A DNA stretch of 64,000 nucleotides from Emticicia aquatilis (GTDB lineage Bacteria; Bacteroidota; Bacteroidia; Cytophagales; Spirosomataceae): NCBI RefSeq assembly GCF_014644295.1, contig NZ_BMKK01000015.1:1-64000 (forward strand), read 5' to 3'. How positions within the stretch are numbered: position 1 is the first letter of the stretch; each line of letters begins with the position of its first letter. Positions 1 to 64,000 of this stretch are shown here, one piece after another. Position numbers and translations under genes: made by a program. The notes under the pieces were generated by a model. It saw nothing but the letters and a program-made list of their open reading frames with translations. It had not been told where the DNA came from and did no database searches.

Positions 1-1155
1 GGTCGTCAACAAGCCGTTGACAGCATATTTTGGTCTGTCAACAGCAATCTTCAGCATAAACTGTAATAAACATATCTTTTATGAAATCTGAGTATCAAGT
101 TCAACAGTAGAAAGGCTCGTTGCAGGCTTTGTTATCATTCTCTGAATCTTCTCTGTCAACAAACGTAAAACAGGCTGTCAACAAGCTGTTGACAGGCCGT
201 CAACAAACGTAAAAAAGTCTGTCAACAAGCTGTTGACAAACCGTCAACAAAAGTAAAAAAGTCTGTCAACAAGTGTAAAACAGGTCGTCAACAGGTCGTC
301 AACAAGCCGTTGACAGCATATTTTGGTCTGTCAACAGCAATCTTCAGCATAAACTATAATGAACATATCTTTTGTGAAATCTGAGTTACTGTACTCAACA
401 GTAGAAAGGATTGTTGCAAGCTTTGTTGCTATTCTTTAAATTTTCTCTGTCAACAAACCTAAAACAGCCTGTCAACAAGCCGTTGACAAGCCGTCAACAA
501 ACCTAAAACTGTCTGTCAACAAGCTGTTGACGAGCCGTCAACAAAAGTAAAAAAGTCTGTCAACAAGTGTAAAACAGGTCGTCAACAGGTCGTCAACAAG
601 CCGTTGACAGCATATTTTAGTCTGTCAACAGCAATCTTCAGCATAAACTATAATGAACATATCTTTTGTGAAATCTGAGTTACTGTACTCAATAGTAGAA
701 AGGATTGTTGCAAGCTTTGCTGCTATTCTTTAAATTTTCTCTGTCAACAAACCTAAAACAGGCTGTCAACAAGCCGTTGACAAGCCGTCAACAAACCTAA
801 AACTGGCTGTCAAGAAGCTGTTGACGAGCCGTCAACAAAAGTAAAAAAGTCTGTCAACAAGTGTAAAACAGGTTGTCAACAGGTCGTCAACAAGCCGTTG
901 ACAACATATTTTGGTCTGTCAACAGCAATCTTCCGCCCAAACTATAATAACCATATCTTTTATGAAATCTGGGTTATTGAGCTCAACAGTAGAAAGGCTT
1001 GTTGCAGGCTTTGTTTCTATTCTTTAAATTTTCTCTGTCAACAAACGTAATACAGCCTGTCAACAAGCCGTTGACAAGCCGTCAACAAAAGTAAAAAAGT
1101 CTGTCAACAAGTGTAAAACAGGTCGTCAACAGGTCGTCAACAAGCCGTTGACAAG
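1..1155. repeat. Nested tandem repeat array with GTCAAC/GTTGAC hexamers on an 11-bp lattice
   Basis: Long units start at 1, 294, 588, 882 and 1132 (periods 293, 294, 294, 250). The last full unit is shorter by 44 bp, which is four 11-bp steps. Inside each unit is a block of 22-bp repeats. I count 34 GTCAAC and 12 GTTGAC. Within one block they fall at 449, 471, 482, 493, 515, 526, 537, 559, 581, 592 and 603, every step being 11 or 22 bp. The other blocks (155-314, 743-902, 1037-1152) follow the same lattice. GTCAAC-N5-GTTGAC forms 17-bp dyads, for example at 5, 177, 221, 298 and 471. One extra hexamer per unit (37, 330, 624, 918) is off-lattice. A 22-bp period is not a multiple of three and stops are frequent, so the array is noncoding. 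It begins before the window. Function is unknown; a protein-binding array or a satellite-like expansion are both possible. Confidence 0.93.
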
Positions 1156-1686
1156 CAGAAAATTTATACGTCATCTTTTAAATATACGTTCAATAATTTA
1201 AAAATCACCGCATTTTACTTATCAAATTCGACTGCCAGTTTACATCAAACTTCCAAACTCATTTTTGAAAATAATTGACCGTTAACAAACTTCGATATAA
1301 TTTTCAAATTATTTTAATTTACAGTATCCAATTAGCCAAATGAGGTTTTGAATTTTAGTTTCAAAAAGGGTCGTTTGTTGTGTACTCATCTTGCTCAAAT
1401 GAAATTTAGTTTTTTACAACGTGAGTTGGTAATTTTTGACAATAAACTAAAGATGTATATTTTGAAATTTTCAAATTGATGCAAAAACATCAATTGCCAA
1501 ACTATATTAGCATTTCGTTACTATTTAATTAATTAAAATTTACACAAGTTATTGATAATCAGCATTCTAAATATTTTACGGAGTTTTCAATTGAAATATA
1601 TTTTTACTGTAGTGAGCATTTAAAACTGTTTCTTGAACTATATTACCCTGAACACGCTATTTGCCAAATTAAATAGACTGCAAATA
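1156..1686. other. AT-rich intergenic region without a recognisable gene
   Basis: This stretch lies between the repeat array and the 3' end of the GntR-type regulator. It is very AT-rich. I see no open frame of credible coding character on either strand, no RNA gene and no convincing terminator hairpin for the regulator. Confidence 0.6.
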
Positions 1687-2409
1687 TTATCCAACATTCT
1701 CAGCCGACATGATTAACCTTGCAAAATGATTTTCTAAATGATTTCTCATGGCATTTCTGAATAATTCTGGCGAGCCATTTTCAAGAATATCAACAAGTCC
1801 TTTATGTGAAACAAACTTCTTTTGTTCGAGCTGTTTTTGAAGTAAACCGCTATTATGCACATAATCAAAGATAGGCAATAACATTCTTTGAAAAGTCTTC
1901 ATGGTTTTATTCCCTGTAATTTCATACAATTTTCCATGAAATTTTATTTCGTGGTCAATATTAAAAAGGTGAGATTCGCTTGATAGTGGCTCATTCTTCA
2001 CAATTTCTTTCAATTCATTGATATCTTCTTTTGTTATTTTTTGAAAAATAAAATCTGCCATTCCAATTTCTAAAACCAACCTAATCTCAAAAATTTCTTT
2101 AAGCGTTTCTTGGTCGAGAATATGAGGATTCATGCTCTTACTCATGATTCCAAAAATATCAGGACTCGTGATAACCGAACCTTTCTTTTTCTTTGATTCA
2201 ATCAAACCCATTGTACGGAGCCGAGCCAGTGCTTCTCTAATAACAGTTCTACTTACGCCCAGCGTTTCCACTAATTCTATTTCCTTAGGAATGACATCCC
2301 CAACTTTGAGTTTTCGATTTTGTAGTAATTCGACCAAATTCGCCTCTACTTTATCTACCAGCGAGCTATTATCTACAGTTGTGAAATTATTAATTATATT
2401 ATCGACCAT
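1687..2409 (-). CDS. GntR-family (FadR subfamily) transcriptional regulator
   Basis: A 240-residue protein with an N-terminal winged helix-turn-helix at about residues 16-85, containing the family signature LGVSRTVIREALARLRTMGL. A FadR-type all-helical effector-binding domain (FCD) follows at about residues 90-235, with the usual metal or ligand histidines in the SESHLFNIDHEIKFHGKLYE region. FadR-type GntR proteins usually repress sugar-acid or sialic acid genes until a ligand binds. The gene is transcribed away from the SusC-led sialic acid operon with 289 bp between the starts, so it is the natural candidate regulator of that operon. An imperfect TATGT-N3-ATATA dyad lies directly upstream of its start codon, which suggests autoregulation. 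The family is secure. Control of this operon and the identity of the ligand are inferred from position. Confidence 0.9.
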   Translation of the reverse strand: MVDNIINNFTTVDNSSLVDKVEANLVELLQNRKLKVGDVIPKEIELVETLGVSRTVIREALARLRTMGLIESKKKKGSVITSPDIFGIMSKSMNPHILDQETLKEIFEIRLVLEIGMADFIFQKITKEDINELKEIVKNEPLSSESHLFNIDHEIKFHGKLYEITGNKTMKTFQRMLLPIFDYVHNSGLLQKQLEQKKFVSHKGLVDILENGSPELFRNAMRNHLENHFARLIMSAENVG

Positions 2410-2411
2410 AT

Positions 2412-2424
2412 TATGTATTATATA
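2412..2424. promoter_or_regulatory. Candidate regulator operator, autoregulatory copy
   Basis: TATGT-ATT-ATATA is an imperfect dyad with one mismatch to the perfect dyad at 2663-2675. It lies 3-15 nt upstream of the GntR start codon, between that codon and a CAAAATTA sequence (2431-2438) that reads as a TAnnTTTG -7 element on the minus strand. The surroundings are AT-rich, so chance is possible. Confidence 0.35.
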
Positions 2425-2631
2425 TTAAAACAAAATTAGCTAAAAAAAAGCTTATTGAAAAACATAGTAATTAATAAATATAATTTAACAAAAAAATCTT
2501 TGTGATATAAAAAAAGAACATATTATTTATAATTATACAGTTATTGTATGAATACAGGAGTATTTAATAGTAAAATCTTTCTTCAGATAATACCTAATTG
2601 CATAATTATAAAAATTTATTTTATAATTATT

Positions 2632-2661
2632 TTGATTTTTAAATAATACCTTTTAGTTTTG
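2632..2661 (+). promoter_or_regulatory. Promoter of the sialic acid operon
   Basis: TTG at 2632-2634 and TAGTTTTG at 2654-2661 match the Bacteroidota -33/-7 promoter pattern (TTG, then TAnnTTTG) with a 19-bp spacer. The predicted transcription start is near 2667, about 30 nt ahead of the SusC start codon. Confidence 0.6.
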
Positions 2662-2662
2662 T

Positions 2663-2675
2663 TATGTCATACATA
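2663..2675. promoter_or_regulatory. Candidate GntR/FadR-type operator at the sialic acid operon start site
   Basis: TATGT-CAT-ACATA is a perfect 5+3+5 inverted repeat whose centre fits the GT-N3-AC core of FadR-type operators. It begins inside the -7 element and covers the predicted transcription start, where a bound repressor would block initiation. A related imperfect dyad lies in front of the divergent regulator gene. Confidence 0.5.
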
Positions 2676-2698
2676 ATACATCAATCAAATTCTTTTCT

Positions 2699-5600
2699 AT
2701 GAAAAACCTTTATCCGAAAGTATGTATCATAATTGCCTGCTTTCTATTTTCAAATGCTTTGTGGGCACAAACAAAAAATATTACTGGAAAAGTAAAATCT
2801 GAAGACGAAGGTCAAGGTCTTGTAGGTGTCAGTATTTCAGTAAAAGGAAAGTCAGTGGGGACAATTACTGATAGTAATGGGGCTTTTTCGATAGCTGCAG
2901 ATGCAGGTGAAACTATTGTTTTTAGCTATATTGGTTATCAAAAAGAGGAAATTAAAGTTGGTAACTCTTCAATACTCAATGTTATATTAAAGCCTGATTT
3001 AGCTACCCTTAATGAAGTGGTAGTGGTGGGATATGGCACTCAAACTCGTAAAAATATCACCAGTTCTATCGGAAAACTGAATACCGAAGTACTTGCCAAT
3101 GCCCCACGAGCAAATGTTGGTGCTGCATTACAAGGCTCATTGGCTGGTTTGCAGGTAATCAATAGAAGTGGAACACCCGGTGCGGCTCCAAGTATTTTGT
3201 TAAGGGGTGGGGCTTCAATAAATAGCCCAGGAGCACCATTGGTGGTAGTCGATGGTGTTGTAAGGTCGCTTAATGATATTGCACCAGATGATATTGCCTC
3301 TATTGAATTATTGAAAGATGCTGCTTCAACAGCAATTTATGGAGCAAGGGCAAACAATGGCGTAATTTTAATTTCTACCAAACAAGGAAAAATAGGCACA
3401 GCTCAGGTTTCTTATAAATTCAATGCTGGTTACAACAAAAATCGTGAAGGCTACCAGTATATGAATGCCCGTGATTATATATATTATAATAGACTTGGAA
3501 ACCTCAATTCGCAACGAACCTTAGCACAAGTAAATGCTTCGAGAGGTTATGGTTTATTAACTGGGGCAGGAGATTTGGCACTTTTCGACATTCGACCGAA
3601 TAATGCAGCTAATGCAGGGCTTTTAGCTCAAGGTTGGGAAAGTTTAGACGACCCTTATGGTGGTTCGATTTTATTTAAAGACCATGGTCAGGAAGTTCAA
3701 GACTTGGTTTTTAGAAATACTCAAACCCAAGACCATTATATCAATGTTATGGCTGGAAATGATAGAGGTAAATATTTTGCAAGTTTTGACTATTATAATG
3801 AAGAAGGTGTAATCGTAGGTTCTGATTATAAGCGTTATACAGGAAATATCAATGGTTCTTATAAAATAAAACCTAATTTGGAGGTTTCTACGGGAGCAAC
3901 TTTTTCTACCTCAGCTCAACTTGGAGTTTTGGGCTCCGAAGTGAATACTTTGTATCGTAATTTGGCGATTTGGCCAACCATGAACCCTTGGTTAGATGCT
4001 GAAAAAACGCAACCAAATCCGGGCAATGGAATTAGCGATGGCAATCCTCTTTATTGGCTAAACAAAACTAAGAGAAGCAATGAAGTAAATAGAATCACCG
4101 TAAATGCTTCTGTAAAATATGATATTATAAAGGATTTGTATATCAAAGTTTCGGGCAATGCCTATTTATTTGAAAATATAGACCAGTCTTTTACACAAGC
4201 AACCCAAAACTATACAAATTTATATACTACTCCGCCATCGTTTAGTAGCACTACTCGAAATTCGATTTCAGCATTTTCAAGGTCAGTTCAACAACAATAT
4301 AACGCTATCATCAATTACAGTAAAACATTAGGCGAAAAACATAACATAAATGCGATGCTGGGGGCAGAACTTTTTGGAAACAAAGGCTTCGGAATGCAAG
4401 TTTTTGGTCAAAATGCACCAACTGATGATATTATTACAGCAAATGCATCGACATCGTTTGCCGCAGGAAGTAATTTTAGTTCAAGAGATGAATATAAAAT
4501 TCTTTCAAATTTCGGACGCTTAAACTATGATTATGATAGTCGCTATCTTTTAACTTTAGTTTACCGCCAAGATGGTGTTTCGAGCTTGGCAAGTAATAAT
4601 CGCTTCGGATTTTTTCCAGGAATGTCGGCAGGTTGGAATGTTCATAAAGAAAAGTTTTTCCAAAATAGTTTTCTTTCTAAATACATTACCTCTTTGAAAC
4701 CAAGATTTAGTTATGGGCAAAATGGAAATATTGCAGGAATTGGGAACTATGAAGTACAAGGAGTATATGGTTCACAAGGAAATTATAATGGGAGTCTGGG
4801 ATTTCTAAATACAGGAATTGTCAATAGTGATTTAAGATGGGAAAAAAGTAAAACGCTGGATTTAGGACTTGATTTAACCATTTTTAATAATCGCTTGACT
4901 TTTATGGTGGATTATTATGATAGACAAACCAGTGATTTATTAACAAATCTTACACTTCCAAGTTATGTTGGTTTTACTTCGGTTAGAACAAATTTAGGAA
5001 CGTTCCAAAATAAAGGATTTGAGTTTACGACAAATGCGATTGTTTTAAGAAAACCAAACGGTCTTGTCTGGGAAATTGGAGGTAATATAGCCTTTGTAAA
5101 AAACAAAATTCTACAATTACCTTTCAATGGTAACGAATTTAATCGTCAGGGTGGCTTACAAATTTATGATGCAGCACAAGGTAAAGTAGTTTGGGTAGGA
5201 GGTCTTCAAGAAGGGCAGCCTCTCGGAGCAATTTATGGTTACAAACAAGTATCAATATTTAAAAGTGCCGAAGAAGTAGCTCAAATTGCTGCAAATAGAA
5301 TAGATGCCATTGCTGGAATCGGTGGACCAAATACTTCGCAAGCTAATAAAATTACTGCTGGCGATGTAAATTGGTTAGATGTTGATAAAAATGACATTAT
5401 TGATTCAAGAGACCAAGTTTACCTTGGCAATATAAATCCGAAAGTTACAGGTGGTTTCACCACAAGTATTTCGTTTAAAGGAATTTCATTATTTTCTCGC
5501 TTTGATTTTGCATTAGGACATACCATTTATAATGATTTGGTAGCCCGAACATTAGGTAATTATCAGGGTACGTTCAATTATATGGAGCTACAAAAAAATG

Positions 5601-5971
5601 CGTGGTCGCCAACCAATACCGATACTGATATTCCAAAAGTATATTTTGCCGACCAAGTAGGAGCACCAGCAGGAAAGAAAAACTATACCAGAGCTAATAA
5701 TGCAAACCAAGTATTAAATGGCAACAATTCAAGATTTTATGAAAAAGGTGATTATTTAGCTTGTAGAGAAATTACGCTTTCTTATGATTTTGCCAAGTCA
5801 ATTTTACCACAAAAATGGCTATCACAGGCAAGAGTTTATGCCAATTTTAATAACCTTTTTTATGTAACCAAGTTTAGTGGACCTTCACCAGAGCCACCAG
5901 CAGGAGGCATATATGCGGGTACTTATCCAACACCAAAATCAGTAGTTTTGGGCGTTCAGGTAACATTTTAA
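2699..5971 (+). CDS. SusC-type TonB-dependent outer-membrane transporter (sialoglycan locus)
   Basis: A 1090-residue protein with a signal peptide ending near ALWAQ (residue 24), a carboxypeptidase-regulatory-like domain at about 27-100, the NEVVVVGYGTQ motif at 105-115, a plug domain at about 118-230 and a long beta-barrel ending in an aromatic residue (QVTF). This is the full SusC/RagA layout. Such proteins form a TonB-powered barrel that works with a SusD lid to bring oligosaccharides into the periplasm. The next gene, 23 bp downstream, is susD-like, and everything that follows is sialic acid metabolism, so the cargo is probably sialic acid or a sialylated glycan. It is the first gene after the promoter at 2632-2661. 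The family is certain; the substrate is inferred from context. Confidence 0.95.
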   Translation: MKNLYPKVCIIIACFLFSNALWAQTKNITGKVKSEDEGQGLVGVSISVKGKSVGTITDSNGAFSIAADAGETIVFSYIGYQKEEIKVGNSSILNVILKPDLATLNEVVVVGYGTQTRKNITSSIGKLNTEVLANAPRANVGAALQGSLAGLQVINRSGTPGAAPSILLRGGASINSPGAPLVVVDGVVRSLNDIAPDDIASIELLKDAASTAIYGARANNGVILISTKQGKIGTAQVSYKFNAGYNKNREGYQYMNARDYIYYNRLGNLNSQRTLAQVNASRGYGLLTGAGDLALFDIRPNNAANAGLLAQGWESLDDPYGGSILFKDHGQEVQDLVFRNTQTQDHYINVMAGNDRGKYFASFDYYNEEGVIVGSDYKRYTGNINGSYKIKPNLEVSTGATFSTSAQLGVLGSEVNTLYRNLAIWPTMNPWLDAEKTQPNPGNGISDGNPLYWLNKTKRSNEVNRITVNASVKYDIIKDLYIKVSGNAYLFENIDQSFTQATQNYTNLYTTPPSFSSTTRNSISAFSRSVQQQYNAIINYSKTLGEKHNINAMLGAELFGNKGFGMQVFGQNAPTDDIITANASTSFAAGSNFSSRDEYKILSNFGRLNYDYDSRYLLTLVYRQDGVSSLASNNRFGFFPGMSAGWNVHKEKFFQNSFLSKYITSLKPRFSYGQNGNIAGIGNYEVQGVYGSQGNYNGSLGFLNTGIVNSDLRWEKSKTLDLGLDLTIFNNRLTFMVDYYDRQTSDLLTNLTLPSYVGFTSVRTNLGTFQNKGFEFTTNAIVLRKPNGLVWEIGGNIAFVKNKILQLPFNGNEFNRQGGLQIYDAAQGKVVWVGGLQEGQPLGAIYGYKQVSIFKSAEEVAQIAANRIDAIAGIGGPNTSQANKITAGDVNWLDVDKNDIIDSRDQVYLGNINPKVTGGFTTSISFKGISLFSRFDFALGHTIYNDLVARTLGNYQGTFNYMELQKNAWSPTNTDTDIPKVYFADQVGAPAGKKNYTRANNANQVLNGNNSRFYEKGDYLACREITLSYDFAKSILPQKWLSQARVYANFNNLFYVTKFSGPSPEPPAGGIYAGTYPTPKSVVLGVQVTF

Positions 5972-5994
5972 TCATTATTTTAAAAAGTAATTTC

Positions 5995-7530
5995 ATGAAA
6001 AAGACAATTAAAAATATATTGATGAGCGTAAGTATTGTGGTATTCATCACCTCATGCTCAACAGACCTTGATTTAGCTCCAATTAGCAGTATTAGCGATA
6101 CAAATTATTGGAAAACCGCCGACCAATTCGATGCATTTGTTTCGGGCATTCAAGCCCGGTTTAGAAGCCATAATTCCAGTTTTCAAGCATTGGGCGAACT
6201 TCGAGCTGATATTTTTGGTACAGAGCCTGGCAACCCAAGTACATTTACAGGTGAAGCCACTCAGGGAGTAGAAAGAATGTGGTTACAAACCTTAGATTTA
6301 GACAATACAGGTGTGAGTAATTTTGGTGGTTTTTACAGCAATATTGTTCAAATCAATCTCTTAATTGACAAACTCAGTACGTCCACGGTAGTTACCCAAG
6401 CCAACAAAGATTACTATTTAGGTATGGCTTACGGCATGAGAGCGTATTACTATTTTCATTTATTGAGGTCGTGGGGCAAAGTAGTGATTCAAACCGACCC
6501 AATTTTATCAATTAATATTGCAGATTTAGCCAAAGAGGCATCAAGCGAAGAAACAGTAATGGCTTTAATAAAAGCTGATATTGAAAAATCGCTTAGTAGC
6601 TTTGGAACAAATTATACTTTCAGAAATGCAAAATCTTTTTGGTCAAAAGCAGCCTCATTGATGCTTAAAGCAGAAGTTTCTCTCTGGAATAGTTATCGAG
6701 GAGGCGGAACAACTGATGCCACAGCTGCACTAAATGCCTTAAAAGACATTCAAACCAATGTGCCCAGTTTGGCTTTGTTACCAAGTTATAGTTCAGTTTT
6801 TACAGCTTCAAACAAAGGAAACAACGAGATTATTTTCTCTATTCGCTACTTGCTTAATGAAGCTACAATGGGATTTGTTACAGGTAGTTTTGTACCACAA
6901 TCAGGCTTAATTGCCAATTTCTATGACCTCGATGGCTCACGACAATTTAATGTTACGACCGACAACTGGGGTGGACTTCTGAGAGCTCCTGTAAAAACAT
7001 CAACCTACAATAAATTCAACGATTTGGATAGCCGAAAATTGGCTTCCATTCAGCCAGCATTTCGTAAAAATGGAACTAAATTTGAATTGGCAGGTGCTTT
7101 TACCAATAAATTTCAAGGTGAACAAAGTGCAGGTTCGAGGTCAATTACAAACGATTATCCGATTTATCGTTATGCTGACTTACTTTTGATGATTGCCGAA
7201 GCAAAAGTCATCTTAGGTCAAAGCCCAGCCGACGAAATAAATTTAGTAAGAAAAAGAGCTTTTGGTGCAAAATACGATGAAAAAACGCTCGGTTTTCCTA
7301 ACCAAAGTATTGATGTAAAACCAGCAGAGGCCATATTGAATGAACGCCTTTTCGAGTTTGTATTTGAAGGCAAAAGATGGTACGATTTAAGAAGATTTGG
7401 CAATAACTATGTGTTTGCCAATACCACAGTTTTACCCTCAGAAGCATATAAAGTTCTTTGGCCAATTGACCGAAATTCATTGACAAACAATAGGTCGTTA
7501 AAGCAGACCGACGGCTATCCAGCTTTTTAA
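5995..7530 (+). CDS. SusD/RagB-type surface glycan-binding lipoprotein
   Basis: A 511-residue protein with a lipoprotein signal peptide and a lipobox cysteine at residue 21 (VFITS-C). The TPR-rich SusD fold is indicated by the stretch around YYLGMAYGMRAYYYFHLLRS and by the C-terminal motif FEFVFEGKRWYDLRRFG, which is typical of the family. It would be anchored on the cell surface and form the hinged lid over the SusC barrel encoded just upstream. The gene ends before a perfect hairpin that separates the uptake pair from the catabolic genes. The family is certain. The sialic acid or sialoglycan ligand is inferred from the operon. Confidence 0.95.
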   Translation: MKKTIKNILMSVSIVVFITSCSTDLDLAPISSISDTNYWKTADQFDAFVSGIQARFRSHNSSFQALGELRADIFGTEPGNPSTFTGEATQGVERMWLQTLDLDNTGVSNFGGFYSNIVQINLLIDKLSTSTVVTQANKDYYLGMAYGMRAYYYFHLLRSWGKVVIQTDPILSINIADLAKEASSEETVMALIKADIEKSLSSFGTNYTFRNAKSFWSKAASLMLKAEVSLWNSYRGGGTTDATAALNALKDIQTNVPSLALLPSYSSVFTASNKGNNEIIFSIRYLLNEATMGFVTGSFVPQSGLIANFYDLDGSRQFNVTTDNWGGLLRAPVKTSTYNKFNDLDSRKLASIQPAFRKNGTKFELAGAFTNKFQGEQSAGSRSITNDYPIYRYADLLLMIAEAKVILGQSPADEINLVRKRAFGAKYDEKTLGFPNQSIDVKPAEAILNERLFEFVFEGKRWYDLRRFGNNYVFANTTVLPSEAYKVLWPIDRNSLTNNRSLKQTDGYPAF

Positions 7531-7540
7531 ACACCAACGA

Positions 7541-7571
7541 TTCAAAGCAAGTGCTTTGTGCTTGCTTTGAA
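7541..7571 (+). other. Intercistronic hairpin between susD and the lyase gene
   Basis: TTCAAAGCAAG (7541-7551) and CTTGCTTTGAA (7561-7571) form a perfect 11-bp stem with a 9-nt loop. No T-run follows directly, so it is more likely an mRNA-stabilising or processing hairpin than a classical terminator. It may set a higher level for susCD than for the downstream catabolic genes. Confidence 0.6.
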
Positions 7572-7614
7572 AATAGTTAAATTATTACTTTTATTATTTT
7601 ATAAATTTAAAAAA

Positions 7615-8553
7615 ATGGCTATAAATCACTTAGAAGGCTTAATTGCTGCACCATTTACACCAATGTACCCAGATGGTTCATTGAATTTATCATTGATTCC
7701 TGCATATTATGAATTTTTGAAAGAAAATGGAGTAAACGGAGCTTTTATTTGTGGCTCAACTGGAGAGGGTGTATCATTAACATTAGTAGAAAAAAAGGTC
7801 GTAGCAAAAGCATGGGCAGATTGTACCAGCAATGATGCTGACTTCAAGGTAATGTTATTTTTGGGTGGGACTTGCCTTGAAGACTGTAAAGACTTAGCCC
7901 GATTTGCAGAGCAAATTAATCTGTATGCTGTTTCATTTACTGCTCCTTTTTATTTCAAACCTGTAAATATTGAAATGCTTGCAGAGGCGTGTAAAGAAGT
8001 AGCGGCAACCGTACCTCAAATGCCTTTTTATTATTATCATATTCCTGTGCTGACAGGTGTAAATTTTGCCATGTTTGATTTGCTAAAAGCTATTGAAAAT
8101 AAGATTCCAAATTTTGCAGGCATCAAATTCACCCACGAAGACTTTATGGATTTCCAGTCTTGTCTCTCATATAATGATAATCACTATGATATGCTTTGGG
8201 GCAGAGATGAAAATATGCTTTCGGCCTTAGTTTTAGGGGCAAAAGGGGCTGTGGGTAGTACCTTTAATTATGCAGCACCATTATACAATCGCTTAATAAA
8301 GGCATTTCAAAACAACGATTTACAAACTGCACAAAAGCTACAGTTAACCTCAATAAATATGATTCGTTTATTGGGAAAATATGGAGGTATTGCCACCGGA
8401 AAAGCCTATATGAAATTGGTTGACATAGATTGTGGCAAGTTCAGATTACCCGTTAAAAACATGGATAATACACATTTTGAAATGTTTAAAAATGACGTAA
8501 AAGATTTGAATTTTTCAGAATTTTGTTCAAAACCAGCCGTTTCGATAGCATGA
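7615..8553 (+). CDS. nanL: N-acetylneuraminate lyase (sialic acid aldolase)
   Basis: A 312-residue member of the DHDPS/NAL aldolase family. The start was placed at MAINHLEGLI because the frame upstream is AT-rich, non-conserved leader and this start gives the normal family length. Visible motifs are GSTGEG (47-52, carboxylate-binding loop), YYYHIP (139-144, catalytic tyrosine) and GIKFTHED, with the Schiff-base lysine at K171. The YYYHIP-type loop favours sialic acid over the dihydrodipicolinate synthase reaction. The enzyme is cytoplasmic and cleaves N-acetylneuraminate to ManNAc and pyruvate. Its stop codon overlaps the next start in an ATGA, so the two genes are probably translationally coupled. 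With the AGE-type epimerase downstream it matches the Bacteroides NanL/NanE/NanT route, where ManNAc is epimerised before phosphorylation. Confidence 0.93.
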   Translation: MAINHLEGLIAAPFTPMYPDGSLNLSLIPAYYEFLKENGVNGAFICGSTGEGVSLTLVEKKVVAKAWADCTSNDADFKVMLFLGGTCLEDCKDLARFAEQINLYAVSFTAPFYFKPVNIEMLAEACKEVAATVPQMPFYYYHIPVLTGVNFAMFDLLKAIENKIPNFAGIKFTHEDFMDFQSCLSYNDNHYDMLWGRDENMLSALVLGAKGAVGSTFNYAAPLYNRLIKAFQNNDLQTAQKLQLTSINMIRLLGKYGGIATGKAYMKLVDIDCGKFRLPVKNMDNTHFEMFKNDVKDLNFSEFCSKPAVSIA

Positions 8554-9710
8554 ATCGTAAATTCCTTCTAATAATCGTACTTATATTTCTACCATTGAAA
8601 ACTATCTCGCAAAAGTTAAGGCAAACACAAATCAAGTGGTCTGTTTGGTCAGAGTTACCGATTGCTGATGGATTAGAAAAACAAGTAGGATTGGCGGGTG
8701 CTTCATCGGGACTCAGTAATGATGTGATGCTTATTGTGGGCGGTTCAAACTTTGAAGATGGCGTACCTTGGAGAGGTGGCCAAAAAAAATATTTCAATGA
8801 TATTTATGTGGTTCAAAAAGATGGCAAAAACTTCGTTTGGGCAAAAAAGACCTATAAATTACCATTTAATTTAGCTTATGCTGCTACGGTAAGTACGCCC
8901 CGAGGGCTCGTTTGTATTGGTGGAGAAAACGAAAATGGGATTAGCCCAAAAGTAATACTTTTGAATTGGAATGATAAAAAACAAGAAGTTGATTTCAATT
9001 TTATGCCAGATTTGCCATGTGGTATTACAAACGCATCCGCTATATTTTTAGATAATAAAATCTTCGTTTTAGGTGGGGAAACTAAATCCGAAACACTGAG
9101 TTCTGTTTACCAACTCAATGTCAATTCTGGTGGGGCAACTTGGCAAAAACTCATGGATTTACCTCTTCCCTTATCTCATTCAGTGGCTGTTATTCAGTCA
9201 AACAACCTTTTTCTTTTTGGTGGAAGAGCAAAAACTGAGAGCGGAATTAGCAAATTGTCAAACAGGGCCTTTCGATTTGACCTAAAGAAAAACAAATGGG
9301 AAACAATAAAAAACATTGCTGATAAAAACATTGAGATTCCAGCCCTTTCGGCGGGAGTCGGGGTAGCTCTTGGAAAAGATAAAATTCTTTTGATTGGGGG
9401 AGATAAAGGAAATATCTTTTCCCAAATAGAAATGTATAATGCCAAAATAATTCAATCAAAAGACGAAAACGAAAAGAGTAGTTTACAAAAAGAAAAAGTT
9501 GCACTTTTAGAAAATCATCAAGGATTTAGCAAAGATATTTATGTCTATGATATTCGTAAGAATAGCTGGACAAAATTCGGAGAAATGCCAATGATTACTC
9601 CAGTCACGACCAACCTTGTAAAGTGGGGCGATGTTATTTTCATCCCTTCTGGTGAAATAAAACCAGGCATCAGAACGCCAAATATCTTGATAGGCAAAAT
9701 AATAAAATGA
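8550..9710 (+). CDS. nanM: Kelch-repeat N-acetylneuraminate epimerase-like protein
   Basis: A 386-residue protein. The start at MNRKFLL was chosen over an upstream ATG because it gives a clean signal peptide (MNRKFLLIIVLIFLPLKTIS) and the common ATGA overlap with the lyase stop. The mature part contains kelch blades with recurring GG dipeptides (IVGGSN, CIGGENENG, VLGGETKSE, LFGGRAKTESG, LIGGDKG), as expected of the six-bladed NanM propeller. NanM speeds conversion of alpha- to beta-N-acetylneuraminate in the periplasm after sialidase release, giving the anomer favoured for uptake. Its place between the lyase and the MFS transporter supports that role. Kelch sequences are generic, so the enzymatic assignment rests partly on neighbours. 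Confidence 0.82.
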   Translation: MNRKFLLIIVLIFLPLKTISQKLRQTQIKWSVWSELPIADGLEKQVGLAGASSGLSNDVMLIVGGSNFEDGVPWRGGQKKYFNDIYVVQKDGKNFVWAKKTYKLPFNLAYAATVSTPRGLVCIGGENENGISPKVILLNWNDKKQEVDFNFMPDLPCGITNASAIFLDNKIFVLGGETKSETLSSVYQLNVNSGGATWQKLMDLPLPLSHSVAVIQSNNLFLFGGRAKTESGISKLSNRAFRFDLKKNKWETIKNIADKNIEIPALSAGVGVALGKDKILLIGGDKGNIFSQIEMYNAKIIQSKDENEKSSLQKEKVALLENHQGFSKDIYVYDIRKNSWTKFGEMPMITPVTTNLVKWGDVIFIPSGEIKPGIRTPNILIGKIIK

Positions 9711-10945
9711 AAAATTCTAAAAAATATCCTTGGATTTTAGTGGGGTTGCTGTGGGTGGTTGCATTATTAAACTACATGGACAGGCAGATGCTTTCTACAA
9801 TGAAACCCACCATGATGATAGATATTGCAGAACTTCAAACGGCTGCAAACTTTGGTAGGTTAATGGCTATTTTCTTGTGGATTTATGGGTTTATGAGTCC
9901 TATTTCGGGAATGATTGCCGACCGAATGAATCGAAAATGGTTAATTGTAGGTAGTTTATTCGTTTGGTCTGGAGTAACTTTTGCGATGGGTTTTGCCAAA
10001 TCTTTTGAGCAATTATACTGGTTACGGGCACTCATGGGCATCAGTGAAGCCTTGTATATTCCAGCTGGGCTTTCACTAATAGCTGATTTCCATACTTCAA
10101 AAACAAGGTCGCTCGCTATCGGAATCCACATGACAGGTTTGTACATGGGACAGGCTCTGGGTGGCTTTGGGGCGAGCATTGCCGCCCAATTTTCTTGGAA
10201 TTCAACTTTTCAATCTTTCGGAATCATTGGGATGGTCTATTCATTCATATTGATTCTTTTTCTTCGAGAAAGTAAAAGTTCAGAGAAAGATGATTCAACT
10301 GAAAATATTTTCATCGAAAAAGCACCTTTTTACAAAGGAATGATTGTATTATTTAGCAATATTTCGTTTTGGATTATCCTCTTTTACTTTACCGTCCCGA
10401 GTTTGCCTGGTTGGGGTGTTAAAAACTGGTTGCCGACACTTTTTGCAAGTAAGTTAAACTTAGATATGGTGCAAGCAGGGCCACTTTCTACGATAACCAC
10501 TTCTCTTTCATCGCTTTTGGGTGTAATTGTTGGTGGAATATTATCAGATAAATGGGTACAAAAAAACCTTAGAGGCAGAATTTATACTTCTGCTATTGGT
10601 TTGGGGTTGACTATACCAGGACTATTATTAATTAGCTTCGGTACTTCTTTGTTCCATGTAGTTGGAGCGGCATTCTGTTTTGGCTTTGGCTTTGGTATGT
10701 TCGATTCCAATAATATGCCTATTCTTTGTCAATTTGTTTCATCTAAATACAGAGCCACAGCATACGGTTTTATGAATTTGACAGGCATTTTGGCAGGTGC
10801 TTTTATCACTGATTTATTAGGAAAATCAACTGACAAAGGCAATCTCGGAAAAGACTTTGCCTTAATGTCGGCCATAGTGTTGGTTGCTTTGATTATTCAA
10901 CTTACTTTCCTTCGACCCAAAGTCAATGATTTTAACGATATTTAA
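9707..10945 (+). CDS. nanT: Major facilitator superfamily transporter, probable sialic acid permease
   Basis: A 412-residue inner-membrane protein with about twelve hydrophobic segments and MFS landmarks: NYMDRQML in the first helix, DRMNRKW in the loop after helix 2 and a second-half equivalent near GGILSDKWVQKNLRG. Its N-terminal pattern is that of the anion:cation symporter (ACS) branch, which handles sugar acids. It starts in an ATGA overlap with the kelch epimerase gene and lies between the epimerase and a sialidase. Uptake of N-acetylneuraminate across the cytoplasmic membrane is therefore the likely job. Only the MFS family can be read from sequence; the substrate comes from context. 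Confidence 0.85.
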   Translation: MKNSKKYPWILVGLLWVVALLNYMDRQMLSTMKPTMMIDIAELQTAANFGRLMAIFLWIYGFMSPISGMIADRMNRKWLIVGSLFVWSGVTFAMGFAKSFEQLYWLRALMGISEALYIPAGLSLIADFHTSKTRSLAIGIHMTGLYMGQALGGFGASIAAQFSWNSTFQSFGIIGMVYSFILILFLRESKSSEKDDSTENIFIEKAPFYKGMIVLFSNISFWIILFYFTVPSLPGWGVKNWLPTLFASKLNLDMVQAGPLSTITTSLSSLLGVIVGGILSDKWVQKNLRGRIYTSAIGLGLTIPGLLLISFGTSLFHVVGAAFCFGFGFGMFDSNNMPILCQFVSSKYRATAYGFMNLTGILAGAFITDLLGKSTDKGNLGKDFALMSAIVLVALIIQLTFLRPKVNDFNDI

Positions 10946-10952
10946 ACATACA

Positions 10953-12521
10953 ATGAAAAAAAAGAGATTAATTCTATCAATTTACTTATTTTTTGCATTT
11001 GTAAACGGAAGTTGTCAAACAAAAGAGACGCCCAGTATTCAACAAAACAAAATTGAAGTAACCACTTACTTTCCTTCTAATCCAGTCATAGCAGGGCTTA
11101 ACTCAAACCCGCAATTAAGAGTAAATATTGCAATCCTTGAAGGGAAATCAGCAGTAAATTTTAAAAAAATTAAATGTACAATTAATGCTGAAGCTGTTGG
11201 TTTAATTCAAAAAATCAATGTCTTTTTCCCTAATACGATAGCTTTTTCAGAAAGCAATTTAATAGCAACTCTTAGCCCTACTTCTACGGAGTTTGAGATT
11301 CCAGTTAATCTATTGCTAAATCCTGGCAATAATTATTTTTGGATGAGTACCCAACTAAAAAATGATGCAGAGATTAACAAAACAATAGAAATCCATTGCA
11401 CCGATGTTATTGATTTTAATGAAAAATCATACCCTATTAAAGAATCGAGTGCGGCTTTTATTAAAGCTATTGGTAAAGCCGTTCGTAAAGCTGGCGATGA
11501 TGGGGTCAATACTTATCGTATTCCGGGTATCATAACAACTGATAAGGGAACACTAATTGCGGTCTATGACATTCGTTATTCAGGTAGTGGAGACCTTCCA
11601 GGCAATATTGATGTAGGTATGAGCCGAAGTATCGATGGTGGTAAAACGTGGGAAACCATGAAAATAATTATGGATATGGGACCACCACATGAAAACAATG
11701 GTATTGGCGACCCTTCGATTTTATTTGACCCAGTCACCAAAAAAATATTGGTTGCTGCCTTATGGAGCAAAGGCAATCGCTCTATAGGCGGTTCTGGCCC
11801 AGGACTTACGCCAGATGAAACAGGACAATTTGTTTTGGTAAGTAGCACTGATGATGGGCAAACATGGTCGGCACCCAATTCAATTACGCCACAAATAAAG
11901 ATTCCATCATGGAATATCTTATTTAATGGTCCGGGAAGAGGAATTGCAATGCAAGACGGCAAACTCGTTTTTCCTGCACAATATTGGAATGAAACAAAGA
12001 TTCCTTTTTCAACCATAATTTATAGTGAAGACCACGGCAATTCATGGAAAGGTAAAGCTTTGGGGCCAAAATCAAATACGACAGAAAGCCAAGTAGTGGA
12101 AACAACACCAGGAACACTTATGCTGAATATGAGAGATAACAGAGGTGGCTTTAGAAGTGTGGCAACCACAAACAATTTTGGCACGACATGGACAGAACAT
12201 CCCACTTCTTTTAACACACTTACTGACCCTGTTTGTATGGGAAGTTTGATTAAGGCAAAAGTAAAGGTAGGAGGGGTGTTGAAAGATGTCTTGTTCTTTA
12301 GTAACCCTAATTCTGCATCTGGTCGAGATAATATAACTATCAAAGCCAGTTTAGATTTAGGTGAAACATGGCTTCCCACCAATCAATTATTGATTGATGA
12401 ACGACTTTGTTACGGATATTCATGTTTAACGATGGTGGACGAAAATACCATTGCTATTTTATACGAAGGCACTAAAGATTTATACTTTGTAAAAGTGCCA
12501 GTGAATACTATTATTAGATAA
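10953..12521 (+). CDS. Sialidase (GH33), lipoprotein with N-terminal accessory domain
   Basis: A 522-residue protein. The start at MKKKRLIL was chosen because it gives a lipoprotein signal with Cys21 (VNGS-C); an upstream ATG lies inside the MFS gene. An accessory beta-sandwich domain fills about 30-165, followed by the six-bladed sialidase propeller. The YRIP motif carries the first substrate-carboxylate arginine (R189). R394 (NMRDN) and R458 (GRDN) are candidates for the other two of the arginine triad. Five Asp-boxes are visible, at about 224-233 (SRSIDGGKTW), 298-305, 358-365, 406-413 and 466-473. A YGYS motif near 487-490 could hold the nucleophilic tyrosine. It would release terminal sialic acid at the cell surface or in the periplasm. 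Confidence 0.93.
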   Translation: MKKKRLILSIYLFFAFVNGSCQTKETPSIQQNKIEVTTYFPSNPVIAGLNSNPQLRVNIAILEGKSAVNFKKIKCTINAEAVGLIQKINVFFPNTIAFSESNLIATLSPTSTEFEIPVNLLLNPGNNYFWMSTQLKNDAEINKTIEIHCTDVIDFNEKSYPIKESSAAFIKAIGKAVRKAGDDGVNTYRIPGIITTDKGTLIAVYDIRYSGSGDLPGNIDVGMSRSIDGGKTWETMKIIMDMGPPHENNGIGDPSILFDPVTKKILVAALWSKGNRSIGGSGPGLTPDETGQFVLVSSTDDGQTWSAPNSITPQIKIPSWNILFNGPGRGIAMQDGKLVFPAQYWNETKIPFSTIIYSEDHGNSWKGKALGPKSNTTESQVVETTPGTLMLNMRDNRGGFRSVATTNNFGTTWTEHPTSFNTLTDPVCMGSLIKAKVKVGGVLKDVLFFSNPNSASGRDNITIKASLDLGETWLPTNQLLIDERLCYGYSCLTMVDENTIAILYEGTKDLYFVKVPVNTIIR

Positions 12522-12540
12522 GTTAAATTCAAATGAATTT

Positions 12541-13734
12541 ATGGAAATGCTATATACAAAAACAATTTTAACTGAGTTACAAAATTTTTATAAAAATCAA
12601 TTACTCAATGATACCATTCCATTTTGGTTTCCTCGAAGTATTGATAAAGAACACGGCGGATATTTATTGATGAGAGACCAAGATGGTACTTTAATCGATG
12701 ATGATAAAGCCGTTTGGATTCAAGGACGTGCTACTTGGATGCTTTCGACACTTTTTAATACCTTTGACCAAAAACAAGAATGGTTGGAAGGTGCAAAAAG
12801 TGGCATTGATTTTCTGAATAATCATTGCTTTGACACTGATGGTCAAATGTTTTTTCATGTAACTAAAGAGGGAAAACCGATTCGCAAACGTAGATATTTC
12901 TTTTCAGAAACGTTTGCCGCCATAGCCAATGCCGCTTATGCAAAAGCGAGTGGAGATAAAAATGCCGCTGATAAAGCAAGATTCCTTTTTGGAAAATGTA
13001 TCGAATATGCTACAACACCAGGTTTATTACCTTCAAAATTTACTTCTACCCGACCAGCAAAAGGCATAGGCGTACCTATGATTATGATAAATACTGCACA
13101 GCAAATTCGTGACAATATTGGCGATGAGCGTTGTGATGAATGGATTAGTAAATGGATTCTGGAAATAGAAACTGATTTTGTGAAAGATGATATAAAGTGC
13201 GTCATGGAGCAAGTTGCCCCCGACGGAAGTATAATAGACCACATTGACGGTAGGACTCTCAACCCAGGACACGCTATAGAAGGGGCTTGGTTTATTTTAC
13301 ACGAAGCCAAATACCGAAACAACGACCCTCATTTGATAGCATTAGGCTGTAAAATGCTCGATTATATGTGGGAGCGTGGTTGGGACAAAGAACATGGCGG
13401 CATTATGTATTTTAAAGATGTCTATGACAAACCCGTGCAGGAATATTGGCAAGACATGAAGTTTTGGTGGCCTCATAATGAAGTTATTATTGCTACGCTT
13501 TTAGCATATTTAATGACAGGAAATGAAAAATATGCTCAATGGCACAAACTTGTTCATGAATATGCCTATGCTCATTTTCATGATAAGAAAAATGGCGAAT
13601 GGTTTGGGTATTTGCACAGAGACGGCACCATTGCTCAGACAGCCAAAGGCAATTTATACAAAGGCCCATTTCATTTGCCTCGTCAAGAATGGTATTGTGT
13701 TCAGATTTTAGAACAATATTTAAACTCAAATTAA
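12541..13734 (+). CDS. nanE: N-acylglucosamine 2-epimerase (AGE family)
   Basis: A 397-residue cytoplasmic protein without a signal peptide and of normal AGE length, an (alpha/alpha)6 barrel by family. Recognisable blocks are FFSETFAAIANAAYAKA (120-136), GHAIEGAW (243-250, with a candidate catalytic His244), WWPHNEVIIATL (309-320) and FHLPRQEWY near the C-terminus, with a second candidate catalytic His378. It interconverts ManNAc and GlcNAc. Placed with the lyase it gives lyase, then epimerase, as in Bacteroides, rather than the NanK/NanE-6-phosphate order of E. coli. The resulting GlcNAc must be phosphorylated by a hexokinase encoded elsewhere. The symbol follows Bacteroides usage and is not homologous to E. 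coli nanE. Confidence 0.9.
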   Translation: MEMLYTKTILTELQNFYKNQLLNDTIPFWFPRSIDKEHGGYLLMRDQDGTLIDDDKAVWIQGRATWMLSTLFNTFDQKQEWLEGAKSGIDFLNNHCFDTDGQMFFHVTKEGKPIRKRRYFFSETFAAIANAAYAKASGDKNAADKARFLFGKCIEYATTPGLLPSKFTSTRPAKGIGVPMIMINTAQQIRDNIGDERCDEWISKWILEIETDFVKDDIKCVMEQVAPDGSIIDHIDGRTLNPGHAIEGAWFILHEAKYRNNDPHLIALGCKMLDYMWERGWDKEHGGIMYFKDVYDKPVQEYWQDMKFWWPHNEVIIATLLAYLMTGNEKYAQWHKLVHEYAYAHFHDKKNGEWFGYLHRDGTIAQTAKGNLYKGPFHLPRQEWYCVQILEQYLNSN

Positions 13735-13737
13735 GCC

Positions 13738-14895
13738 ATGAAAAATACTTTAACTCTCGTAGTTTTAATCGCTTTTTTCTTAAAAACACATGCACAAATA
13801 CCCGTCTATATTTCAGGAACAGAAGGGCATAAATCGTACAGAATACCAGCCATCATCAAAAATGGAGCGGGAGAATTGCTGGCATTTGCTGAAGGTAGAG
13901 TAAAAGGAAGCGGCGATTTTGGTGATATTAACATCGTTTTGAAAAAAAGTATGGACAATGGAAAAACGTGGGGGGAAATGACCACCGTTGTAGATTACAA
14001 TGATTTACAGGCAGGAAATCCCGCTCCAGTTTTGGATAATTCTGACCCAAATTTTCCAAAAGGCCGAATTTTTCTTTTTTACAATACTGGAAATAACCAC
14101 GAGGGGGAAGTCAGAAAAGGCAAGGGTTTAAGAGAAGTTTGGTACAAAACATCGACTGATGGAGGAGATACTTGGAGTGAGGGCGTAAACATAACGCTAC
14201 AAACGCACCGTCCGAATCAACCTTTGGTGAATGCGTCTTATAATTTCAAAGAAGATTGGCGTTCTTATGCCAATACACCTGGTCATGCGATGCAGTTTCA
14301 AGAAGGTAAATACAAAGGACGAATTTTCGTAGCTGCCAATCATTCGGTTGGCGAGCCTCAAAAACAATTTACCGACTATGCCGCCCATGGTTTTTATACA
14401 GATGACCATGGAAAAACCTTCAAACTGAGTGAAAACGTAGCCATTGAAGGAAGCAATGAAGCCACAGCCGCCGAAATTTCTGATAACAAACTCATGCTTA
14501 ATGCCCGAAACCAAAAAGGAGATAAGCGGTCGAGGATTGTAGCCATAAGCAATAATGGTGGCGAAACTTGGAGCGAAACCTTTTTTGATGAAAACTTGCC
14601 CGACCCAGTATGTGAAGGAAGTATTTTGAATATTGGCAAGAAAAAAGGTAAATCAATTCTCGCTTTTTGCAATGCCGCTGATACTAAAAACCGAGATAAT
14701 CTAACTCTTAAAATTAGTTATGACGATGGAAAAAGCTGGAAAGCTTCAAAATTGGTGTATGCTGGAAAAGAAAATAATGACAAATCTCCATCGGCTTATT
14801 CAGACATCGTAAAAATAGGCAAAAAAACTATCGGTGTTTTATTTGAAAAAGACAATTATTCAGCAATAGTATTTTCCCCAGTAAACTGGAAATGA
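13738..14895 (+). CDS. Sialidase (GH33), secreted, second copy
   Basis: A 385-residue protein with a signal peptide (MKNTLTLVVLIAFFLKTHAQ) and no lipobox, so probably periplasmic or secreted. The YRIP motif places the first carboxylate-binding arginine at R35. Asp-boxes include SMDNGKTW, STDGGDTW, TDDHGKTF, SNNGGETW and SYDDGKSW. NARNQKGDKRSR and NRDNLTLK probably supply the remaining binding arginines. It lacks the N-terminal accessory domain and lipid anchor of the other sialidase in the operon and is well diverged from it. The two may differ in location or linkage preference rather than be a recent duplication. It starts 3 bp after the epimerase stop and overlaps the next gene in an ATGA. 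Confidence 0.93.
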   Translation: MKNTLTLVVLIAFFLKTHAQIPVYISGTEGHKSYRIPAIIKNGAGELLAFAEGRVKGSGDFGDINIVLKKSMDNGKTWGEMTTVVDYNDLQAGNPAPVLDNSDPNFPKGRIFLFYNTGNNHEGEVRKGKGLREVWYKTSTDGGDTWSEGVNITLQTHRPNQPLVNASYNFKEDWRSYANTPGHAMQFQEGKYKGRIFVAANHSVGEPQKQFTDYAAHGFYTDDHGKTFKLSENVAIEGSNEATAAEISDNKLMLNARNQKGDKRSRIVAISNNGGETWSETFFDENLPDPVCEGSILNIGKKKGKSILAFCNAADTKNRDNLTLKISYDDGKSWKASKLVYAGKENNDKSPSAYSDIVKIGKKTIGVLFEKDNYSAIVFSPVNWK

Positions 14896-17447
14896 AAAAA
14901 ACACCACTTTACATAATTTTGATTTTCCTACAGTTCGAAACTTTCTGTCAGGTACAAATCTCTCATTTCAATGATTCACTCTTTTCAACCTATTATCATC
15001 AAAGAGTAAGCCTTTTCAAAAGTTTACCTAAGACTAAGAATGACATCATTTTTTTAGGCAATAGCATCACTGACGGAGGTGAGTGGAGCGAAATTTTTCA
15101 GGATTTACACATTAAAAACAGAGGCATCAGTGGCGATAATACCATTGGAGTTTTGAATAGAATTGGAGAAATTACTGACAGAAATCCTGAAAAAGTTTTT
15201 ATATTAATTGGCGTAAACGATTTAAAAAGTGGCTTAAAACCTGATAGTGTAGTAAAAAATATTATTAGGATTTGCTCTATTATCAAAGCGAAATCGCCTA
15301 AAACTATGCTGTATGTGCAAAGCATTTTGCCAGTAAATGAAGCTTTTGGCAAGTTTGGAAGCCACACCGATAAGAAAGAAGAAATACTTGAAGTCAATAA
15401 GCAACTTTCTATCAATTCCAACTCCATTCCATATACTTACATAGATATTTTTACACCTTTTTGTGATGCCACAGGACGCTTAAATTCTCGATTCACCAAT
15501 GATGGGTTGCATCTTACAGGCGAAGGCTATCTAAAATGGAAAGAGCAAATTCAAAGTCAGATTTATGATTTACCTGCATTAATTCCATTGCCTCAAATAG
15601 TAAATTGGGGAGTAAATAAGTTTTTGATTAGCAATTATAGCAATATCTCATTTGCAGACAAAACCCTCCGAAAAGAAGCAGAACTAATAAAAAACCTTTT
15701 TAAAGATAAAGGTTCTCGGTCCACTTTTAAGTTCAATGCACCTGAAGAAGCATTCAAAATTGAACTTAGAAAAGAAGTTATTTCGAATGCAAACAATATC
15801 GATGAAGCCTATTCAATAAATGTTTCAGAAAAGAACATATTAATAAAAGCATCTACGGCACATGGATTTTTTAATTCTATTCAAACACTATCTCAATTAA
15901 TAAACAATAATGAAATTCAAGCCTGTGAAATAACCGATTGGCCATCTTTTCCTTGGCGAGGATATATGGTAGATGTTGGTAGAAGCTATCAGTCTATCAA
16001 GCAATTAAAGCAGCAGATAGATGTAATGGCAGCATACAAGTTGAATATTTTTCATTGTCACCTTACAGAAGATGTTGCTTGGCGAATACAAAGTAAAGCA
16101 TATCCTCAACTTACCAATGAAAAGTATATGTTACGAGATAAAGGTAAGCTTTATACCTTAATCGAGATTAGAGAATTAATTAAATATTGCAAAGACCGAC
16201 ACATTACTTTTATTCCTGAAATAGATATGCCCGGCCATAGCGACGCATTTAAGAGAGCAATGGGCGTCGAAATGCAAAGTGAGCAAGGTTTGAAGATTTG
16301 TAAGAATATTTTGGTAGAATTGTGTCATGAATTAGATGTTCCTTACGTACATATTGGCGGTGATGAAGTGAAAATATCCTATAAAGAATTTCTGCCCGAA
16401 ATTGTAGCTTTGTTGAAGACTAACAGAAAAAAAGTTATAGCATGGGACCCAGGTGGAAATGTCCCCGAAGGTACTTTTCTTCAAATGTGGAATGGAAATA
16501 CAGTCACTAAAGAAAAATTCCCTTCAATCGACTCTCGGCATTTATATCTAAATCATTTCGACCCAATTGATGGTGTTGTAACTACCTTTAATCATCAGAT
16601 TTGTGATGTACCTGTAGGCGATGCAAATAGGTTGGGAGCTACACTTTGCAACTGGCCAGATAGAAAAGTGGCAAAAGAGGAGGATATTATAAATATGAAT
16701 GCCGTTTATCCTGTAATGCTTGCATTTGCTGAACGCTGCTGGCAAGGCGGAGGATGGCAGAATTTCTTGTCAGACATTAGTGTGCCAGGAAATGAGCGAT
16801 ATAATGCCTTTGTAGAATTTGAAAACCGTTTGTTACAACATAAATCTATTTATTTTAAAACACTTCCTTTTCCGTATATACACCAAAGTAATATTGAGTG
16901 GAAACTGATAGGCCCTTATGATAACAAAGGAAAAACCGATATGGTATTTGCTCCAGAATTGCCTTCTTTTTATGATACATTGCAATTAAAAAAATATCCG
17001 TCTGTCTATGGAGGTACTATTTGGTTTAGACATTTTTGGCACCCAATGATTCAATCGCATTTAGGATTTGAAAAAGATAATACTACTTTTTACGCAACAA
17101 GAAATATTTGGAGCGATGAAGCTGGGAGCAAAGATTTTTGGATTGGTTTCAATAACATTTCCCGTTCGCCTGCTACTGATTCACCACCTGAGGGTGCTTG
17201 GGACAATAAAAACAGTGTAGTTTGGGTAAATGGAAAAAAAGTAGAGCCACCACATTGGAAGAATGGCGGACAAAAAGGGAATGCTGAGATTCCGTTGATA
17301 GATGAAGGTTACGAATATAGAGAACCTACTAAAATATTTTTACAGAAAGGATGGAACACTATTCTAATAAAAGCTCCAGTCGGAAGTTTCATTGGTACTG
17401 ATTGGCAAAATCCCGTTAAATGGATGTTCACGTTTATTCAAAATTAA
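14892..17447 (+). CDS. SGNH hydrolase fused to GH20 beta-N-acetylhexosaminidase
   Basis: An 851-residue protein with a signal peptide of about 20 residues and two catalytic domains. Residues 50-225 are an SGNH/GDSL esterase: block I GNSITDG with Ser58, GVND at 107-110 with Asn109, and NDGLHLTGEGY giving a putative triad of Ser58, Asp204 and His207. Residues 240-345 resemble the GH20 accessory domain. From WRGYMVDVGR (355) a GH20 barrel follows, with HIGGDEV at 487-493 holding the Asp491-Glu492 catalytic pair of substrate-assisted hexosaminidases. The last 200 residues look like a beta-rich carbohydrate-binding or lid domain. A plausible role is removing O-acetyl groups and then beta-linked GlcNAc or GalNAc exposed after desialylation. 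It is translationally coupled (ATGA) to the sialidase upstream. Confidence 0.9.
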   Translation: MKKTPLYIILIFLQFETFCQVQISHFNDSLFSTYYHQRVSLFKSLPKTKNDIIFLGNSITDGGEWSEIFQDLHIKNRGISGDNTIGVLNRIGEITDRNPEKVFILIGVNDLKSGLKPDSVVKNIIRICSIIKAKSPKTMLYVQSILPVNEAFGKFGSHTDKKEEILEVNKQLSINSNSIPYTYIDIFTPFCDATGRLNSRFTNDGLHLTGEGYLKWKEQIQSQIYDLPALIPLPQIVNWGVNKFLISNYSNISFADKTLRKEAELIKNLFKDKGSRSTFKFNAPEEAFKIELRKEVISNANNIDEAYSINVSEKNILIKASTAHGFFNSIQTLSQLINNNEIQACEITDWPSFPWRGYMVDVGRSYQSIKQLKQQIDVMAAYKLNIFHCHLTEDVAWRIQSKAYPQLTNEKYMLRDKGKLYTLIEIRELIKYCKDRHITFIPEIDMPGHSDAFKRAMGVEMQSEQGLKICKNILVELCHELDVPYVHIGGDEVKISYKEFLPEIVALLKTNRKKVIAWDPGGNVPEGTFLQMWNGNTVTKEKFPSIDSRHLYLNHFDPIDGVVTTFNHQICDVPVGDANRLGATLCNWPDRKVAKEEDIINMNAVYPVMLAFAERCWQGGGWQNFLSDISVPGNERYNAFVEFENRLLQHKSIYFKTLPFPYIHQSNIEWKLIGPYDNKGKTDMVFAPELPSFYDTLQLKKYPSVYGGTIWFRHFWHPMIQSHLGFEKDNTTFYATRNIWSDEAGSKDFWIGFNNISRSPATDSPPEGAWDNKNSVVWVNGKKVEPPHWKNGGQKGNAEIPLIDEGYEYREPTKIFLQKGWNTILIKAPVGSFIGTDWQNPVKWMFTFIQN

Positions 17448-17472
17448 GGTTTTTGGGGAAATTTGACGAAAA

Positions 17473-19071
17473 ATGGCAAAATTACAAAAAACAGAACCCT
17501 TCAATTGTGTCCTTGCAATCCAAAAAAAAATCATTTGGGTATATATTCTTTTTATAGTTCCCAATGCTTTTGCCCAGAAAAGTGAAGGGTTAAAATTACC
17601 TGCCATTTTCACAGATAGCCTTGTTTTACAACAAAACATGAAAATTCCAGTTTGGGGAACTTCGTGTAGCAATTGCGAGGTAAAAATAGCATTCAATGGT
17701 TCTACAAAAACTACTATTGCCAATAAAAATGGTGCATGGAAAATAACATTACCCGCCACGAAAGCTGGTGGGCCATTTACATTAAAGGTTTCAGACAAAA
17801 ACAGCAATATTTTACTCAAAGATATTTTGGTAGGCGAAGTTTGGCTTTGTTCGGGGCAGTCAAATATGGAATTTACGTTGGCACAATCAAAAAATGGAAA
17901 AGAGGAAATAACACAAGCCCAATATCCACAAATTCGTTTTTTTTCAATGACAGCCAATGCCAAAGCAAGACCATTAGCAAAAGTTGCTTTTAGCGATAGC
18001 CTTTTACAAGAACTTAGTACAGGGAATTTTTATAATAAAACTACTTGGAGGACTTGTTCGCCAGCAACCGCAGCCAAATTTTCGGCGGTTGGTTATTATT
18101 TCGGCAAAGAACTTCAACAAAATTTGAATGTTCCGATTGGGCTTATTTGTAATGCAGTAGGCGGTACAACAACCCAAGCATTTATTGACTCCATTACATT
18201 GGCGTCGCATCCTCAATTAATTCAATTTTTAGGAAACAATCAAGGCAAAACATGGCTTGAAACTGCAAAAGATGTACACCCATGGGTAATAGAAAGAACA
18301 AATGAGAATTTAGGTGAAAATACAAAAACCAAGGAATTCCTTCATCCTTTTGCACCAACTTTCTTGTTTAAAAATGGCATCAAGCCTATTGCCACTTATG
18401 CCATAAAAGGAGCAATTTGGTACCAAGGCGAATCAAATGCTACTCATCCTGAAATTCACGATGCTTTATTTACTGCCTTGGTAAACAATTGGCGAAGTGC
18501 TTGGGAACAAGGTAATTTCCCTATTTACACCGTACAATTGCCAAAAATTTCTAACCGAAGTCGTTGGCCAGAATTCAGAGAAAGTCAAAGAAGATTAAGC
18601 GAAAATCTCGAAAACACAGGCATGATAGTTACTATTGATTCGGGCGACTCTTTAGATGTTCATCCAAAAGAAAAGGAACTGGTGGGCAAACGCCTATCCC
18701 TTTTAGCACTCGCCACAACGTATCATCAAGCTCTCGAGTATTCGGGTCCTATTTTTGAAAAATACGAAATGACTAAAAATGAATTACAGATTTATTTTAG
18801 CCATGCAAAACAGTTAAAACCAGCCAACGAAACGGAACAGGTAATAAAAGGGTTTTACCTACATGGCTACAACAAAAGTGGCTCAAAAGAAGTAGTAATT
18901 GAAGCCAAAAGCATAAAAATTGATGGTTCAAAACTAATCATTTCTATTCCTGCGGAACTTCAACTAACAAGCATCAAATATGCTTGGTCGCCCTATCCGA
19001 TTTGTAATTTGGCAAACGAATCGAACTTACCAGCCCCTCCATTTAAAATAGACTTTACAGGTAACTTCTAA
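17473..19071 (+). CDS. Sialate O-acetylesterase family protein
   Basis: A 532-residue protein with an N-terminal hydrophobic segment (IIWVYILFIVPNAFAQ) that reads as a signal peptide after an unusually long, lysine-rich n-region; a shorter start could exist. The SASA-family nucleophile block is clear: VWLCSGQSNMEF, with Ser130. The second block is IKGAIWYQGESNA, and DVHPKEKELVGKRL carries a probable catalytic histidine. The family removes O-acetyl groups from C9 (and C4/C8 after migration) of sialic acids, which lets sialidase and lyase act. As the last gene of the collinear run, 25 bp after the fusion gene, it completes the extracellular processing set. It also provides a second esterase beside the SGNH domain. 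Confidence 0.9.
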   Translation: MAKLQKTEPFNCVLAIQKKIIWVYILFIVPNAFAQKSEGLKLPAIFTDSLVLQQNMKIPVWGTSCSNCEVKIAFNGSTKTTIANKNGAWKITLPATKAGGPFTLKVSDKNSNILLKDILVGEVWLCSGQSNMEFTLAQSKNGKEEITQAQYPQIRFFSMTANAKARPLAKVAFSDSLLQELSTGNFYNKTTWRTCSPATAAKFSAVGYYFGKELQQNLNVPIGLICNAVGGTTTQAFIDSITLASHPQLIQFLGNNQGKTWLETAKDVHPWVIERTNENLGENTKTKEFLHPFAPTFLFKNGIKPIATYAIKGAIWYQGESNATHPEIHDALFTALVNNWRSAWEQGNFPIYTVQLPKISNRSRWPEFRESQRRLSENLENTGMIVTIDSGDSLDVHPKEKELVGKRLSLLALATTYHQALEYSGPIFEKYEMTKNELQIYFSHAKQLKPANETEQVIKGFYLHGYNKSGSKEVVIEAKSIKIDGSKLIISIPAELQLTSIKYAWSPYPICNLANESNLPAPPFKIDFTGNF

Positions 19072-19495
19072 AATAAACTTATTACTGCGGTAAATTATTT
19101 TTTATAGCAAAATCATTTATAAAATTAGAAATTTTCGAATTGGCAACCGAATATGGCGTTCTTCAATCTATAATACCATACAAATTGTCATAATTTGTAT
19201 AATATTGAAAAAGTTTTGTCTATGAGGTTTTGCTTACAAATGAGACCCTTTTACAACAATATACTTTTCCCGCTACCTAACTGACAAAACAATTGTTAAA
19301 ACGTTCATATTACTCAATTGGTACTTGTCGTTACCTCAATAATTGATTGTCTAATTAAACGGTCGTTAAACAGGACTTTGGGGAATATCAAAAACTACTC
19401 CCCATTTTTTTAATTTTATAGTCCTAAATTGTTGTCTTATTTAATTATATCCTATATATTTGAAATAGTTAAGAAAATAGGACAAAAATTGAATT
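19072..19495. other. Intergenic region between the sialic acid operon and the recombinase
   Basis: This is 424 bp without a credible gene. It contains the inverted repeat ATACAAATT-gtcat-AATTTGTAT (19178-19200, nine-base arms) about 300 bp ahead of the recombinase, which could be an operator or a recombination subsite. There is also a promoter just before the recombinase. I see no strong terminator for the operon; the TTAC-TGCG-GTAA stem near 19084 followed by T-rich sequence is weak. Confidence 0.5.
19432..19462 (+). promoter_or_regulatory. Recombinase promoter
   Basis: TTG at 19432-19434 and TATATTTG at 19455-19462 fit the Bacteroidota -33/-7 pattern with a 20-bp spacer. They lie about 34 nt upstream of the recombinase start codon. 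Confidence 0.5.
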
Positions 19496-20092
19496 ATGGA
19501 AGTTGGTTACGCACGTGTTAGTACCCAAGAGCAAAATTTAGATTTACAGCTGGATGCACTCAATAAAGCTGGAGTAAAAAAAATATTTACTGATAAGGTT
19601 TCGGGAGCAAAGTCTCAAAAACCACAATTAGAGGAATTGCTAAAGTATGCTCGTAAAGGCGACACGATTGTAGTTTGGAGATTAGATAGATTAGGTAGAA
19701 CAACCGTACAGCTTATTCAATTTGTCGAAGAATTGCAAAAATTAGGAATTAGCTTAAAATCATTAACCGAGCCTATTGATACAAGTACAGCAACAGGGAC
19801 TTTGGTGGTTCAAATATTCTGTGTGTTAGCCGAACATGAAAGAAATGTTCTCAGGGAGAGAACCAGAGCAGGGCTTAATTCAGCCCGAATAAGAGGCAGA
19901 ACGGGCGGGCGACCTAAAGGCCTTTCACCTAAATATGAAAAAATAAAAGACCTTGTGAAGAATGCTTATGAAAGTAAAGGCTCTACAACTGCCGAAATAA
20001 TGCAAGCCTTTAAAATCCCTTCAAGGGGTACGCTTTACAGAATTTTAGAAACAGCTGGGGTAGAAGTTACGAGCTTTGTTAAAAGAAAATGA
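19496..20092 (+). CDS. Serine recombinase (resolvase/invertase family)
   Basis: A 198-residue protein of the small Tn3-resolvase/Hin type. The N-terminal catalytic domain carries the nucleophile Ser9 in GYARVSTQEQ, then VVWRLDRLGR and the E-helix region LAEHERNVLRERTRAGL. GRTGGRPKGLS marks the hinge, followed by a C-terminal helix-turn-helix (STTAEIMQAFKIPSRGTLYRIL) that reads DNA half-sites. It catalyses resolution or inversion between short sites. No transposase or flanking IS ends are visible, so it may be a stand-alone invertase or the remnant of an element. The genes after it are small and unrecognised, consistent with an accessory insertion. A 9-bp-arm inverted repeat at 19178-19200 is the nearest candidate site. 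Confidence 0.92.
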   Translation: MEVGYARVSTQEQNLDLQLDALNKAGVKKIFTDKVSGAKSQKPQLEELLKYARKGDTIVVWRLDRLGRTTVQLIQFVEELQKLGISLKSLTEPIDTSTATGTLVVQIFCVLAEHERNVLRERTRAGLNSARIRGRTGGRPKGLSPKYEKIKDLVKNAYESKGSTTAEIMQAFKIPSRGTLYRILETAGVEVTSFVKRK

Positions 20093-20141
20093 TAAGTACC
20101 CAAAAACAACAATTGTAAATCTCACCAAACTAAAAATATAG

Positions 20142-20407
20142 ATGGCAAAATTGGGTAGAAAAGACTTGGATGTAATCGCATTTAAACAAGGCATTGCCTT
20201 TGCTCGATTCACCAAAAAGCTCAAAGCGATACGTTTCAAGCAGAAATTTTATTGGAAATGTTACAAGATTCTTTAAGGAAAGAATTAGGCAGTGTAACGT
20301 TTAATCAATTAGCACCAGGCTTCAATCCACATGAAATTGAGGATTCGTTAATTGAAAAATTAATGGTGGGCAAAGTATTATTTAGCATCACAAAACGACA
20401 AGATTAA
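20142..20407 (+). pseudogene. Small unrecognised gene apparently broken by a poly-A frameshift
   Basis: The frame starting MAKLGRKDLDVIAFKQGIAF at 20142 runs to ACC-AAA-AAG (20211-20219) and then degrades into unlikely residues before an early stop. Adding one base to the five-A run switches to a frame that stays open to 20407 (AEILLEMLQDSLRKELG near its start, VGKVLFSITKRQD at the end). The joined product would be 88 residues with normal-looking composition in both halves. This may be a true pseudogene, a sequencing error in a homopolymer, or -1 slippage on the run. Alternatively only the 3' part, from the ATG at 20258 (49 residues), is a gene. No family is recognised. Confidence 0.5.
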
Positions 20408-20458
20408 TAAACTAACTTCCTTGATTTCGGGGAATTAAATTCTCATAAAACTATTTAA

Positions 20459-20803
20459 ATGACATATATTGTTGGACTCATAAAAGATGATTTACCTGAT
20501 ACTTTAATCAGCCCAGTTTCTCATAATTCTGTTGAAGAATTGTATGAGTGGCTAATCAAGTTTTTTAACAAAGATGATTACAAACTTAGCATTCCCCTGA
20601 CAATGGAGATATTAAAACCAGCAATTGAAGAAAATCAACCAATAATTATCAATATTGCTGGCTATCCACTTTCTGCCATGTTTGGTGATAAAAATGTAGT
20701 CATGGAGGCGACTAACCGTTTCATACATATTGTGGGATTAGATTTATTGGATAAAGAAGGTATTCAAAAAATTGCAGATGCAATTGCGAAAAATGTTAAA
20801 TAA
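20459..20803 (+). CDS. Unrecognised 114-residue protein
   Basis: Starts MTYIVGLIKDD and has no signal peptide or membrane segment. The composition is that of a soluble alpha/beta protein, with hydrophobic stretches around EENQPIIINIAGYPLSAMFG and FIHIVGLDLLD, and a charged helical C-terminus (GIQKIADAIAKNVK). No family or catalytic motif is recognised. It lies 51 bp after the frameshifted small gene and 31 bp before the next small gene, all on the plus strand. The group may be a short operon carried behind the serine recombinase. Confidence 0.6.
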   Translation: MTYIVGLIKDDLPDTLISPVSHNSVEELYEWLIKFFNKDDYKLSIPLTMEILKPAIEENQPIIINIAGYPLSAMFGDKNVVMEATNRFIHIVGLDLLDKEGIQKIADAIAKNVK

Positions 20804-20834
20804 AAGATACTTCAGTATCATAAACCGACAAAAA

Positions 20835-21095
20835 ATGTATTTAATATGTCAATATTCACAAAGCTGGAAAGCATATAATCTTGAAGAAGTTAAAGAATTT
20901 TTAGAGTTCTACTTATTAATTAATGATTTAGGTGGCATGAATCATCAGCTAAAAGTAAATGGTTGTTGGGATGGGGGTAACGGAATTTTTGTGGAGTCTG
21001 GACACCTAAATGTTAAATTAAAAGATGTGGAGTTTGCTCTAAATGTTTTCCCTAAAGAGCAACCTACACATTTAAAAAAGAAAAATAAAAAGTAA
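20835..21095 (+). CDS. Unrecognised 86-residue protein
   Basis: The start was placed at MYLICQYSQSW; upstream in-frame ATGs would overlap the preceding gene and add a basic, non-conserved-looking leader. The protein is short, with a helix-like segment (NLEEVKEFLEFYLLI), a glycine-rich turn (NGCWDGGNGIF) and a very lysine-rich tail. No domain is recognised. It is transcribed with the small genes on both sides and could encode a minor component of a mobile or defence-type cassette, but nothing in the sequence proves it. Confidence 0.5.
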   Translation: MYLICQYSQSWKAYNLEEVKEFLEFYLLINDLGGMNHQLKVNGCWDGGNGIFVESGHLNVKLKDVEFALNVFPKEQPTHLKKKNKK

Positions 21096-21120
21096 TATAT
21101 CAGAATTAATCTCACAAAAC

Positions 21121-21423
21121 ATGGATAATTTTCAAAACCAACTGGAGGGAATTAAAGCATTAGACCTTCTATTTTATAACTACACAAATGAACAAATAAA
21201 AGAAATGCTTCAAATAGGTGACTTTAACTATGTATGGGAAACTTACATTGATTTAGAAAAGCTGACCTATATGCAGCTTTGGGAATTGTACAACACTAAA
21301 ATGAATTTAGAAACAAGGTTATCTCTTTTGGAAATAGCTAATAAATATTATGGACATGAAGCAAAAGAGGGGATTGCTTTGGGATTGAAAGTAAAAAGAA
21401 TGTTCAAAGAAAAGTACTCATAG
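21121..21423 (+). CDS. Unrecognised 100-residue helical protein
   Basis: A soluble, acidic and aromatic-rich small protein (MDNFQNQLEGIKALDLLFYN at the start), predicted mostly helical by eye, without a signal peptide, transmembrane segment or recognisable motif. It lies 25 bp after the preceding small gene and closes the run of orphan genes behind the recombinase. I cannot assign a function. Confidence 0.55.
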   Translation: MDNFQNQLEGIKALDLLFYNYTNEQIKEMLQIGDFNYVWETYIDLEKLTYMQLWELYNTKMNLETRLSLLEIANKYYGHEAKEGIALGLKVKRMFKEKYS

Positions 21424-21707
21424 CCTAAAAGGATAACAGTAATGCTTTAGTTTCTGTAAATACTGATAATTTGTTAGGAAAAAGTTATTATCGACAATCG
21501 TTTATATTTGAGTAAAATACTGGTATCCAATTAGTTGATTGGTGGTAATGAAAGATTGCCCCTGAATGTTTAATTGTACCGATACTTTTTGACAAATTCT
21601 CAAACTAATTTATTCATAAAAACTTAACATTTGGAAAATATTGCCTGTTGCTGAAGGAAAAATTAAGGTTGTAACTTTACACATTCTTATCATCACAATC
21701 TAACAAA

Positions 21708-23048
21708 ATGGATTTTGGCAATATAAAGGCTAAACATTTTCCCAAAAAGTTTATTTGGGGAGTTGCTACATCAGCTTACCAAACTGAAGGTGGACGCCAC
21801 TTGGGTGGTAAAAAAGATTCTATCTGGGATACTTTCACCAATTCGAGCAAATTCCGAAATGGCAACGGTAACAAAGCCACCGATTTTTACCACAAATACG
21901 AAAAAGATATAAAACTCATCAAAGAGTTGAATCTCGGCTCTTTTAGGTTCTCTATTTCTTGGTCCAGGATTTTTCCTGAAGGTATAGGTGTGCCTAATCA
22001 AAGTGGAGTAGATTTTTACCATAAAATAATAGATTGCTGCCTTGATAATGACATAGAGCCTTGGATAACATTATACCACTGGGATTTGCCACAAACATTA
22101 CAAAATTTAGGTGGATGGACCAACAGAGAAATACTCAATTGGTTTGGTCATTATGCTGAGTTTTGTTCTAAAGAATTTGGCTCAAAAGTAAAAAAATGGT
22201 TTGTTCTTAACGAACCTATGAGCTTTGTCGGACTGGGTTATTTTATGGGCATACATGCTCCAGGGAAAACAGGTCTCTCAAATTTCCTTTCCGCTGCCCA
22301 TCATGCTACATTGTGTCAAGCAGAGGGTGGAAGAATTCTCCGAAAAAATATTCCAAATGGACAAATAGGCACTACTTTTTCCTGCTCGGTAGTCAAACCA
22401 AAAAATATTTGGAGAAGACATGTCAAGGCTGCAAAACGCTTAGATGCACTTCTAAATCGCTTTTTCATAGAGCCTGCATTGGGTTTGGGTTATCCAACAG
22501 ATGTAATTCCTGGATTAAAAAGAATAGAAAAATATTTTCGCCCTGGTGATGAGGAAAAAATGAAGTTCGATTTTGATTTTATTGGTATTCAGTACTATTT
22601 CCGAATTGTAGCACAATACAGCCTTTTACCACCCATCTTATTTGCTAACCAAATACCAGCCAAGGAGCGTAATGTTAAGATAAACAATATGGGCATGGAA
22701 ATTTATCCCAAAGGATTAATGAAAATGTTGAAAAAATTTAATCAATACGATGGAATCAAAGAAATCTATATTTCAGAATCAGGGGTATGTTTTGATGAGA
22801 GTATAACTGATGGGATAGTCAATGACAAAAATAGAATTCGATACTTTAAGAAAACATTTAAAATCTGTCGAAAAGCAATTAAAAGAGGTATAAATCTTAA
22901 AGGGTATTTTATATGGACATTAGTGGACAATTTCGAGTGGGCCGATGGTTTTAAACCACGTTTTGGGATTGTTTACAATGATTTTGCTACTCAAAAACGC
23001 ACCATCAAAAAGTCAGGTTATTGGATAAGGGAGTTCTTAAAGAAATGA
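21708..23048 (+). CDS. Glycoside hydrolase family 1 beta-glucosidase
   Basis: A 446-residue cytoplasmic-type protein of normal GH1 length. The N-terminal signature is FIWGVATSAYQTEGG (15-29). The acid/base glutamate is Glu169 in WFVLNEP. The nucleophile is Glu357 in YISESG, where the usual sequence is TENG, so a serine replaces the common asparagine after the nucleophile. The C-terminal WTLVDNFEWADGF block is the aglycone/glycone-binding region. Retaining hydrolysis of beta-glucosides or beta-galactosides is expected. It stands alone between the small orphan genes and the phosphate island. A weak promoter with TTG at 21648-21650 and TAACTTTA at 21672-21679 lies in the 284-bp gap ahead of it. 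No transporter is linked to it. Confidence 0.93.
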   Translation: MDFGNIKAKHFPKKFIWGVATSAYQTEGGRHLGGKKDSIWDTFTNSSKFRNGNGNKATDFYHKYEKDIKLIKELNLGSFRFSISWSRIFPEGIGVPNQSGVDFYHKIIDCCLDNDIEPWITLYHWDLPQTLQNLGGWTNREILNWFGHYAEFCSKEFGSKVKKWFVLNEPMSFVGLGYFMGIHAPGKTGLSNFLSAAHHATLCQAEGGRILRKNIPNGQIGTTFSCSVVKPKNIWRRHVKAAKRLDALLNRFFIEPALGLGYPTDVIPGLKRIEKYFRPGDEEKMKFDFDFIGIQYYFRIVAQYSLLPPILFANQIPAKERNVKINNMGMEIYPKGLMKMLKKFNQYDGIKEIYISESGVCFDESITDGIVNDKNRIRYFKKTFKICRKAIKRGINLKGYFIWTLVDNFEWADGFKPRFGIVYNDFATQKRTIKKSGYWIREFLKK

Positions 23049-23125
23049 ACGACACGTTAATTTAACACTTTCTGTTGTCACTTTTGTTATGACCTTAAAC
23101 GACTTAAACTTCGTTTTATGGTCAA

Positions 23126-23491
23126 TTAATTATTTTTCACTCCCTGTTGAATCCAAAATTTTATAAGGTTGGTTTCACAATCCGTAAGCTTCCCACCTTT
23201 AGGCATCTTCGGAGCGTATCCATTAATCGAAATTACCGAATCATACAATTCACCACTTTTTGCACTTGAGGCAATTTGTTCATACTTTTCAAAAACAAGT
23301 CCATCATAATGATTTTTTGAATCGTGGCATTGAAGACAATTTCTTGAAATCAGTGGCATGATTTCTTTATTAAAACTAATTTCCCTACTAACATCAGCAT
23401 TACAATTATTTGCTTGAATTTCTGACTTTTTATTACAACTGAGCATTAGACTTGCAAAAATTGTCATTTGTAAGGTTCTACAGTACTTCAT
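23126..23491 (-). CDS. Small c-type cytochrome lipoprotein
   Basis: A 121-residue protein with a lipoprotein signal (FASLMLS-C) and a single haem-binding motif CLQCH (NCLQCHDSKNHYDG). The ISFNKEIMPLISRNCLQCH arrangement and the later APKMPKGGKLTDCE stretch resemble the short mono-haem domain found in Planctomycete- and Bacteroidota-type lipid-anchored cytochromes (PSC1-like), with a methionine available as second axial ligand. It would sit in the periplasm or on the outer membrane and carry electrons. It follows the PepSY gene in the same direction. A redox role next to a metallophosphatase is plausible but not demonstrated. Confidence 0.8.
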   Translation of the reverse strand: MKYCRTLQMTIFASLMLSCNKKSEIQANNCNADVSREISFNKEIMPLISRNCLQCHDSKNHYDGLVFEKYEQIASSAKSGELYDSVISINGYAPKMPKGGKLTDCETNLIKFWIQQGVKNN

Positions 23492-23536
23492 ATTAAAACG
23501 ATTATGATAAAAACAGTAAAAAAATCAACGGAAATA

Positions 23537-24050
23537 TCATTCCAGCAATTGCCAACTTCCATCCTCTCTCCTTAAAACTAAATTTGCTTTTTTAATCATG
23601 AATATACCTGTGACAGCAATCTCAAGCAGTGAAATTCCGAAAATATCAGAATAATAAATCCACCAATTGGAGGTACTTTTATGCAACAAGTGCATTTGAC
23701 TTATCAAAGGTGTATTACGATAAGTAACGATTTCACCCTTGCCTGATTTAATATTAATTTCGACCCCATTTTTTTCATAAGACACTTTCAATTCGCCTTT
23801 TTTAACCATTGAACGTCTAAACTTATCTTTGACGCCCAAACGATTCCCTAAGCTTTTTTGCAAAATCGTCCGTTAGTTCTTTTTCATCTTGCGGTAACAG
23901 TACAGAAACGTGCTTTGTATCGACCGTATATTTCTCAGGTTTCCAATAATCTCTATGGTTTTGTAAAATACCAGAGATTGATAACGCTATAATTAAACCA
24001 ATATATAAATATCCTAAGTCTCGATGTAAATTTCTAATATCTAATTTCAT
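23537..24050 (-). pseudogene. PepSY-associated membrane protein gene, split by a frameshift
   Basis: The 5' part (24050 to 23823) encodes a first membrane helix in [20 protein letters not shown] followed by YWKPEKY, typical of PepSY_TM proteins. It ends early after [11 protein letters not shown]. The remainder lies in another frame (from about 23863 to 23537), with VSYEKNGVEINI, HLLHKSTSNWWIYYSDIFG and a final helix (LLEIAVTGIFMIKK). The switch occurs at the run CAAAAAAGC. With one A fewer the halves join as [17 protein letters not shown] and give a normal protein of about 170 residues. The start overlaps the phosphatase stop in an ATGA. It could be a real mutation, a homopolymer sequencing error or +1 recoding. 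Related proteins occur with ferric-reductase or siderophore functions. Confidence 0.75.
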
Positions 24051-25483
24051 TTAGTTACTTTAAATGTATCTATTAGTTTGCCGTTTTTATCTATTTGCTT
24101 GAAAACAATAGTAGGTCCATTCACATCGGCAATTGTCAATGAGTGTTTAGTCGAGATAAATTTAGAGGTAAATCCCTGCCACGAATCTTTATCCGTTTCT
24201 TGTTCGGGATTGTATAAATCATTACCACCTGCACCCGTAATCAAATAAATTATTCCGTTCGGTTTTGTAATTGTTTTACCATTAAATTTCTTATCTAATT
24301 TCCAACTTCCATTGACAATTCTGCCTTTCGAGAATTTATTTCCCATACCACCAACTAACTGAACTCCCTTTCCATCTGGAATAAATTTCAATGGAAATGA
24401 ACGTTGATAATTATGCACGTGTCCATTAATAACTATATCTACACCAGCTTTCTCAAAAATCGGAGCAAGTAAGCGAGTTTGTTGTTGTTCATAGTGTTCA
24501 ATCGAAGAATTAAATCCAGGATGATGAAACATTACAAACTTCCAAGTAACATCATTAGCATTGTTTAAATCATTTTCAATCCAACTAACAAATGGTTTGT
24601 CAGTATAATCGACATAATTATTTGAATCAATGATTAACCAATGTGCGTTTCCATAGTTAAATGAATAATTGGCCATTTTGAAATAGGTAGAGCCTCCAGC
24701 TTGCATAAATGCTTCTCTGTTTTCGGTCGATGCTGTCAGATTAGGAATAATAGCACCACCTTCAACTCCTTGCATTCCGTTAAGAGGGTTCTGCCAGTAA
24801 TAATAATATGCCAACGCATCTGGATATTTATTCAAATCACGAGTTTCGATGTCATGGTTTCCTGGAGCTGTAATCATCGGAACTTTTCTCATCAAGGGCG
24901 AACCAGTTGTATCTAACACATCGGAATTATAAATTGGAAAAAACTTTTTTCGGTATTCCGAAATTAAACCTCTATCATAAACAATATCCCCAGGAACTAC
25001 TACAAAATCAGGATTAGCTTTGTAGGCTTGAACAGCCAGCATCTTTTGTTGTGCTGTTTCAGCTCCAATATCTCCAAAAGCAACAAATCTATAGGGTTTT
25101 GATGCAGAAACAGGGGCTTTAGCGGACGAAATAAATACTTCATTTCCATCTTTTAAAACCTTGTATTCAAAACTGTGTCCAGCTTTAAGACCATTCATTG
25201 ACGCATGAAAAACATAATGAGGTGGTGTATTAGCAACAGCTACTTTTGTGAATAATGGTTGTGGCATTTTTATCCAAGACGCATTTTCGTCCACTTTTAC
25301 TTCAACGGACCAATTTGCCTCTGAATTATTTGTATGCCAAAGCACTTGCAATGATTCGGGAGAAGGATTATAACCAATTTGTAAATATGGTTCTACAACG
25401 AAAATTTTAGCGTTTTTTTGTGCTTGAATGGGTACTATATTCGCAACTAACAGGAAAAAAAGTATAATTGGTAAGAGCTTCAT
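24047..25483 (-). CDS. Purple-acid-phosphatase-like metallophosphoesterase
   Basis: A 478-residue secreted protein (signal peptide ending near VPIQAQ). An N-terminal fibronectin-type-III-like domain spans about 25-125. The metallophosphatase domain shows the five metal-ligand blocks of the PAP type: FGDIG (Asp138), PGDIVYDRG (Asp166 and the metal-ligand Tyr169 in the spacing expected of PAPs), PGNHD (Asn209-His210), FHHPGF and GHVHNYQR. These bind a dinuclear centre, Fe(III) plus a divalent metal, that hydrolyses phosphomonoesters. It is the phosphatase of the first TBDR/beta-helix/phosphatase module. A terminator-like hairpin lies immediately upstream and the PepSY gene overlaps its stop. 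Confidence 0.92.
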
Positions 25484-25502
25484 ACAATTAAAGTTTTATA
25501 AA

Positions 25503-25528
25503 AATAGTCGGACAAATGCCCGACTATT
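25503..25528 (-). terminator. Rho-independent terminator between beta-helix lipoprotein and phosphatase
   Basis: AATAGTCGG (25503-25511) pairs with CCGACTATT (25520-25528) around an 8-nt loop. On the minus strand the stem runs into TTTTTATAA. The position allows termination after the beta-helix gene with partial read-through into the phosphatase gene. Confidence 0.75.
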
Positions 25529-25544
25529 GGATGTATTTTTTCGA

Positions 25545-26966
25545 TTAATGCTTGTTACCAGTTCCATCAGATGGATATGCACCAATATCTTTGTTTGGAG
25601 GAGTGATTGCAGATGAACCAAAAGTTGCACTTACAGGCACAACATTTAATGGGGTAAATCCTGTATAACCTTTTCCAATTGCAGGAGAAGTTGCCTGTAA
25701 TCTAAAATTGAAACTACCAACAAAACTCACATCTCCCATTTTTTTCGTTGTTTGCGGTAATGGGAAATTTACAAACATTGGATTATTTTTTCCGACGATT
25801 GCCGAACCATCATATACAGCACCAGGCTTATAAGTAGCTGGCAAGAATGAATTTGGGGCTGGAATGTCATTCACACTTGGTTTGGTGGCAAAGCCTGTTG
25901 GATAAATTTCATTAGCTATTTTCAATGAATCAACGTAGCAATAATTATATCCGCCTTTGATATTAGCAGTATCTGCAACTACCAAAGCATTACCATTGTA
26001 GTTGGCTGTCGCACCAACAATACGTGGACCATATTTACAATTCACCATTAAGTTGTTATAGTAAACACCTCTCGAACCTTCTTCAAAGTTAATTGAACCG
26101 CCACGACCCGCCGATGAACGGCGAAATCCTGAAGCAATTATTGTATTGTTATAAAACTGAACATTAGTCTGTGGATTTACGCCACCATTATTGGATGCCT
26201 TGGGACCATTGGTAGCAGAACCGACAATTAAATTATAGGCAAAAATACCAACATTTCCTGACTTGATATTCATCGACTCTCCGCCCGTAAAGCCACCTTT
26301 TTCAAAGGTATTTCGCATAACATTAAACTTGCAACCAAATGGGCGGAACGGGTCATCAATACAACCGTACATCCAAGAGTCTTCTAATACAAGAATTCCA
26401 TCAGGATTTTTAGTAGAAAGCACGTAAGAAGTTGCCCCATTGGCCATGTAAGAAACAGGAGATGTACCCAGCTTCCCGCCACCAAATTCAAGGTGAGTCC
26501 ATTTGATTATGATATTTTTGAAGGTAGTTTCTCCATAAATACCTCCCCAAAAGCCTTTATATGCTGGGTCAGTAGTTGGGTCAGCTCCTAATATATCTGT
26601 TTTTGCTACGCTTGGTACGGTAAAATAAACAGGCTTTGCCTCAGTACCAAGAGATAATAATGAGCCTTTTACAACAAAGCAATATGGTTTGTCGCCTGGA
26701 AAATGAATTTTTGCCCCTGGCTGAATCACTAAAGTATCTCCTTCGTTGATAAAAACATCGCCACCAACTTTATAGGTAGAGTCACTTAAAAGTGTACCCT
26801 TAATCGAACCTGAAAGAGGTGTTTTAGTACTAACTGCTTGTCCGACCTTGAATAAAGGAGCAGAAACAACCACTTCTTCAGTTGATGTATCACATGCAAC
26901 AAGCATTGAAGCAAGACCAGCAACTACTATTGTGGCCCATAGATTTAACTTAAACTTGATTTTCAT
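25545..26966 (-). CDS. Surface lipoprotein with right-handed beta-helix repeats, module 1
   Basis: A 473-residue protein with a lipobox at Cys25 (SMLVA-C). The N-terminal part begins a beta-helix cap (VFINEGDTLVIQPGAKIHFP). Repeated short strands with YNN and GG turns follow, for example GGESMNIKSGNVGIFAYN, VQFYNNTIIASGFRR and GVYYNNLMVNC. These recur at matching places in the protein at 31105-32361, so the two are clear paralogues. No catalytic motif is visible. It follows its TBDR by 90 bp and precedes a phosphatase, in the slot SusD would hold in a canonical pair. I infer a ligand-binding or lid role at the outer membrane. That is a hypothesis; a polysaccharide-lyase-like activity cannot be excluded. 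Confidence 0.82.
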   Translation of the reverse strand: MKIKFKLNLWATIVVAGLASMLVACDTSTEEVVVSAPLFKVGQAVSTKTPLSGSIKGTLLSDSTYKVGGDVFINEGDTLVIQPGAKIHFPGDKPYCFVVKGSLLSLGTEAKPVYFTVPSVAKTDILGADPTTDPAYKGFWGGIYGETTFKNIIIKWTHLEFGGGKLGTSPVSYMANGATSYVLSTKNPDGILVLEDSWMYGCIDDPFRPFGCKFNVMRNTFEKGGFTGGESMNIKSGNVGIFAYNLIVGSATNGPKASNNGGVNPQTNVQFYNNTIIASGFRRSSAGRGGSINFEEGSRGVYYNNLMVNCKYGPRIVGATANYNGNALVVADTANIKGGYNYCYVDSLKIANEIYPTGFATKPSVNDIPAPNSFLPATYKPGAVYDGSAIVGKNNPMFVNFPLPQTTKKMGDVSFVGSFNFRLQATSPAIGKGYTGFTPLNVVPVSATFGSSAITPPNKDIGAYPSDGTGNKH

Positions 26967-27010
26967 TGAGTATTTGAATTATTTTGATGCGTGTAAAAAA
27001 TTTTTTGGTA

Positions 27011-27040
27011 TTCCCCCTCTCCATTTTAGAGAGGGAGGAA
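27011..27040. other. Intercistronic hairpin between TBDR and beta-helix lipoprotein genes
   Basis: TTCC-CCCTCTC (27011-27021) pairs with GAGAGGG-A-GGAA (27029-27040), an 11-bp stem with one bulged A and a 7-nt loop. No T-run follows. The CCCTCTC/GAGAGGG core looks like a small dispersed intergenic palindrome and may protect the TBDR message 3' end. Confidence 0.6.
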
Positions 27041-27056
27041 TTATAGGGTTTAGGTA

Positions 27057-29810
27057 TTAATGTTTATATCGGATTCCGAATGAATAACTTTGTTGAAGTA
27101 TATCTTTTTGAACCAAAATTCGGTCAGTACGAGTTTGGTCTGGAAGGTTTTGATTGGTATTAGGTTTCAGCACTTCAACGATTATTGGATTATTGAGAAG
27201 GTTGGTTAGTTTGGCAAAAGCCGAGAAGTGTGTTTTCCCAAACTTCTTTTCAGTAGAAAAATCTACTTGTGATGTTCCCCTTTGCCAATAATCTAAGTCC
27301 TTATATGGCGAAACAATATTGATTCTTTTTCCTGTATAGACCCATGAAAGCTGAGCATCTAAACCTATTTGCGAATTTTTATAAATCAGTGATAAATTAC
27401 CAATATGGTCAGATTGCCCTTGGAGTGGTCGTGTTTGAGTACCCAACGAGTTGACAATACTACCGTTAGTATCACGGCCATAAATTCGCTTGGTTGTGGT
27501 GATTCTTGAATGGGTGTAGGTATAGTTACCCGAAACTCCCCAATTTTTCAAATATTTAGTAAAAACTATTTCAGCTCCATAATTTTTGGCTGTACCAAAA
27601 TTAAGTGGGGTATAGACAAAGTTGGAATTTCCAAACTCCGAAAAGCCAAACTCTATAGGATTTTTGATATTTTTTAAAAACGCTCCTAATAATAGTTGTT
27701 CATTTCCACGAGGAAAGAATTCATACCTCAAATCAATATTGTCGGCCTGTGTGTGTTTCAATTTGTAATTTCCCGATTCATTGAAATATTCACCAGGAAA
27801 TGTTGCAGGAACAATCTCGAAATACCCAGGACGAGTAATGCCTTTAAAGTAAGAAATACGTACATTTTCACGCTCAGATAGTTTATATTTGATGTGCAGA
27901 CTTGGCAAAATATCCATGTAGCTAATTTTTCCTGTCTTACCAGTAGCAGTCACGGGTAATTGTGAAACATAAGATTGGTTGGTAGTTTCCACCCTAACTC
28001 CACCCAAAATTTGCCAATCTGATATGTTGACCTTAGCTTGCAAATAACCCGCACCTATCTTCTCCTTCGCTGTATAATTATTGGCATTCGTACTATCAGC
28101 ATAAGCAAAAGACTCTGGTCTAAAGGTAAATTTTGTTTGCTCGATACTCGTAAATATTTGTCGTTCACCTCCAGGTAAGACAGTGGCTAATGAATAATTA
28201 TTGTAAAAGTTACTTCTATCTTTATCTCGATACATTCCACCCGACGAGAATTCGATTGTTGGTGAATAACTATATATCAGGTGAATATAGCCCGTTAAAT
28301 CTCGGTCTTCATTATGAGTCCAGATATGGCTAACATTATCTATATACCGAGCAGATTCGATGGGTTTCCCATCAAGCCCTTGTGAGGTTCTTGATGTAAC
28401 GGATTGGTCAGTCCAGTCAGGGGTTTGACTTTTAGCTAAAGAATAGACTGTCGACCAATTAAATTTCAGTTTTTTTGCAAGTGTATGCTCGCCTTGTAAA
28501 GTTGAGTTGTAAATATTTTGGCGACGAAAAACAGAACGGTCATTATTACCTACATCACCAAACAAAGTTAATTGATTACTTAAAACATGTCGATGCTGCC
28601 AATCATCTAATTGCATAAATAAATTATAAAGACTAATTCTATTTCGACTATTAAAGGCATAGTCTAATTTAAGATTAAGCCCCAATCTTGCTTGTTCGTT
28701 TGAATATATACGTTTCTGAACAGATTCAATTAAGGGAGAATTAGGAAGTGGGTCTGGGCTCGGCTGACCATTCAAATTGAAGAAAGAAGAATTACTTCCT
28801 CGGTAGGTATGCTGATAACTTCCTCCTAACAAAAATCCAAGTTTGTGATTGAATATTCGGTTTCCTACTGACAAACTCAACAAGCTATTAATCGGAAGGG
28901 CAACATTTTTATATTGTAAATTTTTAATCGAAAAATCAGTTGTTTTAGCAGCATACAAATTACCGTGTATTTCAGATGGGGATTTGAATTGAATATCTTT
29001 TGTACGAAATCCTGCAAAAGGCTGATTACTAAACAATTGACTATATCCTGTTGTGGCCGTTGCCGATAAAATCAAATAGTCAGGGACACTCTTCATAACC
29101 ATATTCATAGCCCCACCAATGGCATCACCTTCCATATTAGGAGTTAGAGCCTTCACAACTTCGAGTCTCTCCAGTAAATCAGCTGGAAAAATATCCATTG
29201 GAACATACCGATTTTTGTTATCAGGACTTGGAATTTTAACTCCGTTGATGGATGTATAATTATAGCGTTTGTCCATTCCCCTGATGACTGCATACTGTCC
29301 ATCACCCGTACTATTTCTCACTACAGAAACACCTGATACCCGCTGCAAAATATTTCCTACCGTAATATCAGGCAATAACTGTATCGTTTTAGCACTGATA
29401 ACATTTAACACATTGTCTGATTTTTGTTCGGTTTTGCGGGCATATTCGTCATTCTCGCCGTTGGCTTTTGCAGAAACGATTGTTTCAGCTAATTGGCTAA
29501 CTTGCTCATTCAATAAAAAATCAGACAGTAATATTTGAGTGGCTGTTTTTACCTCAATTTTTGCAGATTTTGGTTCATAACCAATGTACTGAATCACAAC
29601 TTCGTAGCTACCAACGGCTAAGTTTTTTATTTCAAAACTACCATCCAAAGCTGCTATCGAACCCATCTTGGTATTTTTAAGCAAAATCGTCGCTCCAACT
29701 AATGGTTCATTGGTTTTAGCATCTTTGATTTTACCTTTGAACGAAGCCGAAAAAGCATTGAAAGAAAGTAGAAAACTCAGTAATAAGAGAAAAATATATT
29801 TGCGACTCAT
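27057..29810 (-). CDS. TonB-dependent receptor, module 1
   Basis: A 917-residue outer-membrane receptor with a signal peptide (cleavage near FNAFSAS), a carboxypeptidase-regulatory-like domain (about 22-105), a plug domain (about 125-260) with MDKRYNYTSINGVKIPSPD and GDAIGGAMNMVM, and a barrel ending SFGIRYKH. Closely matching plug blocks occur in the TBDR at 32394-35150, so the two receptors are paralogues. It heads the run beta-helix lipoprotein, PAP-like phosphatase, PepSY, cytochrome. Uptake of a phosphorylated compound, or of a product of the linked phosphatase, is inferred from that run; the sequence alone gives only the transporter family. A TAnnTTTG -7 element lies 23 bp upstream of the start. 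Confidence 0.93.
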   Translation of the reverse strand: MSRKYIFLLLLSFLLSFNAFSASFKGKIKDAKTNEPLVGATILLKNTKMGSIAALDGSFEIKNLAVGSYEVVIQYIGYEPKSAKIEVKTATQILLSDFLLNEQVSQLAETIVSAKANGENDEYARKTEQKSDNVLNVISAKTIQLLPDITVGNILQRVSGVSVVRNSTGDGQYAVIRGMDKRYNYTSINGVKIPSPDNKNRYVPMDIFPADLLERLEVVKALTPNMEGDAIGGAMNMVMKSVPDYLILSATATTGYSQLFSNQPFAGFRTKDIQFKSPSEIHGNLYAAKTTDFSIKNLQYKNVALPINSLLSLSVGNRIFNHKLGFLLGGSYQHTYRGSNSSFFNLNGQPSPDPLPNSPLIESVQKRIYSNEQARLGLNLKLDYAFNSRNRISLYNLFMQLDDWQHRHVLSNQLTLFGDVGNNDRSVFRRQNIYNSTLQGEHTLAKKLKFNWSTVYSLAKSQTPDWTDQSVTSRTSQGLDGKPIESARYIDNVSHIWTHNEDRDLTGYIHLIYSYSPTIEFSSGGMYRDKDRSNFYNNYSLATVLPGGERQIFTSIEQTKFTFRPESFAYADSTNANNYTAKEKIGAGYLQAKVNISDWQILGGVRVETTNQSYVSQLPVTATGKTGKISYMDILPSLHIKYKLSERENVRISYFKGITRPGYFEIVPATFPGEYFNESGNYKLKHTQADNIDLRYEFFPRGNEQLLLGAFLKNIKNPIEFGFSEFGNSNFVYTPLNFGTAKNYGAEIVFTKYLKNWGVSGNYTYTHSRITTTKRIYGRDTNGSIVNSLGTQTRPLQGQSDHIGNLSLIYKNSQIGLDAQLSWVYTGKRINIVSPYKDLDYWQRGTSQVDFSTEKKFGKTHFSAFAKLTNLLNNPIIVEVLKPNTNQNLPDQTRTDRILVQKDILQQSYSFGIRYKH

Positions 29811-29832
29811 AGTATAATAGTTAGTAATGCCG

Positions 29833-29840
29833 CAAAAGTA
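29833..29840 (-). promoter_or_regulatory. -7 promoter element of the module 1 TBDR
   Basis: CAAAAGTA on the plus strand reads TACTTTTG on the minus strand, a perfect TAnnTTTG. The surrounding CGCAAAAGTAG-N2-AGATG is repeated upstream of the module 2 TBDR (from 35172) and in shorter form upstream of the SusC at 50648. No TTG sits at the normal -33 distance, which suggests dependence on an activator. Confidence 0.55.
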
Positions 29841-29964
29841 GTAAGATGGATGTGGGTAAATTGCTTACAATTAAGAACTTAACAGAATAATAAATTTCAT
29901 AAAAATATAATAACAGTTTATTAATAATTAAGTAATCATTTAGTAAAATGATTAATATTTTGAA

Positions 29965-31026
29965 CTATTTCCCCGAAATACTTTTCAATTCCTTTCCTGC
30001 AATGTCTTCCCAACGGTATAAATGAAAAGTTCGGTCGTCGCTCATGGCAATAAACAAGCCTTTTCGGAAAGTCTTATTAAAAGGTAAAGCAACCGTTTCT
30101 GAGCCATCACTTTGATGAGCTTTTACTTTCACAACTTTCAAAAGTTGGTGTTCATTGGGATTTTGCGTGGTGCCTTCTCTTGTGAAAACATGAAATTTGT
30201 CAGCTCCTTGGTCAGAAACGAGAATATAACCTTTAGTTTTTGATAATTTGTAAATTGAAATGCCTTCGTGGTCTTCTGTAAAACCTGTGGTAGCAAAAAG
30301 TGCCAATTGTTCGTTTCCTTTGCTTGGTTCGGCATAATATTTTCTTACGCCAATACCTTCATCAGAATAATAGACATAGCCTAATTCATCATCAACGGCA
30401 ATAGATTCTATTTCTTTTTTTCCGCTGTAAAGACCAAATTTTCTTACTAATGTAGCTTTTACATTCCCAGTGCCATCATCTTGCAAGCGATACTGCCAAA
30501 GATATTCGCCCGTCGTTGGGCCAGTTTTTCGACCGACAATAGCATAAAGCTCCCCTTTTTTGTTTTTATACAAAGCAATTCCCATCAAATCACGGAAACC
30601 CGCACCTGTTTCATTTTCAAAAACTTCAATGCCGCCGTTGTCAATCGGTTTCATGTCGGGTAAAGAAAAAATACGAAGTTTATGGGTAAATCTTTCAGTA
30701 GTTACGGCAATATCAGTTGCAATACCTTTGAGTTTTAAGCCATATTCTATATCAACGTTGTTAGGTCTTTTTAAGCCTCGAACTACCTTTTCGGTTTGTA
30801 CTTTTCCTTCTAAATCAAATACATACAAAGCTCCATCAAGGTCTTTGTCGGTGCCAATAATTAAACTTTTACTTGGGTCTTTTTTATTAATCCAAACGGC
30901 TGGGTCGTCGGAATCTTTATTTACACTATCGGTGATAAAGATTGGTGATATAACTTCACTTTGACCAAAAGAATGCTCAAACGAAAATAAAATAATGATT
31001 GTAAAAGAGAGTAACTTCATAGTCAT
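29965..31026 (-). CDS. Beta-propeller phytase (3-phytase type)
   Basis: A 353-residue secreted protein; the signal peptide ends near HSFGQ, and the start could equally be the ATG two codons in (31020). It spans the six-bladed BPP fold. Conserved blocks are DSDDPAVWIN (38-47), TDKDLDGALYVFDLEGK, RPNNVDIEYG, YYSDEGIGVRKYYAEP, EDHEGISIY and ILVSDQGADKFHVF. The acidic residues in these loops are the calcium-binding and catalytic set of BPPs, which use calcium-phytate and remove phosphates stepwise. It is the phosphatase of module 2, after the TBDR and beta-helix lipoprotein, and is separated from the latter by a terminator-like hairpin. Phytate points to plant or soil phosphorus as a source. Confidence 0.92.
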   Translation of the reverse strand: MTMKLLSFTIIILFSFEHSFGQSEVISPIFITDSVNKDSDDPAVWINKKDPSKSLIIGTDKDLDGALYVFDLEGKVQTEKVVRGLKRPNNVDIEYGLKLKGIATDIAVTTERFTHKLRIFSLPDMKPIDNGGIEVFENETGAGFRDLMGIALYKNKKGELYAIVGRKTGPTTGEYLWQYRLQDDGTGNVKATLVRKFGLYSGKKEIESIAVDDELGYVYYSDEGIGVRKYYAEPSKGNEQLALFATTGFTEDHEGISIYKLSKTKGYILVSDQGADKFHVFTREGTTQNPNEHQLLKVVKVKAHQSDGSETVALPFNKTFRKGLFIAMSDDRTFHLYRWEDIAGKELKSISGK

Positions 31027-31051
31027 AAAAACAGAATCTTGTATTTAGCAA

Positions 31052-31076
31052 AAAACCACTATTTTCAAGTGGTTTT
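31052..31076 (-). terminator. Rho-independent terminator between beta-helix lipoprotein and phytase
   Basis: AAAACCACT (31052-31060) pairs with AGTGGTTTT (31068-31076) around a 7-nt loop. On the minus strand the stem is followed by a run of Ts. It lies at the same relative place as the hairpin at 25503-25528 in module 1. Confidence 0.75.
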
Positions 31077-31104
31077 ATTACTAATTTTAGGGTTTAGAAG
31101 TGAT

Positions 31105-32361
31105 TTATTTTGTTCCAAAAGCACCTGCATACGTTGCGGGTTCTGGTGATTTATAAACTATACCGTTGATGGTAATACCATCTTTAAAATTTCTTGTAAA
31201 AGTAGTGATACCTTTACCCAAAGCAGGTGAACCAGCAGATAAATGAAAATCCCAAGCAGTATTAAAATCTGAGTTCATCTTATCTGTGTTTGTTGGATAA
31301 TTCACAAATTTAGGGTCATTTTCATCAGCTTTTGTACCTATAACATCATTTTTGCCCGCAAGAATCTCTGTTGATGGTTGAAATTGCGTGACGGCATCTT
31401 GTGAAAAACCATAATAATAGTTGTTGCTTACTATCGAGCGTTTGTCTTCTGGAAGCTTCACATCTCTTTTGATGCCAAAACGACAATTTGCCATTAAATT
31501 ATTATACAAATCGGCTTGAACACTTTGTTCTAACCAAATTGAACCACCTTTTACGGTTGGTCTTCTCCAACCAGTATTCAAAATTGTATTGTTATAAGCA
31601 ACAACATAAGCCTGAGGCGTACGTCCACCTGTACTCGAAAGCTTCAAAGCATTGGTATTGGTGCTATAAATAAGGTTAAAAGCAACATCGGCAATGACCC
31701 CCGATTTGATATTGATACCTTCACCACCACTCAAGCCAGTTGTATAAAACGTATTATTGGCAAAAATAACACTACCACCTTCAATGTATGTTGCATCATC
31801 ACGCCAGTTCCGTATTGTTGAATTTCTTACTACTAATTTTCCCGCAGTATTTGAAAACCACAATGCTGGGTCGAACTCTCCACTTACAGCTTTGTATAAA
31901 CCTAATTTTACTGAGGTTGAGGCTTCTGTTGTTACTGCACCACCATATTCGAGAATTACATTATCAAGCACTAATTCTGTACAAGTTTTGGCAGCTAAAA
32001 TGCCTCCCCAAAGTTGTCCAAATTTATTTTTTACTAATTTTGCTCCTTCGGGAACTGAGAATTTAATTGGATTGGCGGTTGTACCAATAGCATACAAATT
32101 TCCATTCACAATTAATTCGGGTTTGCTGGTCGTATCCATCACGATACTAACACCTTCTTCAATTGTCAAGGTTTTTCCTGTGGGAATAATAATATCACCT
32201 TTTACAGTAATGATTGAGCTTTTTTTCCAAGTACCCGACACTTCCCCCGATACACTTAACTCATCTGGTTTTACTACTGGTGTTACATCAGAAGTATCAT
32301 TTTTTGTACACGCTACAACGAAAATTACAGCGAATATTGACAAGAGCAGCACATTTTTCAT
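31105..32361 (-). CDS. Surface lipoprotein with right-handed beta-helix repeats, module 2
   Basis: A 418-residue lipoprotein (lipobox at Cys18 in FVVA-C). Its beta-helix begins with VKGDIIIPTGKTLTIEEG. It shares landmark blocks with the module 1 protein: WGGI, GGEGINIKSG, VVAYNNTILNTGWRRP, KGGSIWLEQ and LYNNLMANC. The two differ mainly in loop lengths and the C-terminus. It follows its TBDR by 32 bp and precedes the phytase gene, so the gene order of module 1 is repeated exactly. No catalytic residues are evident. I infer a surface ligand-binding partner of the TBDR, possibly standing in for SusD; annotation as a generic beta-helix protein is all that sequence strictly supports. Confidence 0.82.
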   Translation of the reverse strand: MKNVLLLSIFAVIFVVACTKNDTSDVTPVVKPDELSVSGEVSGTWKKSSIITVKGDIIIPTGKTLTIEEGVSIVMDTTSKPELIVNGNLYAIGTTANPIKFSVPEGAKLVKNKFGQLWGGILAAKTCTELVLDNVILEYGGAVTTEASTSVKLGLYKAVSGEFDPALWFSNTAGKLVVRNSTIRNWRDDATYIEGGSVIFANNTFYTTGLSGGEGINIKSGVIADVAFNLIYSTNTNALKLSSTGGRTPQAYVVAYNNTILNTGWRRPTVKGGSIWLEQSVQADLYNNLMANCRFGIKRDVKLPEDKRSIVSNNYYYGFSQDAVTQFQPSTEILAGKNDVIGTKADENDPKFVNYPTNTDKMNSDFNTAWDFHLSAGSPALGKGITTFTRNFKDGITINGIVYKSPEPATYAGAFGTK

Positions 32362-32393
32362 TTTTTTCTAAGGAGTTATTAATTAAAATTATT

Positions 32394-35150
32394 TTACATT
32401 TTGAAACGAACACCAACAATAAACGACCTTTTATAATAATCTTGGCGAATAAGTGTACGATTGCCACTCTTTGTATCAAGATATATATCTTGATTTATTG
32501 GGTTCGTATTTTTGATTATTACTCGCAAAGGTGTATCAAGTAAGTTATTAGCTTTTGCAAAAATTACCCATTTCCCTTCGAAACCTTTTTCAATAGAAGC
32601 ATCCATTTGAATAAAGGCCTCTTGCCAAAGGTCATTATCCAAAAATTGTGAAACCGTATTGATTCGTTCACCTGTGTAGGAGGCAGCTAATTGAGCATCC
32701 CAAGCATTTTTTGTATCCTTGAAAAGCATTGTTAAATTACCTACATGAGCAGATTGACCATATAGTGGTCTGGTTTGTTCAACGTTTTTTGAGAAAAGAT
32801 TACCATTAGCATCTCTCTCACGGATAATCTTTTGAGTTGTAATAGAAGAACTTGTATAGGTGTAGTTGGCTTTAATGCCAAATTTTTGAAAATACTTAAT
32901 AAAATTAAACTCTAAACCATAGTTAGTCGCATTTCCATAATTGCCAGGAGAATAAAATACATCTTGTCCACGAGTAGCATCTACATTCAAAGCGTATTCT
33001 ATGGGGTCTTTGATATGTTTGTAAAACAAGCCAAACATTACTTGGTCTGAAGGATTAGGGAAAACTTCATATCGAATATCAAAATTATCAGCAATTGCTC
33101 TTTTCAAGTCAGGATTACCACGCTCTTGGTATTCTTCATTGACGACTTTTCCTGGTACAATTTCAAAAAAACCTGGTCGATTAATCGAACGAAAATAAGA
33201 AGTACGTAAAAACTGTGTTGGTTTTAACTCATATTTTAAGCTGATACTTGGCAAAAAATCATTATAAGTTTGATTACCAGAAGGTCTTAATTCACCCAAA
33301 GGAAACAACATTTCATACCCTTGATTTGTCTGTTCTGCTCGTAAACCGCCAATGGCTTGTAATTTTTTCAATTGTAATTTCGCCATCACATATTCAGCAG
33401 ATACTTGTTCGGTAGCCTTATAAGTAAGAGCAGAAGCTGCCGAACCACGAGGGTTACTGAGTGTATAATTGATGTCAGCATTACTCACAAAATCTTTTCC
33501 GTAGAGTGTAAAAGCATTTGAGGGTTGAAACTGATAATTATTGTAGAAATTATCTCTGATTTTATCTCTATAAAGTCCGCCTACACTCATTTCTAATGAA
33601 TTTCCACTAAAAAGTGTCGTATAAGCAAGATTTAAGTAGGCCGCATAATCTTGGTCAGAATTATGCTCCCAACGGCGAGCAGATTGCGAAGCATAAGTTT
33701 TGGTTTCTATAAAATTTTCTCTTTTTCCTAAGACACTTACTGTGGTATTGTCAGGAATGATATTAGTGGCGAATGAATACACTGCTGACCAATTAAGTTT
33801 CAATTTTTCAAGTAGAAAATGATTTCCTTGTAGTGTACTATTCAAGATTTGTTGTTGTGTAAGTCTCGACCTTGTAGAAAAACTTAAACCTGCATTTCCT
33901 TTTACTGGGTCGTATCCACCAATCGAAAGTTCAGTATTTTTTGTTTCTCTCAATTGTTCATTGGTGAGATTCATGTAGGCATTGTACCATTGTATTTTAC
34001 TCTTTTTGCTTAGTCGAAAGTCAACTTTTGCATGAAGTCCTAATCGTTTTTGTTGGTCAGAAAATTGTCGTTCGGCAAGACCTGTAATGCGAGAAGTGCG
34101 TTCGGTATCATAGACCGTCGAAGAGAAAAATGTACTATTACTACCTCGATAAGTATTTTGATAACTTGCTGCGACAATAACTCCCAATTTATTTTGTAAG
34201 AAACGATTACCGATAGAAAAACCACCAACCAAATTGGGCAAAGGCGTTTTGGTTTGCACACTGGCAGTTGATTTAGGAAAATCACTCACCGTAGCACTAT
34301 AATCTTTTCCATTTAATTCATAAGGAGAAAGGCTATTAATTTGACTTCTATCAAAACTCGAAAAACCTTTATTAAGAAATAACTCGTTATAACCACTTGC
34401 GATATTTGCTCTTATTTCTAATTGATTAGGAGCATCTTTCATAACCATATTTACCACGCCACCAACAGCATCGCCTTCCATATCGGGAGTTAGGGTTTTA
34501 GTAATCTCCAAACGTCCTAATAATTCCGAAGGAAAAATATCTAAAGGAACATAACGGTATTTGTTATCAGGACTCGGGATTTTAATACCATTGACCAAAG
34601 TATAATTATAACGCTTATCCATTCCTCTCAAAATGGCATATTGACCGTCGCCATTACTATTTCGCTCAATAGAAACACCTGAAACTCGCTGAATAAGGTT
34701 AGCGACTGTTAAATCTGGCGAGATTTCAATGGCTTTTCCCGAAACAATATTCATCAATTGATTGGAATTTCGTTCGAGTTGGCGAGCAATATTCTCAGTA
34801 GATTTATCAGCAGATGCGGTTATAACTATTTCATTCAGTGTTTGTTGAGCATTTTCTACCAACGCAATATTGACAACCGCATCTTCATTTTTAATCGTAA
34901 CTTTTATTGTTGATGTTTTATAGGATATACAGCTTATTTGGGCTTCATATTCACCAGAAGGAATATTTTTTATTTGAAATGACCCATCTAAACCAGCTGC
35001 AGTACCAAACTTAGTATTTTTAAGTAAAACAGTTGCTCCAATTAACGGTTCGCCAGTTTTAGCATCTTTAATTTGACCTTTGAACGAAGCAGAAAAGACA
35101 TTAAAAGATAATAAAAAGCTCAACAATAAGAGAATGTATTTGCGGAACAT
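32394..35150 (-). CDS. TonB-dependent receptor, module 2
   Basis: A 918-residue receptor with a signal peptide, a carboxypeptidase-regulatory-like domain (about 22-105), a plug (about 125-260) containing MDKRYNYTLVNGIKIPSPD and GDAVGGVVNMVM, and a barrel ending FIVGVRFKM. The first 40 residues and the plug are very close to the TBDR of module 1, while the barrel regions differ more. That is what one expects if the pair diverged in cargo after duplication. Downstream are the beta-helix lipoprotein and the phytase, so inositol phosphates or their partial hydrolysis products are candidate cargoes by context. Its promoter lies in the 291-bp gap shared with the divergent Oar-like receptor. Confidence 0.93.
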   Translation of the reverse strand: MFRKYILLLLSFLLSFNVFSASFKGQIKDAKTGEPLIGATVLLKNTKFGTAAGLDGSFQIKNIPSGEYEAQISCISYKTSTIKVTIKNEDAVVNIALVENAQQTLNEIVITASADKSTENIARQLERNSNQLMNIVSGKAIEISPDLTVANLIQRVSGVSIERNSNGDGQYAILRGMDKRYNYTLVNGIKIPSPDNKYRYVPLDIFPSELLGRLEITKTLTPDMEGDAVGGVVNMVMKDAPNQLEIRANIASGYNELFLNKGFSSFDRSQINSLSPYELNGKDYSATVSDFPKSTASVQTKTPLPNLVGGFSIGNRFLQNKLGVIVAASYQNTYRGSNSTFFSSTVYDTERTSRITGLAERQFSDQQKRLGLHAKVDFRLSKKSKIQWYNAYMNLTNEQLRETKNTELSIGGYDPVKGNAGLSFSTRSRLTQQQILNSTLQGNHFLLEKLKLNWSAVYSFATNIIPDNTTVSVLGKRENFIETKTYASQSARRWEHNSDQDYAAYLNLAYTTLFSGNSLEMSVGGLYRDKIRDNFYNNYQFQPSNAFTLYGKDFVSNADINYTLSNPRGSAASALTYKATEQVSAEYVMAKLQLKKLQAIGGLRAEQTNQGYEMLFPLGELRPSGNQTYNDFLPSISLKYELKPTQFLRTSYFRSINRPGFFEIVPGKVVNEEYQERGNPDLKRAIADNFDIRYEVFPNPSDQVMFGLFYKHIKDPIEYALNVDATRGQDVFYSPGNYGNATNYGLEFNFIKYFQKFGIKANYTYTSSSITTQKIIRERDANGNLFSKNVEQTRPLYGQSAHVGNLTMLFKDTKNAWDAQLAASYTGERINTVSQFLDNDLWQEAFIQMDASIEKGFEGKWVIFAKANNLLDTPLRVIIKNTNPINQDIYLDTKSGNRTLIRQDYYKRSFIVGVRFKM

Positions 35151-35173
35151 GATGTGTATTGCTAATGATGTCG

Positions 35174-35229
35174 CAAAAGTAGAGAGATGAAAAAGTAAAA
35201 GATTATTTAACGCATAAATTTAACATAAA
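35174..35229 (-). promoter_or_regulatory. Module 2 TBDR promoter with 11-bp direct repeats
   Basis: CAAAAGTA (35174-35181) is a perfect minus-strand TAnnTTTG. Farther upstream the minus strand carries TTTATG twice with an 11-bp period (plus-strand CATAAA at 35213-35218 and 35224-35229). Eleven-bp direct repeats are the usual spacing for PhoB-type activators. There is no -33 TTG. AT-rich chance similarity is possible. Confidence 0.4.
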
Positions 35230-35334
35230 TACAAAATTGTGCTACAATTGTTATTTTAGATTTAATGATTGATTGTCATTAAATTAACTCTTAGATAACA
35301 AGGAGTTTTATTGATATTTGTTATGCTTTTTCAA

Positions 35335-35396
35335 TATTAATTTAATGTTAAGTTTTTGTAAACAATAGTGTTCTTTTTAAGAACTTTTTAATTTTG
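35335..35396 (+). promoter_or_regulatory. Oar-like receptor promoter with three 11-bp direct repeats (Pho-box-like)
   Basis: TATTAA, TGTTAA and TGTAAA start at 35335, 35346 and 35357, an exact 11-bp period. A perfect TAATTTTG -7 element follows at 35389-35396. No TTG is present at the -33 distance, so the repeats may bind an activator in its place, as PhoB boxes do. The adjacent phosphate-scavenging genes make this attractive, but it is inference. Confidence 0.42.
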
Positions 35397-35441
35397 ATTG
35401 TTAAAAGATACTTCATTCTTAAACTAAACTACCAATTATTT

Positions 35442-38400
35442 ATGCTAAAAAATCTACTTTTGGGGTTGATGCTTTCTTGCTTAACCCAATTAACACTATT
35501 GGCTCAAGTTACAACCTCATCTATGGCTGGCTTAGTCAGCGATAATAAAAATGAGGTTTTACCTGGTGCTACTGTCATGGCAGTTCATATACCTTCTGGC
35601 TCGAAATACACTACAACTACCAGAGCGGATGGTCGTTTTTCGATTCCAAATATGCGTGTTGGTGGCCCCTACACAATTGAAGTAACTTCGATTGGATATA
35701 AGAACGAAAAGGCTGAAAATGTTTTCCTTCAATTGGGCCAGAAATTCAATCAAAACTTCGTGATGGAAGACGCCACAACTGCACTCAGCGAAGTGGTTGT
35801 GAAAGCAAGTGATATAATTAATTCAAGCCGAACGGGTGCTTCAACAACCATCGGGAATGATAAATTACGTGCCTTGCCAACTATTTCACGTTCTACTGCC
35901 GACTATACACGTTTAAATCCAATGGCGGCTGAGGGCGGCTCGTTTGCTGGACGCAATGACCAATTCAATAACTACTCGTTAGATGGAGCAATTTTTAATA
36001 ATCCATTTGGACTTGATGCTTCTACGCCTGGCGGACAAACCGATGCTCAACCTGTTTCATTAGATGCCATTGAGCAAATAAGTGTTCAAGTTGCTCCTTA
36101 TGACGTCACACAAGCTGGTTTTACTGGAGCTTCAGTTAATGCTGTTACGAAATCAGGCACCAATGAATTTAAAGGAACCGTATTTGGTTTCACTCGTAAT
36201 CAAAACTTGGTAGGCACAAAAATTAAAGATGTTACACTACCCAAATTAGATTTAAGTCAAAATCAATTTGGTTTTAGTTTAGGTGGTCCAATCATCAAAA
36301 ACAAATTATTTTTCTTTGTAAATGCCGAATTCGACCGTCGTTCTGATATTGGTTCTCCGTTTCGTCCTGCTGCACCAGGACGAACAGGCTCTGATGTTTC
36401 TCGAGTATTGGCCTCTGACCTTGATTTAGTTTCAAAACTTTTGAAAGATACTTATGGATATGAAACTGGGCCTTATGAAAACTTTTCATTAAAGACTCAA
36501 AACCAAAAAGCTATTGCAAAGATTGACTGGAATATCAACCAAAACCATAACCTTTCGTTCACTTATACATATTTGGATGCCTTTAAAGAAAAGCCAGCTA
36601 ATCCATCTGCTATTGGCCGTCGTGGACCAGATTTCTTGACGTTACAATTCAGAAATTCAGGTTATCGAATCAATAATAAGATTTCGGGAGGAACCGTTGA
36701 ATTAAAATCTCGTTCTGGTAATAAAGCGGCCAATAAACTACAAGTAGGATATACTGCTTTTGATGATACCCGTGACCCATTTTCTTCGCCTTTTCCAGTT
36801 TTGAATATTGGTAAAGATGGCGTTAGATACATTGTAGCGGGCCATGAACCTTTTTCAATTAATAATAAGTTAGGACAGACAGTTCTGCAAATCACGGAAA
36901 ATCTAAATATTTTCGCTGGAAAACATACACTTACCTTTGGAACAAGTCTTGAAAAATTTGGCTTCAAAAATTCATTCAATCTTACTGGATACGGTTCAAG
37001 AGTATTTTTCCCTGATGTGCCGATTGCAGATGTGTCAACCCTGATTAAATCAAAAGATTTTGCTGCCGAAGTTACAGCCGCTAAAGACGCTTTCAATAAA
37101 AACTCTTGGGCTTTGGCTGAAACAAATTTAGGGCAATTTGCACTTTATGCACAAGATGAGTTTGCTGTAAATAACAAACTTAACTTAAGTTATGGCGTGA
37201 GAATTGATATGCCACTGTACTTTAATACAGCCGAGAAAATAAAAGAGAATATCGACCCTTCAAGAAATTGTTGTTATGACCCAACAATTCAGTATTACGA
37301 TGAAGCGGGAAAAGCAACGAAATTTGACCATACTGTATTGCCAAAACAAACACCATTGGTTTCACCACGTGTAGGATTTAATTATGATGTAAAAGGAGAT
37401 AAAACGCAACAATTACGTGGTGGAAGCGGCTTATTTACAGGTCGTTTCCCGTTTGTTTGGATTGGAAATCAAGTAGCAAATCCAAATTTCTTTTTCTATT
37501 GTGTTACTGACCCTAATTTTAAATTTCCACAAGTTTGGCGAACAAATTTAGGATACGACTATCAAACAAAAAGTGGTTGGGTCTTTTCAGCTGACGTTAT
37601 TTACACGAAAGACATTAAGGCAACAATTGTGCGAAACTACGGTTTGAAACTCCCAACAGGTCGATTAGTTGGAGCAGATACTCGTCCGTATTACCAAGCA
37701 ACCGACCGTGCAACGGTTTTTGGTGGAGCAACCAATGCGTATGTTTTTGGAAATACGAAAGTGGGGCAGTCGTTCAATGCTTCTTTGCAAGCTGAAAGAA
37801 CTTTCTCGAACGGAATGTATGTAAAATTTGCTTACAACTTCTTAGACTCACGTGATGCGGCTTCGATTGATGCTGAAATTTCTTCTGATGCTTATGACCG
37901 TAACCCTGCCAATCCAATGCACACTAACACGGCTATTTTAGCTCCATCGCTTTACGGAAATCGTCACCGTGTGATGGCCGTTGGTTCTCGTAAATTTACT
38001 TACGGAAATATGGCTACTACCATTTCATTGTTTGGTGAATACGTGCGTGGAAATCGTTACAGCTATACTTATGCAGGGGATTTAAATAATGATGGCTCAG
38101 GACTAAATGACTTATTATTTATTCCCACTGATACTCAAATCGAAAGTATGAAATTTAGTGGAGATGCTGCCGCACAAGCTGCTCAAAAAGCTGCTTTGAA
38201 AAACTACATTGCGAATGATTCATACTTAAGTAATCACCGTGGACACATTGCTGAAAAATATGCCAGTTTAGCTCCTTGGTATTCAAACTGGGATTTACGA
38301 ATCTTGCAGGATTTTAAATTGAAAAATAAAAATGTGATTCAATTAAGTGCTGATGTACTGAACGTTGGAAATCTTTTGAGCAAAAACTGGGGTGTTCGTC

Positions 38401-38561
38401 AGTGGGCGGGTGAAACAGGTTTAGCACAACCAATTGCGGTTTCGGTAGCAAACGGTACACCAACTTATACATTTGATATTACTCAGAAATCAGCCATTCA
38501 GAATCGTTTCGATATTCTTTCTCGTTGGAGAATGCAATTTGGTTTAAGATATAGTTTCTAA
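35442..38561 (+). CDS. Oar-like TonB-dependent receptor
   Basis: A 1039-residue protein. The start at MLKNLLLGLMLSC was chosen because it gives a proper signal peptide (cleavage near LLAQ); the longer frame adds a non-signal leader. An N-terminal carboxypeptidase-regulatory-like domain (TSSMAGLVSDNKNEVLPGAT) is followed by an Oar-type plug with YSLDGAIFNNPFGLDAS and VAPYDVTQAGFTGASVNAV, and a long barrel ending MQFGLRYSF. Oar proteins are TonB-linked receptors of Bacteroidota and Myxococcota that often move proteins or peptides rather than sugars. It is the only plus-strand gene inside the minus-strand phosphate island and has its own promoter and terminator, so it may be co-regulated but is not part of the operons. 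Confidence 0.9.
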   Translation: MLKNLLLGLMLSCLTQLTLLAQVTTSSMAGLVSDNKNEVLPGATVMAVHIPSGSKYTTTTRADGRFSIPNMRVGGPYTIEVTSIGYKNEKAENVFLQLGQKFNQNFVMEDATTALSEVVVKASDIINSSRTGASTTIGNDKLRALPTISRSTADYTRLNPMAAEGGSFAGRNDQFNNYSLDGAIFNNPFGLDASTPGGQTDAQPVSLDAIEQISVQVAPYDVTQAGFTGASVNAVTKSGTNEFKGTVFGFTRNQNLVGTKIKDVTLPKLDLSQNQFGFSLGGPIIKNKLFFFVNAEFDRRSDIGSPFRPAAPGRTGSDVSRVLASDLDLVSKLLKDTYGYETGPYENFSLKTQNQKAIAKIDWNINQNHNLSFTYTYLDAFKEKPANPSAIGRRGPDFLTLQFRNSGYRINNKISGGTVELKSRSGNKAANKLQVGYTAFDDTRDPFSSPFPVLNIGKDGVRYIVAGHEPFSINNKLGQTVLQITENLNIFAGKHTLTFGTSLEKFGFKNSFNLTGYGSRVFFPDVPIADVSTLIKSKDFAAEVTAAKDAFNKNSWALAETNLGQFALYAQDEFAVNNKLNLSYGVRIDMPLYFNTAEKIKENIDPSRNCCYDPTIQYYDEAGKATKFDHTVLPKQTPLVSPRVGFNYDVKGDKTQQLRGGSGLFTGRFPFVWIGNQVANPNFFFYCVTDPNFKFPQVWRTNLGYDYQTKSGWVFSADVIYTKDIKATIVRNYGLKLPTGRLVGADTRPYYQATDRATVFGGATNAYVFGNTKVGQSFNASLQAERTFSNGMYVKFAYNFLDSRDAASIDAEISSDAYDRNPANPMHTNTAILAPSLYGNRHRVMAVGSRKFTYGNMATTISLFGEYVRGNRYSYTYAGDLNNDGSGLNDLLFIPTDTQIESMKFSGDAAAQAAQKAALKNYIANDSYLSNHRGHIAEKYASLAPWYSNWDLRILQDFKLKNKNVIQLSADVLNVGNLLSKNWGVRQWAGETGLAQPIAVSVANGTPTYTFDITQKSAIQNRFDILSRWRMQFGLRYSF

Positions 38562-38580
38562 TTCAATCTTAAAGTTTTAG

Positions 38581-38622
38581 AAATGCAAAACGGCTTCTAT
38601 TGCGGGAAGCCGTTTTGCATTT
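38581..38622. terminator. Bidirectional terminator between convergent genes
   Basis: A perfect 17-bp stem (38581-38597 with 38606-38622) around an 8-nt loop. The arms end in AAA and TTT(T), so it works as an intrinsic terminator in both directions. It separates the plus-strand Oar-like receptor from the 3' end of the minus-strand phosphoesterase operon. Confidence 0.92.
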
Positions 38623-38639
38623 TTGACAGATAACATTTA

Positions 38640-41390
38640 TTAGTTTTTCTTTTGTATTTTCTTAGATTTGGCCTTCAATTTCTCTACTTTATCATCATCA
38701 TCACGGCGTTTTTGCATGGTTTCGGTGCGGTCAAGTTCTTCCGAACTCACAAAGAACTTCCAGTCGAACTTTTCATCAAATGGAGTCAAGGCTTTTGCAG
38801 GGTCAAAAATTCTGAGGTCAGACTGCACGGCATTATATGGTAAAAAGTCTGGTTTATCAGTGAAAATATCTGACATATCAGTTGCTCCTGCATCGTATTG
38901 ATTCAAGTAAGGAATGCCCAGAATGTGCCAAAAAGTCTTGAAAATACTACCAAAACTATAATGTACTTTGCTCACATAATCCTTTTTAGTGTAGGGCGAA
39001 ATAACCATCATTAAGCTGCGGTGAGCATCCACATGGTCAACGCCACCTTGTGGGTCATCTTCGGTAATGAAAACCGCCATATTTTTCCAGTAAGGTGTTT
39101 TTGATAAAAATTCAATCGTGCGACCAACCGCCAAATCATTATCGGCCATGTAACTCGCTTGAAATGGAAAACCTGCGTGCGGACGTTCACCTGTACCGTG
39201 GTCGTTGGGTAACATAAGCGTAATAACCGAAGGCAAATTCCCTTTCGACCAACGTTCGTTAAATTCTTTCATAAACAAATCAGCTCTAAACTGGTCAGGA
39301 ATCGCCATATTATAAGTCGGAAAAGTCTTTGAAGATTTATCAATGAGTGGAGCAGGCAGTGGATAATTTACAGTGTAAAGTTCACCAATGTATTTCATAG
39401 TGCTATCGCTGAAAGCACCTGCCATTTCTACGCCAAACCCAAAATTGTAAAAGTCGATTTTGTTGCGTTCGAGATGCTCCCACATACTGCCACCTTCGTT
39501 ATAATCCTCAGGGTAAATTGAGCCAGCCGAACCATAAATTGCCAGATTTCCTGGTGCGTTGGATGTATCTCGTTGTGAAAGTTTTCCACCATAGGAAGCA
39601 GCCGTTTCAGTTTCACACCATTCATTTGGATAGGTATTTACGAGCCAACGGTGTCCGTCGGCAGAAACATCAGAATCACAAAAAAAATTATCACTCATCG
39701 CAAAACGTTTCGCCAAAGCGGCATGATTAGGCATTACTCGTGCATCAGGAATTGTTTTTGTCCCTTTTCGATTGATAACTTTTACACCATTCCCAAAACG
39801 TGCTAATGTCGAATCGCCAACACCATTTTTGTTTTGGCCAAAAACTTCATCATACGTTCGGTTTTCTTTGGCGATAAATACAATATATTTTATTTCATCT
39901 GAAGGTTTTTTATTCGTGGCTGGAATCGGATTTTTATCTTTTCTTGGAGCTATAAACTTAAAGTTATTTTCTATAACAACTTTCGTTTCTGACTTCAATT
40001 GCTCATCAGTAGGAATATCAATCACTAAAACCAAACCTTTCATCAAACCACCAATATAACTACCTTCAGCACCCATTTTGAAGTTTTTTCCAGCATTTGG
40101 TCCACTTCCGAAGCCTTTTGCATTGGCAACGATGAGTTTTTTGCCATTATTACTCACTTTTAGTTTGGAAGGAAACCAACCCGTTGGAATATGTCCGACT
40201 ACCTCAAGGCTCGCTACATCAATCACCGCCACGGCATTGATGCCCGATTCGGCAACAAAAAGGCGTTTTTGGTCGGGTGAAAGCGTTATACCAAAAGGAA
40301 TAATTCCACGTAAATTTCCGAGACGTTTATCAATCGAAAGTGGAATGTTTTTCAAGAGCTTTCCTGCCTTAATATCAATCACCGATATACAATCATTATT
40401 TCCATTGCTCACAAAAACGTAGTCGTTGGTTGCCACGACTGAGTTTGGACTGCTGCCACCCACCGCAGGAAAATCTTCAATCATTTGTCCGACGAGAAAA
40501 CCAGTTTTGATTTTGGCCGAAGGTTGAGAGGCTTGAGTTGGATAAATCCAAACAGAAAAAGATTCGGGAGCGTTGGGGTCGCCAAGAGCAGGAATACCGT
40601 TAGCGGCATCGCCTTCGAGCATCTCTTTTGAACCGTATTTTGTAGAAGGAAATTTATGAGCCGTTCCTTTGATATTTTTTGGGTCTAAATCAGTAAATTT
40701 TTTATATTCAAAAACACCCACATTGGCCACCACTACATTTTTTTCGTCGGGAGTGAGCGTGATTCCGAAAGGATAACGCCCCGTTGGAATATTCTGAATG
40801 ATTTTTTCGGTAGCCACATCAATTACCGCAATTCGGAAGCCGATTTGGTCAACAACATAAATCGTTTTTCCGTCTTTAGTCATTGCCATATCGCCCAAGT
40901 ATCCGTGCATAAAGTTCTGATTAGTAATTTTTAACGCACAATTGATAGAGCCTTTGGGCTTACCCGTACTGACATCGTATTTAAAAATCTTATTCGATTC
41001 TCCACCCGAAACATAAACTGTTTGGTTATCGGGGCTAATGGCTAAACCCATGAAACAAGCCTCCAAAATTCCTTCATTGTTTTTTGCACCTTCAGGAACT
41101 TGAATCGTTTCTGGATTTGCCGAAAGAATATTTTTGATGATAGAAATCGAAAATGGACGAATACCCGAATTGGCCGTAATAGCGATGTTTCCGTCGGGAC
41201 TTAAAACTAAACCATAAGGATGTGGAGCAGTTGAAATCTGTACACCACGAGGTGTAATAATACGCCCATTTGGAATTATCGTTTTGCCTGATTTATCTAT
41301 TTTAGCAGGAGCATTTCCCGCTGGAGCTTCTATGACAACTTGGGCTTGAATAGCGAACGGAATAGCAAAAAGTAAGAAGATTTTTTTCAT
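38640..41390 (-). CDS. YncE-like beta-propeller fused to phosphoesterase domain, copy B
   Basis: A 916-residue secreted protein (signal peptide ending near AIQAQ). Residues of about 45-470 form YVTN-type propeller blades (PHPYGLVLSPDGNIAITAN, GRYPFGITLTPDEKNVVVAN, IPTGWFPSKLKVSNNGKKL). From about 500 onward is a PF04185-type phosphoesterase domain with ENRTYDEVFG, DVSADGHRW, LPNDHGTGERP and TEDDPQGGVDHVDAHRS, the metal-binding and catalytic blocks shared with acid phosphatases and phospholipase C of this superfamily. The C-terminus is a lysine-rich tail. It is the last gene of the SusCD operon and a paralogue of the 807-residue protein two genes upstream. The likely role is hydrolysis of extracellular phosphoesters; the exact substrate is unknown. 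Confidence 0.88.
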   Translation of the reverse strand: MKKIFLLFAIPFAIQAQVVIEAPAGNAPAKIDKSGKTIIPNGRIITPRGVQISTAPHPYGLVLSPDGNIAITANSGIRPFSISIIKNILSANPETIQVPEGAKNNEGILEACFMGLAISPDNQTVYVSGGESNKIFKYDVSTGKPKGSINCALKITNQNFMHGYLGDMAMTKDGKTIYVVDQIGFRIAVIDVATEKIIQNIPTGRYPFGITLTPDEKNVVVANVGVFEYKKFTDLDPKNIKGTAHKFPSTKYGSKEMLEGDAANGIPALGDPNAPESFSVWIYPTQASQPSAKIKTGFLVGQMIEDFPAVGGSSPNSVVATNDYVFVSNGNNDCISVIDIKAGKLLKNIPLSIDKRLGNLRGIIPFGITLSPDQKRLFVAESGINAVAVIDVASLEVVGHIPTGWFPSKLKVSNNGKKLIVANAKGFGSGPNAGKNFKMGAEGSYIGGLMKGLVLVIDIPTDEQLKSETKVVIENNFKFIAPRKDKNPIPATNKKPSDEIKYIVFIAKENRTYDEVFGQNKNGVGDSTLARFGNGVKVINRKGTKTIPDARVMPNHAALAKRFAMSDNFFCDSDVSADGHRWLVNTYPNEWCETETAASYGGKLSQRDTSNAPGNLAIYGSAGSIYPEDYNEGGSMWEHLERNKIDFYNFGFGVEMAGAFSDSTMKYIGELYTVNYPLPAPLIDKSSKTFPTYNMAIPDQFRADLFMKEFNERWSKGNLPSVITLMLPNDHGTGERPHAGFPFQASYMADNDLAVGRTIEFLSKTPYWKNMAVFITEDDPQGGVDHVDAHRSLMMVISPYTKKDYVSKVHYSFGSIFKTFWHILGIPYLNQYDAGATDMSDIFTDKPDFLPYNAVQSDLRIFDPAKALTPFDEKFDWKFFVSSEELDRTETMQKRRDDDDKVEKLKAKSKKIQKKN

Positions 41391-41412
41391 GATTTTAGTG
41401 GGTAATGGTTTT

Positions 41413-41450
41413 GCTTAAAGAGTTGGGTTTGTAAACCCAACCCTTTAAGC
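41413..41450. other. Intercistronic hairpin before phosphoesterase copy B
   Basis: GCTTAAAG (41413-41420) pairs with CTTTAAGC (41443-41450). After one mismatch, GTTGGGTT (41422-41429) pairs with AACCCAAC (41434-41441), making a long stable stem with a short loop. No T-run follows on the minus strand, so processing or mRNA protection is more likely than full termination. Confidence 0.65.
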
Positions 41451-41459
41451 TCGAAAGTA

Positions 41460-43460
41460 TTAAATCTCAACATTTAGTGTTAGCCACAAACTACGACCCA
41501 CACCATTGATTCCTGAGCCATGGGTGCGGTAATCTTTATTTGTTAGATTTTGAGCAGAAAGATTGATATTCAGCCATTTATACTCATATCCTGCATAAAT
41601 ATTGAAAATCTGCCAAGCTGCGGTTCCGTTTTTGCCAATGCGATTATCGTCTTTGTCCCCTTGTGAGAGGCGGTCTTGCTTGGATGCAAAAAGCAATTCG
41701 GGGCGAACAAAGAAATTGCTTTTACGATATTCCACACCTAAACGCCCATTGAGTGGCGGAATGCGTCGAATGGGTTCGTTTTTCGTAATATTTTGTCCAT
41801 AAGTGTATGAAATGCCACCGTACGTTTTCAATTCTTTACTCAATATTCCCTCGAACTCGGCTTCAATACCTTTGATGTTAGCTTTTTCGATGTTTTCTTT
41901 TTGATAAAGATTATAGCCATTAATGACTTGATTTGGCACCTTTACACGGGCAATTAACTCTCGCAAATCACTGTAATAGATGGCGGTAGCAGCCGAAAAA
42001 CGATTCGTTCTGAATTTATAACCCAACTCATAATTATTCGATTTTTCAGGTTTAAGGCTGTTGGTTGGCAATTCGTATCTAAAATCAACGATGCCAAGTG
42101 TGCCTAAATCATCGACATTCGGCGTGCGAAAACCAGCATTATAAGAAGCATAAATATTTGATTTTGAGCCAATTAGATAAGCAACCGAAACATTTGGCAC
42201 AAGAGCTTGAGGCGTTAGATTTGTTTTACCGATGGTTTCGTCGGGAACAATAATCGAAAAGCCATTGTAGCGAAGTCCAGCTGAAAACTGCCAATGATTT
42301 TGGACAAATTGGTGTAAGGTGTAGAGCGAATAGTTCAAAAAAGTTGAATTATCGGGGTATAAGCCACGCAAAAATTTAGGAGCTTCAGAAGATGCAGGTG
42401 AAGCTGGGACATCAATTTTTGAGCTTCTTACTAAATCATGGTAAATTTCAATACCAGAATTGGCTGTCCATTTCTCCGAACATGCCGAAAAAACATTACT
42501 TGTTAATCCTTTTGTATAAACTTTGTCAGTTTCATGAATCAACCTTGTTGAAGCATTTTTTTGGCTGTTTCTTCCTTCATAAGTCATTTGTAATGAACCA
42601 ATTATCAAAAATTCATTAAAGATTTTCGACTCATTTTTTTGGTTGAATTTCACGTAAGATAGATTCCGTCTTTGGGGTTGAAATTCGTTGATGGCGAAAT
42701 TTTCTAACACAACTTTATGATACACAGGCACATCTTTGGCTTCAAAATACTGATGAGCCAAGGTTAAAATTCCTTTACCGAGTTTTAGTTTGGCTTTTAG
42801 GTTTCCCATTTGTTCGTCATAACCCGATGGCGATTGGCGACCCGTGAGTTTTCCACCTACTAAATCACCGAAATTTCGATAACCAAAACTGCCCGAAATT
42901 GCCAGTTTTTCGCCGCCATAATTTATTTCACCACGAGCAGTTTGTTCCATTCCTTGTGTAGCAACTCTTCCCAGAAAACTTGTTTTCCATTTACTACCAA
43001 ATTCGGGTTCTGCCGTAAAAACTTGAATCGTTCCGCCCAAAGCATCAGAGCCGTATTGCACCGAACCGCCACCTTTCAGCACCTCAATTTTTTCAATTGA
43101 AAATGGGTCTATTGTATTAAAATATTGATTTGGCCCATATCGAAATGTGCTATTACTGAGGCGAATACCATCTACCAAAAGCAAAGTTTGATTTCCTGTA
43201 AGTCCACGCACAAAGGGCGAGCCACCTCCGTGATTGGTTTTCTGCACGAAAACACCATTTACACCCATCAGAGCTTCAGGAGTTGTGCGTGGAGCATACG
43301 TTTTGAGGTATTTTTTATTAAGAATTTTGACACTATTGGCTGTCTGAAACTCTTGATTGGCCGAACGATTGGCCGTAATAACGACTTCGTTTAAAAGTTC
43401 GGTTTTGGTTGAATCTGTTGCGGAATTTAATAGTCCGACATATAACAATAATACTTTCAT
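41460..43460 (-). CDS. Small TonB-dependent receptor (FepA/BtuB-like size)
   Basis: A 666-residue receptor with a short signal peptide and no carboxypeptidase-regulatory-like domain. It goes directly into the TonB-box region (LLNEVVITANRS) and a plug domain (about 30-150) with GNQTLLLVDGIRLSNSTFRYG and VQYGSDALGGTIQV. The barrel ends SLWLTLNVEI. This compact layout resembles receptors for metal chelates and cofactors rather than SusC. It sits between the two phosphoesterase genes in one operon, 26 bp after copy A. It may import a product of these enzymes or a metal they need, such as iron or calcium; this is inferred only from the operon. Confidence 0.9.
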   Translation of the reverse strand: MKVLLLYVGLLNSATDSTKTELLNEVVITANRSANQEFQTANSVKILNKKYLKTYAPRTTPEALMGVNGVFVQKTNHGGGSPFVRGLTGNQTLLLVDGIRLSNSTFRYGPNQYFNTIDPFSIEKIEVLKGGGSVQYGSDALGGTIQVFTAEPEFGSKWKTSFLGRVATQGMEQTARGEINYGGEKLAISGSFGYRNFGDLVGGKLTGRQSPSGYDEQMGNLKAKLKLGKGILTLAHQYFEAKDVPVYHKVVLENFAINEFQPQRRNLSYVKFNQKNESKIFNEFLIIGSLQMTYEGRNSQKNASTRLIHETDKVYTKGLTSNVFSACSEKWTANSGIEIYHDLVRSSKIDVPASPASSEAPKFLRGLYPDNSTFLNYSLYTLHQFVQNHWQFSAGLRYNGFSIIVPDETIGKTNLTPQALVPNVSVAYLIGSKSNIYASYNAGFRTPNVDDLGTLGIVDFRYELPTNSLKPEKSNNYELGYKFRTNRFSAATAIYYSDLRELIARVKVPNQVINGYNLYQKENIEKANIKGIEAEFEGILSKELKTYGGISYTYGQNITKNEPIRRIPPLNGRLGVEYRKSNFFVRPELLFASKQDRLSQGDKDDNRIGKNGTAAWQIFNIYAGYEYKWLNINLSAQNLTNKDYRTHGSGINGVGRSLWLTLNVEI

Positions 43461-43486
43461 TTGTTGATTAGGAATTTATTACTCAA

Positions 43487-45910
43487 TCAATCATTATCTG
43501 TTTTCGTAACTCTCACAAATGCACTTCTTCTTGGAGCTGGAAGCTGAGCCAATTCTCCTTTTATTCCTTTCCATAAAATTTCATTAAAAAGATTATCGTC
43601 ATTACTATCAGCTTCTGCGAAATCTAAGCCTTCTGAACGTTTCGCCGATGGTGTGTATGCGATATTGATTTCACCTAAATTGATTGAAGAAGGAATATGA
43701 AGATACGGTGTAAAGTCGGGATTTGATGTAAAACTACGAAACATTGGCGTAGCGGCAGCATCATATTGTGTCATTGGGGGCAAACCAAGTATTAATTCAA
43801 TTGTTCGGAGCATCCCAGAGGTTGAATACATCGTATGGTCAACGTGCTTGCGTTTCGTGTACGGACTCACCACAAGGGCAATTGAGCGATGGGCATCTAC
43901 GTGGTCAGGGCCATTCTGAGCATCGTCTTCGATAATAAAAATTGCGGATTGATTCCATATTGGGCTTTTGCTTAAATGCTCCACAAACATCCCAACGGCT
44001 AAATCATTATCAGCGACACAAGCAAACGGAGTGGGCTTTCCAACGGCCATTCCTTGAGTATGGTCTGCACCAAGTCTAATCGAATTAAATGCAGGAACGG
44101 CCTTTGCTACAACCAAAGAATCAAAATCTCGTTTCCATTGATTCACACGGGTAGTATCTCTTACTTTCTGATTGTAATAGCCTGTAAAGTTTGAACAAAC
44201 ATGCTCTTTATCCAGTGCAGGAATGTTCCCTTTTTTATCATCAGCAAAAACACCATACGTGCGATAGCTCACGCCTTTACGCTTACAAAAGTCCCAAATA
44301 AAGCCGTCTTTATCATTAGCAATCTGTCGGCGGCCCATGCCTTCTGTTACCCCCCCACGACGACCATAACCTGTTGGCCAAGTTTTTTCTAAATAGTCGT
44401 TGGCGTGGGCACCCATCGACCAATTATGGCCATCGGCACTTACTTCGGCATCTACATAAAAATTATCAAGCAATACGTATTCTTTGGCCAATTTATGTTG
44501 GTTTGGTGTGTATTTTTCACCAAAAAGGCAAAGCGTAGTATCTCCGTTACCTTCTTTTATATCACCAAAAACTTGGTCATAGGTACGGTTTTCTTTTAAA
44601 ATATAAAATACGTGTTTGATGGGTGAAGTATCACCCACTTTCTTCGGAATTGGATTGTTGGGTTCACCTTCGGTTACGAGTTCTTTCTCTTTTTTATAGG
44701 GGGTATTCTGATATACTTTTTTTGAATAGGCGTCTAATTCTTTTTCGCTTGGTGTATCAATGATACTTAGCGTACCTTTCATCAAATTACCAATGTATTG
44801 CCCACGGGTATCTTCACCGAGATGAGACTCTGAAAGTACACCTTTCTTTACTGGTTGCGGCCCAAGTGGGTTAGCAAATGAGGTAAATCCTTTACCATTA
44901 GAAACCACAATTTTTTGCCCAATAACTCGCACATTAGTAGGGTACCAGCCCACAGGAATAAATCCTTTTGAAAAACTTTTGCCTTTATTGCTTACATCAA
45001 AAACCGCTAAGCAATTATTATCCGCATTAGCAATGTAGAGTGTTTTTTCATCTTTTGATAACGCAACACCATTTGTAACCGAGCCAACGAGTGAGTTTGG
45101 ATACAAACCGGCATCCAAGATTTCAATAACCTTTTGAGCTTTTGTATCAATTACAGAAACACTATTGTCGCCCGCATTGGCTACAAATAAATATTTGCCA
45201 CTTTTACTTAAAATCAATTCATTTGGATTGTACGAAACTGGAATTGATGTGAGCATTTTACGGTTTTGTGTATCAAAAAGGGCTATTTTACGTCCACCCC
45301 AAAGTGAAATATAAAGTGTTTTTTTGTCGGGTGAAAGTACACAGGTATAGCCTTCATGGCCTAAATTTTGCTCGTAAACAATGGCTTTTGTTCTTAAATC
45401 CAGTATATAAAATGAGTTATTTTCTTTTGTGACAACGTATAATAATTTGTGGTCGTCATCTATTTCAATACCAACTGGTGAAATTTTATTTGGCCATTTC
45501 TTTCCCAAAATTAAACTATCATTTAAAACGAGTTTGTTTTCGATGATGCCATACTTTAAAATCCAATTATCGTTTCCGCCCGAAGCATATAAGCTTTTTT
45601 CATCTTTACTAAACTTTAACCCATAAAAAGACTTCGGAATCTCGATATTATCTAAAATTTTTTCTGATTTTACATCAATCAGTTGAATACTTTGCTTCCC
45701 TTGACCATTATTTGTTACGGCCATTAGTTTCTGAGAAGCAGAAACAGCGATATTCAAGGGCAAATCGCCCACTTCCAAGGAGCGGCCTGCGGGTGTCAGA
45801 CTCCAACCATTGGGTAATAAAACTTCTTGTGTATTGGGTTGTGTATTGATGCTCTGACTGAAAGCTCCGAATGAAGAAAGTATCAGGAAGAATAGAAGTA
45901 TTTTTTTCAT
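43487..45910 (-). CDS. YncE-like beta-propeller fused to phosphoesterase domain, copy A
   Basis: An 807-residue secreted protein (signal peptide ending near GAFSQ). A seven-bladed YncE/YVTN-like propeller fills about 40-400 (VSYNPNELILSKSGKYLFVAN, VIDTKAQKVIEILDAG). A PF04185-type phosphoesterase domain follows from about 430, with ENRTYDQVFG, DAEVSADGHNW, RLGADHTQG and IEDDAQNGPDHVDAHRS. Domain order and motifs match copy B, though the two are clearly diverged, so they probably act on different esters. It follows SusC/SusD and precedes the small TBDR on the minus strand. Fused YncE/phosphoesterase proteins are often annotated as bifunctional YncE/alkaline phosphatase family proteins; substrate specificity is not known. 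Confidence 0.88.
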   Translation of the reverse strand: MKKILLFFLILSSFGAFSQSINTQPNTQEVLLPNGWSLTPAGRSLEVGDLPLNIAVSASQKLMAVTNNGQGKQSIQLIDVKSEKILDNIEIPKSFYGLKFSKDEKSLYASGGNDNWILKYGIIENKLVLNDSLILGKKWPNKISPVGIEIDDDHKLLYVVTKENNSFYILDLRTKAIVYEQNLGHEGYTCVLSPDKKTLYISLWGGRKIALFDTQNRKMLTSIPVSYNPNELILSKSGKYLFVANAGDNSVSVIDTKAQKVIEILDAGLYPNSLVGSVTNGVALSKDEKTLYIANADNNCLAVFDVSNKGKSFSKGFIPVGWYPTNVRVIGQKIVVSNGKGFTSFANPLGPQPVKKGVLSESHLGEDTRGQYIGNLMKGTLSIIDTPSEKELDAYSKKVYQNTPYKKEKELVTEGEPNNPIPKKVGDTSPIKHVFYILKENRTYDQVFGDIKEGNGDTTLCLFGEKYTPNQHKLAKEYVLLDNFYVDAEVSADGHNWSMGAHANDYLEKTWPTGYGRRGGVTEGMGRRQIANDKDGFIWDFCKRKGVSYRTYGVFADDKKGNIPALDKEHVCSNFTGYYNQKVRDTTRVNQWKRDFDSLVVAKAVPAFNSIRLGADHTQGMAVGKPTPFACVADNDLAVGMFVEHLSKSPIWNQSAIFIIEDDAQNGPDHVDAHRSIALVVSPYTKRKHVDHTMYSTSGMLRTIELILGLPPMTQYDAAATPMFRSFTSNPDFTPYLHIPSSINLGEINIAYTPSAKRSEGLDFAEADSNDDNLFNEILWKGIKGELAQLPAPRRSAFVRVTKTDND

Positions 45911-45935
45911 TTTAATGTGTTTTATTAAATGGATA

Positions 45936-45967
45936 ACGCTGACAAGCTCTCAGGAACTTGTCAGCGT
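45936..45967. other. Intercistronic hairpin between susD and phosphoesterase copy A
   Basis: ACGCTGACAAG (45936-45946) pairs with CTTGTCAGCGT (45957-45967) in a perfect 11-bp stem with a 10-nt loop. It lacks a T-run and may separate expression levels of susCD from the enzymes behind it. The GC-richer, symmetrical arms resemble a dispersed intergenic palindrome. Confidence 0.65.
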
Positions 45968-45988
45968 CAGAAAATCAATTTTATGGTT

Positions 45989-47473
45989 TTACTTTTCCCA
46001 CCAAACTTTTGTATCGCTATTATCAGCACCCATCGACGCAACTGCACCAGCCAAACCTTCTGGATTGAGTGACTGTAAATATGTAGGGTACGGTACACGA
46101 CTTGGGAAGTTATTACTGGCAGGAATCCCAGTACCTCTCGGTAATACTGGGTAGCCAGTTCGACGTTTTTCAAACCATGATTGATAATCGACAAAGAAAT
46201 AAGCATAGTATTTTTGTATCATGATTTGTTCCAACTGTTTTTCGGTAGAAAGTGTCGCATCGTAAGCGATACTTTTCTGTGTTAGAAAATTGGCAGGCAT
46301 AGCTGCTCCCCATTGAACCATCGAGGCCGCAATTCCTGCTTCATAATGTGCTTTGGGCGTTTTACCAGTAGTATATCCTTTGAGAGCGAGTTCGGCTTTG
46401 ATAAACTCCACTTCGGCATAAGGCATCATTACGCCTAATTGTGGCAAAGTTTTAAGGGCATCGGTATAACTTGAATTTTGGCCAACTACGTATTCGAGCG
46501 TGGTTGGATAACCACTTTGAATGCCTTTAAATGTTGATACACCTCCGACTGTAACGGGTATTGCCCAAATAGCACGACGTGGGTCAGCACTTACATTCAT
46601 CGAATTTAAGAAAAATTCAGTAAAATATGTACCATCTCTCCAATCTAATGTACGGGCATTATAATACGGATTAAAATAAGGAAAGGTACCAGGGTATCTG
46701 AAAATCGCTTCGTCGGCGTTGGTTGTAAAAGTTGGATATTTTGTGGCATCGGCCAAAATCGCTGCTATCTGCTCTTTTACATTAATTTCACCTTCTTTTT
46801 TCGATAATCTTAGTAATAATCTTAATTTGAGAGAGTTTGAAAACTTTTTCCAACGTTGAATACCAATATTTTTTCCACTCGTCAAAACGCTTGTATTATA
46901 CACAAAATCGCCACCGTAAGTCAAAATTTTGGTATCATCAAAAAGGCCGTTGGCAGTGTCTAAATCCTTCAAAATCTGGATATAAATATCCTTTTGTTTA
47001 TCAAATGAAGGCTTAAAATTACCCTCAGTTGCCTTGATTGCCTGCGAATAAGGCACATCACCATACAAATCTGTTAAGATAGAATATGCCCAACACTTGT
47101 AAACCAATGCAATAGCTTTGTAATTATTTTCTTTCAGACGGTCCGCAATAGTATAAATATCTTCAATATCGGTTAAGTTTTGGTAAAAACTACTCCAAAC
47201 ACCAGCCCCTGGGTTAACAATGTAACGATGAAGCCCTAAACCGCTTGTACTTGAACGTGGGGCATCAACCTGCATGAGTTCGTGGGTAAAATTACGTGCG
47301 GCTGAAACAGAATTATTGACTATTCTATACTGCAATTGACTTAGAATAACCCCAGGGTTAACCTTTTCGGGTCTATTTGGGTCAATATTGATTTTTTCAA
47401 AATCTTTAGTACATGAGCTTGTAAATGACAATACAACCCAAAGTGTAACGATATATTTAAATTTATTTTTCAT
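45989..47473 (-). CDS. SusD/RagB-family lipoprotein (SusD-like_2 type), phosphate island
   Basis: A 494-residue lipoprotein (lipobox at Cys21 in SFTSS-C). Features of the SusD-like_2 subgroup include DFEKINIDPNRPEKVNPG, CWAYSILTDLYGDVPYSQA, MMPYAEVEFIKAELALKG and the C-terminal FVDYQSWFEKRRTGYPVL. It follows its SusC by 19 bp and would be the surface lid of that transporter. Unlike glycan loci there are no glycoside hydrolases nearby. The operon continues into two phosphoesterases, so the pair probably serves phosphorus acquisition, as reported for phosphate-regulated SusCD-like pairs in Flavobacterium. The ligand is unknown. Confidence 0.93.
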   Translation of the reverse strand: MKNKFKYIVTLWVVLSFTSSCTKDFEKINIDPNRPEKVNPGVILSQLQYRIVNNSVSAARNFTHELMQVDAPRSSTSGLGLHRYIVNPGAGVWSSFYQNLTDIEDIYTIADRLKENNYKAIALVYKCWAYSILTDLYGDVPYSQAIKATEGNFKPSFDKQKDIYIQILKDLDTANGLFDDTKILTYGGDFVYNTSVLTSGKNIGIQRWKKFSNSLKLRLLLRLSKKEGEINVKEQIAAILADATKYPTFTTNADEAIFRYPGTFPYFNPYYNARTLDWRDGTYFTEFFLNSMNVSADPRRAIWAIPVTVGGVSTFKGIQSGYPTTLEYVVGQNSSYTDALKTLPQLGVMMPYAEVEFIKAELALKGYTTGKTPKAHYEAGIAASMVQWGAAMPANFLTQKSIAYDATLSTEKQLEQIMIQKYYAYFFVDYQSWFEKRRTGYPVLPRGTGIPASNNFPSRVPYPTYLQSLNPEGLAGAVASMGADNSDTKVWWEK

Positions 47474-47492
47474 TTTTCGAGATACTGTTTGA

Positions 47493-50400
47493 TTAAAACT
47501 TAAATGTCAAATTGGCTCCCATACTACGTGCCGATGGAAACTGCGTAAGTTCTACTCCTGGTGTGAGCGTTCCACTATTCAAATTTCCACCTTCTGGGTC
47601 AAAGCCTGGAAATTTGGTAAAATTGAATAATTCACGACCAAATAAAGCAACACTCGTTTGACGGATACCTATTCTACTTAGTAGGTTTTGTGGTAAATTG
47701 AACTCAAAACGAACTTCACGGATTTTCAAGAATGAAGCATCAAAAATATTGACTTCAGCATTACTGATTTGGTAATAATTATCATAGTATGCACTTGCCG
47801 CTACCTTTACTGTATTTGGTAAAAATGTTCCATCAGGTTGTTTTACAACACCATCACCAATTAAGCCTCCGTCTCGGCCCGGGAGAGTTACTTTGGTTTT
47901 TCCAAGTGTATTATTTTTATGATTGGTCTGCGAATACATACTGCCTCCCATTTGTCCATCTAACAACATACTCAGTTTTAGCCCTTTGTATGAAAATTCA
48001 TTCGACCAACCTGCTTTCCAATCGGCAAAGGCATTACCCCATTTCTTTACGGTTGGGTCAAGTTGAGCAGGTAGTCCGTTTGTTCCATAAATAATTTGGC
48101 CATCGGGTGAGCGTTGAAAACCACGACCATACATATCGCCCATCAATCCACCTACACGAGCTTCAATCGTTACGTTTCCACTATGGCTATAAATGGTTTG
48201 GTTAGTAATTCCTTCGGCCAATTCACGTACATAACTGCGATTTCTTGACCAAATCAATGTAGAATTCCACTTAAAATCATTGTTGTTGACAATTTTTCCA
48301 TTCAATTTTACTTCCACACCTTTACTGTTGATTAAACCTGCATTGATGAGAGCATTTGAAAAACCTGAAGTTGGGTCAAGTGGAACGGCCAAAATTTGAT
48401 TTCGGCTATTATTATTATATACTGCAAGGTCTAAGCCAAGACGACTTTTGAATAAACGAAGGTCTAAGCCAAATTCATAACTTGAGGTTATTTCGGGCTT
48501 CAGATTGGCATTAAATAGAGTAGCTGGATTCGTGAAATTATTACCATAAATACGGTCGTAGTAACGAGTAGTTTGGTAAGGACGAGTATCATTACCAACT
48601 TGAGCCCATGAAGCACGAACTTTGGCAAATGAAATTGTTTGTGGCATTTTTATTAATTCGTGTAGTAACAAGCTCGAACTTACTGACGGATAGAAAAATG
48701 AATTATTGGCAAATGGTAAAGTACTCGACCAATCGTTTCTGCCTGTTAAATCCACAAAAATCTTTTCATCGTAAGCAAATTGCGTGGTAGCATAAACACT
48801 GTTAATTGCTTTGCGTGTCTTGAGTGGGTCGGCAACTGCTTGGTCTAAGCTATTCGATATTTGATAAATACCAGGTTGAGCCAGTTGGTCGGCATACATA
48901 CCTGCAAAATCGTACGTTTGATTCATGGCATTTCCTCCAAGCGATGCCCTTACACTAATTTTATCACCATAACTATCTTTATAGTTGAGCAAAAAGTCGG
49001 TGTTTGACTCGTAACTAAAAACATTTTGTTCTCTAAACATCCCTCTTGGATATTTGGTCATGCTAAAAGGGCGTTGCTGAGAGCGATACTCAAACGACAT
49101 ATCCACACCAGTTCTGAGCATTAAATCAAACTTATCAGATAGTTGATAATTGGCGGCAATATTTCCGATAAGACCATGCTTATTCATTTTATTCAGCATT
49201 TCGTACATGTCCAAAAAGGGATTATCAGGGCCAGGATTGAACGGATTTCTCTGCTGTACACCCTCTAATCCAGGTTGCCAATAAGGTTTGTACCACTCAG
49301 GATTGACATTGGGAGCAGGACCGATAATGATAAAATACATCAACGATTGGTTATTATAGCCAGCAGCGGGTAGATTATCGCTTCTTTTATTGGTATAATT
49401 GGCTTTTCCTGTAATCTTTAATTTTGAAGATAACTGTTGATTAACTGACAAAGCTGCATTGATTCGCTCAAAGCCTGTGTTTGGAACAATCCATTCGTTT
49501 TTTAGATGAGTGAACGAGAATCTTGCCGAACCCTTATCCGTTCCTCCTTCAAGCGAAAGGCTATTAGAAAATGTTTTTCCTGTCTGGAAATAGCCCGAAA
49601 TATAATTTTTGTAAGGCACCCATGGCGTTCTTTCCGTTGGTTTACCGTCGGGTGTATCGGGGTTATATTGAAAGTATGATTGACCATCAAATTTAGGCCC
49701 CCATGAACGGCCAGCTGCTGCGGTTGTGCTGGTATTGTTGCCATCGGCACTATTCAAGTAGGAATAATATGTATCTATGCGTCCTTCACCGTACTCAAAC
49801 TGATAATCAGGCCAGCGATTAACTTGTTCAACATTAAAGTTTGTATTGAAAGCTACCCCAATTCCACGGTCTTTTCTTGCCCCTGTTTTTGTTGTAATGA
49901 CCAATGCACCACCCGCAGCTCGGCTTCCATAAAGTGCGGTTGCTCCTGGGCCTTTCAATACGGTTACATTTTCTATATCATCGGGATTTAAGTCCGAAAC
50001 TGTTGAGCCATAATCAACGGGGCTATCGGCCGAAAGGTGAGAAGTAAAGCCAGTTCCTGTAATTTTACTACTAATCGGTACGCCATCTACCACAATTAGT
50101 GCTTGGTTATTTTCAAGATTTAATGATGATTCACCACGTAGAGTAATTCTGGAAGAACCAATTGGCCCCCCTCCAACCCCTTGAATATTTAAACCAGCTA
50201 CTTTACCCGAAAGTGTATTTACCCAGTTATTCGCTTTTGCATCAATCACTGCATTGGCATTGATGGTTTGAGCTGCAAAACCAAGTGATTTTTCTTCACG
50301 CTTGATACCGAGTGCCGTCACGATTACCTCATTCAAAGTTTTAGCATCTTCTTGTAAAATCACATCAATTTTACTTCGATTTCCAACCGTCAATTCTTGA

Positions 50401-50648
50401 GTAGCAAAACCAATGGCTGATATTACGAAAATCGCTTTCTCAGCATTTACATTGATTTTAAAAGTACCATTATTGTCTGAAACAGTACCTGTACTTGTTC
50501 CCTTTACCTGAATATTTACTCCAGGGATTGTTTCACCAACGGCTGATTTAACACTACCCGTTACGGTAGTATTTTGGGCGTTGGAATTAATAAACGAGGA
50601 GAAAGAAAAAATAAAAGCCAATAAGACTTTAAGTAGAGTTCTTTGCAT
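47493..50648 (-). CDS. SusC-type TonB-dependent transporter, phosphate island
   Basis: A 1051-residue protein with a signal peptide (cleavage near INSNAQ), a carboxypeptidase-regulatory-like domain (about 27-105), NEVIVTALGIKREEKSLG at 106-123, a plug with SSLNLENNQALIVVDGVPIS and GATALYGSRAAGGALVITTK, and a barrel ending in NLTFKF. It is a full SusC protein and the first gene of the minus-strand operon SusC, SusD, phosphoesterase A, TBDR, phosphoesterase B. A -7 element lies at 50739-50746, giving a leader of about 80 nt. Energy comes from TonB-ExbBD, encoded elsewhere. A phosphorylated cargo is inferred from the downstream enzymes. Confidence 0.95.
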   Translation of the reverse strand: MQRTLLKVLLAFIFSFSSFINSNAQNTTVTGSVKSAVGETIPGVNIQVKGTSTGTVSDNNGTFKINVNAEKAIFVISAIGFATQELTVGNRSKIDVILQEDAKTLNEVIVTALGIKREEKSLGFAAQTINANAVIDAKANNWVNTLSGKVAGLNIQGVGGGPIGSSRITLRGESSLNLENNQALIVVDGVPISSKITGTGFTSHLSADSPVDYGSTVSDLNPDDIENVTVLKGPGATALYGSRAAGGALVITTKTGARKDRGIGVAFNTNFNVEQVNRWPDYQFEYGEGRIDTYYSYLNSADGNNTSTTAAAGRSWGPKFDGQSYFQYNPDTPDGKPTERTPWVPYKNYISGYFQTGKTFSNSLSLEGGTDKGSARFSFTHLKNEWIVPNTGFERINAALSVNQQLSSKLKITGKANYTNKRSDNLPAAGYNNQSLMYFIIIGPAPNVNPEWYKPYWQPGLEGVQQRNPFNPGPDNPFLDMYEMLNKMNKHGLIGNIAANYQLSDKFDLMLRTGVDMSFEYRSQQRPFSMTKYPRGMFREQNVFSYESNTDFLLNYKDSYGDKISVRASLGGNAMNQTYDFAGMYADQLAQPGIYQISNSLDQAVADPLKTRKAINSVYATTQFAYDEKIFVDLTGRNDWSSTLPFANNSFFYPSVSSSLLLHELIKMPQTISFAKVRASWAQVGNDTRPYQTTRYYDRIYGNNFTNPATLFNANLKPEITSSYEFGLDLRLFKSRLGLDLAVYNNNSRNQILAVPLDPTSGFSNALINAGLINSKGVEVKLNGKIVNNNDFKWNSTLIWSRNRSYVRELAEGITNQTIYSHSGNVTIEARVGGLMGDMYGRGFQRSPDGQIIYGTNGLPAQLDPTVKKWGNAFADWKAGWSNEFSYKGLKLSMLLDGQMGGSMYSQTNHKNNTLGKTKVTLPGRDGGLIGDGVVKQPDGTFLPNTVKVAASAYYDNYYQISNAEVNIFDASFLKIREVRFEFNLPQNLLSRIGIRQTSVALFGRELFNFTKFPGFDPEGGNLNSGTLTPGVELTQFPSARSMGANLTFKF

Positions 50649-50738
50649 AATATTTGATTAGTTTGGGGTATGTACAACAAAAAAATCAAACCCTTTAAAT
50701 CTCAGAATTTGTTGTCCTTTGATAAGTTGTTTGAACAA

Positions 50739-50746
50739 CAAAAGTA
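50739..50746 (-). promoter_or_regulatory. -7 element of the SusC-led phosphate operon
   Basis: CAAAAGTA reads TACTTTTG on the minus strand, a perfect TAnnTTTG, about 90 bp ahead of the SusC start. The CAAAAGTAG string is also present upstream of both module TBDRs. No TTG is found at the usual -33 distance. Confidence 0.5.
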
Positions 50747-50933
50747 GATGGGTTGTGTGAATTGAGGGTTAAGGCAACATGATTCTATTGTTACTGTTTT
50801 AATAAATCCGTAGTCATAAAAATAACATTTGGTTAATACATTATTTTTCAGAAAGCATAACCAAAATTTCATAAAACCTTAATATATAATGATTAAATAA
50901 TTAGTTTTTTCTGTATAATTTAATTTGTATTAT

Positions 50934-51467
50934 ATGGAACTAATCATGGAATTAAGGCAGCTCTTGTACCAAGTAGTAGCACATAAAAGCATCACAGACG
51001 AAATAGCTGGTATTTTTATTCAGCATTTATCTAAACAAGGGAAAGTTACAATACCGAATGTTGAAAAAGTGAAAACTTGTTGTAAAATCGTGTTGTGTTT
51101 TGCCAATAATGAGCTCATCGGAATCGGAGCATTAAAGTTAAACCAAAGCACTGCCTTTGAAAAGTCTGGTTTGCTTTCAATAAAAGATATTTTTGGTTTA
51201 GAATTGGGGTATTTTTTTGTAAGCGAAACTTACCGAGGGCTGGGTGTTTCTACAGCCATTGCTCGTTTATTACTTTTAGACCAAACAGAAGAGAATGTAT
51301 TGGCCACGACAGAATTATATACCAACAATCCGATGATGAAAACGCTCGAAAAACTCGGATTTAAGCACTACGGTATTCCTTACAAAAGTATCTGGCACGA
51401 TGGAACAATTGGCGTTTTCCTTAAATTTAAAAAGGGCGTAAAAAATGAAAAAGCCCCTTCTGATTAA
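50934..51467 (+). CDS. GNAT-family N-acetyltransferase-like protein
   Basis: A 177-residue cytoplasmic protein. The start at MELIMELRQL was preferred to a TTG nine bases upstream; an ATG four codons in is also possible. The GNAT acetyl-CoA signature is seen in LELGYFFVSETYRGLGVSTAIARLL, where RGLGVS supplies the P-loop-like Q/R-x-x-G-x-G/A pattern. A typical C-terminal segment follows (TELYTNNPMMKTLEKLGFKHYG). The substrate cannot be read from sequence. It converges with the LytTR gene across a shared terminator and has no functional link to either flanking locus that I can see. Confidence 0.8.
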   Translation: MELIMELRQLLYQVVAHKSITDEIAGIFIQHLSKQGKVTIPNVEKVKTCCKIVLCFANNELIGIGALKLNQSTAFEKSGLLSIKDIFGLELGYFFVSETYRGLGVSTAIARLLLLDQTEENVLATTELYTNNPMMKTLEKLGFKHYGIPYKSIWHDGTIGVFLKFKKGVKNEKAPSD

Positions 51468-51478
51468 GAAAGGGCTTT
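51450..51478. terminator. Bidirectional terminator overlapping the GNAT stop codon
   Basis: AAAGCCC (51450-51456) pairs with GGGCTTT (51472-51478), extended after one C/A mismatch by TTC/GAA. The stop codon of the plus-strand GNAT gene lies in the loop. It serves two convergent genes whose ends are only 17 bp apart. Confidence 0.7.
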
Positions 51479-51484
51479 AATCAT

Positions 51485-51862
51485 TTATCTGCTCAAAAAA
51501 TACGCATCAATTTTCTTTAATTCTTTCATTTTTTGCTGAATAATTGGCTTTTTCCTTCGGCTGATTACTGCATTTTGCAATATTTCGCCATTGGGTAACG
51601 AAATCTGTAATACTAATCCATCGAAACTGGATGTATATTTTGTGTTTAATAAAACCGATTTATTGGGTCTGACGAAATAGTCAAATTCAGAAAATCTTTT
51701 TGCAAGTTTTTTGAGCGTGTACGAAACCAAAAATCTGCTCCCATCCGTGAGGTAAACGTAGGTGTAGTTTACCTCAGCTCTTAGCATGATAATTTCCTTT
51801 AATGCTATCTTTTTTCTACCTCCTACACTGATTAAATCATAATTATTAGCTTTCATATTCAT
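51485..51862 (-). CDS. Stand-alone LytTR DNA-binding protein
   Basis: A 125-residue protein consisting of little more than a LytTR domain. It has the opening KKIALKEIIMLRAEVNYTYVYLTDGSRFLVSYTLKKL, then FVRPNKSVLLNTKY and the closing LPNGEILQNAVISRRKK. Normal LytR/AlgR regulators have an N-terminal receiver domain; none is present. LytTR domains bind pairs of 9-bp half-sites upstream of -35 regions. The gene lies 17 bp after the secreted nuclease gene on the same strand and probably shares its transcript, so it may control the large repeat protein and nuclease operon or another surface locus. Target and signal are not evident. Confidence 0.88.
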   Translation of the reverse strand: MNMKANNYDLISVGGRKKIALKEIIMLRAEVNYTYVYLTDGSRFLVSYTLKKLAKRFSEFDYFVRPNKSVLLNTKYTSSFDGLVLQISLPNGEILQNAVISRRKKPIIQQKMKELKKIDAYFLSR

Positions 51863-51879
51863 AAAAAGTTACGTGATAA

Positions 51880-54822
51880 TTAGTTGCAACCACCTATTTC
51901 GGCTTTAAATATTACGCCATTATCGGCCTTAAATCCAGCATTTAATTCTATTGACTTTGCCTGAAACGTAGCATTAGCCGTTCCAGTTATCATATTTGTA
52001 GCGACAATTCTTCCATTTACTGCCGAAGCCTGTTTTAGTTGTGTTCCGCTTGAAAAACTATCAGTTGGGTCAACTAAAGTTAAATTCTGAGGGCAAGCCG
52101 TGCCAAATTCAAATCGTGAAACCGTTGGGTAGTGGTCTGAAGTAGTTGTTGAATAATTTGAAACAACAGGTCTGAAACTTGATACAGAGGCCAAACTATA
52201 TTTAATACCAGTAACTCCATTATCATAAAATTCATTTGAAATAATTTGATGGTCGATGTAGTCAGGAAAAGAAGCCGTACTTGCACAGTTAGCATCGCTT
52301 AGTGTTTTTGAAATTGGATTCCAAAAAGCACTTGGACGTGTTCCTGCAATGACCGTTTCGTCGGGGTTAGTGTATAAAAAAGGAGCATAGCTACTTATCT
52401 GACCCGTAGCAATAGATTTATCAACATCATCGTTTAAGTCTCCCAATACAATCGTTTTTCGAGTTGGGAACTCGGCTTGTAAGGTGTCGTACATGGCTCT
52501 AACATCATATTTTCTACGGTTGTACGATGTTAGGTCTGAGCCAGATTTGGCATGAAGACCAACAAAAAGCACAGTATCAGTTTGATTATTGATATTTACT
52601 TTTGCCAAAAACTTGAATGGTTTACGACCCGATGCCCAAAACTGGCTTGGTGTACCCGTTGGTGGATAGGTGGCAGGAGTAAAATTTTCAAACATTGGTT
52701 TTGAGTAAATCTTGGTAACAACGCTATTTTTATAAATTATACACACTCGCTGAGGGTTTGCATCGGCCACACTTGTTGAGTAAGCCGAAGAACATTCACC
52801 CGAAAACGTATTTGCACCGTAGGTATCATTCAAAGCCTTTAAGATTGTTCCGAAAGCGGTGGTTACATCGGCTGGATTTGATGGATTATACTGACAAATC
52901 TCTTGGAGCATATACACATCGGCCTTAACATCTTTAATGATATTGCTGGCGTTGGTAATTTGTGTAATGTCATTCGTACCACTTTGCGAAGGGCCATTGG
53001 TCGGGTGTCCTAACCACTCAATATTCCAGTTGAATACATCTAATTTGTTAGGGTCGTCAGTAAATGTCGTAAGTCCGCACCCACCAGAAACCGAACAAGT
53101 ATTGGCACTATTTGTTAAATCGGTTGTAAGGCTTGGAAATAGCTGTAATTTATCTGTTCCAGTTGCATTAATAAAGCGTCCAACCAATCCAGTGATGTCT
53201 TGTGTAACCGTTGGAATTGTTGTGCCTATCAAGTTGGTTGCCGTTGCATCTATTCTAATTTCTGTTCCTCCTTGATTATTGCAACTAATAACGGTGTAGT
53301 TTGTGGAAGCCACAAATGTTCCTGTTGACTGAATATTGGCCGAAACGATTTTGATTAATTTACCTTCATTTGCACTTAGAAAATCATTCAAAGCAATATT
53401 GGTAAGTGGGTTATTGGAATCAAAAACTGTGGGAGCAGGAACCATGCCCGATGAAACCTTTGAGATACAAGTGAGTGTAATAATTTCTGATTCGCCATTA
53501 AAGCGAGCCGTTGTTCCTGTTAATCTCACGACATCACCCAAAGCTAAACCATTGGTTGTAACCACATTCGTAAAGAATACAGCAATCCCCCCAGTAGCAT
53601 CTTGAACATAAAATTTATTAGCTCCAAAAATACCTGTAATTGAACCAGTAATCGTAACTCCAGCACTTCCTGTATAAGTTTGTTGAGCAGGGATTGTTGC
53701 TCGTACTGTTGCAATATCGGTAGCATTACCGCAAGCTAAACCATTAGATACCGACCCATTCACTGTAACATTTGCCGAAGCAGCACCTCCACCAGAATTT
53801 GATACAGTAATTCCACTTCCACCATAATTCCCAACAGCAAGGCCACTTTTCAATCTAACAAATATCTGAGTAGCAAATAAAGTTCCGCCAGTATAAGCCA
53901 CATTTAGATTATCAGCATAAGAGCCATTTTGTGAAGTGGCTACTTCAAAATTTGCGGGGGCAGTAACCGTTATATTATTGGCCAAAGGCGTAAGGTTTAA
54001 GCCTGATAATGAATAACTTACACCTGCTGATGGGCCATTATTTTCTAAATATGTTAATCCATTAATGGTTGCTGGTGATACTGTAAGAGATGGAGAAGTA
54101 TTTATACCTGCACTAACAGTTAAATCATCAATAGAAAGACCATGGTCAGAACCTGTGTGGTCAGGGTCATACCAACGTAAAATAATTTCTCCTCCTGCTG
54201 GTAGTGGACTGGTAAAATTGATAACACTGCTAATAGCTACTCTATTTGCGGCAAGATTACCGTTCAAAGCTCCTGCTGTTCCTCCAGTGATTGGAGAAGT
54301 AAAGTCTAAAGCAGCCTGTGCAGTATATCCAGTAGGAAGTGCTGAACTGGGGGTCAATGCTACCGAACTAAAAGCAGTATTTGAAGTAATGTATGAAAAC
54401 GCTACTGTTTGAGCCGCTGCAGCACTATTTCTCCATTGTTCCCCAGTATAGCTTACTGTTATAGAGCTAATAGGTGAACCTGTATTATTTGTAAGCCTTA
54501 AGCCGATGGAAAAATTTCCTGCAGCAGCTCCTCCCGAACCAACAGAACCAATAGCTCTCTCGGTTGCGGTGGAGGTACCATAACTGTAAAGTGCTCCAGC
54601 GTTACTGGCTCCATCATTTGCAACAATGGTTGTTCCTGTACCTGTTCTTTGAGCGTATATCCCAGTAATCGTCGAATTATCTGTCCATGTTGCACTACTT
54701 GAAGTTATCAAGGTATTGAAGTCTTGTGTGAAAGACCAATTTCCGCCTGAATTTGAAAAGTTCGCTTGACCGAAAGCTCCAAAAGTTAAGATAAACAGTA
54801 ATAATGTTAGTTGTTTTTTCAT
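51880..54822 (-). CDS. Secreted multidomain endonuclease/exonuclease/phosphatase-family protein
   Basis: A 980-residue secreted protein. After the signal peptide (ending near FGQA) come a beta-sandwich with SYTGEQWR (about 25-240) and an Ig-like module (SLTVSPATINGLTYLENNGPS, about 245-360). An OB-fold-like DUF5689-type domain with FYVQDATGGIAVFF follows at about 367-567. The EEP catalytic domain is at about 592-902: FNWNIEWLG, YMLQEI, VGLHAKSG, VLGDLNDDVD, DYIDHQIIS and SDHYPTV, the residues for metal, phosphate and His/Asp catalysis. A C-terminal 3-coathanger-stack domain (from SGTQLKQ to EIGGCN) nearly matches that of the giant neighbour. It probably degrades extracellular DNA or RNA, or phosphodiesters, supplying phosphate. 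Confidence 0.9.
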   Translation of the reverse strand: MKKQLTLLLFILTFGAFGQANFSNSGGNWSFTQDFNTLITSSSATWTDNSTITGIYAQRTGTGTTIVANDGASNAGALYSYGTSTATERAIGSVGSGGAAAGNFSIGLRLTNNTGSPISSITVSYTGEQWRNSAAAAQTVAFSYITSNTAFSSVALTPSSALPTGYTAQAALDFTSPITGGTAGALNGNLAANRVAISSVINFTSPLPAGGEIILRWYDPDHTGSDHGLSIDDLTVSAGINTSPSLTVSPATINGLTYLENNGPSAGVSYSLSGLNLTPLANNITVTAPANFEVATSQNGSYADNLNVAYTGGTLFATQIFVRLKSGLAVGNYGGSGITVSNSGGGAASANVTVNGSVSNGLACGNATDIATVRATIPAQQTYTGSAGVTITGSITGIFGANKFYVQDATGGIAVFFTNVVTTNGLALGDVVRLTGTTARFNGESEIITLTCISKVSSGMVPAPTVFDSNNPLTNIALNDFLSANEGKLIKIVSANIQSTGTFVASTNYTVISCNNQGGTEIRIDATATNLIGTTIPTVTQDITGLVGRFINATGTDKLQLFPSLTTDLTNSANTCSVSGGCGLTTFTDDPNKLDVFNWNIEWLGHPTNGPSQSGTNDITQITNASNIIKDVKADVYMLQEICQYNPSNPADVTTAFGTILKALNDTYGANTFSGECSSAYSTSVADANPQRVCIIYKNSVVTKIYSKPMFENFTPATYPPTGTPSQFWASGRKPFKFLAKVNINNQTDTVLFVGLHAKSGSDLTSYNRRKYDVRAMYDTLQAEFPTRKTIVLGDLNDDVDKSIATGQISSYAPFLYTNPDETVIAGTRPSAFWNPISKTLSDANCASTASFPDYIDHQIISNEFYDNGVTGIKYSLASVSSFRPVVSNYSTTTSDHYPTVSRFEFGTACPQNLTLVDPTDSFSSGTQLKQASAVNGRIVATNMITGTANATFQAKSIELNAGFKADNGVIFKAEIGGCN

Positions 54823-54842
54823 TGTAATTTTTGATGAAATGT

Positions 54843-57800
54843 TTAATTACAACCACCAATTTCAGCTTTGAATACTGTACCAGCATCGGCTTTGAAACCT
54901 GGTGATAGTTGAATTGATTTAGCTTGATAAGTAACAATGGCGTTTCCTGTAATCTTATTTGATGCCTGAATACTTCCATTATTAGCATTAGCCTGTTTTA
55001 ACTGACTTCCCGTAGAGTAATCATCGGCTGTACTTACTAAACTTACTTGACTCAAACAAGGTCCAGCACTATTTACTGTAATAGTAGTGGCGGTTGAAAC
55101 AATACTAACACAACCATTAATTGTACAGGTTGCCATATAATTCGTTGTGCTTGAGGGAGTAACTGTCAAAGGATTGGCATTACTATTATTATAAGACCAT
55201 GTTATTACACCACTTGAACATCCATTAGCTGTAAGCGTTGAACTTTGACCAATAGTGATTATTGTAGGATTTGCCACAATAGTTGGAGCGGACGGTTTAG
55301 CATTTACAGTAATTGCAGTCGCATCGCTCACATCAGAAACACAACCAGCTATCGTGCAAGTTACGGTGTAAGATGAACTACTTGTTGGGCTAACCGTTAT
55401 GCTGCTACCTGTTAGTCCGCCTGTCCAGTTTAGCGTTCCTCCCGTACAAGCACTGGCAGTAAGGGTTGTGGAACTTCCACTACAAATGGTCGTTAAACTT
55501 GCCGTAGTTGTCGGCTTGCTTGGTTTAGTATTTACGGTAATTGCAGTCGCATCGCTCACATCAGAAACACAACCAGCTATCGTGCAGGTTACAGTGTAAG
55601 ATGAATTACTTATTGGGCTTACCGTTATACTACTTCCTGTCAACCCACCTGTCCAATTCAATGTTCCTCCTGTACAAGCACTTGCGGTTAGGGTTGTTGA
55701 ATTTCCACTACAAATGGTTGTTGAACTTGCTGTAATCGTTGGTTTGTTTGGCTTAGCACTTACGGTAATGGTAGTTGCATCACTCACATCTGAAACACAA
55801 CCAGCTATCGTACATGTGACGGTGTAGGATGAATTGCTTGTTGGGCTTACCGTTATGCTGCTACCAGTTAAGCCACCTGTCCAGTTCAGCATCCCTCCCG
55901 TACAAGCACTTGCGGTTAGAGTTGTTGAATTTCCACTACAAATGGTTGTTGAACTTGCTGTAATCGTTGGTTTGCTTGGTTTGGCATTTACGGTAATTGC
56001 AGTCGCATCGCTCACTTCAGAAGTACAACCAGCAATCGTGCAAGTTACGGTGTAAGATGAATTACTTGTTGGGCTTACCGTTATGCTGCTACCTGTTAAC
56101 CCGCCTGTCCAGTTAAGCGTTCCTCCCGTACAAGCACTGGCAGTAAGAGTTGTTGAACTTCCACTACAAATAGTAGTTGAACTTGCTGTAATGGTTGGTT
56201 TGCTTGGTTTGGCATTTACGGTAATTGCAGTCGCATCACTCACATCGGAAGTACAACCAGCAATTGTGCAAGTTACGGTGTAAGATGAATTGCTTGTTGG
56301 GCTTACCGTTATGCTGCTACCTGTTAATCCGCCAGTCCAATTAAGCGTTCCTCCCGTACAAGCACTGGCAGTAAGGGTTGTTGAACTTCCACTACAAATG
56401 GTCGTTGAACTTGTAGTAATGGTTGGTTTGCTTGGTTTGGCATTTACGGTAATTGCAGTCGCATCGCTCACATCGGAAGTACAACCAGCAATCGTGCAAG
56501 TTACGGTGTAAGATGAATTACTTGTTGGGCTTACAGTTATACTGCTACCTGTTAAGCCACCTGTCCAGTTAAGCGTTCCTCCCGTACAAGCACTGGCAGT
56601 AAGAGTTGTTGAACTTCCACTACAAATGGTCGTTGAACTTGCCGTAATGGTTGGCTTGCTTGGTTTGGCATTTACAGAAATATTTGTTCCATTATCTGCT
56701 CCAACAATCATCGGATTGCTTGATATTATTCTAATTCTATAACCATTCCCTGCAACTGTATTCGAAGGAATAGTAACATTTATTGTTCCTGAGTTTATGC
56801 CTGTCAATGTTCCAATCGAAACAGGATTTGCAAAACTTCCGTTAGCATCACTTAATTGAGCGGTGAAAATATTCCCTATATTAAATGTTTCATTATTGAA
56901 AACAAACGGTAAACTTACTGCCGATTCTGTACATAAATTTTGGGCTATCGTTCCAATTTCTATCACTGGGGCAGAAAGGCTAACTGTCTCGCTTCTAAAT
57001 TTTTTCCAGTTATTTTGAGGAAGTTCTTTTGCGATTGTTCCATCACCATAATAAATAGCATCTCCATTATCGACCAATAACTGAATATTGGTACTTGTAT
57101 TTAGATTTGTTGGTACTTCTACGATAGATTCAAAACTCCCTTCAACAACAATCGAACTCAAATTAAAACTTCTTTTGATGGGGTCGTCCGCAGGTTTTCC
57201 AGTCCATGTATAAAACTTGAAATCTTTTGGAGCAGTACCCGTTGCTGCATCGGCTGGTCCTGCAATTATTAAATATTCATTCGTATCATTTTTCCTGATT
57301 TCTCTAATACCTCTTTCACCAAGATTCAATTCTATGGGCGTTCCAAAAGTTGCCGAACCAATCGTTCCCCCATTAGCTGCCAAGATTGAAGTAAAATTAG
57401 TAACAGGTATAATAAGTGCCTTTTTGCGGTCGGCAGGTACAACCTGTGGAGCTCTAAAGGCAATGTAAGCAGTTGTATTATCAGGAGCCATTTCTATTCC
57501 TTCAATATTGAAGCCTTTTAATCCTGTACTTTCAGGTATTACACCAGCTGCTGCACTCGCCACTAATCCATAATAATTTGCTCCTTTTCCGTGTACATTA
57601 TTGGCATCCCATGCCAAAATATCATCCTTTAGAAAGTCATATCGGCTAACATAGGTTAAGGAAGTAGAAACTCCAGTTCCTGTAATATCTGTTCTGAATA
57701 CTCTATTTCTATTCGGTCGGTTATTGCCACTGGAAGCATTGCTTTCAGAACCCATCCAATAAATACTACTTCCAATTTTTAACGATGCTTCAATATCCAC

Positions 57801-60800
57801 TTCTCTCGGAATACCGCCAGAAATATCCGTAAGACCTAAAACACTCGTAAAATCAAAGCTATTGATTGGAAGTCCAGAATTATTTCGATTATATAACCTA
57901 ATAGTTTGGTCTTCGTCGTCGGCAACTAACATTAACTCATTATCTACTTTTATCGCTGTACTTGCGTCGCTTTTTCCTGTATGAAAATGCGTATTTGTTG
58001 TAATATTTGAAGCCTGCGATGCAGCATAGTTTAAAGTAAATGTTGTATTGGTAGTTCCATCATTTACTGTGACAGTAATTGTTGCATATCCTGCCGAAAT
58101 TGGCGTTATTTTAAGGTTTCTTGAAGCCCCAGTTCCTGTTAATACTAAGTTTGCATTTGGTACAACCGAAGTATTATTAGAAGTTACCGAAACAGTCAAA
58201 CTACCCACGGCAGTTTCAGTATCTCCAATCGTAAAATTTATTCCCAGCGTTTTTGCAGGGTCAGTTGGGTCATCTATTACCGCACTTAATGGGTATGAAC
58301 CAGAGATATTTGTATTCGAACCTCCGTCAATGTAATTAGACGTAGTGGCTACATCTATGACGATTGTTGGAGCAATATTGAAAACTTGACAGGTATTAAG
58401 CGGAGCATCAGCATTAGTAATTATAATTGGAGTTGTGCCACCTGCTGGATTTACAGTATTTGCTCCACTTGCCCAAATACCATCATCATCGATAGCTGGA
58501 CAACCGCTAATTATGCCAGTTGCTACATCTCGCTTCTCAATTCTTCTTACACCAGTCGATAAATTAACAGGAATATATGCCCCCCATGACCCATCAGTTC
58601 CATCAACTGAATTATACCAAGTACTAAAATTAGTTGTAATCCCATCATTTTCTGTAAAAGTTCCATATAATGGTCGTCCTGTTCCACTTGAATTATCATA
58701 TAAAAAGATTATTTCTTCTCCACTTGCTCCCGAACTACCTCTAATAGCATTGGCACCATTAGTTCCAGAAGTGGGTGTAAGCATTGTGAATGTTTGAGAA
58801 GTAGTAAGTGTAGTAACAACTGATGTTCCATTTGCACCATTATTCAATTGAATACTCAAAGGAACTGATAATCCAGCATTAAAGGCTGAATTTGAAGTTG
58901 GGACTATTACAAACCATCCTTCGTAAGTACCACTTGCATCTGTGGTTAGCTCACCATACCGATTGGCATTAGAGGTAGTATTAAATTCGTTTCCACTCAT
59001 CAAACTTCCACCTAAACTTTTTTGGCTTGTATAACCAGTAATAAAACCTGCCGTACCTGTGTTATTATTAATAACCATCATATTCCCAGCAGTTGGAGCA
59101 CCATTAGTATATCGATAAGTAGCATTAGGTAAAAGATTATCTAATCTTAAACGACAAACATATTGTAATCTACTTGCCGCAGTAGTACCATTGATAGCAT
59201 ATTGAGGAAAAATTACTTCAGTAATTGATGGTGCAGGAGTAATATTTGCAGTTAAGCCCGTTGGTTGTGTAATGGTATAATTGGAAGCACCAGCTCCGCC
59301 CAATGTGATATTAGCCGTAACCGCAATACCATTACCCACAGCACTTGAAGCAAATGTACCAGCCCCAGTAAATGTAACAACATCGGGTGAAATAACTCCT
59401 GTAAGTGTACCAGTGATTGTGGCATTGGTGTTGCCATCAAATACTTTGTTTTGAGCAGTTGCCCCCGAAAGTGTCAAGGCAAGTGCTGAAATATTGGCAG
59501 TTAGACCCGTTGGCTGACTTAATATGTAATTCCCTGCTTTTGTTCCACTCAAGGTGTAACCATTTACCGTAACAGGTTTAGCTGTACCAATATTTTTGTT
59601 ACCAAATGTTGCGGATACAGTTCCAGTAATCGAAACATCGTCATTGTTTATTATCCCGTCTAAGGTTGGGATACCACTTAATGTTGCAGTGGTATTTCCA
59701 TCATAGATTTTGTTATTAACTGTAATGCCTGAAATAGTCAAGGAAGCCTTTGTGATGTTTGCAGTAATTCCCGTTGGTTGGGTAATCATATAATTACTGG
59801 CATCGACTCCCCCTAAAGTTAAGGATGTACTAACGGAGATATTATCACCTGCATCAATTGAGGTAAATATGCCATTTCCGCCTACTGTAACTTCATCTGG
59901 ATTTATCACACCAACAAGCGTTGCTCCATTGATGATGGCTGAATTATTTCCGTCATATACCTTATTTGATGCAGTTGCTACACTAACGGTCAATTCTTTC
60001 TTTGTAATATTAGCCGTTAAACCCGTTGGTTGTGTTAGTATATATTTGTTTGCATCTGCTCCGCTTAATGTTGAAGATGATGTTACAGCAATTCCGTCTC
60101 CAACGCTGGACTGTGCAAATATCCCTGTCCCTATGAGTGTTACTTCGTCAGAACCCACTACTCCGTTGAGCGTTCCTGTAATTGTTGCGGCATTGGTTCT
60201 ATCATAAATCTTATTCTGAGCCTGAGTTGTATTTAAAGTCAACGTTTTCTTATTGATTGTGTACATCAGGGTTGCCGAACCTGTACCGCCATTATTGGTC
60301 GCAGAAATAGTCACACTAAATGGTGAACCAACTATGCTTGTTGGTGTTCCTGTTATTTCGCCAGTTGTCGTGTTGATGCTTAACCCTGGGGGTAGGCCAG
60401 TGGCATTGAAGCTCGTGGGCGAGTTCGTGGCAGTAATTATGTAGGTACTTGATACAGCACCATAGGTTGCCGAAGTCGTCAATGTACTTGTAATGATGGG
60501 AGTTGGTAAGTTTGTTATATCGGCCAACAGACCTGTCGGCTGTGAAAGTGAATAATTATTGGCAGCAGAACCAATAATGTTATAACCTGTTACGGAAACT
60601 GCAATTCCAGTCCCAACAGTAGCTTGAGCAAAATTAGCCATTGGTGAACCACTTAATGTTACATCACTTTCATCGCCCAAAACAACTCCATTTAAAATTG
60701 CTGTTCCTGAAAGCGTCGCTGTTGATGTACCATCATACACTTTGTTATTGGCCGAAATACCCGTTATGGTAAGTGGTTTTGCTGTTATATTGGCTGTTAA

Positions 60801-62363
60801 ACCCGTTGGTTGTGTCAAAGTATAATTACCCGCATCTGCCCCACCTAATGTTGAGTTTGAAGTAACCGCAATGCCATTTCCAACCGCACTTGAAGCGAAA
60901 CTTCCAGTACCATTGAGCGTTACTATTTCCGAACCAATAATACCATTTAATGTACCTGTTATCACGGCGTTTGTAGTACGGTCATATACTTTATTTTGTG
61001 CGACTGGGTTTGAAATAGTAAGTGGGGCTGCGGTAATAGTAGCCGTTAAAGAGGGCTGAGACAGTGTGTAATTGCTCGAAGGGGCAGTATAACCTGTAAC
61101 GGTTACTGTTTTTGAATTTCCGACCGTAGTATTGCTAAAAGTGGCTATTGGAGAACCTGTTACGGCAAAACTTTCACCATTTTCTAAGCCAACATACGTG
61201 GGTGTACCCGAAATAGTTGCAGAGTTATTTCCATCATACACTTTATTATTGGCCGTAATTCCTGTTATGGTTAAATTTTTTGGACTAACAGAACTTGATA
61301 CGGTGGCTACATTTACGCTGGTAGCATTTGTGCTTGATAATACAATATTTCCCGAATAAGGCGAACCCGAAACAGTTGCCGTAGCTTTTAGCCGAACATA
61401 GATAGTCGTACTATTTATTGTTCCACCCGATTGCGTCAGCGTTTGGGTATCTGCATAGCCACTACTGGCATTACTTTGTGACACCTCAAAGTTAGTAGAT
61501 GGTGGAGTTATTAGAATATCATTCGTAAGATTTGAACCTGAAACAGTAAAACTTGTAGGGGTTGAGGATGGGCTTCCGTAAGTTGTATTTACTGCTGAAA
61601 GAGTACCAGAAGTTGAAATTGTTGGAAGTGCTGTTGCACTAAAAACCACACCATCTATTGCTAAGTTATCATCATTTCCAGTTTCATTAATATCTGTCCA
61701 TCTAATATATAAGGTGGCACCTGCAGGCCAGCTTATTCCTGTTACCGTGTATGTGATATTTGATTGATTGATTGCAAGATTTCCATCTAAAGTTATATCA
61801 CTTGTTGTATTGTTAGTAAGAGCTGTAAAATCTAACTGACTTACATTATTGTAAGTACCGACAGTAAGTGAGCTTGGTGATATTGCATACGCAAACGTTA
61901 ATTTATTAATGACCGCCGAAGCACTGCCACCATCTTTCCATTGTTCACCTACATATGAGAGCGTAAACTGAGTAAGCGTACTACCTGTATTATTTGTAAA
62001 AAATGCTCCAAATTGTGAAGTCAAACTTCCTGAAGCATACGAGCCGAATGCTCGTTCGTTAGAAGTAGTTGCACCATCTAAGTATGTATCACCTGTTCCT
62101 GACGAGCCATTGTCATTTCTGAGTGTAGTGTTTGCATTTGTTCCAGCCTCTGTAAATATCCATCCATTGGGTAAAACTGATGCTGCTTGGGTAGTATTAT
62201 TGGCAGGAACTGTGGTATAGAGATTATCGAAGTTCTGTGTATAATTACTACCTCTTGTTGAATAGCTGATTTGACCAAAATTTTTAAAATTGACAAATAA
62301 AAACAAAAAAAAGAGAGACAATTTTAAGAATTTAGGATATACTAAATGTAGATTTCTTTTCAT
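54843..62363 (-). CDS. Giant secreted repeat protein with YDG/MBG, propeller-like and Ig-like repeats
   Basis: A 2506-residue protein with a signal peptide and a beta-sandwich (about 30-250) carrying SYVGEQWK, as in the neighbouring nuclease. An Ig-like module follows (250-360). Seven YDG/MBG-type repeats (about 365-1045) are marked by NKVYDG or close variants, with a putative Ig domain (LPPGLSINTTTGEITGTP) among them. About 1050-1450 is an unassigned beta-rich part. About 1450-1790 resembles a DUF3616-like propeller (ELMLVADDEDQTIRLYNRN). Six near-identical 76-residue repeats (1900-2355) and one degenerate copy precede a C-terminal 3-coathanger-stack domain. It is probably an adhesin or surface matrix protein. 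The gene lies 20 bp ahead of the nuclease gene on the same strand. Confidence 0.88.
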   Translation of the reverse strand: MKRNLHLVYPKFLKLSLFFLFLFVNFKNFGQISYSTRGSNYTQNFDNLYTTVPANNTTQAASVLPNGWIFTEAGTNANTTLRNDNGSSGTGDTYLDGATTSNERAFGSYASGSLTSQFGAFFTNNTGSTLTQFTLSYVGEQWKDGGSASAVINKLTFAYAISPSSLTVGTYNNVSQLDFTALTNNTTSDITLDGNLAINQSNITYTVTGISWPAGATLYIRWTDINETGNDDNLAIDGVVFSATALPTISTSGTLSAVNTTYGSPSSTPTSFTVSGSNLTNDILITPPSTNFEVSQSNASSGYADTQTLTQSGGTINSTTIYVRLKATATVSGSPYSGNIVLSSTNATSVNVATVSSSVSPKNLTITGITANNKVYDGNNSATISGTPTYVGLENGESFAVTGSPIATFSNTTVGNSKTVTVTGYTAPSSNYTLSQPSLTATITAAPLTISNPVAQNKVYDRTTNAVITGTLNGIIGSEIVTLNGTGSFASSAVGNGIAVTSNSTLGGADAGNYTLTQPTGLTANITAKPLTITGISANNKVYDGTSTATLSGTAILNGVVLGDESDVTLSGSPMANFAQATVGTGIAVSVTGYNIIGSAANNYSLSQPTGLLADITNLPTPIITSTLTTSATYGAVSSTYIITATNSPTSFNATGLPPGLSINTTTGEITGTPTSIVGSPFSVTISATNNGGTGSATLMYTINKKTLTLNTTQAQNKIYDRTNAATITGTLNGVVGSDEVTLIGTGIFAQSSVGDGIAVTSSSTLSGADANKYILTQPTGLTANITKKELTVSVATASNKVYDGNNSAIINGATLVGVINPDEVTVGGNGIFTSIDAGDNISVSTSLTLGGVDASNYMITQPTGITANITKASLTISGITVNNKIYDGNTTATLSGIPTLDGIINNDDVSITGTVSATFGNKNIGTAKPVTVNGYTLSGTKAGNYILSQPTGLTANISALALTLSGATAQNKVFDGNTNATITGTLTGVISPDVVTFTGAGTFASSAVGNGIAVTANITLGGAGASNYTITQPTGLTANITPAPSITEVIFPQYAINGTTAASRLQYVCRLRLDNLLPNATYRYTNGAPTAGNMMVINNNTGTAGFITGYTSQKSLGGSLMSGNEFNTTSNANRYGELTTDASGTYEGWFVIVPTSNSAFNAGLSVPLSIQLNNGANGTSVVTTLTTSQTFTMLTPTSGTNGANAIRGSSGASGEEIIFLYDNSSGTGRPLYGTFTENDGITTNFSTWYNSVDGTDGSWGAYIPVNLSTGVRRIEKRDVATGIISGCPAIDDDGIWASGANTVNPAGGTTPIIITNADAPLNTCQVFNIAPTIVIDVATTSNYIDGGSNTNISGSYPLSAVIDDPTDPAKTLGINFTIGDTETAVGSLTVSVTSNNTSVVPNANLVLTGTGASRNLKITPISAGYATITVTVNDGTTNTTFTLNYAASQASNITTNTHFHTGKSDASTAIKVDNELMLVADDEDQTIRLYNRNNSGLPINSFDFTSVLGLTDISGGIPREVDIEASLKIGSSIYWMGSESNASSGNNRPNRNRVFRTDITGTGVSTSLTYVSRYDFLKDDILAWDANNVHGKGANYYGLVASAAAGVIPESTGLKGFNIEGIEMAPDNTTAYIAFRAPQVVPADRKKALIIPVTNFTSILAANGGTIGSATFGTPIELNLGERGIREIRKNDTNEYLIIAGPADAATGTAPKDFKFYTWTGKPADDPIKRSFNLSSIVVEGSFESIVEVPTNLNTSTNIQLLVDNGDAIYYGDGTIAKELPQNNWKKFRSETVSLSAPVIEIGTIAQNLCTESAVSLPFVFNNETFNIGNIFTAQLSDANGSFANPVSIGTLTGINSGTINVTIPSNTVAGNGYRIRIISSNPMIVGADNGTNISVNAKPSKPTITASSTTICSGSSTTLTASACTGGTLNWTGGLTGSSITVSPTSNSSYTVTCTIAGCTSDVSDATAITVNAKPSKPTITTSSTTICSGSSTTLTASACTGGTLNWTGGLTGSSITVSPTSNSSYTVTCTIAGCTSDVSDATAITVNAKPSKPTITASSTTICSGSSTTLTASACTGGTLNWTGGLTGSSITVSPTSNSSYTVTCTIAGCTSEVSDATAITVNAKPSKPTITASSTTICSGNSTTLTASACTGGMLNWTGGLTGSSITVSPTSNSSYTVTCTIAGCVSDVSDATTITVSAKPNKPTITASSTTICSGNSTTLTASACTGGTLNWTGGLTGSSITVSPISNSSYTVTCTIAGCVSDVSDATAITVNTKPSKPTTTASLTTICSGSSTTLTASACTGGTLNWTGGLTGSSITVSPTSSSSYTVTCTIAGCVSDVSDATAITVNAKPSAPTIVANPTIITIGQSSTLTANGCSSGVITWSYNNSNANPLTVTPSSTTNYMATCTINGCVSIVSTATTITVNSAGPCLSQVSLVSTADDYSTGSQLKQANANNGSIQASNKITGNAIVTYQAKSIQLSPGFKADAGTVFKAEIGGCN
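55299..56666 (-). repeat. Six tandem 228-bp repeats inside the giant protein gene
   Basis: Exact 228-bp period, each unit encoding 76 residues that begin KPSKPTIT and contain GGTLNWTGGLTGSSITVSP and YTVTCTIAGC. Units differ by only a few bases each. A diverged seventh copy continues to about 55072. Such identity implies recent slippage or unequal crossover, so copy number may vary between strains and be mis-assembled. Confidence 0.93.
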
Positions 62364-62610
62364 AAAATAGCGGAGTGTTTGTCAATGTTTGTTTTTCAAA
62401 AGGTTACTTGATAACAAACTTAACCTCCAAATCAATGGTATTTAGTAGCTCCGCTTACATCTTAATAAAATGATAATAATAGCTTGATAATAATATCGTT
62501 AGGTTAAATAATTGTTACCGAAAATTAGATTTGTCTTAATATTCGTCTCGCTTTTTATTATCATAACAATCTTTTAAAATTAGCTTAATCAATGCAGGTT
62601 TTCTGTTAAA

Positions 62611-62639
62611 TAGCTTTGGGGTCATTTTAAACGTGACCC
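62611..62639 (+). promoter_or_regulatory. -7 element and leader dyad upstream of the last gene
   Basis: TAGCTTTG at 62611-62618 matches TAnnTTTG. It is followed directly by GGGTCA (62619-62624) and TGACCC (62634-62639), a perfect 6-bp dyad with a 9-nt spacer ending 4 nt before the start codon. This could be an operator at the transcription start or a leader hairpin at the ribosome site. The rest of the 280-bp intergenic region shows nothing else I recognise. Confidence 0.4.
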
Positions 62640-62643
62640 TTTT

Positions 62644-64000
62644 ATGAAAACAAACTACTACGGTATCCGACTGATTATAACTATTTTTATTTTAGTTTTT
62701 AATCTAAAAAACACCTTTGGACAAACCTATTTTGATATGTCCACAGGAAATTATTCCGAAACTTTTACTTCTTGGAGCAATCCTTCGACCAATTCTTGGT
62801 CAGCCGTTGCAATAAGCACAGGCACAATTCCATCGGCAGGCTCAACAACGGTTTCTTCTGCCAGCTTTTCATCAGGTACTTCTGGAGGTGTTCAAAATGG
62901 CAGCACTAATATTCAATTTTTATCTACTGGAACAACCGATAATTCGAGTGCTGTAGCATTAGATTTAAACCTAAATTTTGCGGGAAGAAATGCTGGAAAT
63001 TTAAGCTTTGATGCTGCAACGGTTTTTAACTCAACGGGGAATCGAGCAGGAACTTTACGAGTCTATTATTCGATAAATGAGTCGAACTGGAATGAACTTT
63101 TAGGTACAAATTTACCTTTTACTGCCAATAATAATGTTTCTAAAACTGGTTCTATCAATATTCCCTTGCCTTCTACACTCAACAATGAACCAACCGTAAA
63201 ACTTCGTTTTTATTATCACAATGGAGGCACAGCACTTCCTTCGCCAACAGGCAGCCGTCCAAAAATTTCGATTGATAATGTAAATGTTACTGCAGTTTCT
63301 GCTGGGCCAAACCTTAGTGTAAACCCAACTTCAATTATCAACCTAAACTATTTTGTGGAAAATGGCCCTTCGGGTGCGAGTAGCTACACACTCAAAGGTT
63401 CATCTCTCACTGGAGATATTACCCTTACTGCCTCTTCAAATTTTGAAATTTCAACTACTTCAAACACAACAGGCTTTAATAATTCTTTAATCATAAGTCC
63501 TGTTTCTGGCTCTATTGATATGCCAATTTATGTTCGTTTGGTTGCTGGTTTATCGGTCAATACTTATACTGGTACAGTTTCACATTCGGGAGGCTCAGCT
63601 CCAACCAATCCAGTAATTAATCTTTCAGGAAATGTTTCTGAAATCATTTTACCAACTAAATTGGCAATTACAGCTGTAAACCCTGTTTCGCCACAATTAA
63701 ATACCCCTTTTTCCGTCACAGTTGAAGCAAGAGATAACAATAATACCCCACAAAACGTCAGTAGCCCAACAACAATTAACCTCTCAATTAATACAGGAAA
63801 CGGGGTCTTAGGTGGCACACTCTCTGGCATTATTCCAGCTGGTAATAACTCCGTAACAATTACTGGGATTCTTTATAATGTTGAAGAAAATGGTGTAAGC
63901 TTAGCCGCATCAAGCACCGCTGGTGATATGCTATTGGCTGGAATAAGTGCTAACTTTAATATAACCTACAATGTATTTCCAAATGAAATAAAATCTATTG
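62644..64000 (+). CDS. Secreted Ig-like domain protein, 5' part only
   Basis: The frame opens at MKTNYYGIRLIITIFILVFN (signal peptide ending near TFGQ) and stays open for 452 codons to the window edge. A jelly-roll-like N-terminal part (NRAGTLRVYYSINESNWNEL, LRFYYHNGGTALP) is followed by an Ig-like module (LSVNPTSIINLNYFVENGPS) that resembles the one in the secreted nuclease at 51880-54822. A further beta-sandwich starts near LAITAVNPVSPQLNTPFSV. It is divergent from the giant repeat protein and belongs to the same family of secreted modular proteins. The C-terminus, and any enzyme domain, is outside the window. Confidence 0.85.
   Translation, partial: MKTNYYGIRLIITIFILVFNLKNTFGQTYFDMSTGNYSETFTSWSNPSTNSWSAVAISTGTIPSAGSTTVSSASFSSGTSGGVQNGSTNIQFLSTGTTDNSSAVALDLNLNFAGRNAGNLSFDAATVFNSTGNRAGTLRVYYSINESNWNELLGTNLPFTANNNVSKTGSINIPLPSTLNNEPTVKLRFYYHNGGTALPSPTGSRPKISIDNVNVTAVSAGPNLSVNPTSIINLNYFVENGPSGASSYTLKGSSLTGDITLTASSNFEISTTSNTTGFNNSLIISPVSGSIDMPIYVRLVAGLSVNTYTGTVSHSGGSAPTNPVINLSGNVSEIILPTKLAITAVNPVSPQLNTPFSVTVEARDNNNTPQNVSSPTTINLSINTGNGVLGGTLSGIIPAGNNSVTITGILYNVEENGVSLAASSTAGDMLLAGISANFNITYNVFPNEIKSI

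Follow-up and report, generated by a model that had tools for sequence, protein, structure and literature searches.

A nested 11-bp GTYRAC tandem repeat found on one probable plasmid of a freshwater-type bacterium

The two ends of contig C15 (124,965 bp, in a 6.75-Mb genome of 36 contigs) together carry a nested tandem repeat that is, among everything we searched, restricted to this one plasmid lineage. The complete array comprises 72 exact GTCAAC or GTTGAC sites in ~1.79 kb, arranged in seven units, and both hexamers are CA/TG variants of a single diverged direct 11-bp repeat, GTYRACARGYY, with GTYRAC as its core. It lies in non-coding DNA of what is probably a large plasmid of a freshwater-type bacterium. 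Our main reading, to which we give a probability of roughly 0.38, is that this lineage-specific higher-order repeat is a multi-site platform for a putative protein, probably in plasmid maintenance, and that it has grown by satellite-like recombination. A functionless minisatellite is in our view equally likely.

If functional, this binding-site array on a native plasmid would be unusual among bacteria in its size and regularity, and it could help to find a new plasmid-maintenance or DNA-organising protein in Bacteroidota. If neutral, it would clearly exemplify a higher-order satellite in bacteria that keeps a regular phase without selection. The array further illustrates the origin, within a single bacterial plasmid lineage, of a higher-order repeat that has conserved cores.

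Extent and anatomy of the array

The window, i.e., the whole stretch of DNA that was analysed, is the left end of C15 (its first 64 kb). It contains 60 exact hexamers, compared with 25.1 +/- 4.9 in 100 shuffles, and 46 of them fall within positions 1-1152, as the first-pass annotation had counted. That annotation placed the array at 1-1155; it is real there, but larger, because it runs on into the opposite end of C15, where 26 further hexamers lie at 124,327-124,963. The tandem units of about 294 bp proposed at the same time were borne out by TRF, which reported a 294-bp unit (92% matches) in which periods of 11, 22, and 44 bp are nested. As the longest stop-free stretch of the array in any frame is 89 codons, it encodes no long repeat protein. 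Splitting the array joined across the C15 ends gave units U0 to U6: a partial U0, U1 of 250 bp, one unit of 293 bp, three of 294 bp, and U6, a 123-bp right-hand remnant. The features are as follows (window features are unstranded unless a strand is given).

C15:124,326-124,965 (outside the window): left-hand array part, 26 hexamers, with a degenerate left edge from 124,313
C15:124,570 (start): U1, 250 bp, without one internal 44-bp repeat
C15:124,820 (start): U2, its remainder (last sites and linker) at window 1..148, from the unit split
Window 1..1152: right-hand array part, 46 hexamers (TRF, hexamer counts, unit split)
Window 149..442: U3, 294 bp, a 12-hexamer block (155-335) plus a linker of ~107 bp
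Window 175..195: best dyad example, 9-bp arms, CTGTCAACA-AGC-TGTTGACAG
Window 443..736: U4, 294 bp (unit split, hexamer positions)
Window 737..1030: U5, 294 bp, with GTCAAG in place of one decayed site, as in U2
Window 1031..1153: U6, cut off at the right border, without one internal 44-bp repeat, like U1
Window 1153..1686: right flank of the array
Window 1687..2409, minus strand: GntR/FCD regulator, the first gene right of the array, reading towards it

The block consensus consists of fifteen consecutive 11-mers, of which 11 carry GTCAAC or GTTGAC in one register and the remaining four read TAAAAC or TAAAAA at the hexamer position; the twelfth hexamer of the block comes after a 21-bp step. 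Sites inside blocks are spaced by 11 or 22 bp. In addition, every unit extending into the linker (six in all) has a single 21-bp step, and two 33-bp steps (from 787 to 820 in the window, and in U2 in the tail of the contig) occur where a site has decayed to GTCAAG. The 11/22-bp lattice with one exception per unit that had been described before thus holds apart from these two additional steps. A view of GTCAAC and GTTGAC as two interleaved sets on opposite strands was rejected, as both share one 11-mer register. The 17-bp dyads that the first-pass annotation derived from hexamer pairs are present (GTCAAC-N5-GTTGAC) and arise where unlike hexamer variants adjoin; the folding score of one block as DNA (z = -4.4) is expected because of these dyads. 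With a helix turn of ~10.5 bp, 11 bp is not exactly one turn, so that sites would share one face of the helix over a few steps only and not, as had been suggested, throughout the 175-bp block.

The loss of exactly 44 bp with the phase kept, first noticed in the last unit, is real, but it affects two of the seven units (U1 at 124,570 and U6 at 1031), and the left-truncated U0 cannot be judged. It equals one internal 44-bp repeat of the block as found by TRF. Because the block holds such internal repeats, a recombination or slippage step of one repeat keeps the phase automatically, and preserved phase alone therefore does not show selection. The selection on spacing that had been offered as one of two causes is not needed, since tandem duplication in 44- and 294-bp steps suffices.

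The longest exact overlap between the ends of C15 is one base. Counting that base once carries the 11-bp register exactly across the ends, while joining the ends without overlap would make a step of 12 bp. C15 contains the unique sequence on either side of the array, and the array had no match on any other contig of the genome. Since the array lies at both ends and in phase, the simplest reading of the sequence is that C15 is probably a circular plasmid. We give very little credence to an assembly artefact, i.e., a wrong unit number or a wrong junction. In its favor, the contig break falls inside the array, the ends share a single base, and the unit pairs U0U1 and U2U3 are so much alike that identical units may be collapsed; the collapse once named as a refuting case may thus still have occurred. 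Against it, the two unique flanks lie on this one contig and the register is unbroken if one base is shared, and an artefact would alter copy number, not the repeat itself.

The C15 replicon and the occurrence of the array

Fifteen C15 proteins were scanned against Pfam or NCBIfam, and the replication and partition region was located as follows.

C15:92,871-93,734: ParB-position gene beside parA, no Pfam or NCBIfam match
C15:93,748-94,695: ParA (AAA_31, E 3e-48)
C15:94,981-95,739: Rep_3 initiator, rep1 (Pfam/NCBIfam scan)
C15:95,999-96,302: conventional 21-22-bp iterons, TAACTATCACYAATATGTCGTT, beside rep2
C15:96,346-97,725: Rep_3 initiator, rep2 (Pfam/NCBIfam scan)

The family scans also identified a serine resolvase and type I cas genes, including two cas6. 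Named plasmids of Runella, Emticicia, and Spirosoma carry relatives of the rep and ParB-position genes, and relatives of the ParB-position gene adjoin parA in related plasmids. A Rep1 relative lies at 95,817-96,572 in Emticicia oligotrophica pEMTOL02 and at the same coordinates in the same-genus contig G006:C6. The array is ~27 kb from rep2 and ~30 kb from parAB, and the GC skew of C15 showed neither an origin nor a terminus clearly.

Two different Rep_3 initiators thus stand side by side at C15:94,981-97,725. Plasmid pEMTOL02 and the related contig G007:C6 also have two adjacent Rep genes, but these are convergent, and the second Rep is only ~32% identical to rep2. In addition, a 31-nt perfect palindrome, AATCATAAGTGCAAATTTTGCACTTATGATT, occurs at C15:92,848-92,878 and 95,742-95,772, at the 3' end of the ParB-position gene in the first case and of rep1 in the second, and again beside rep1 in G004:C111. 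It is a candidate bidirectional terminator or parS.

Units scattered across the genome as a simple satellite, a case that the first-pass annotation had raised against its own reading, were not what we found: all eight blastn matches of one unit and all nine matches of a three-site pattern fell on C15. Among 58 genomes searched by blastn with the unit, only its own genome matched and none of the 57 others did (at most 12 first-look candidates were scored per genome). The three-site pattern was likewise found in the own genome only among 200 family genomes, and among 395 phylum genomes in two, the own genome with 13 matches and one other (G575) with one. Plasmid and phage collections gave no array match at E 0.01, the linker pattern was absent from viral contigs, and in Rfam the three matches at E 1 or lower all fell short of the gathering scores. 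The right flank (1153..1686), searched in 10 other genomes of the genus, had as its sole match 25 bases in one genome. Among the matches listed by literature searches, none describes such an array, and no paper pairing GTCAAC with ‘iteron’ was found.

In the genome contigs of 84,980 species, scanned without a control, the pattern occurred in 76 stretches over many phyla, while viral contigs gave 15 stretches against 14 for the reversed control; we therefore claim no dispersed family, and no widespread family of such arrays is shown. At least four lattice steps (with up to one mismatch per site) were present in 18 of the 91 loci from the two scans. Gene contexts inspected by eye for 21 of the 91 loci (including 13 of those 18) had no gene in common. 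Short 11-bp GTYRACA runs were observed in unrelated bacteria and one archaeon (L093:82-164, L059:6311-6382, L090:7671-7731, and L092:1637-1763), in differing contexts.

We further read 11 related replicons whole or nearly so (312 bp of pEMTOL02 were unseen, and C111 is an incomplete contig). None had more than two sites on an 11-bp lattice in 400 bp, compared with 11 in C15. Their other tandem repeats were CRISPR arrays, coding repeats, or short repeats, in comparisons of relatives that dropped rows below 40-60 bp or periods below 6-8 and, for the 11 replicons, also rows of the C15 CRISPR repeat. Such an array is lacking in G007:C6 (Rep1 69%, ParA 43%, and ParB 37% identical) and in pEMTOL02, so the array is no general need of the plasmid lineage.

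Variation among units and the competing readings

We sorted the columns of the unit alignment into classes and compared these after masking the degenerate left edge of U0. Variable columns numbered 1 of 72 in cores, 17 of 111 in spacers, and 26 of 107 in linkers; the linkers, earlier described as conserved, are alike between units through recent unit duplication but form the most variable class. The difference between cores and spacers (Fisher p = 0.0016) weakened when the U0 edge was unmasked (3/72 vs. 17/115, p = 0.027). Setting the TAAAAC/TAAAAA positions (2/24 variable) apart gave 1/72 vs. 15/87 (p = 0.0009), and adding them to the cores gave 3/96 vs. 15/87 (p = 0.002). When the core mask was slid through the 11 registers, the minimum of one variable column was at the true register, with two at a shift of one and 5-11 elsewhere. 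The first half of the block supplies most of the contrast (core 1/36, spacer 14/54), and in the second half both classes are nearly invariant (0/36 and 3/57). With a statistic resting on only seven units of shared ancestry, we take the lower core variation as a modest sign of constraint on the GTYRAC cores. However, 13 of the 16 variable on-lattice spacer columns show only letters found at the same phase in other 11-mers, so much of the spacer variation could stem from ectopic conversion between adjacent 11-mers; as such exchange cannot vary cores that are alike, the contrast could mimic constraint. The contrast between cores and the single-copy linkers is less exposed to this objection.

For the platform, we propose that the diverged unit GTYRACARGYY builds a higher-order tandem repeat specific to the C15 plasmid lineage, which would have grown by unequal recombination or slippage in 44-bp and ~294-bp steps. 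A putative sequence-specific protein would bind the GTYRAC cores side by side along the DNA, and the cores would be kept because it binds them. Cooperative assembly could then make the locus a multi-site nucleoprotein platform, most likely used in plasmid maintenance, i.e., as a centromere-like site or an incompatibility (copy-number titration) site. This proposal is supported by the 72 sites in ~1.79 kb on an 11-bp register, by the two Rep_3 genes and ParA on C15, and by the contrast between cores and spacers; because 11-mer exchange can explain most spacer variants, it stands only level with a neutral or selfish minisatellite. The latter would have expanded from an 11-bp repeat via 22/44 bp to 294-bp units with a unique linker, without function, in the gene-poor gap between two cargo modules. 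Its occurrence in one plasmid only, the block length changes by whole 44-bp steps in two units, and the spacer columns explicable by exchange all fit such an origin. So do the position of the array, ~310 bp beyond the end of the homology upstream of cas6 in three relatives, and the sporadic short GTYRACA runs in unrelated genomes (18/91 loci; viral 15 vs. control 14). Nested tandem units that change by whole repeat steps are shared with bacterial minisatellites and higher-order satellites, from which the array differs in that its cores vary less than spacers and linkers; under neutrality, point mutation should strike cores and single-copy linkers alike (seen 1/72 vs. 26/107).

A bolder version of the platform, which we regard as doubtful, is a new kind of plasmid centromere or copy-control site, in which a putative protein would polymerise on 11-bp GTYRAC repeats over ~1.8 kb, remote from rep and parAB. 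The nested, satellite-like layout resembles that of eukaryotic higher-order centromeric repeats. Among bacterial systems, parC of plasmid R1 (ParMRC) reportedly has 11-bp direct repeats bound by ParR. The array is like it in having sets of direct repeats on a one-turn step, split by a non-repeat stretch, but has several times more repeats and is not beside a par operon. Moreover, the NTPase of C15 is of ParA type, and no actin-like or ParR gene was seen on C15 (106 ORFs of at least 70 aa by eye, 15 proteins by family scan). For the R1 site, ‘ten direct repeats’ appears in a title in the reference list of PMC5016525. A Type I ParABS centromere of the sopC type calls for a ParA ATPase on the same replicon, and C15 encodes one, along with a gene in the ParB position; short inverted repeats inside longer iterons, as noted for sopC (PMC5016525), are a further likeness. 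By contrast, the array is nested at 11/44/294 bp, lies ~30 kb from parAB, and is missing in the plasmids with the closest ParB relatives: three Runella plasmids (ParB 51-54% identical, at which specificity may differ) have at most two lattice sites in 400 bp, compared with 11 in C15.

That the array represents ordinary plasmid iterons for Rep_3 replication control is very unlikely. Like the origin and incompatibility repeats of theta plasmids, it consists of direct repeats with a 21-22-bp step, and its replicon encodes Rep_3 initiators; no iteron cluster was seen directly upstream of rep1, only rep2 having a clear one. The iteron stretch has three copies of the 9-mer GTCGTYAAC and the array has 13 (as GTCGTCAAC), but three more lie elsewhere on C15, and an ungapped 16/22 iteron match to one unit was reached by none of 60 crude shuffles. 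In contrast to Rep_3 iterons, the array has many more copies, an 11-bp base unit, dyads, and interposed linkers, and it is far from rep2, which has its own iterons at 95,999-96,302. A weight matrix built from 16 iterons (nine from C15 and seven from G004:C111, thus covering rep2-adjacent iterons only) scored at best -4.8 in the array, compared with 28-40 for iterons, and 62% of 53 equal-sized C15 windows scored as high; the array thus does not share the repeats beside rep2. All 11 related replicons have a 65-181-bp cluster with a 20-22-bp period beside a rep gene, and none has such a kilobase array. The earlier likening to an iteron, centromere-like, or nucleoid-protein array therefore keeps the probable plasmid setting and the least variable cores on its side, but not the distance from rep2, the unlikeness to its iterons, or the absence from related rep/par replicons. 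In the features compared, the array fitted neither an iteron array nor a centromere shared with close ParB relatives; we file it in neither class, and it may still work like one.

The neighbouring genes offer two further readings. We see only a slim chance that the repeats are operators of a nearby regulator, which could be the WYL protein encoded in the cas operon or the GntR/FCD protein (sialic-acid genes). Both lie close to the array and the dyads would suit a dimer, but WYL shows 95% identity in G007:C6, where the array is absent, and no array was present in the 7-8 kb fetched around each of the closest two orthologues of GntR (86% and 82% identity). The homology upstream of cas6 in three relatives stops ~92 bases from the gene, short of the array, and a requirement for the array as cas operator was rejected on this ground. 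Somewhat less improbable is a transcriptional insulator. The GntR gene and the cas6-WYL-cas operon both run leftward with the array between them, and a minus-strand hairpin plus T run in each unit could act as tandem intrinsic terminators that block GntR read-through into cas6-WYL-cas. Ten of the 11 terminator-like sites of window 1-2700 are inside the array (1.0 +/- 1.1 in shuffles), where eight minus-strand hairpin-plus-T sites have -9.4 to -14.4 kcal/mol, compared with a background of 0.40 per kb per strand at -8 or lower in C15:1,201-97,800. Yet all but one of the eight hairpins are mediocre (-9.4 or -9.7) and represent one structure copied with the unit, the direct-repeat cores outside hairpins are equally conserved, and seven tandem terminators would be extravagant.

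Other repeats on C15 were recorded alongside the array. The CRISPR array at C15:97,863-111,265 is very long, with 204 repeats and 203 spacers, and the same kind of repeat is found near both ends of G007:C6. Comparison of the 203 spacers with the GTYRAC array gave no convincing match (one 12-base match to a sequence in two units), and the longest exact spacer match elsewhere on C15 was 16 bases. Among the cas genes, two ATPase-like ORFs that appear similar by eye flank a small ORF at C15:112,800-115,743; a relative of one of them on pEMTOL05 is named ‘ATP-binding protein’. Finally, a 228-bp tandem repeat of 6.1 copies at window 55294-56675 lies inside a 2,506-codon ORF and probably codes for protein repeats.
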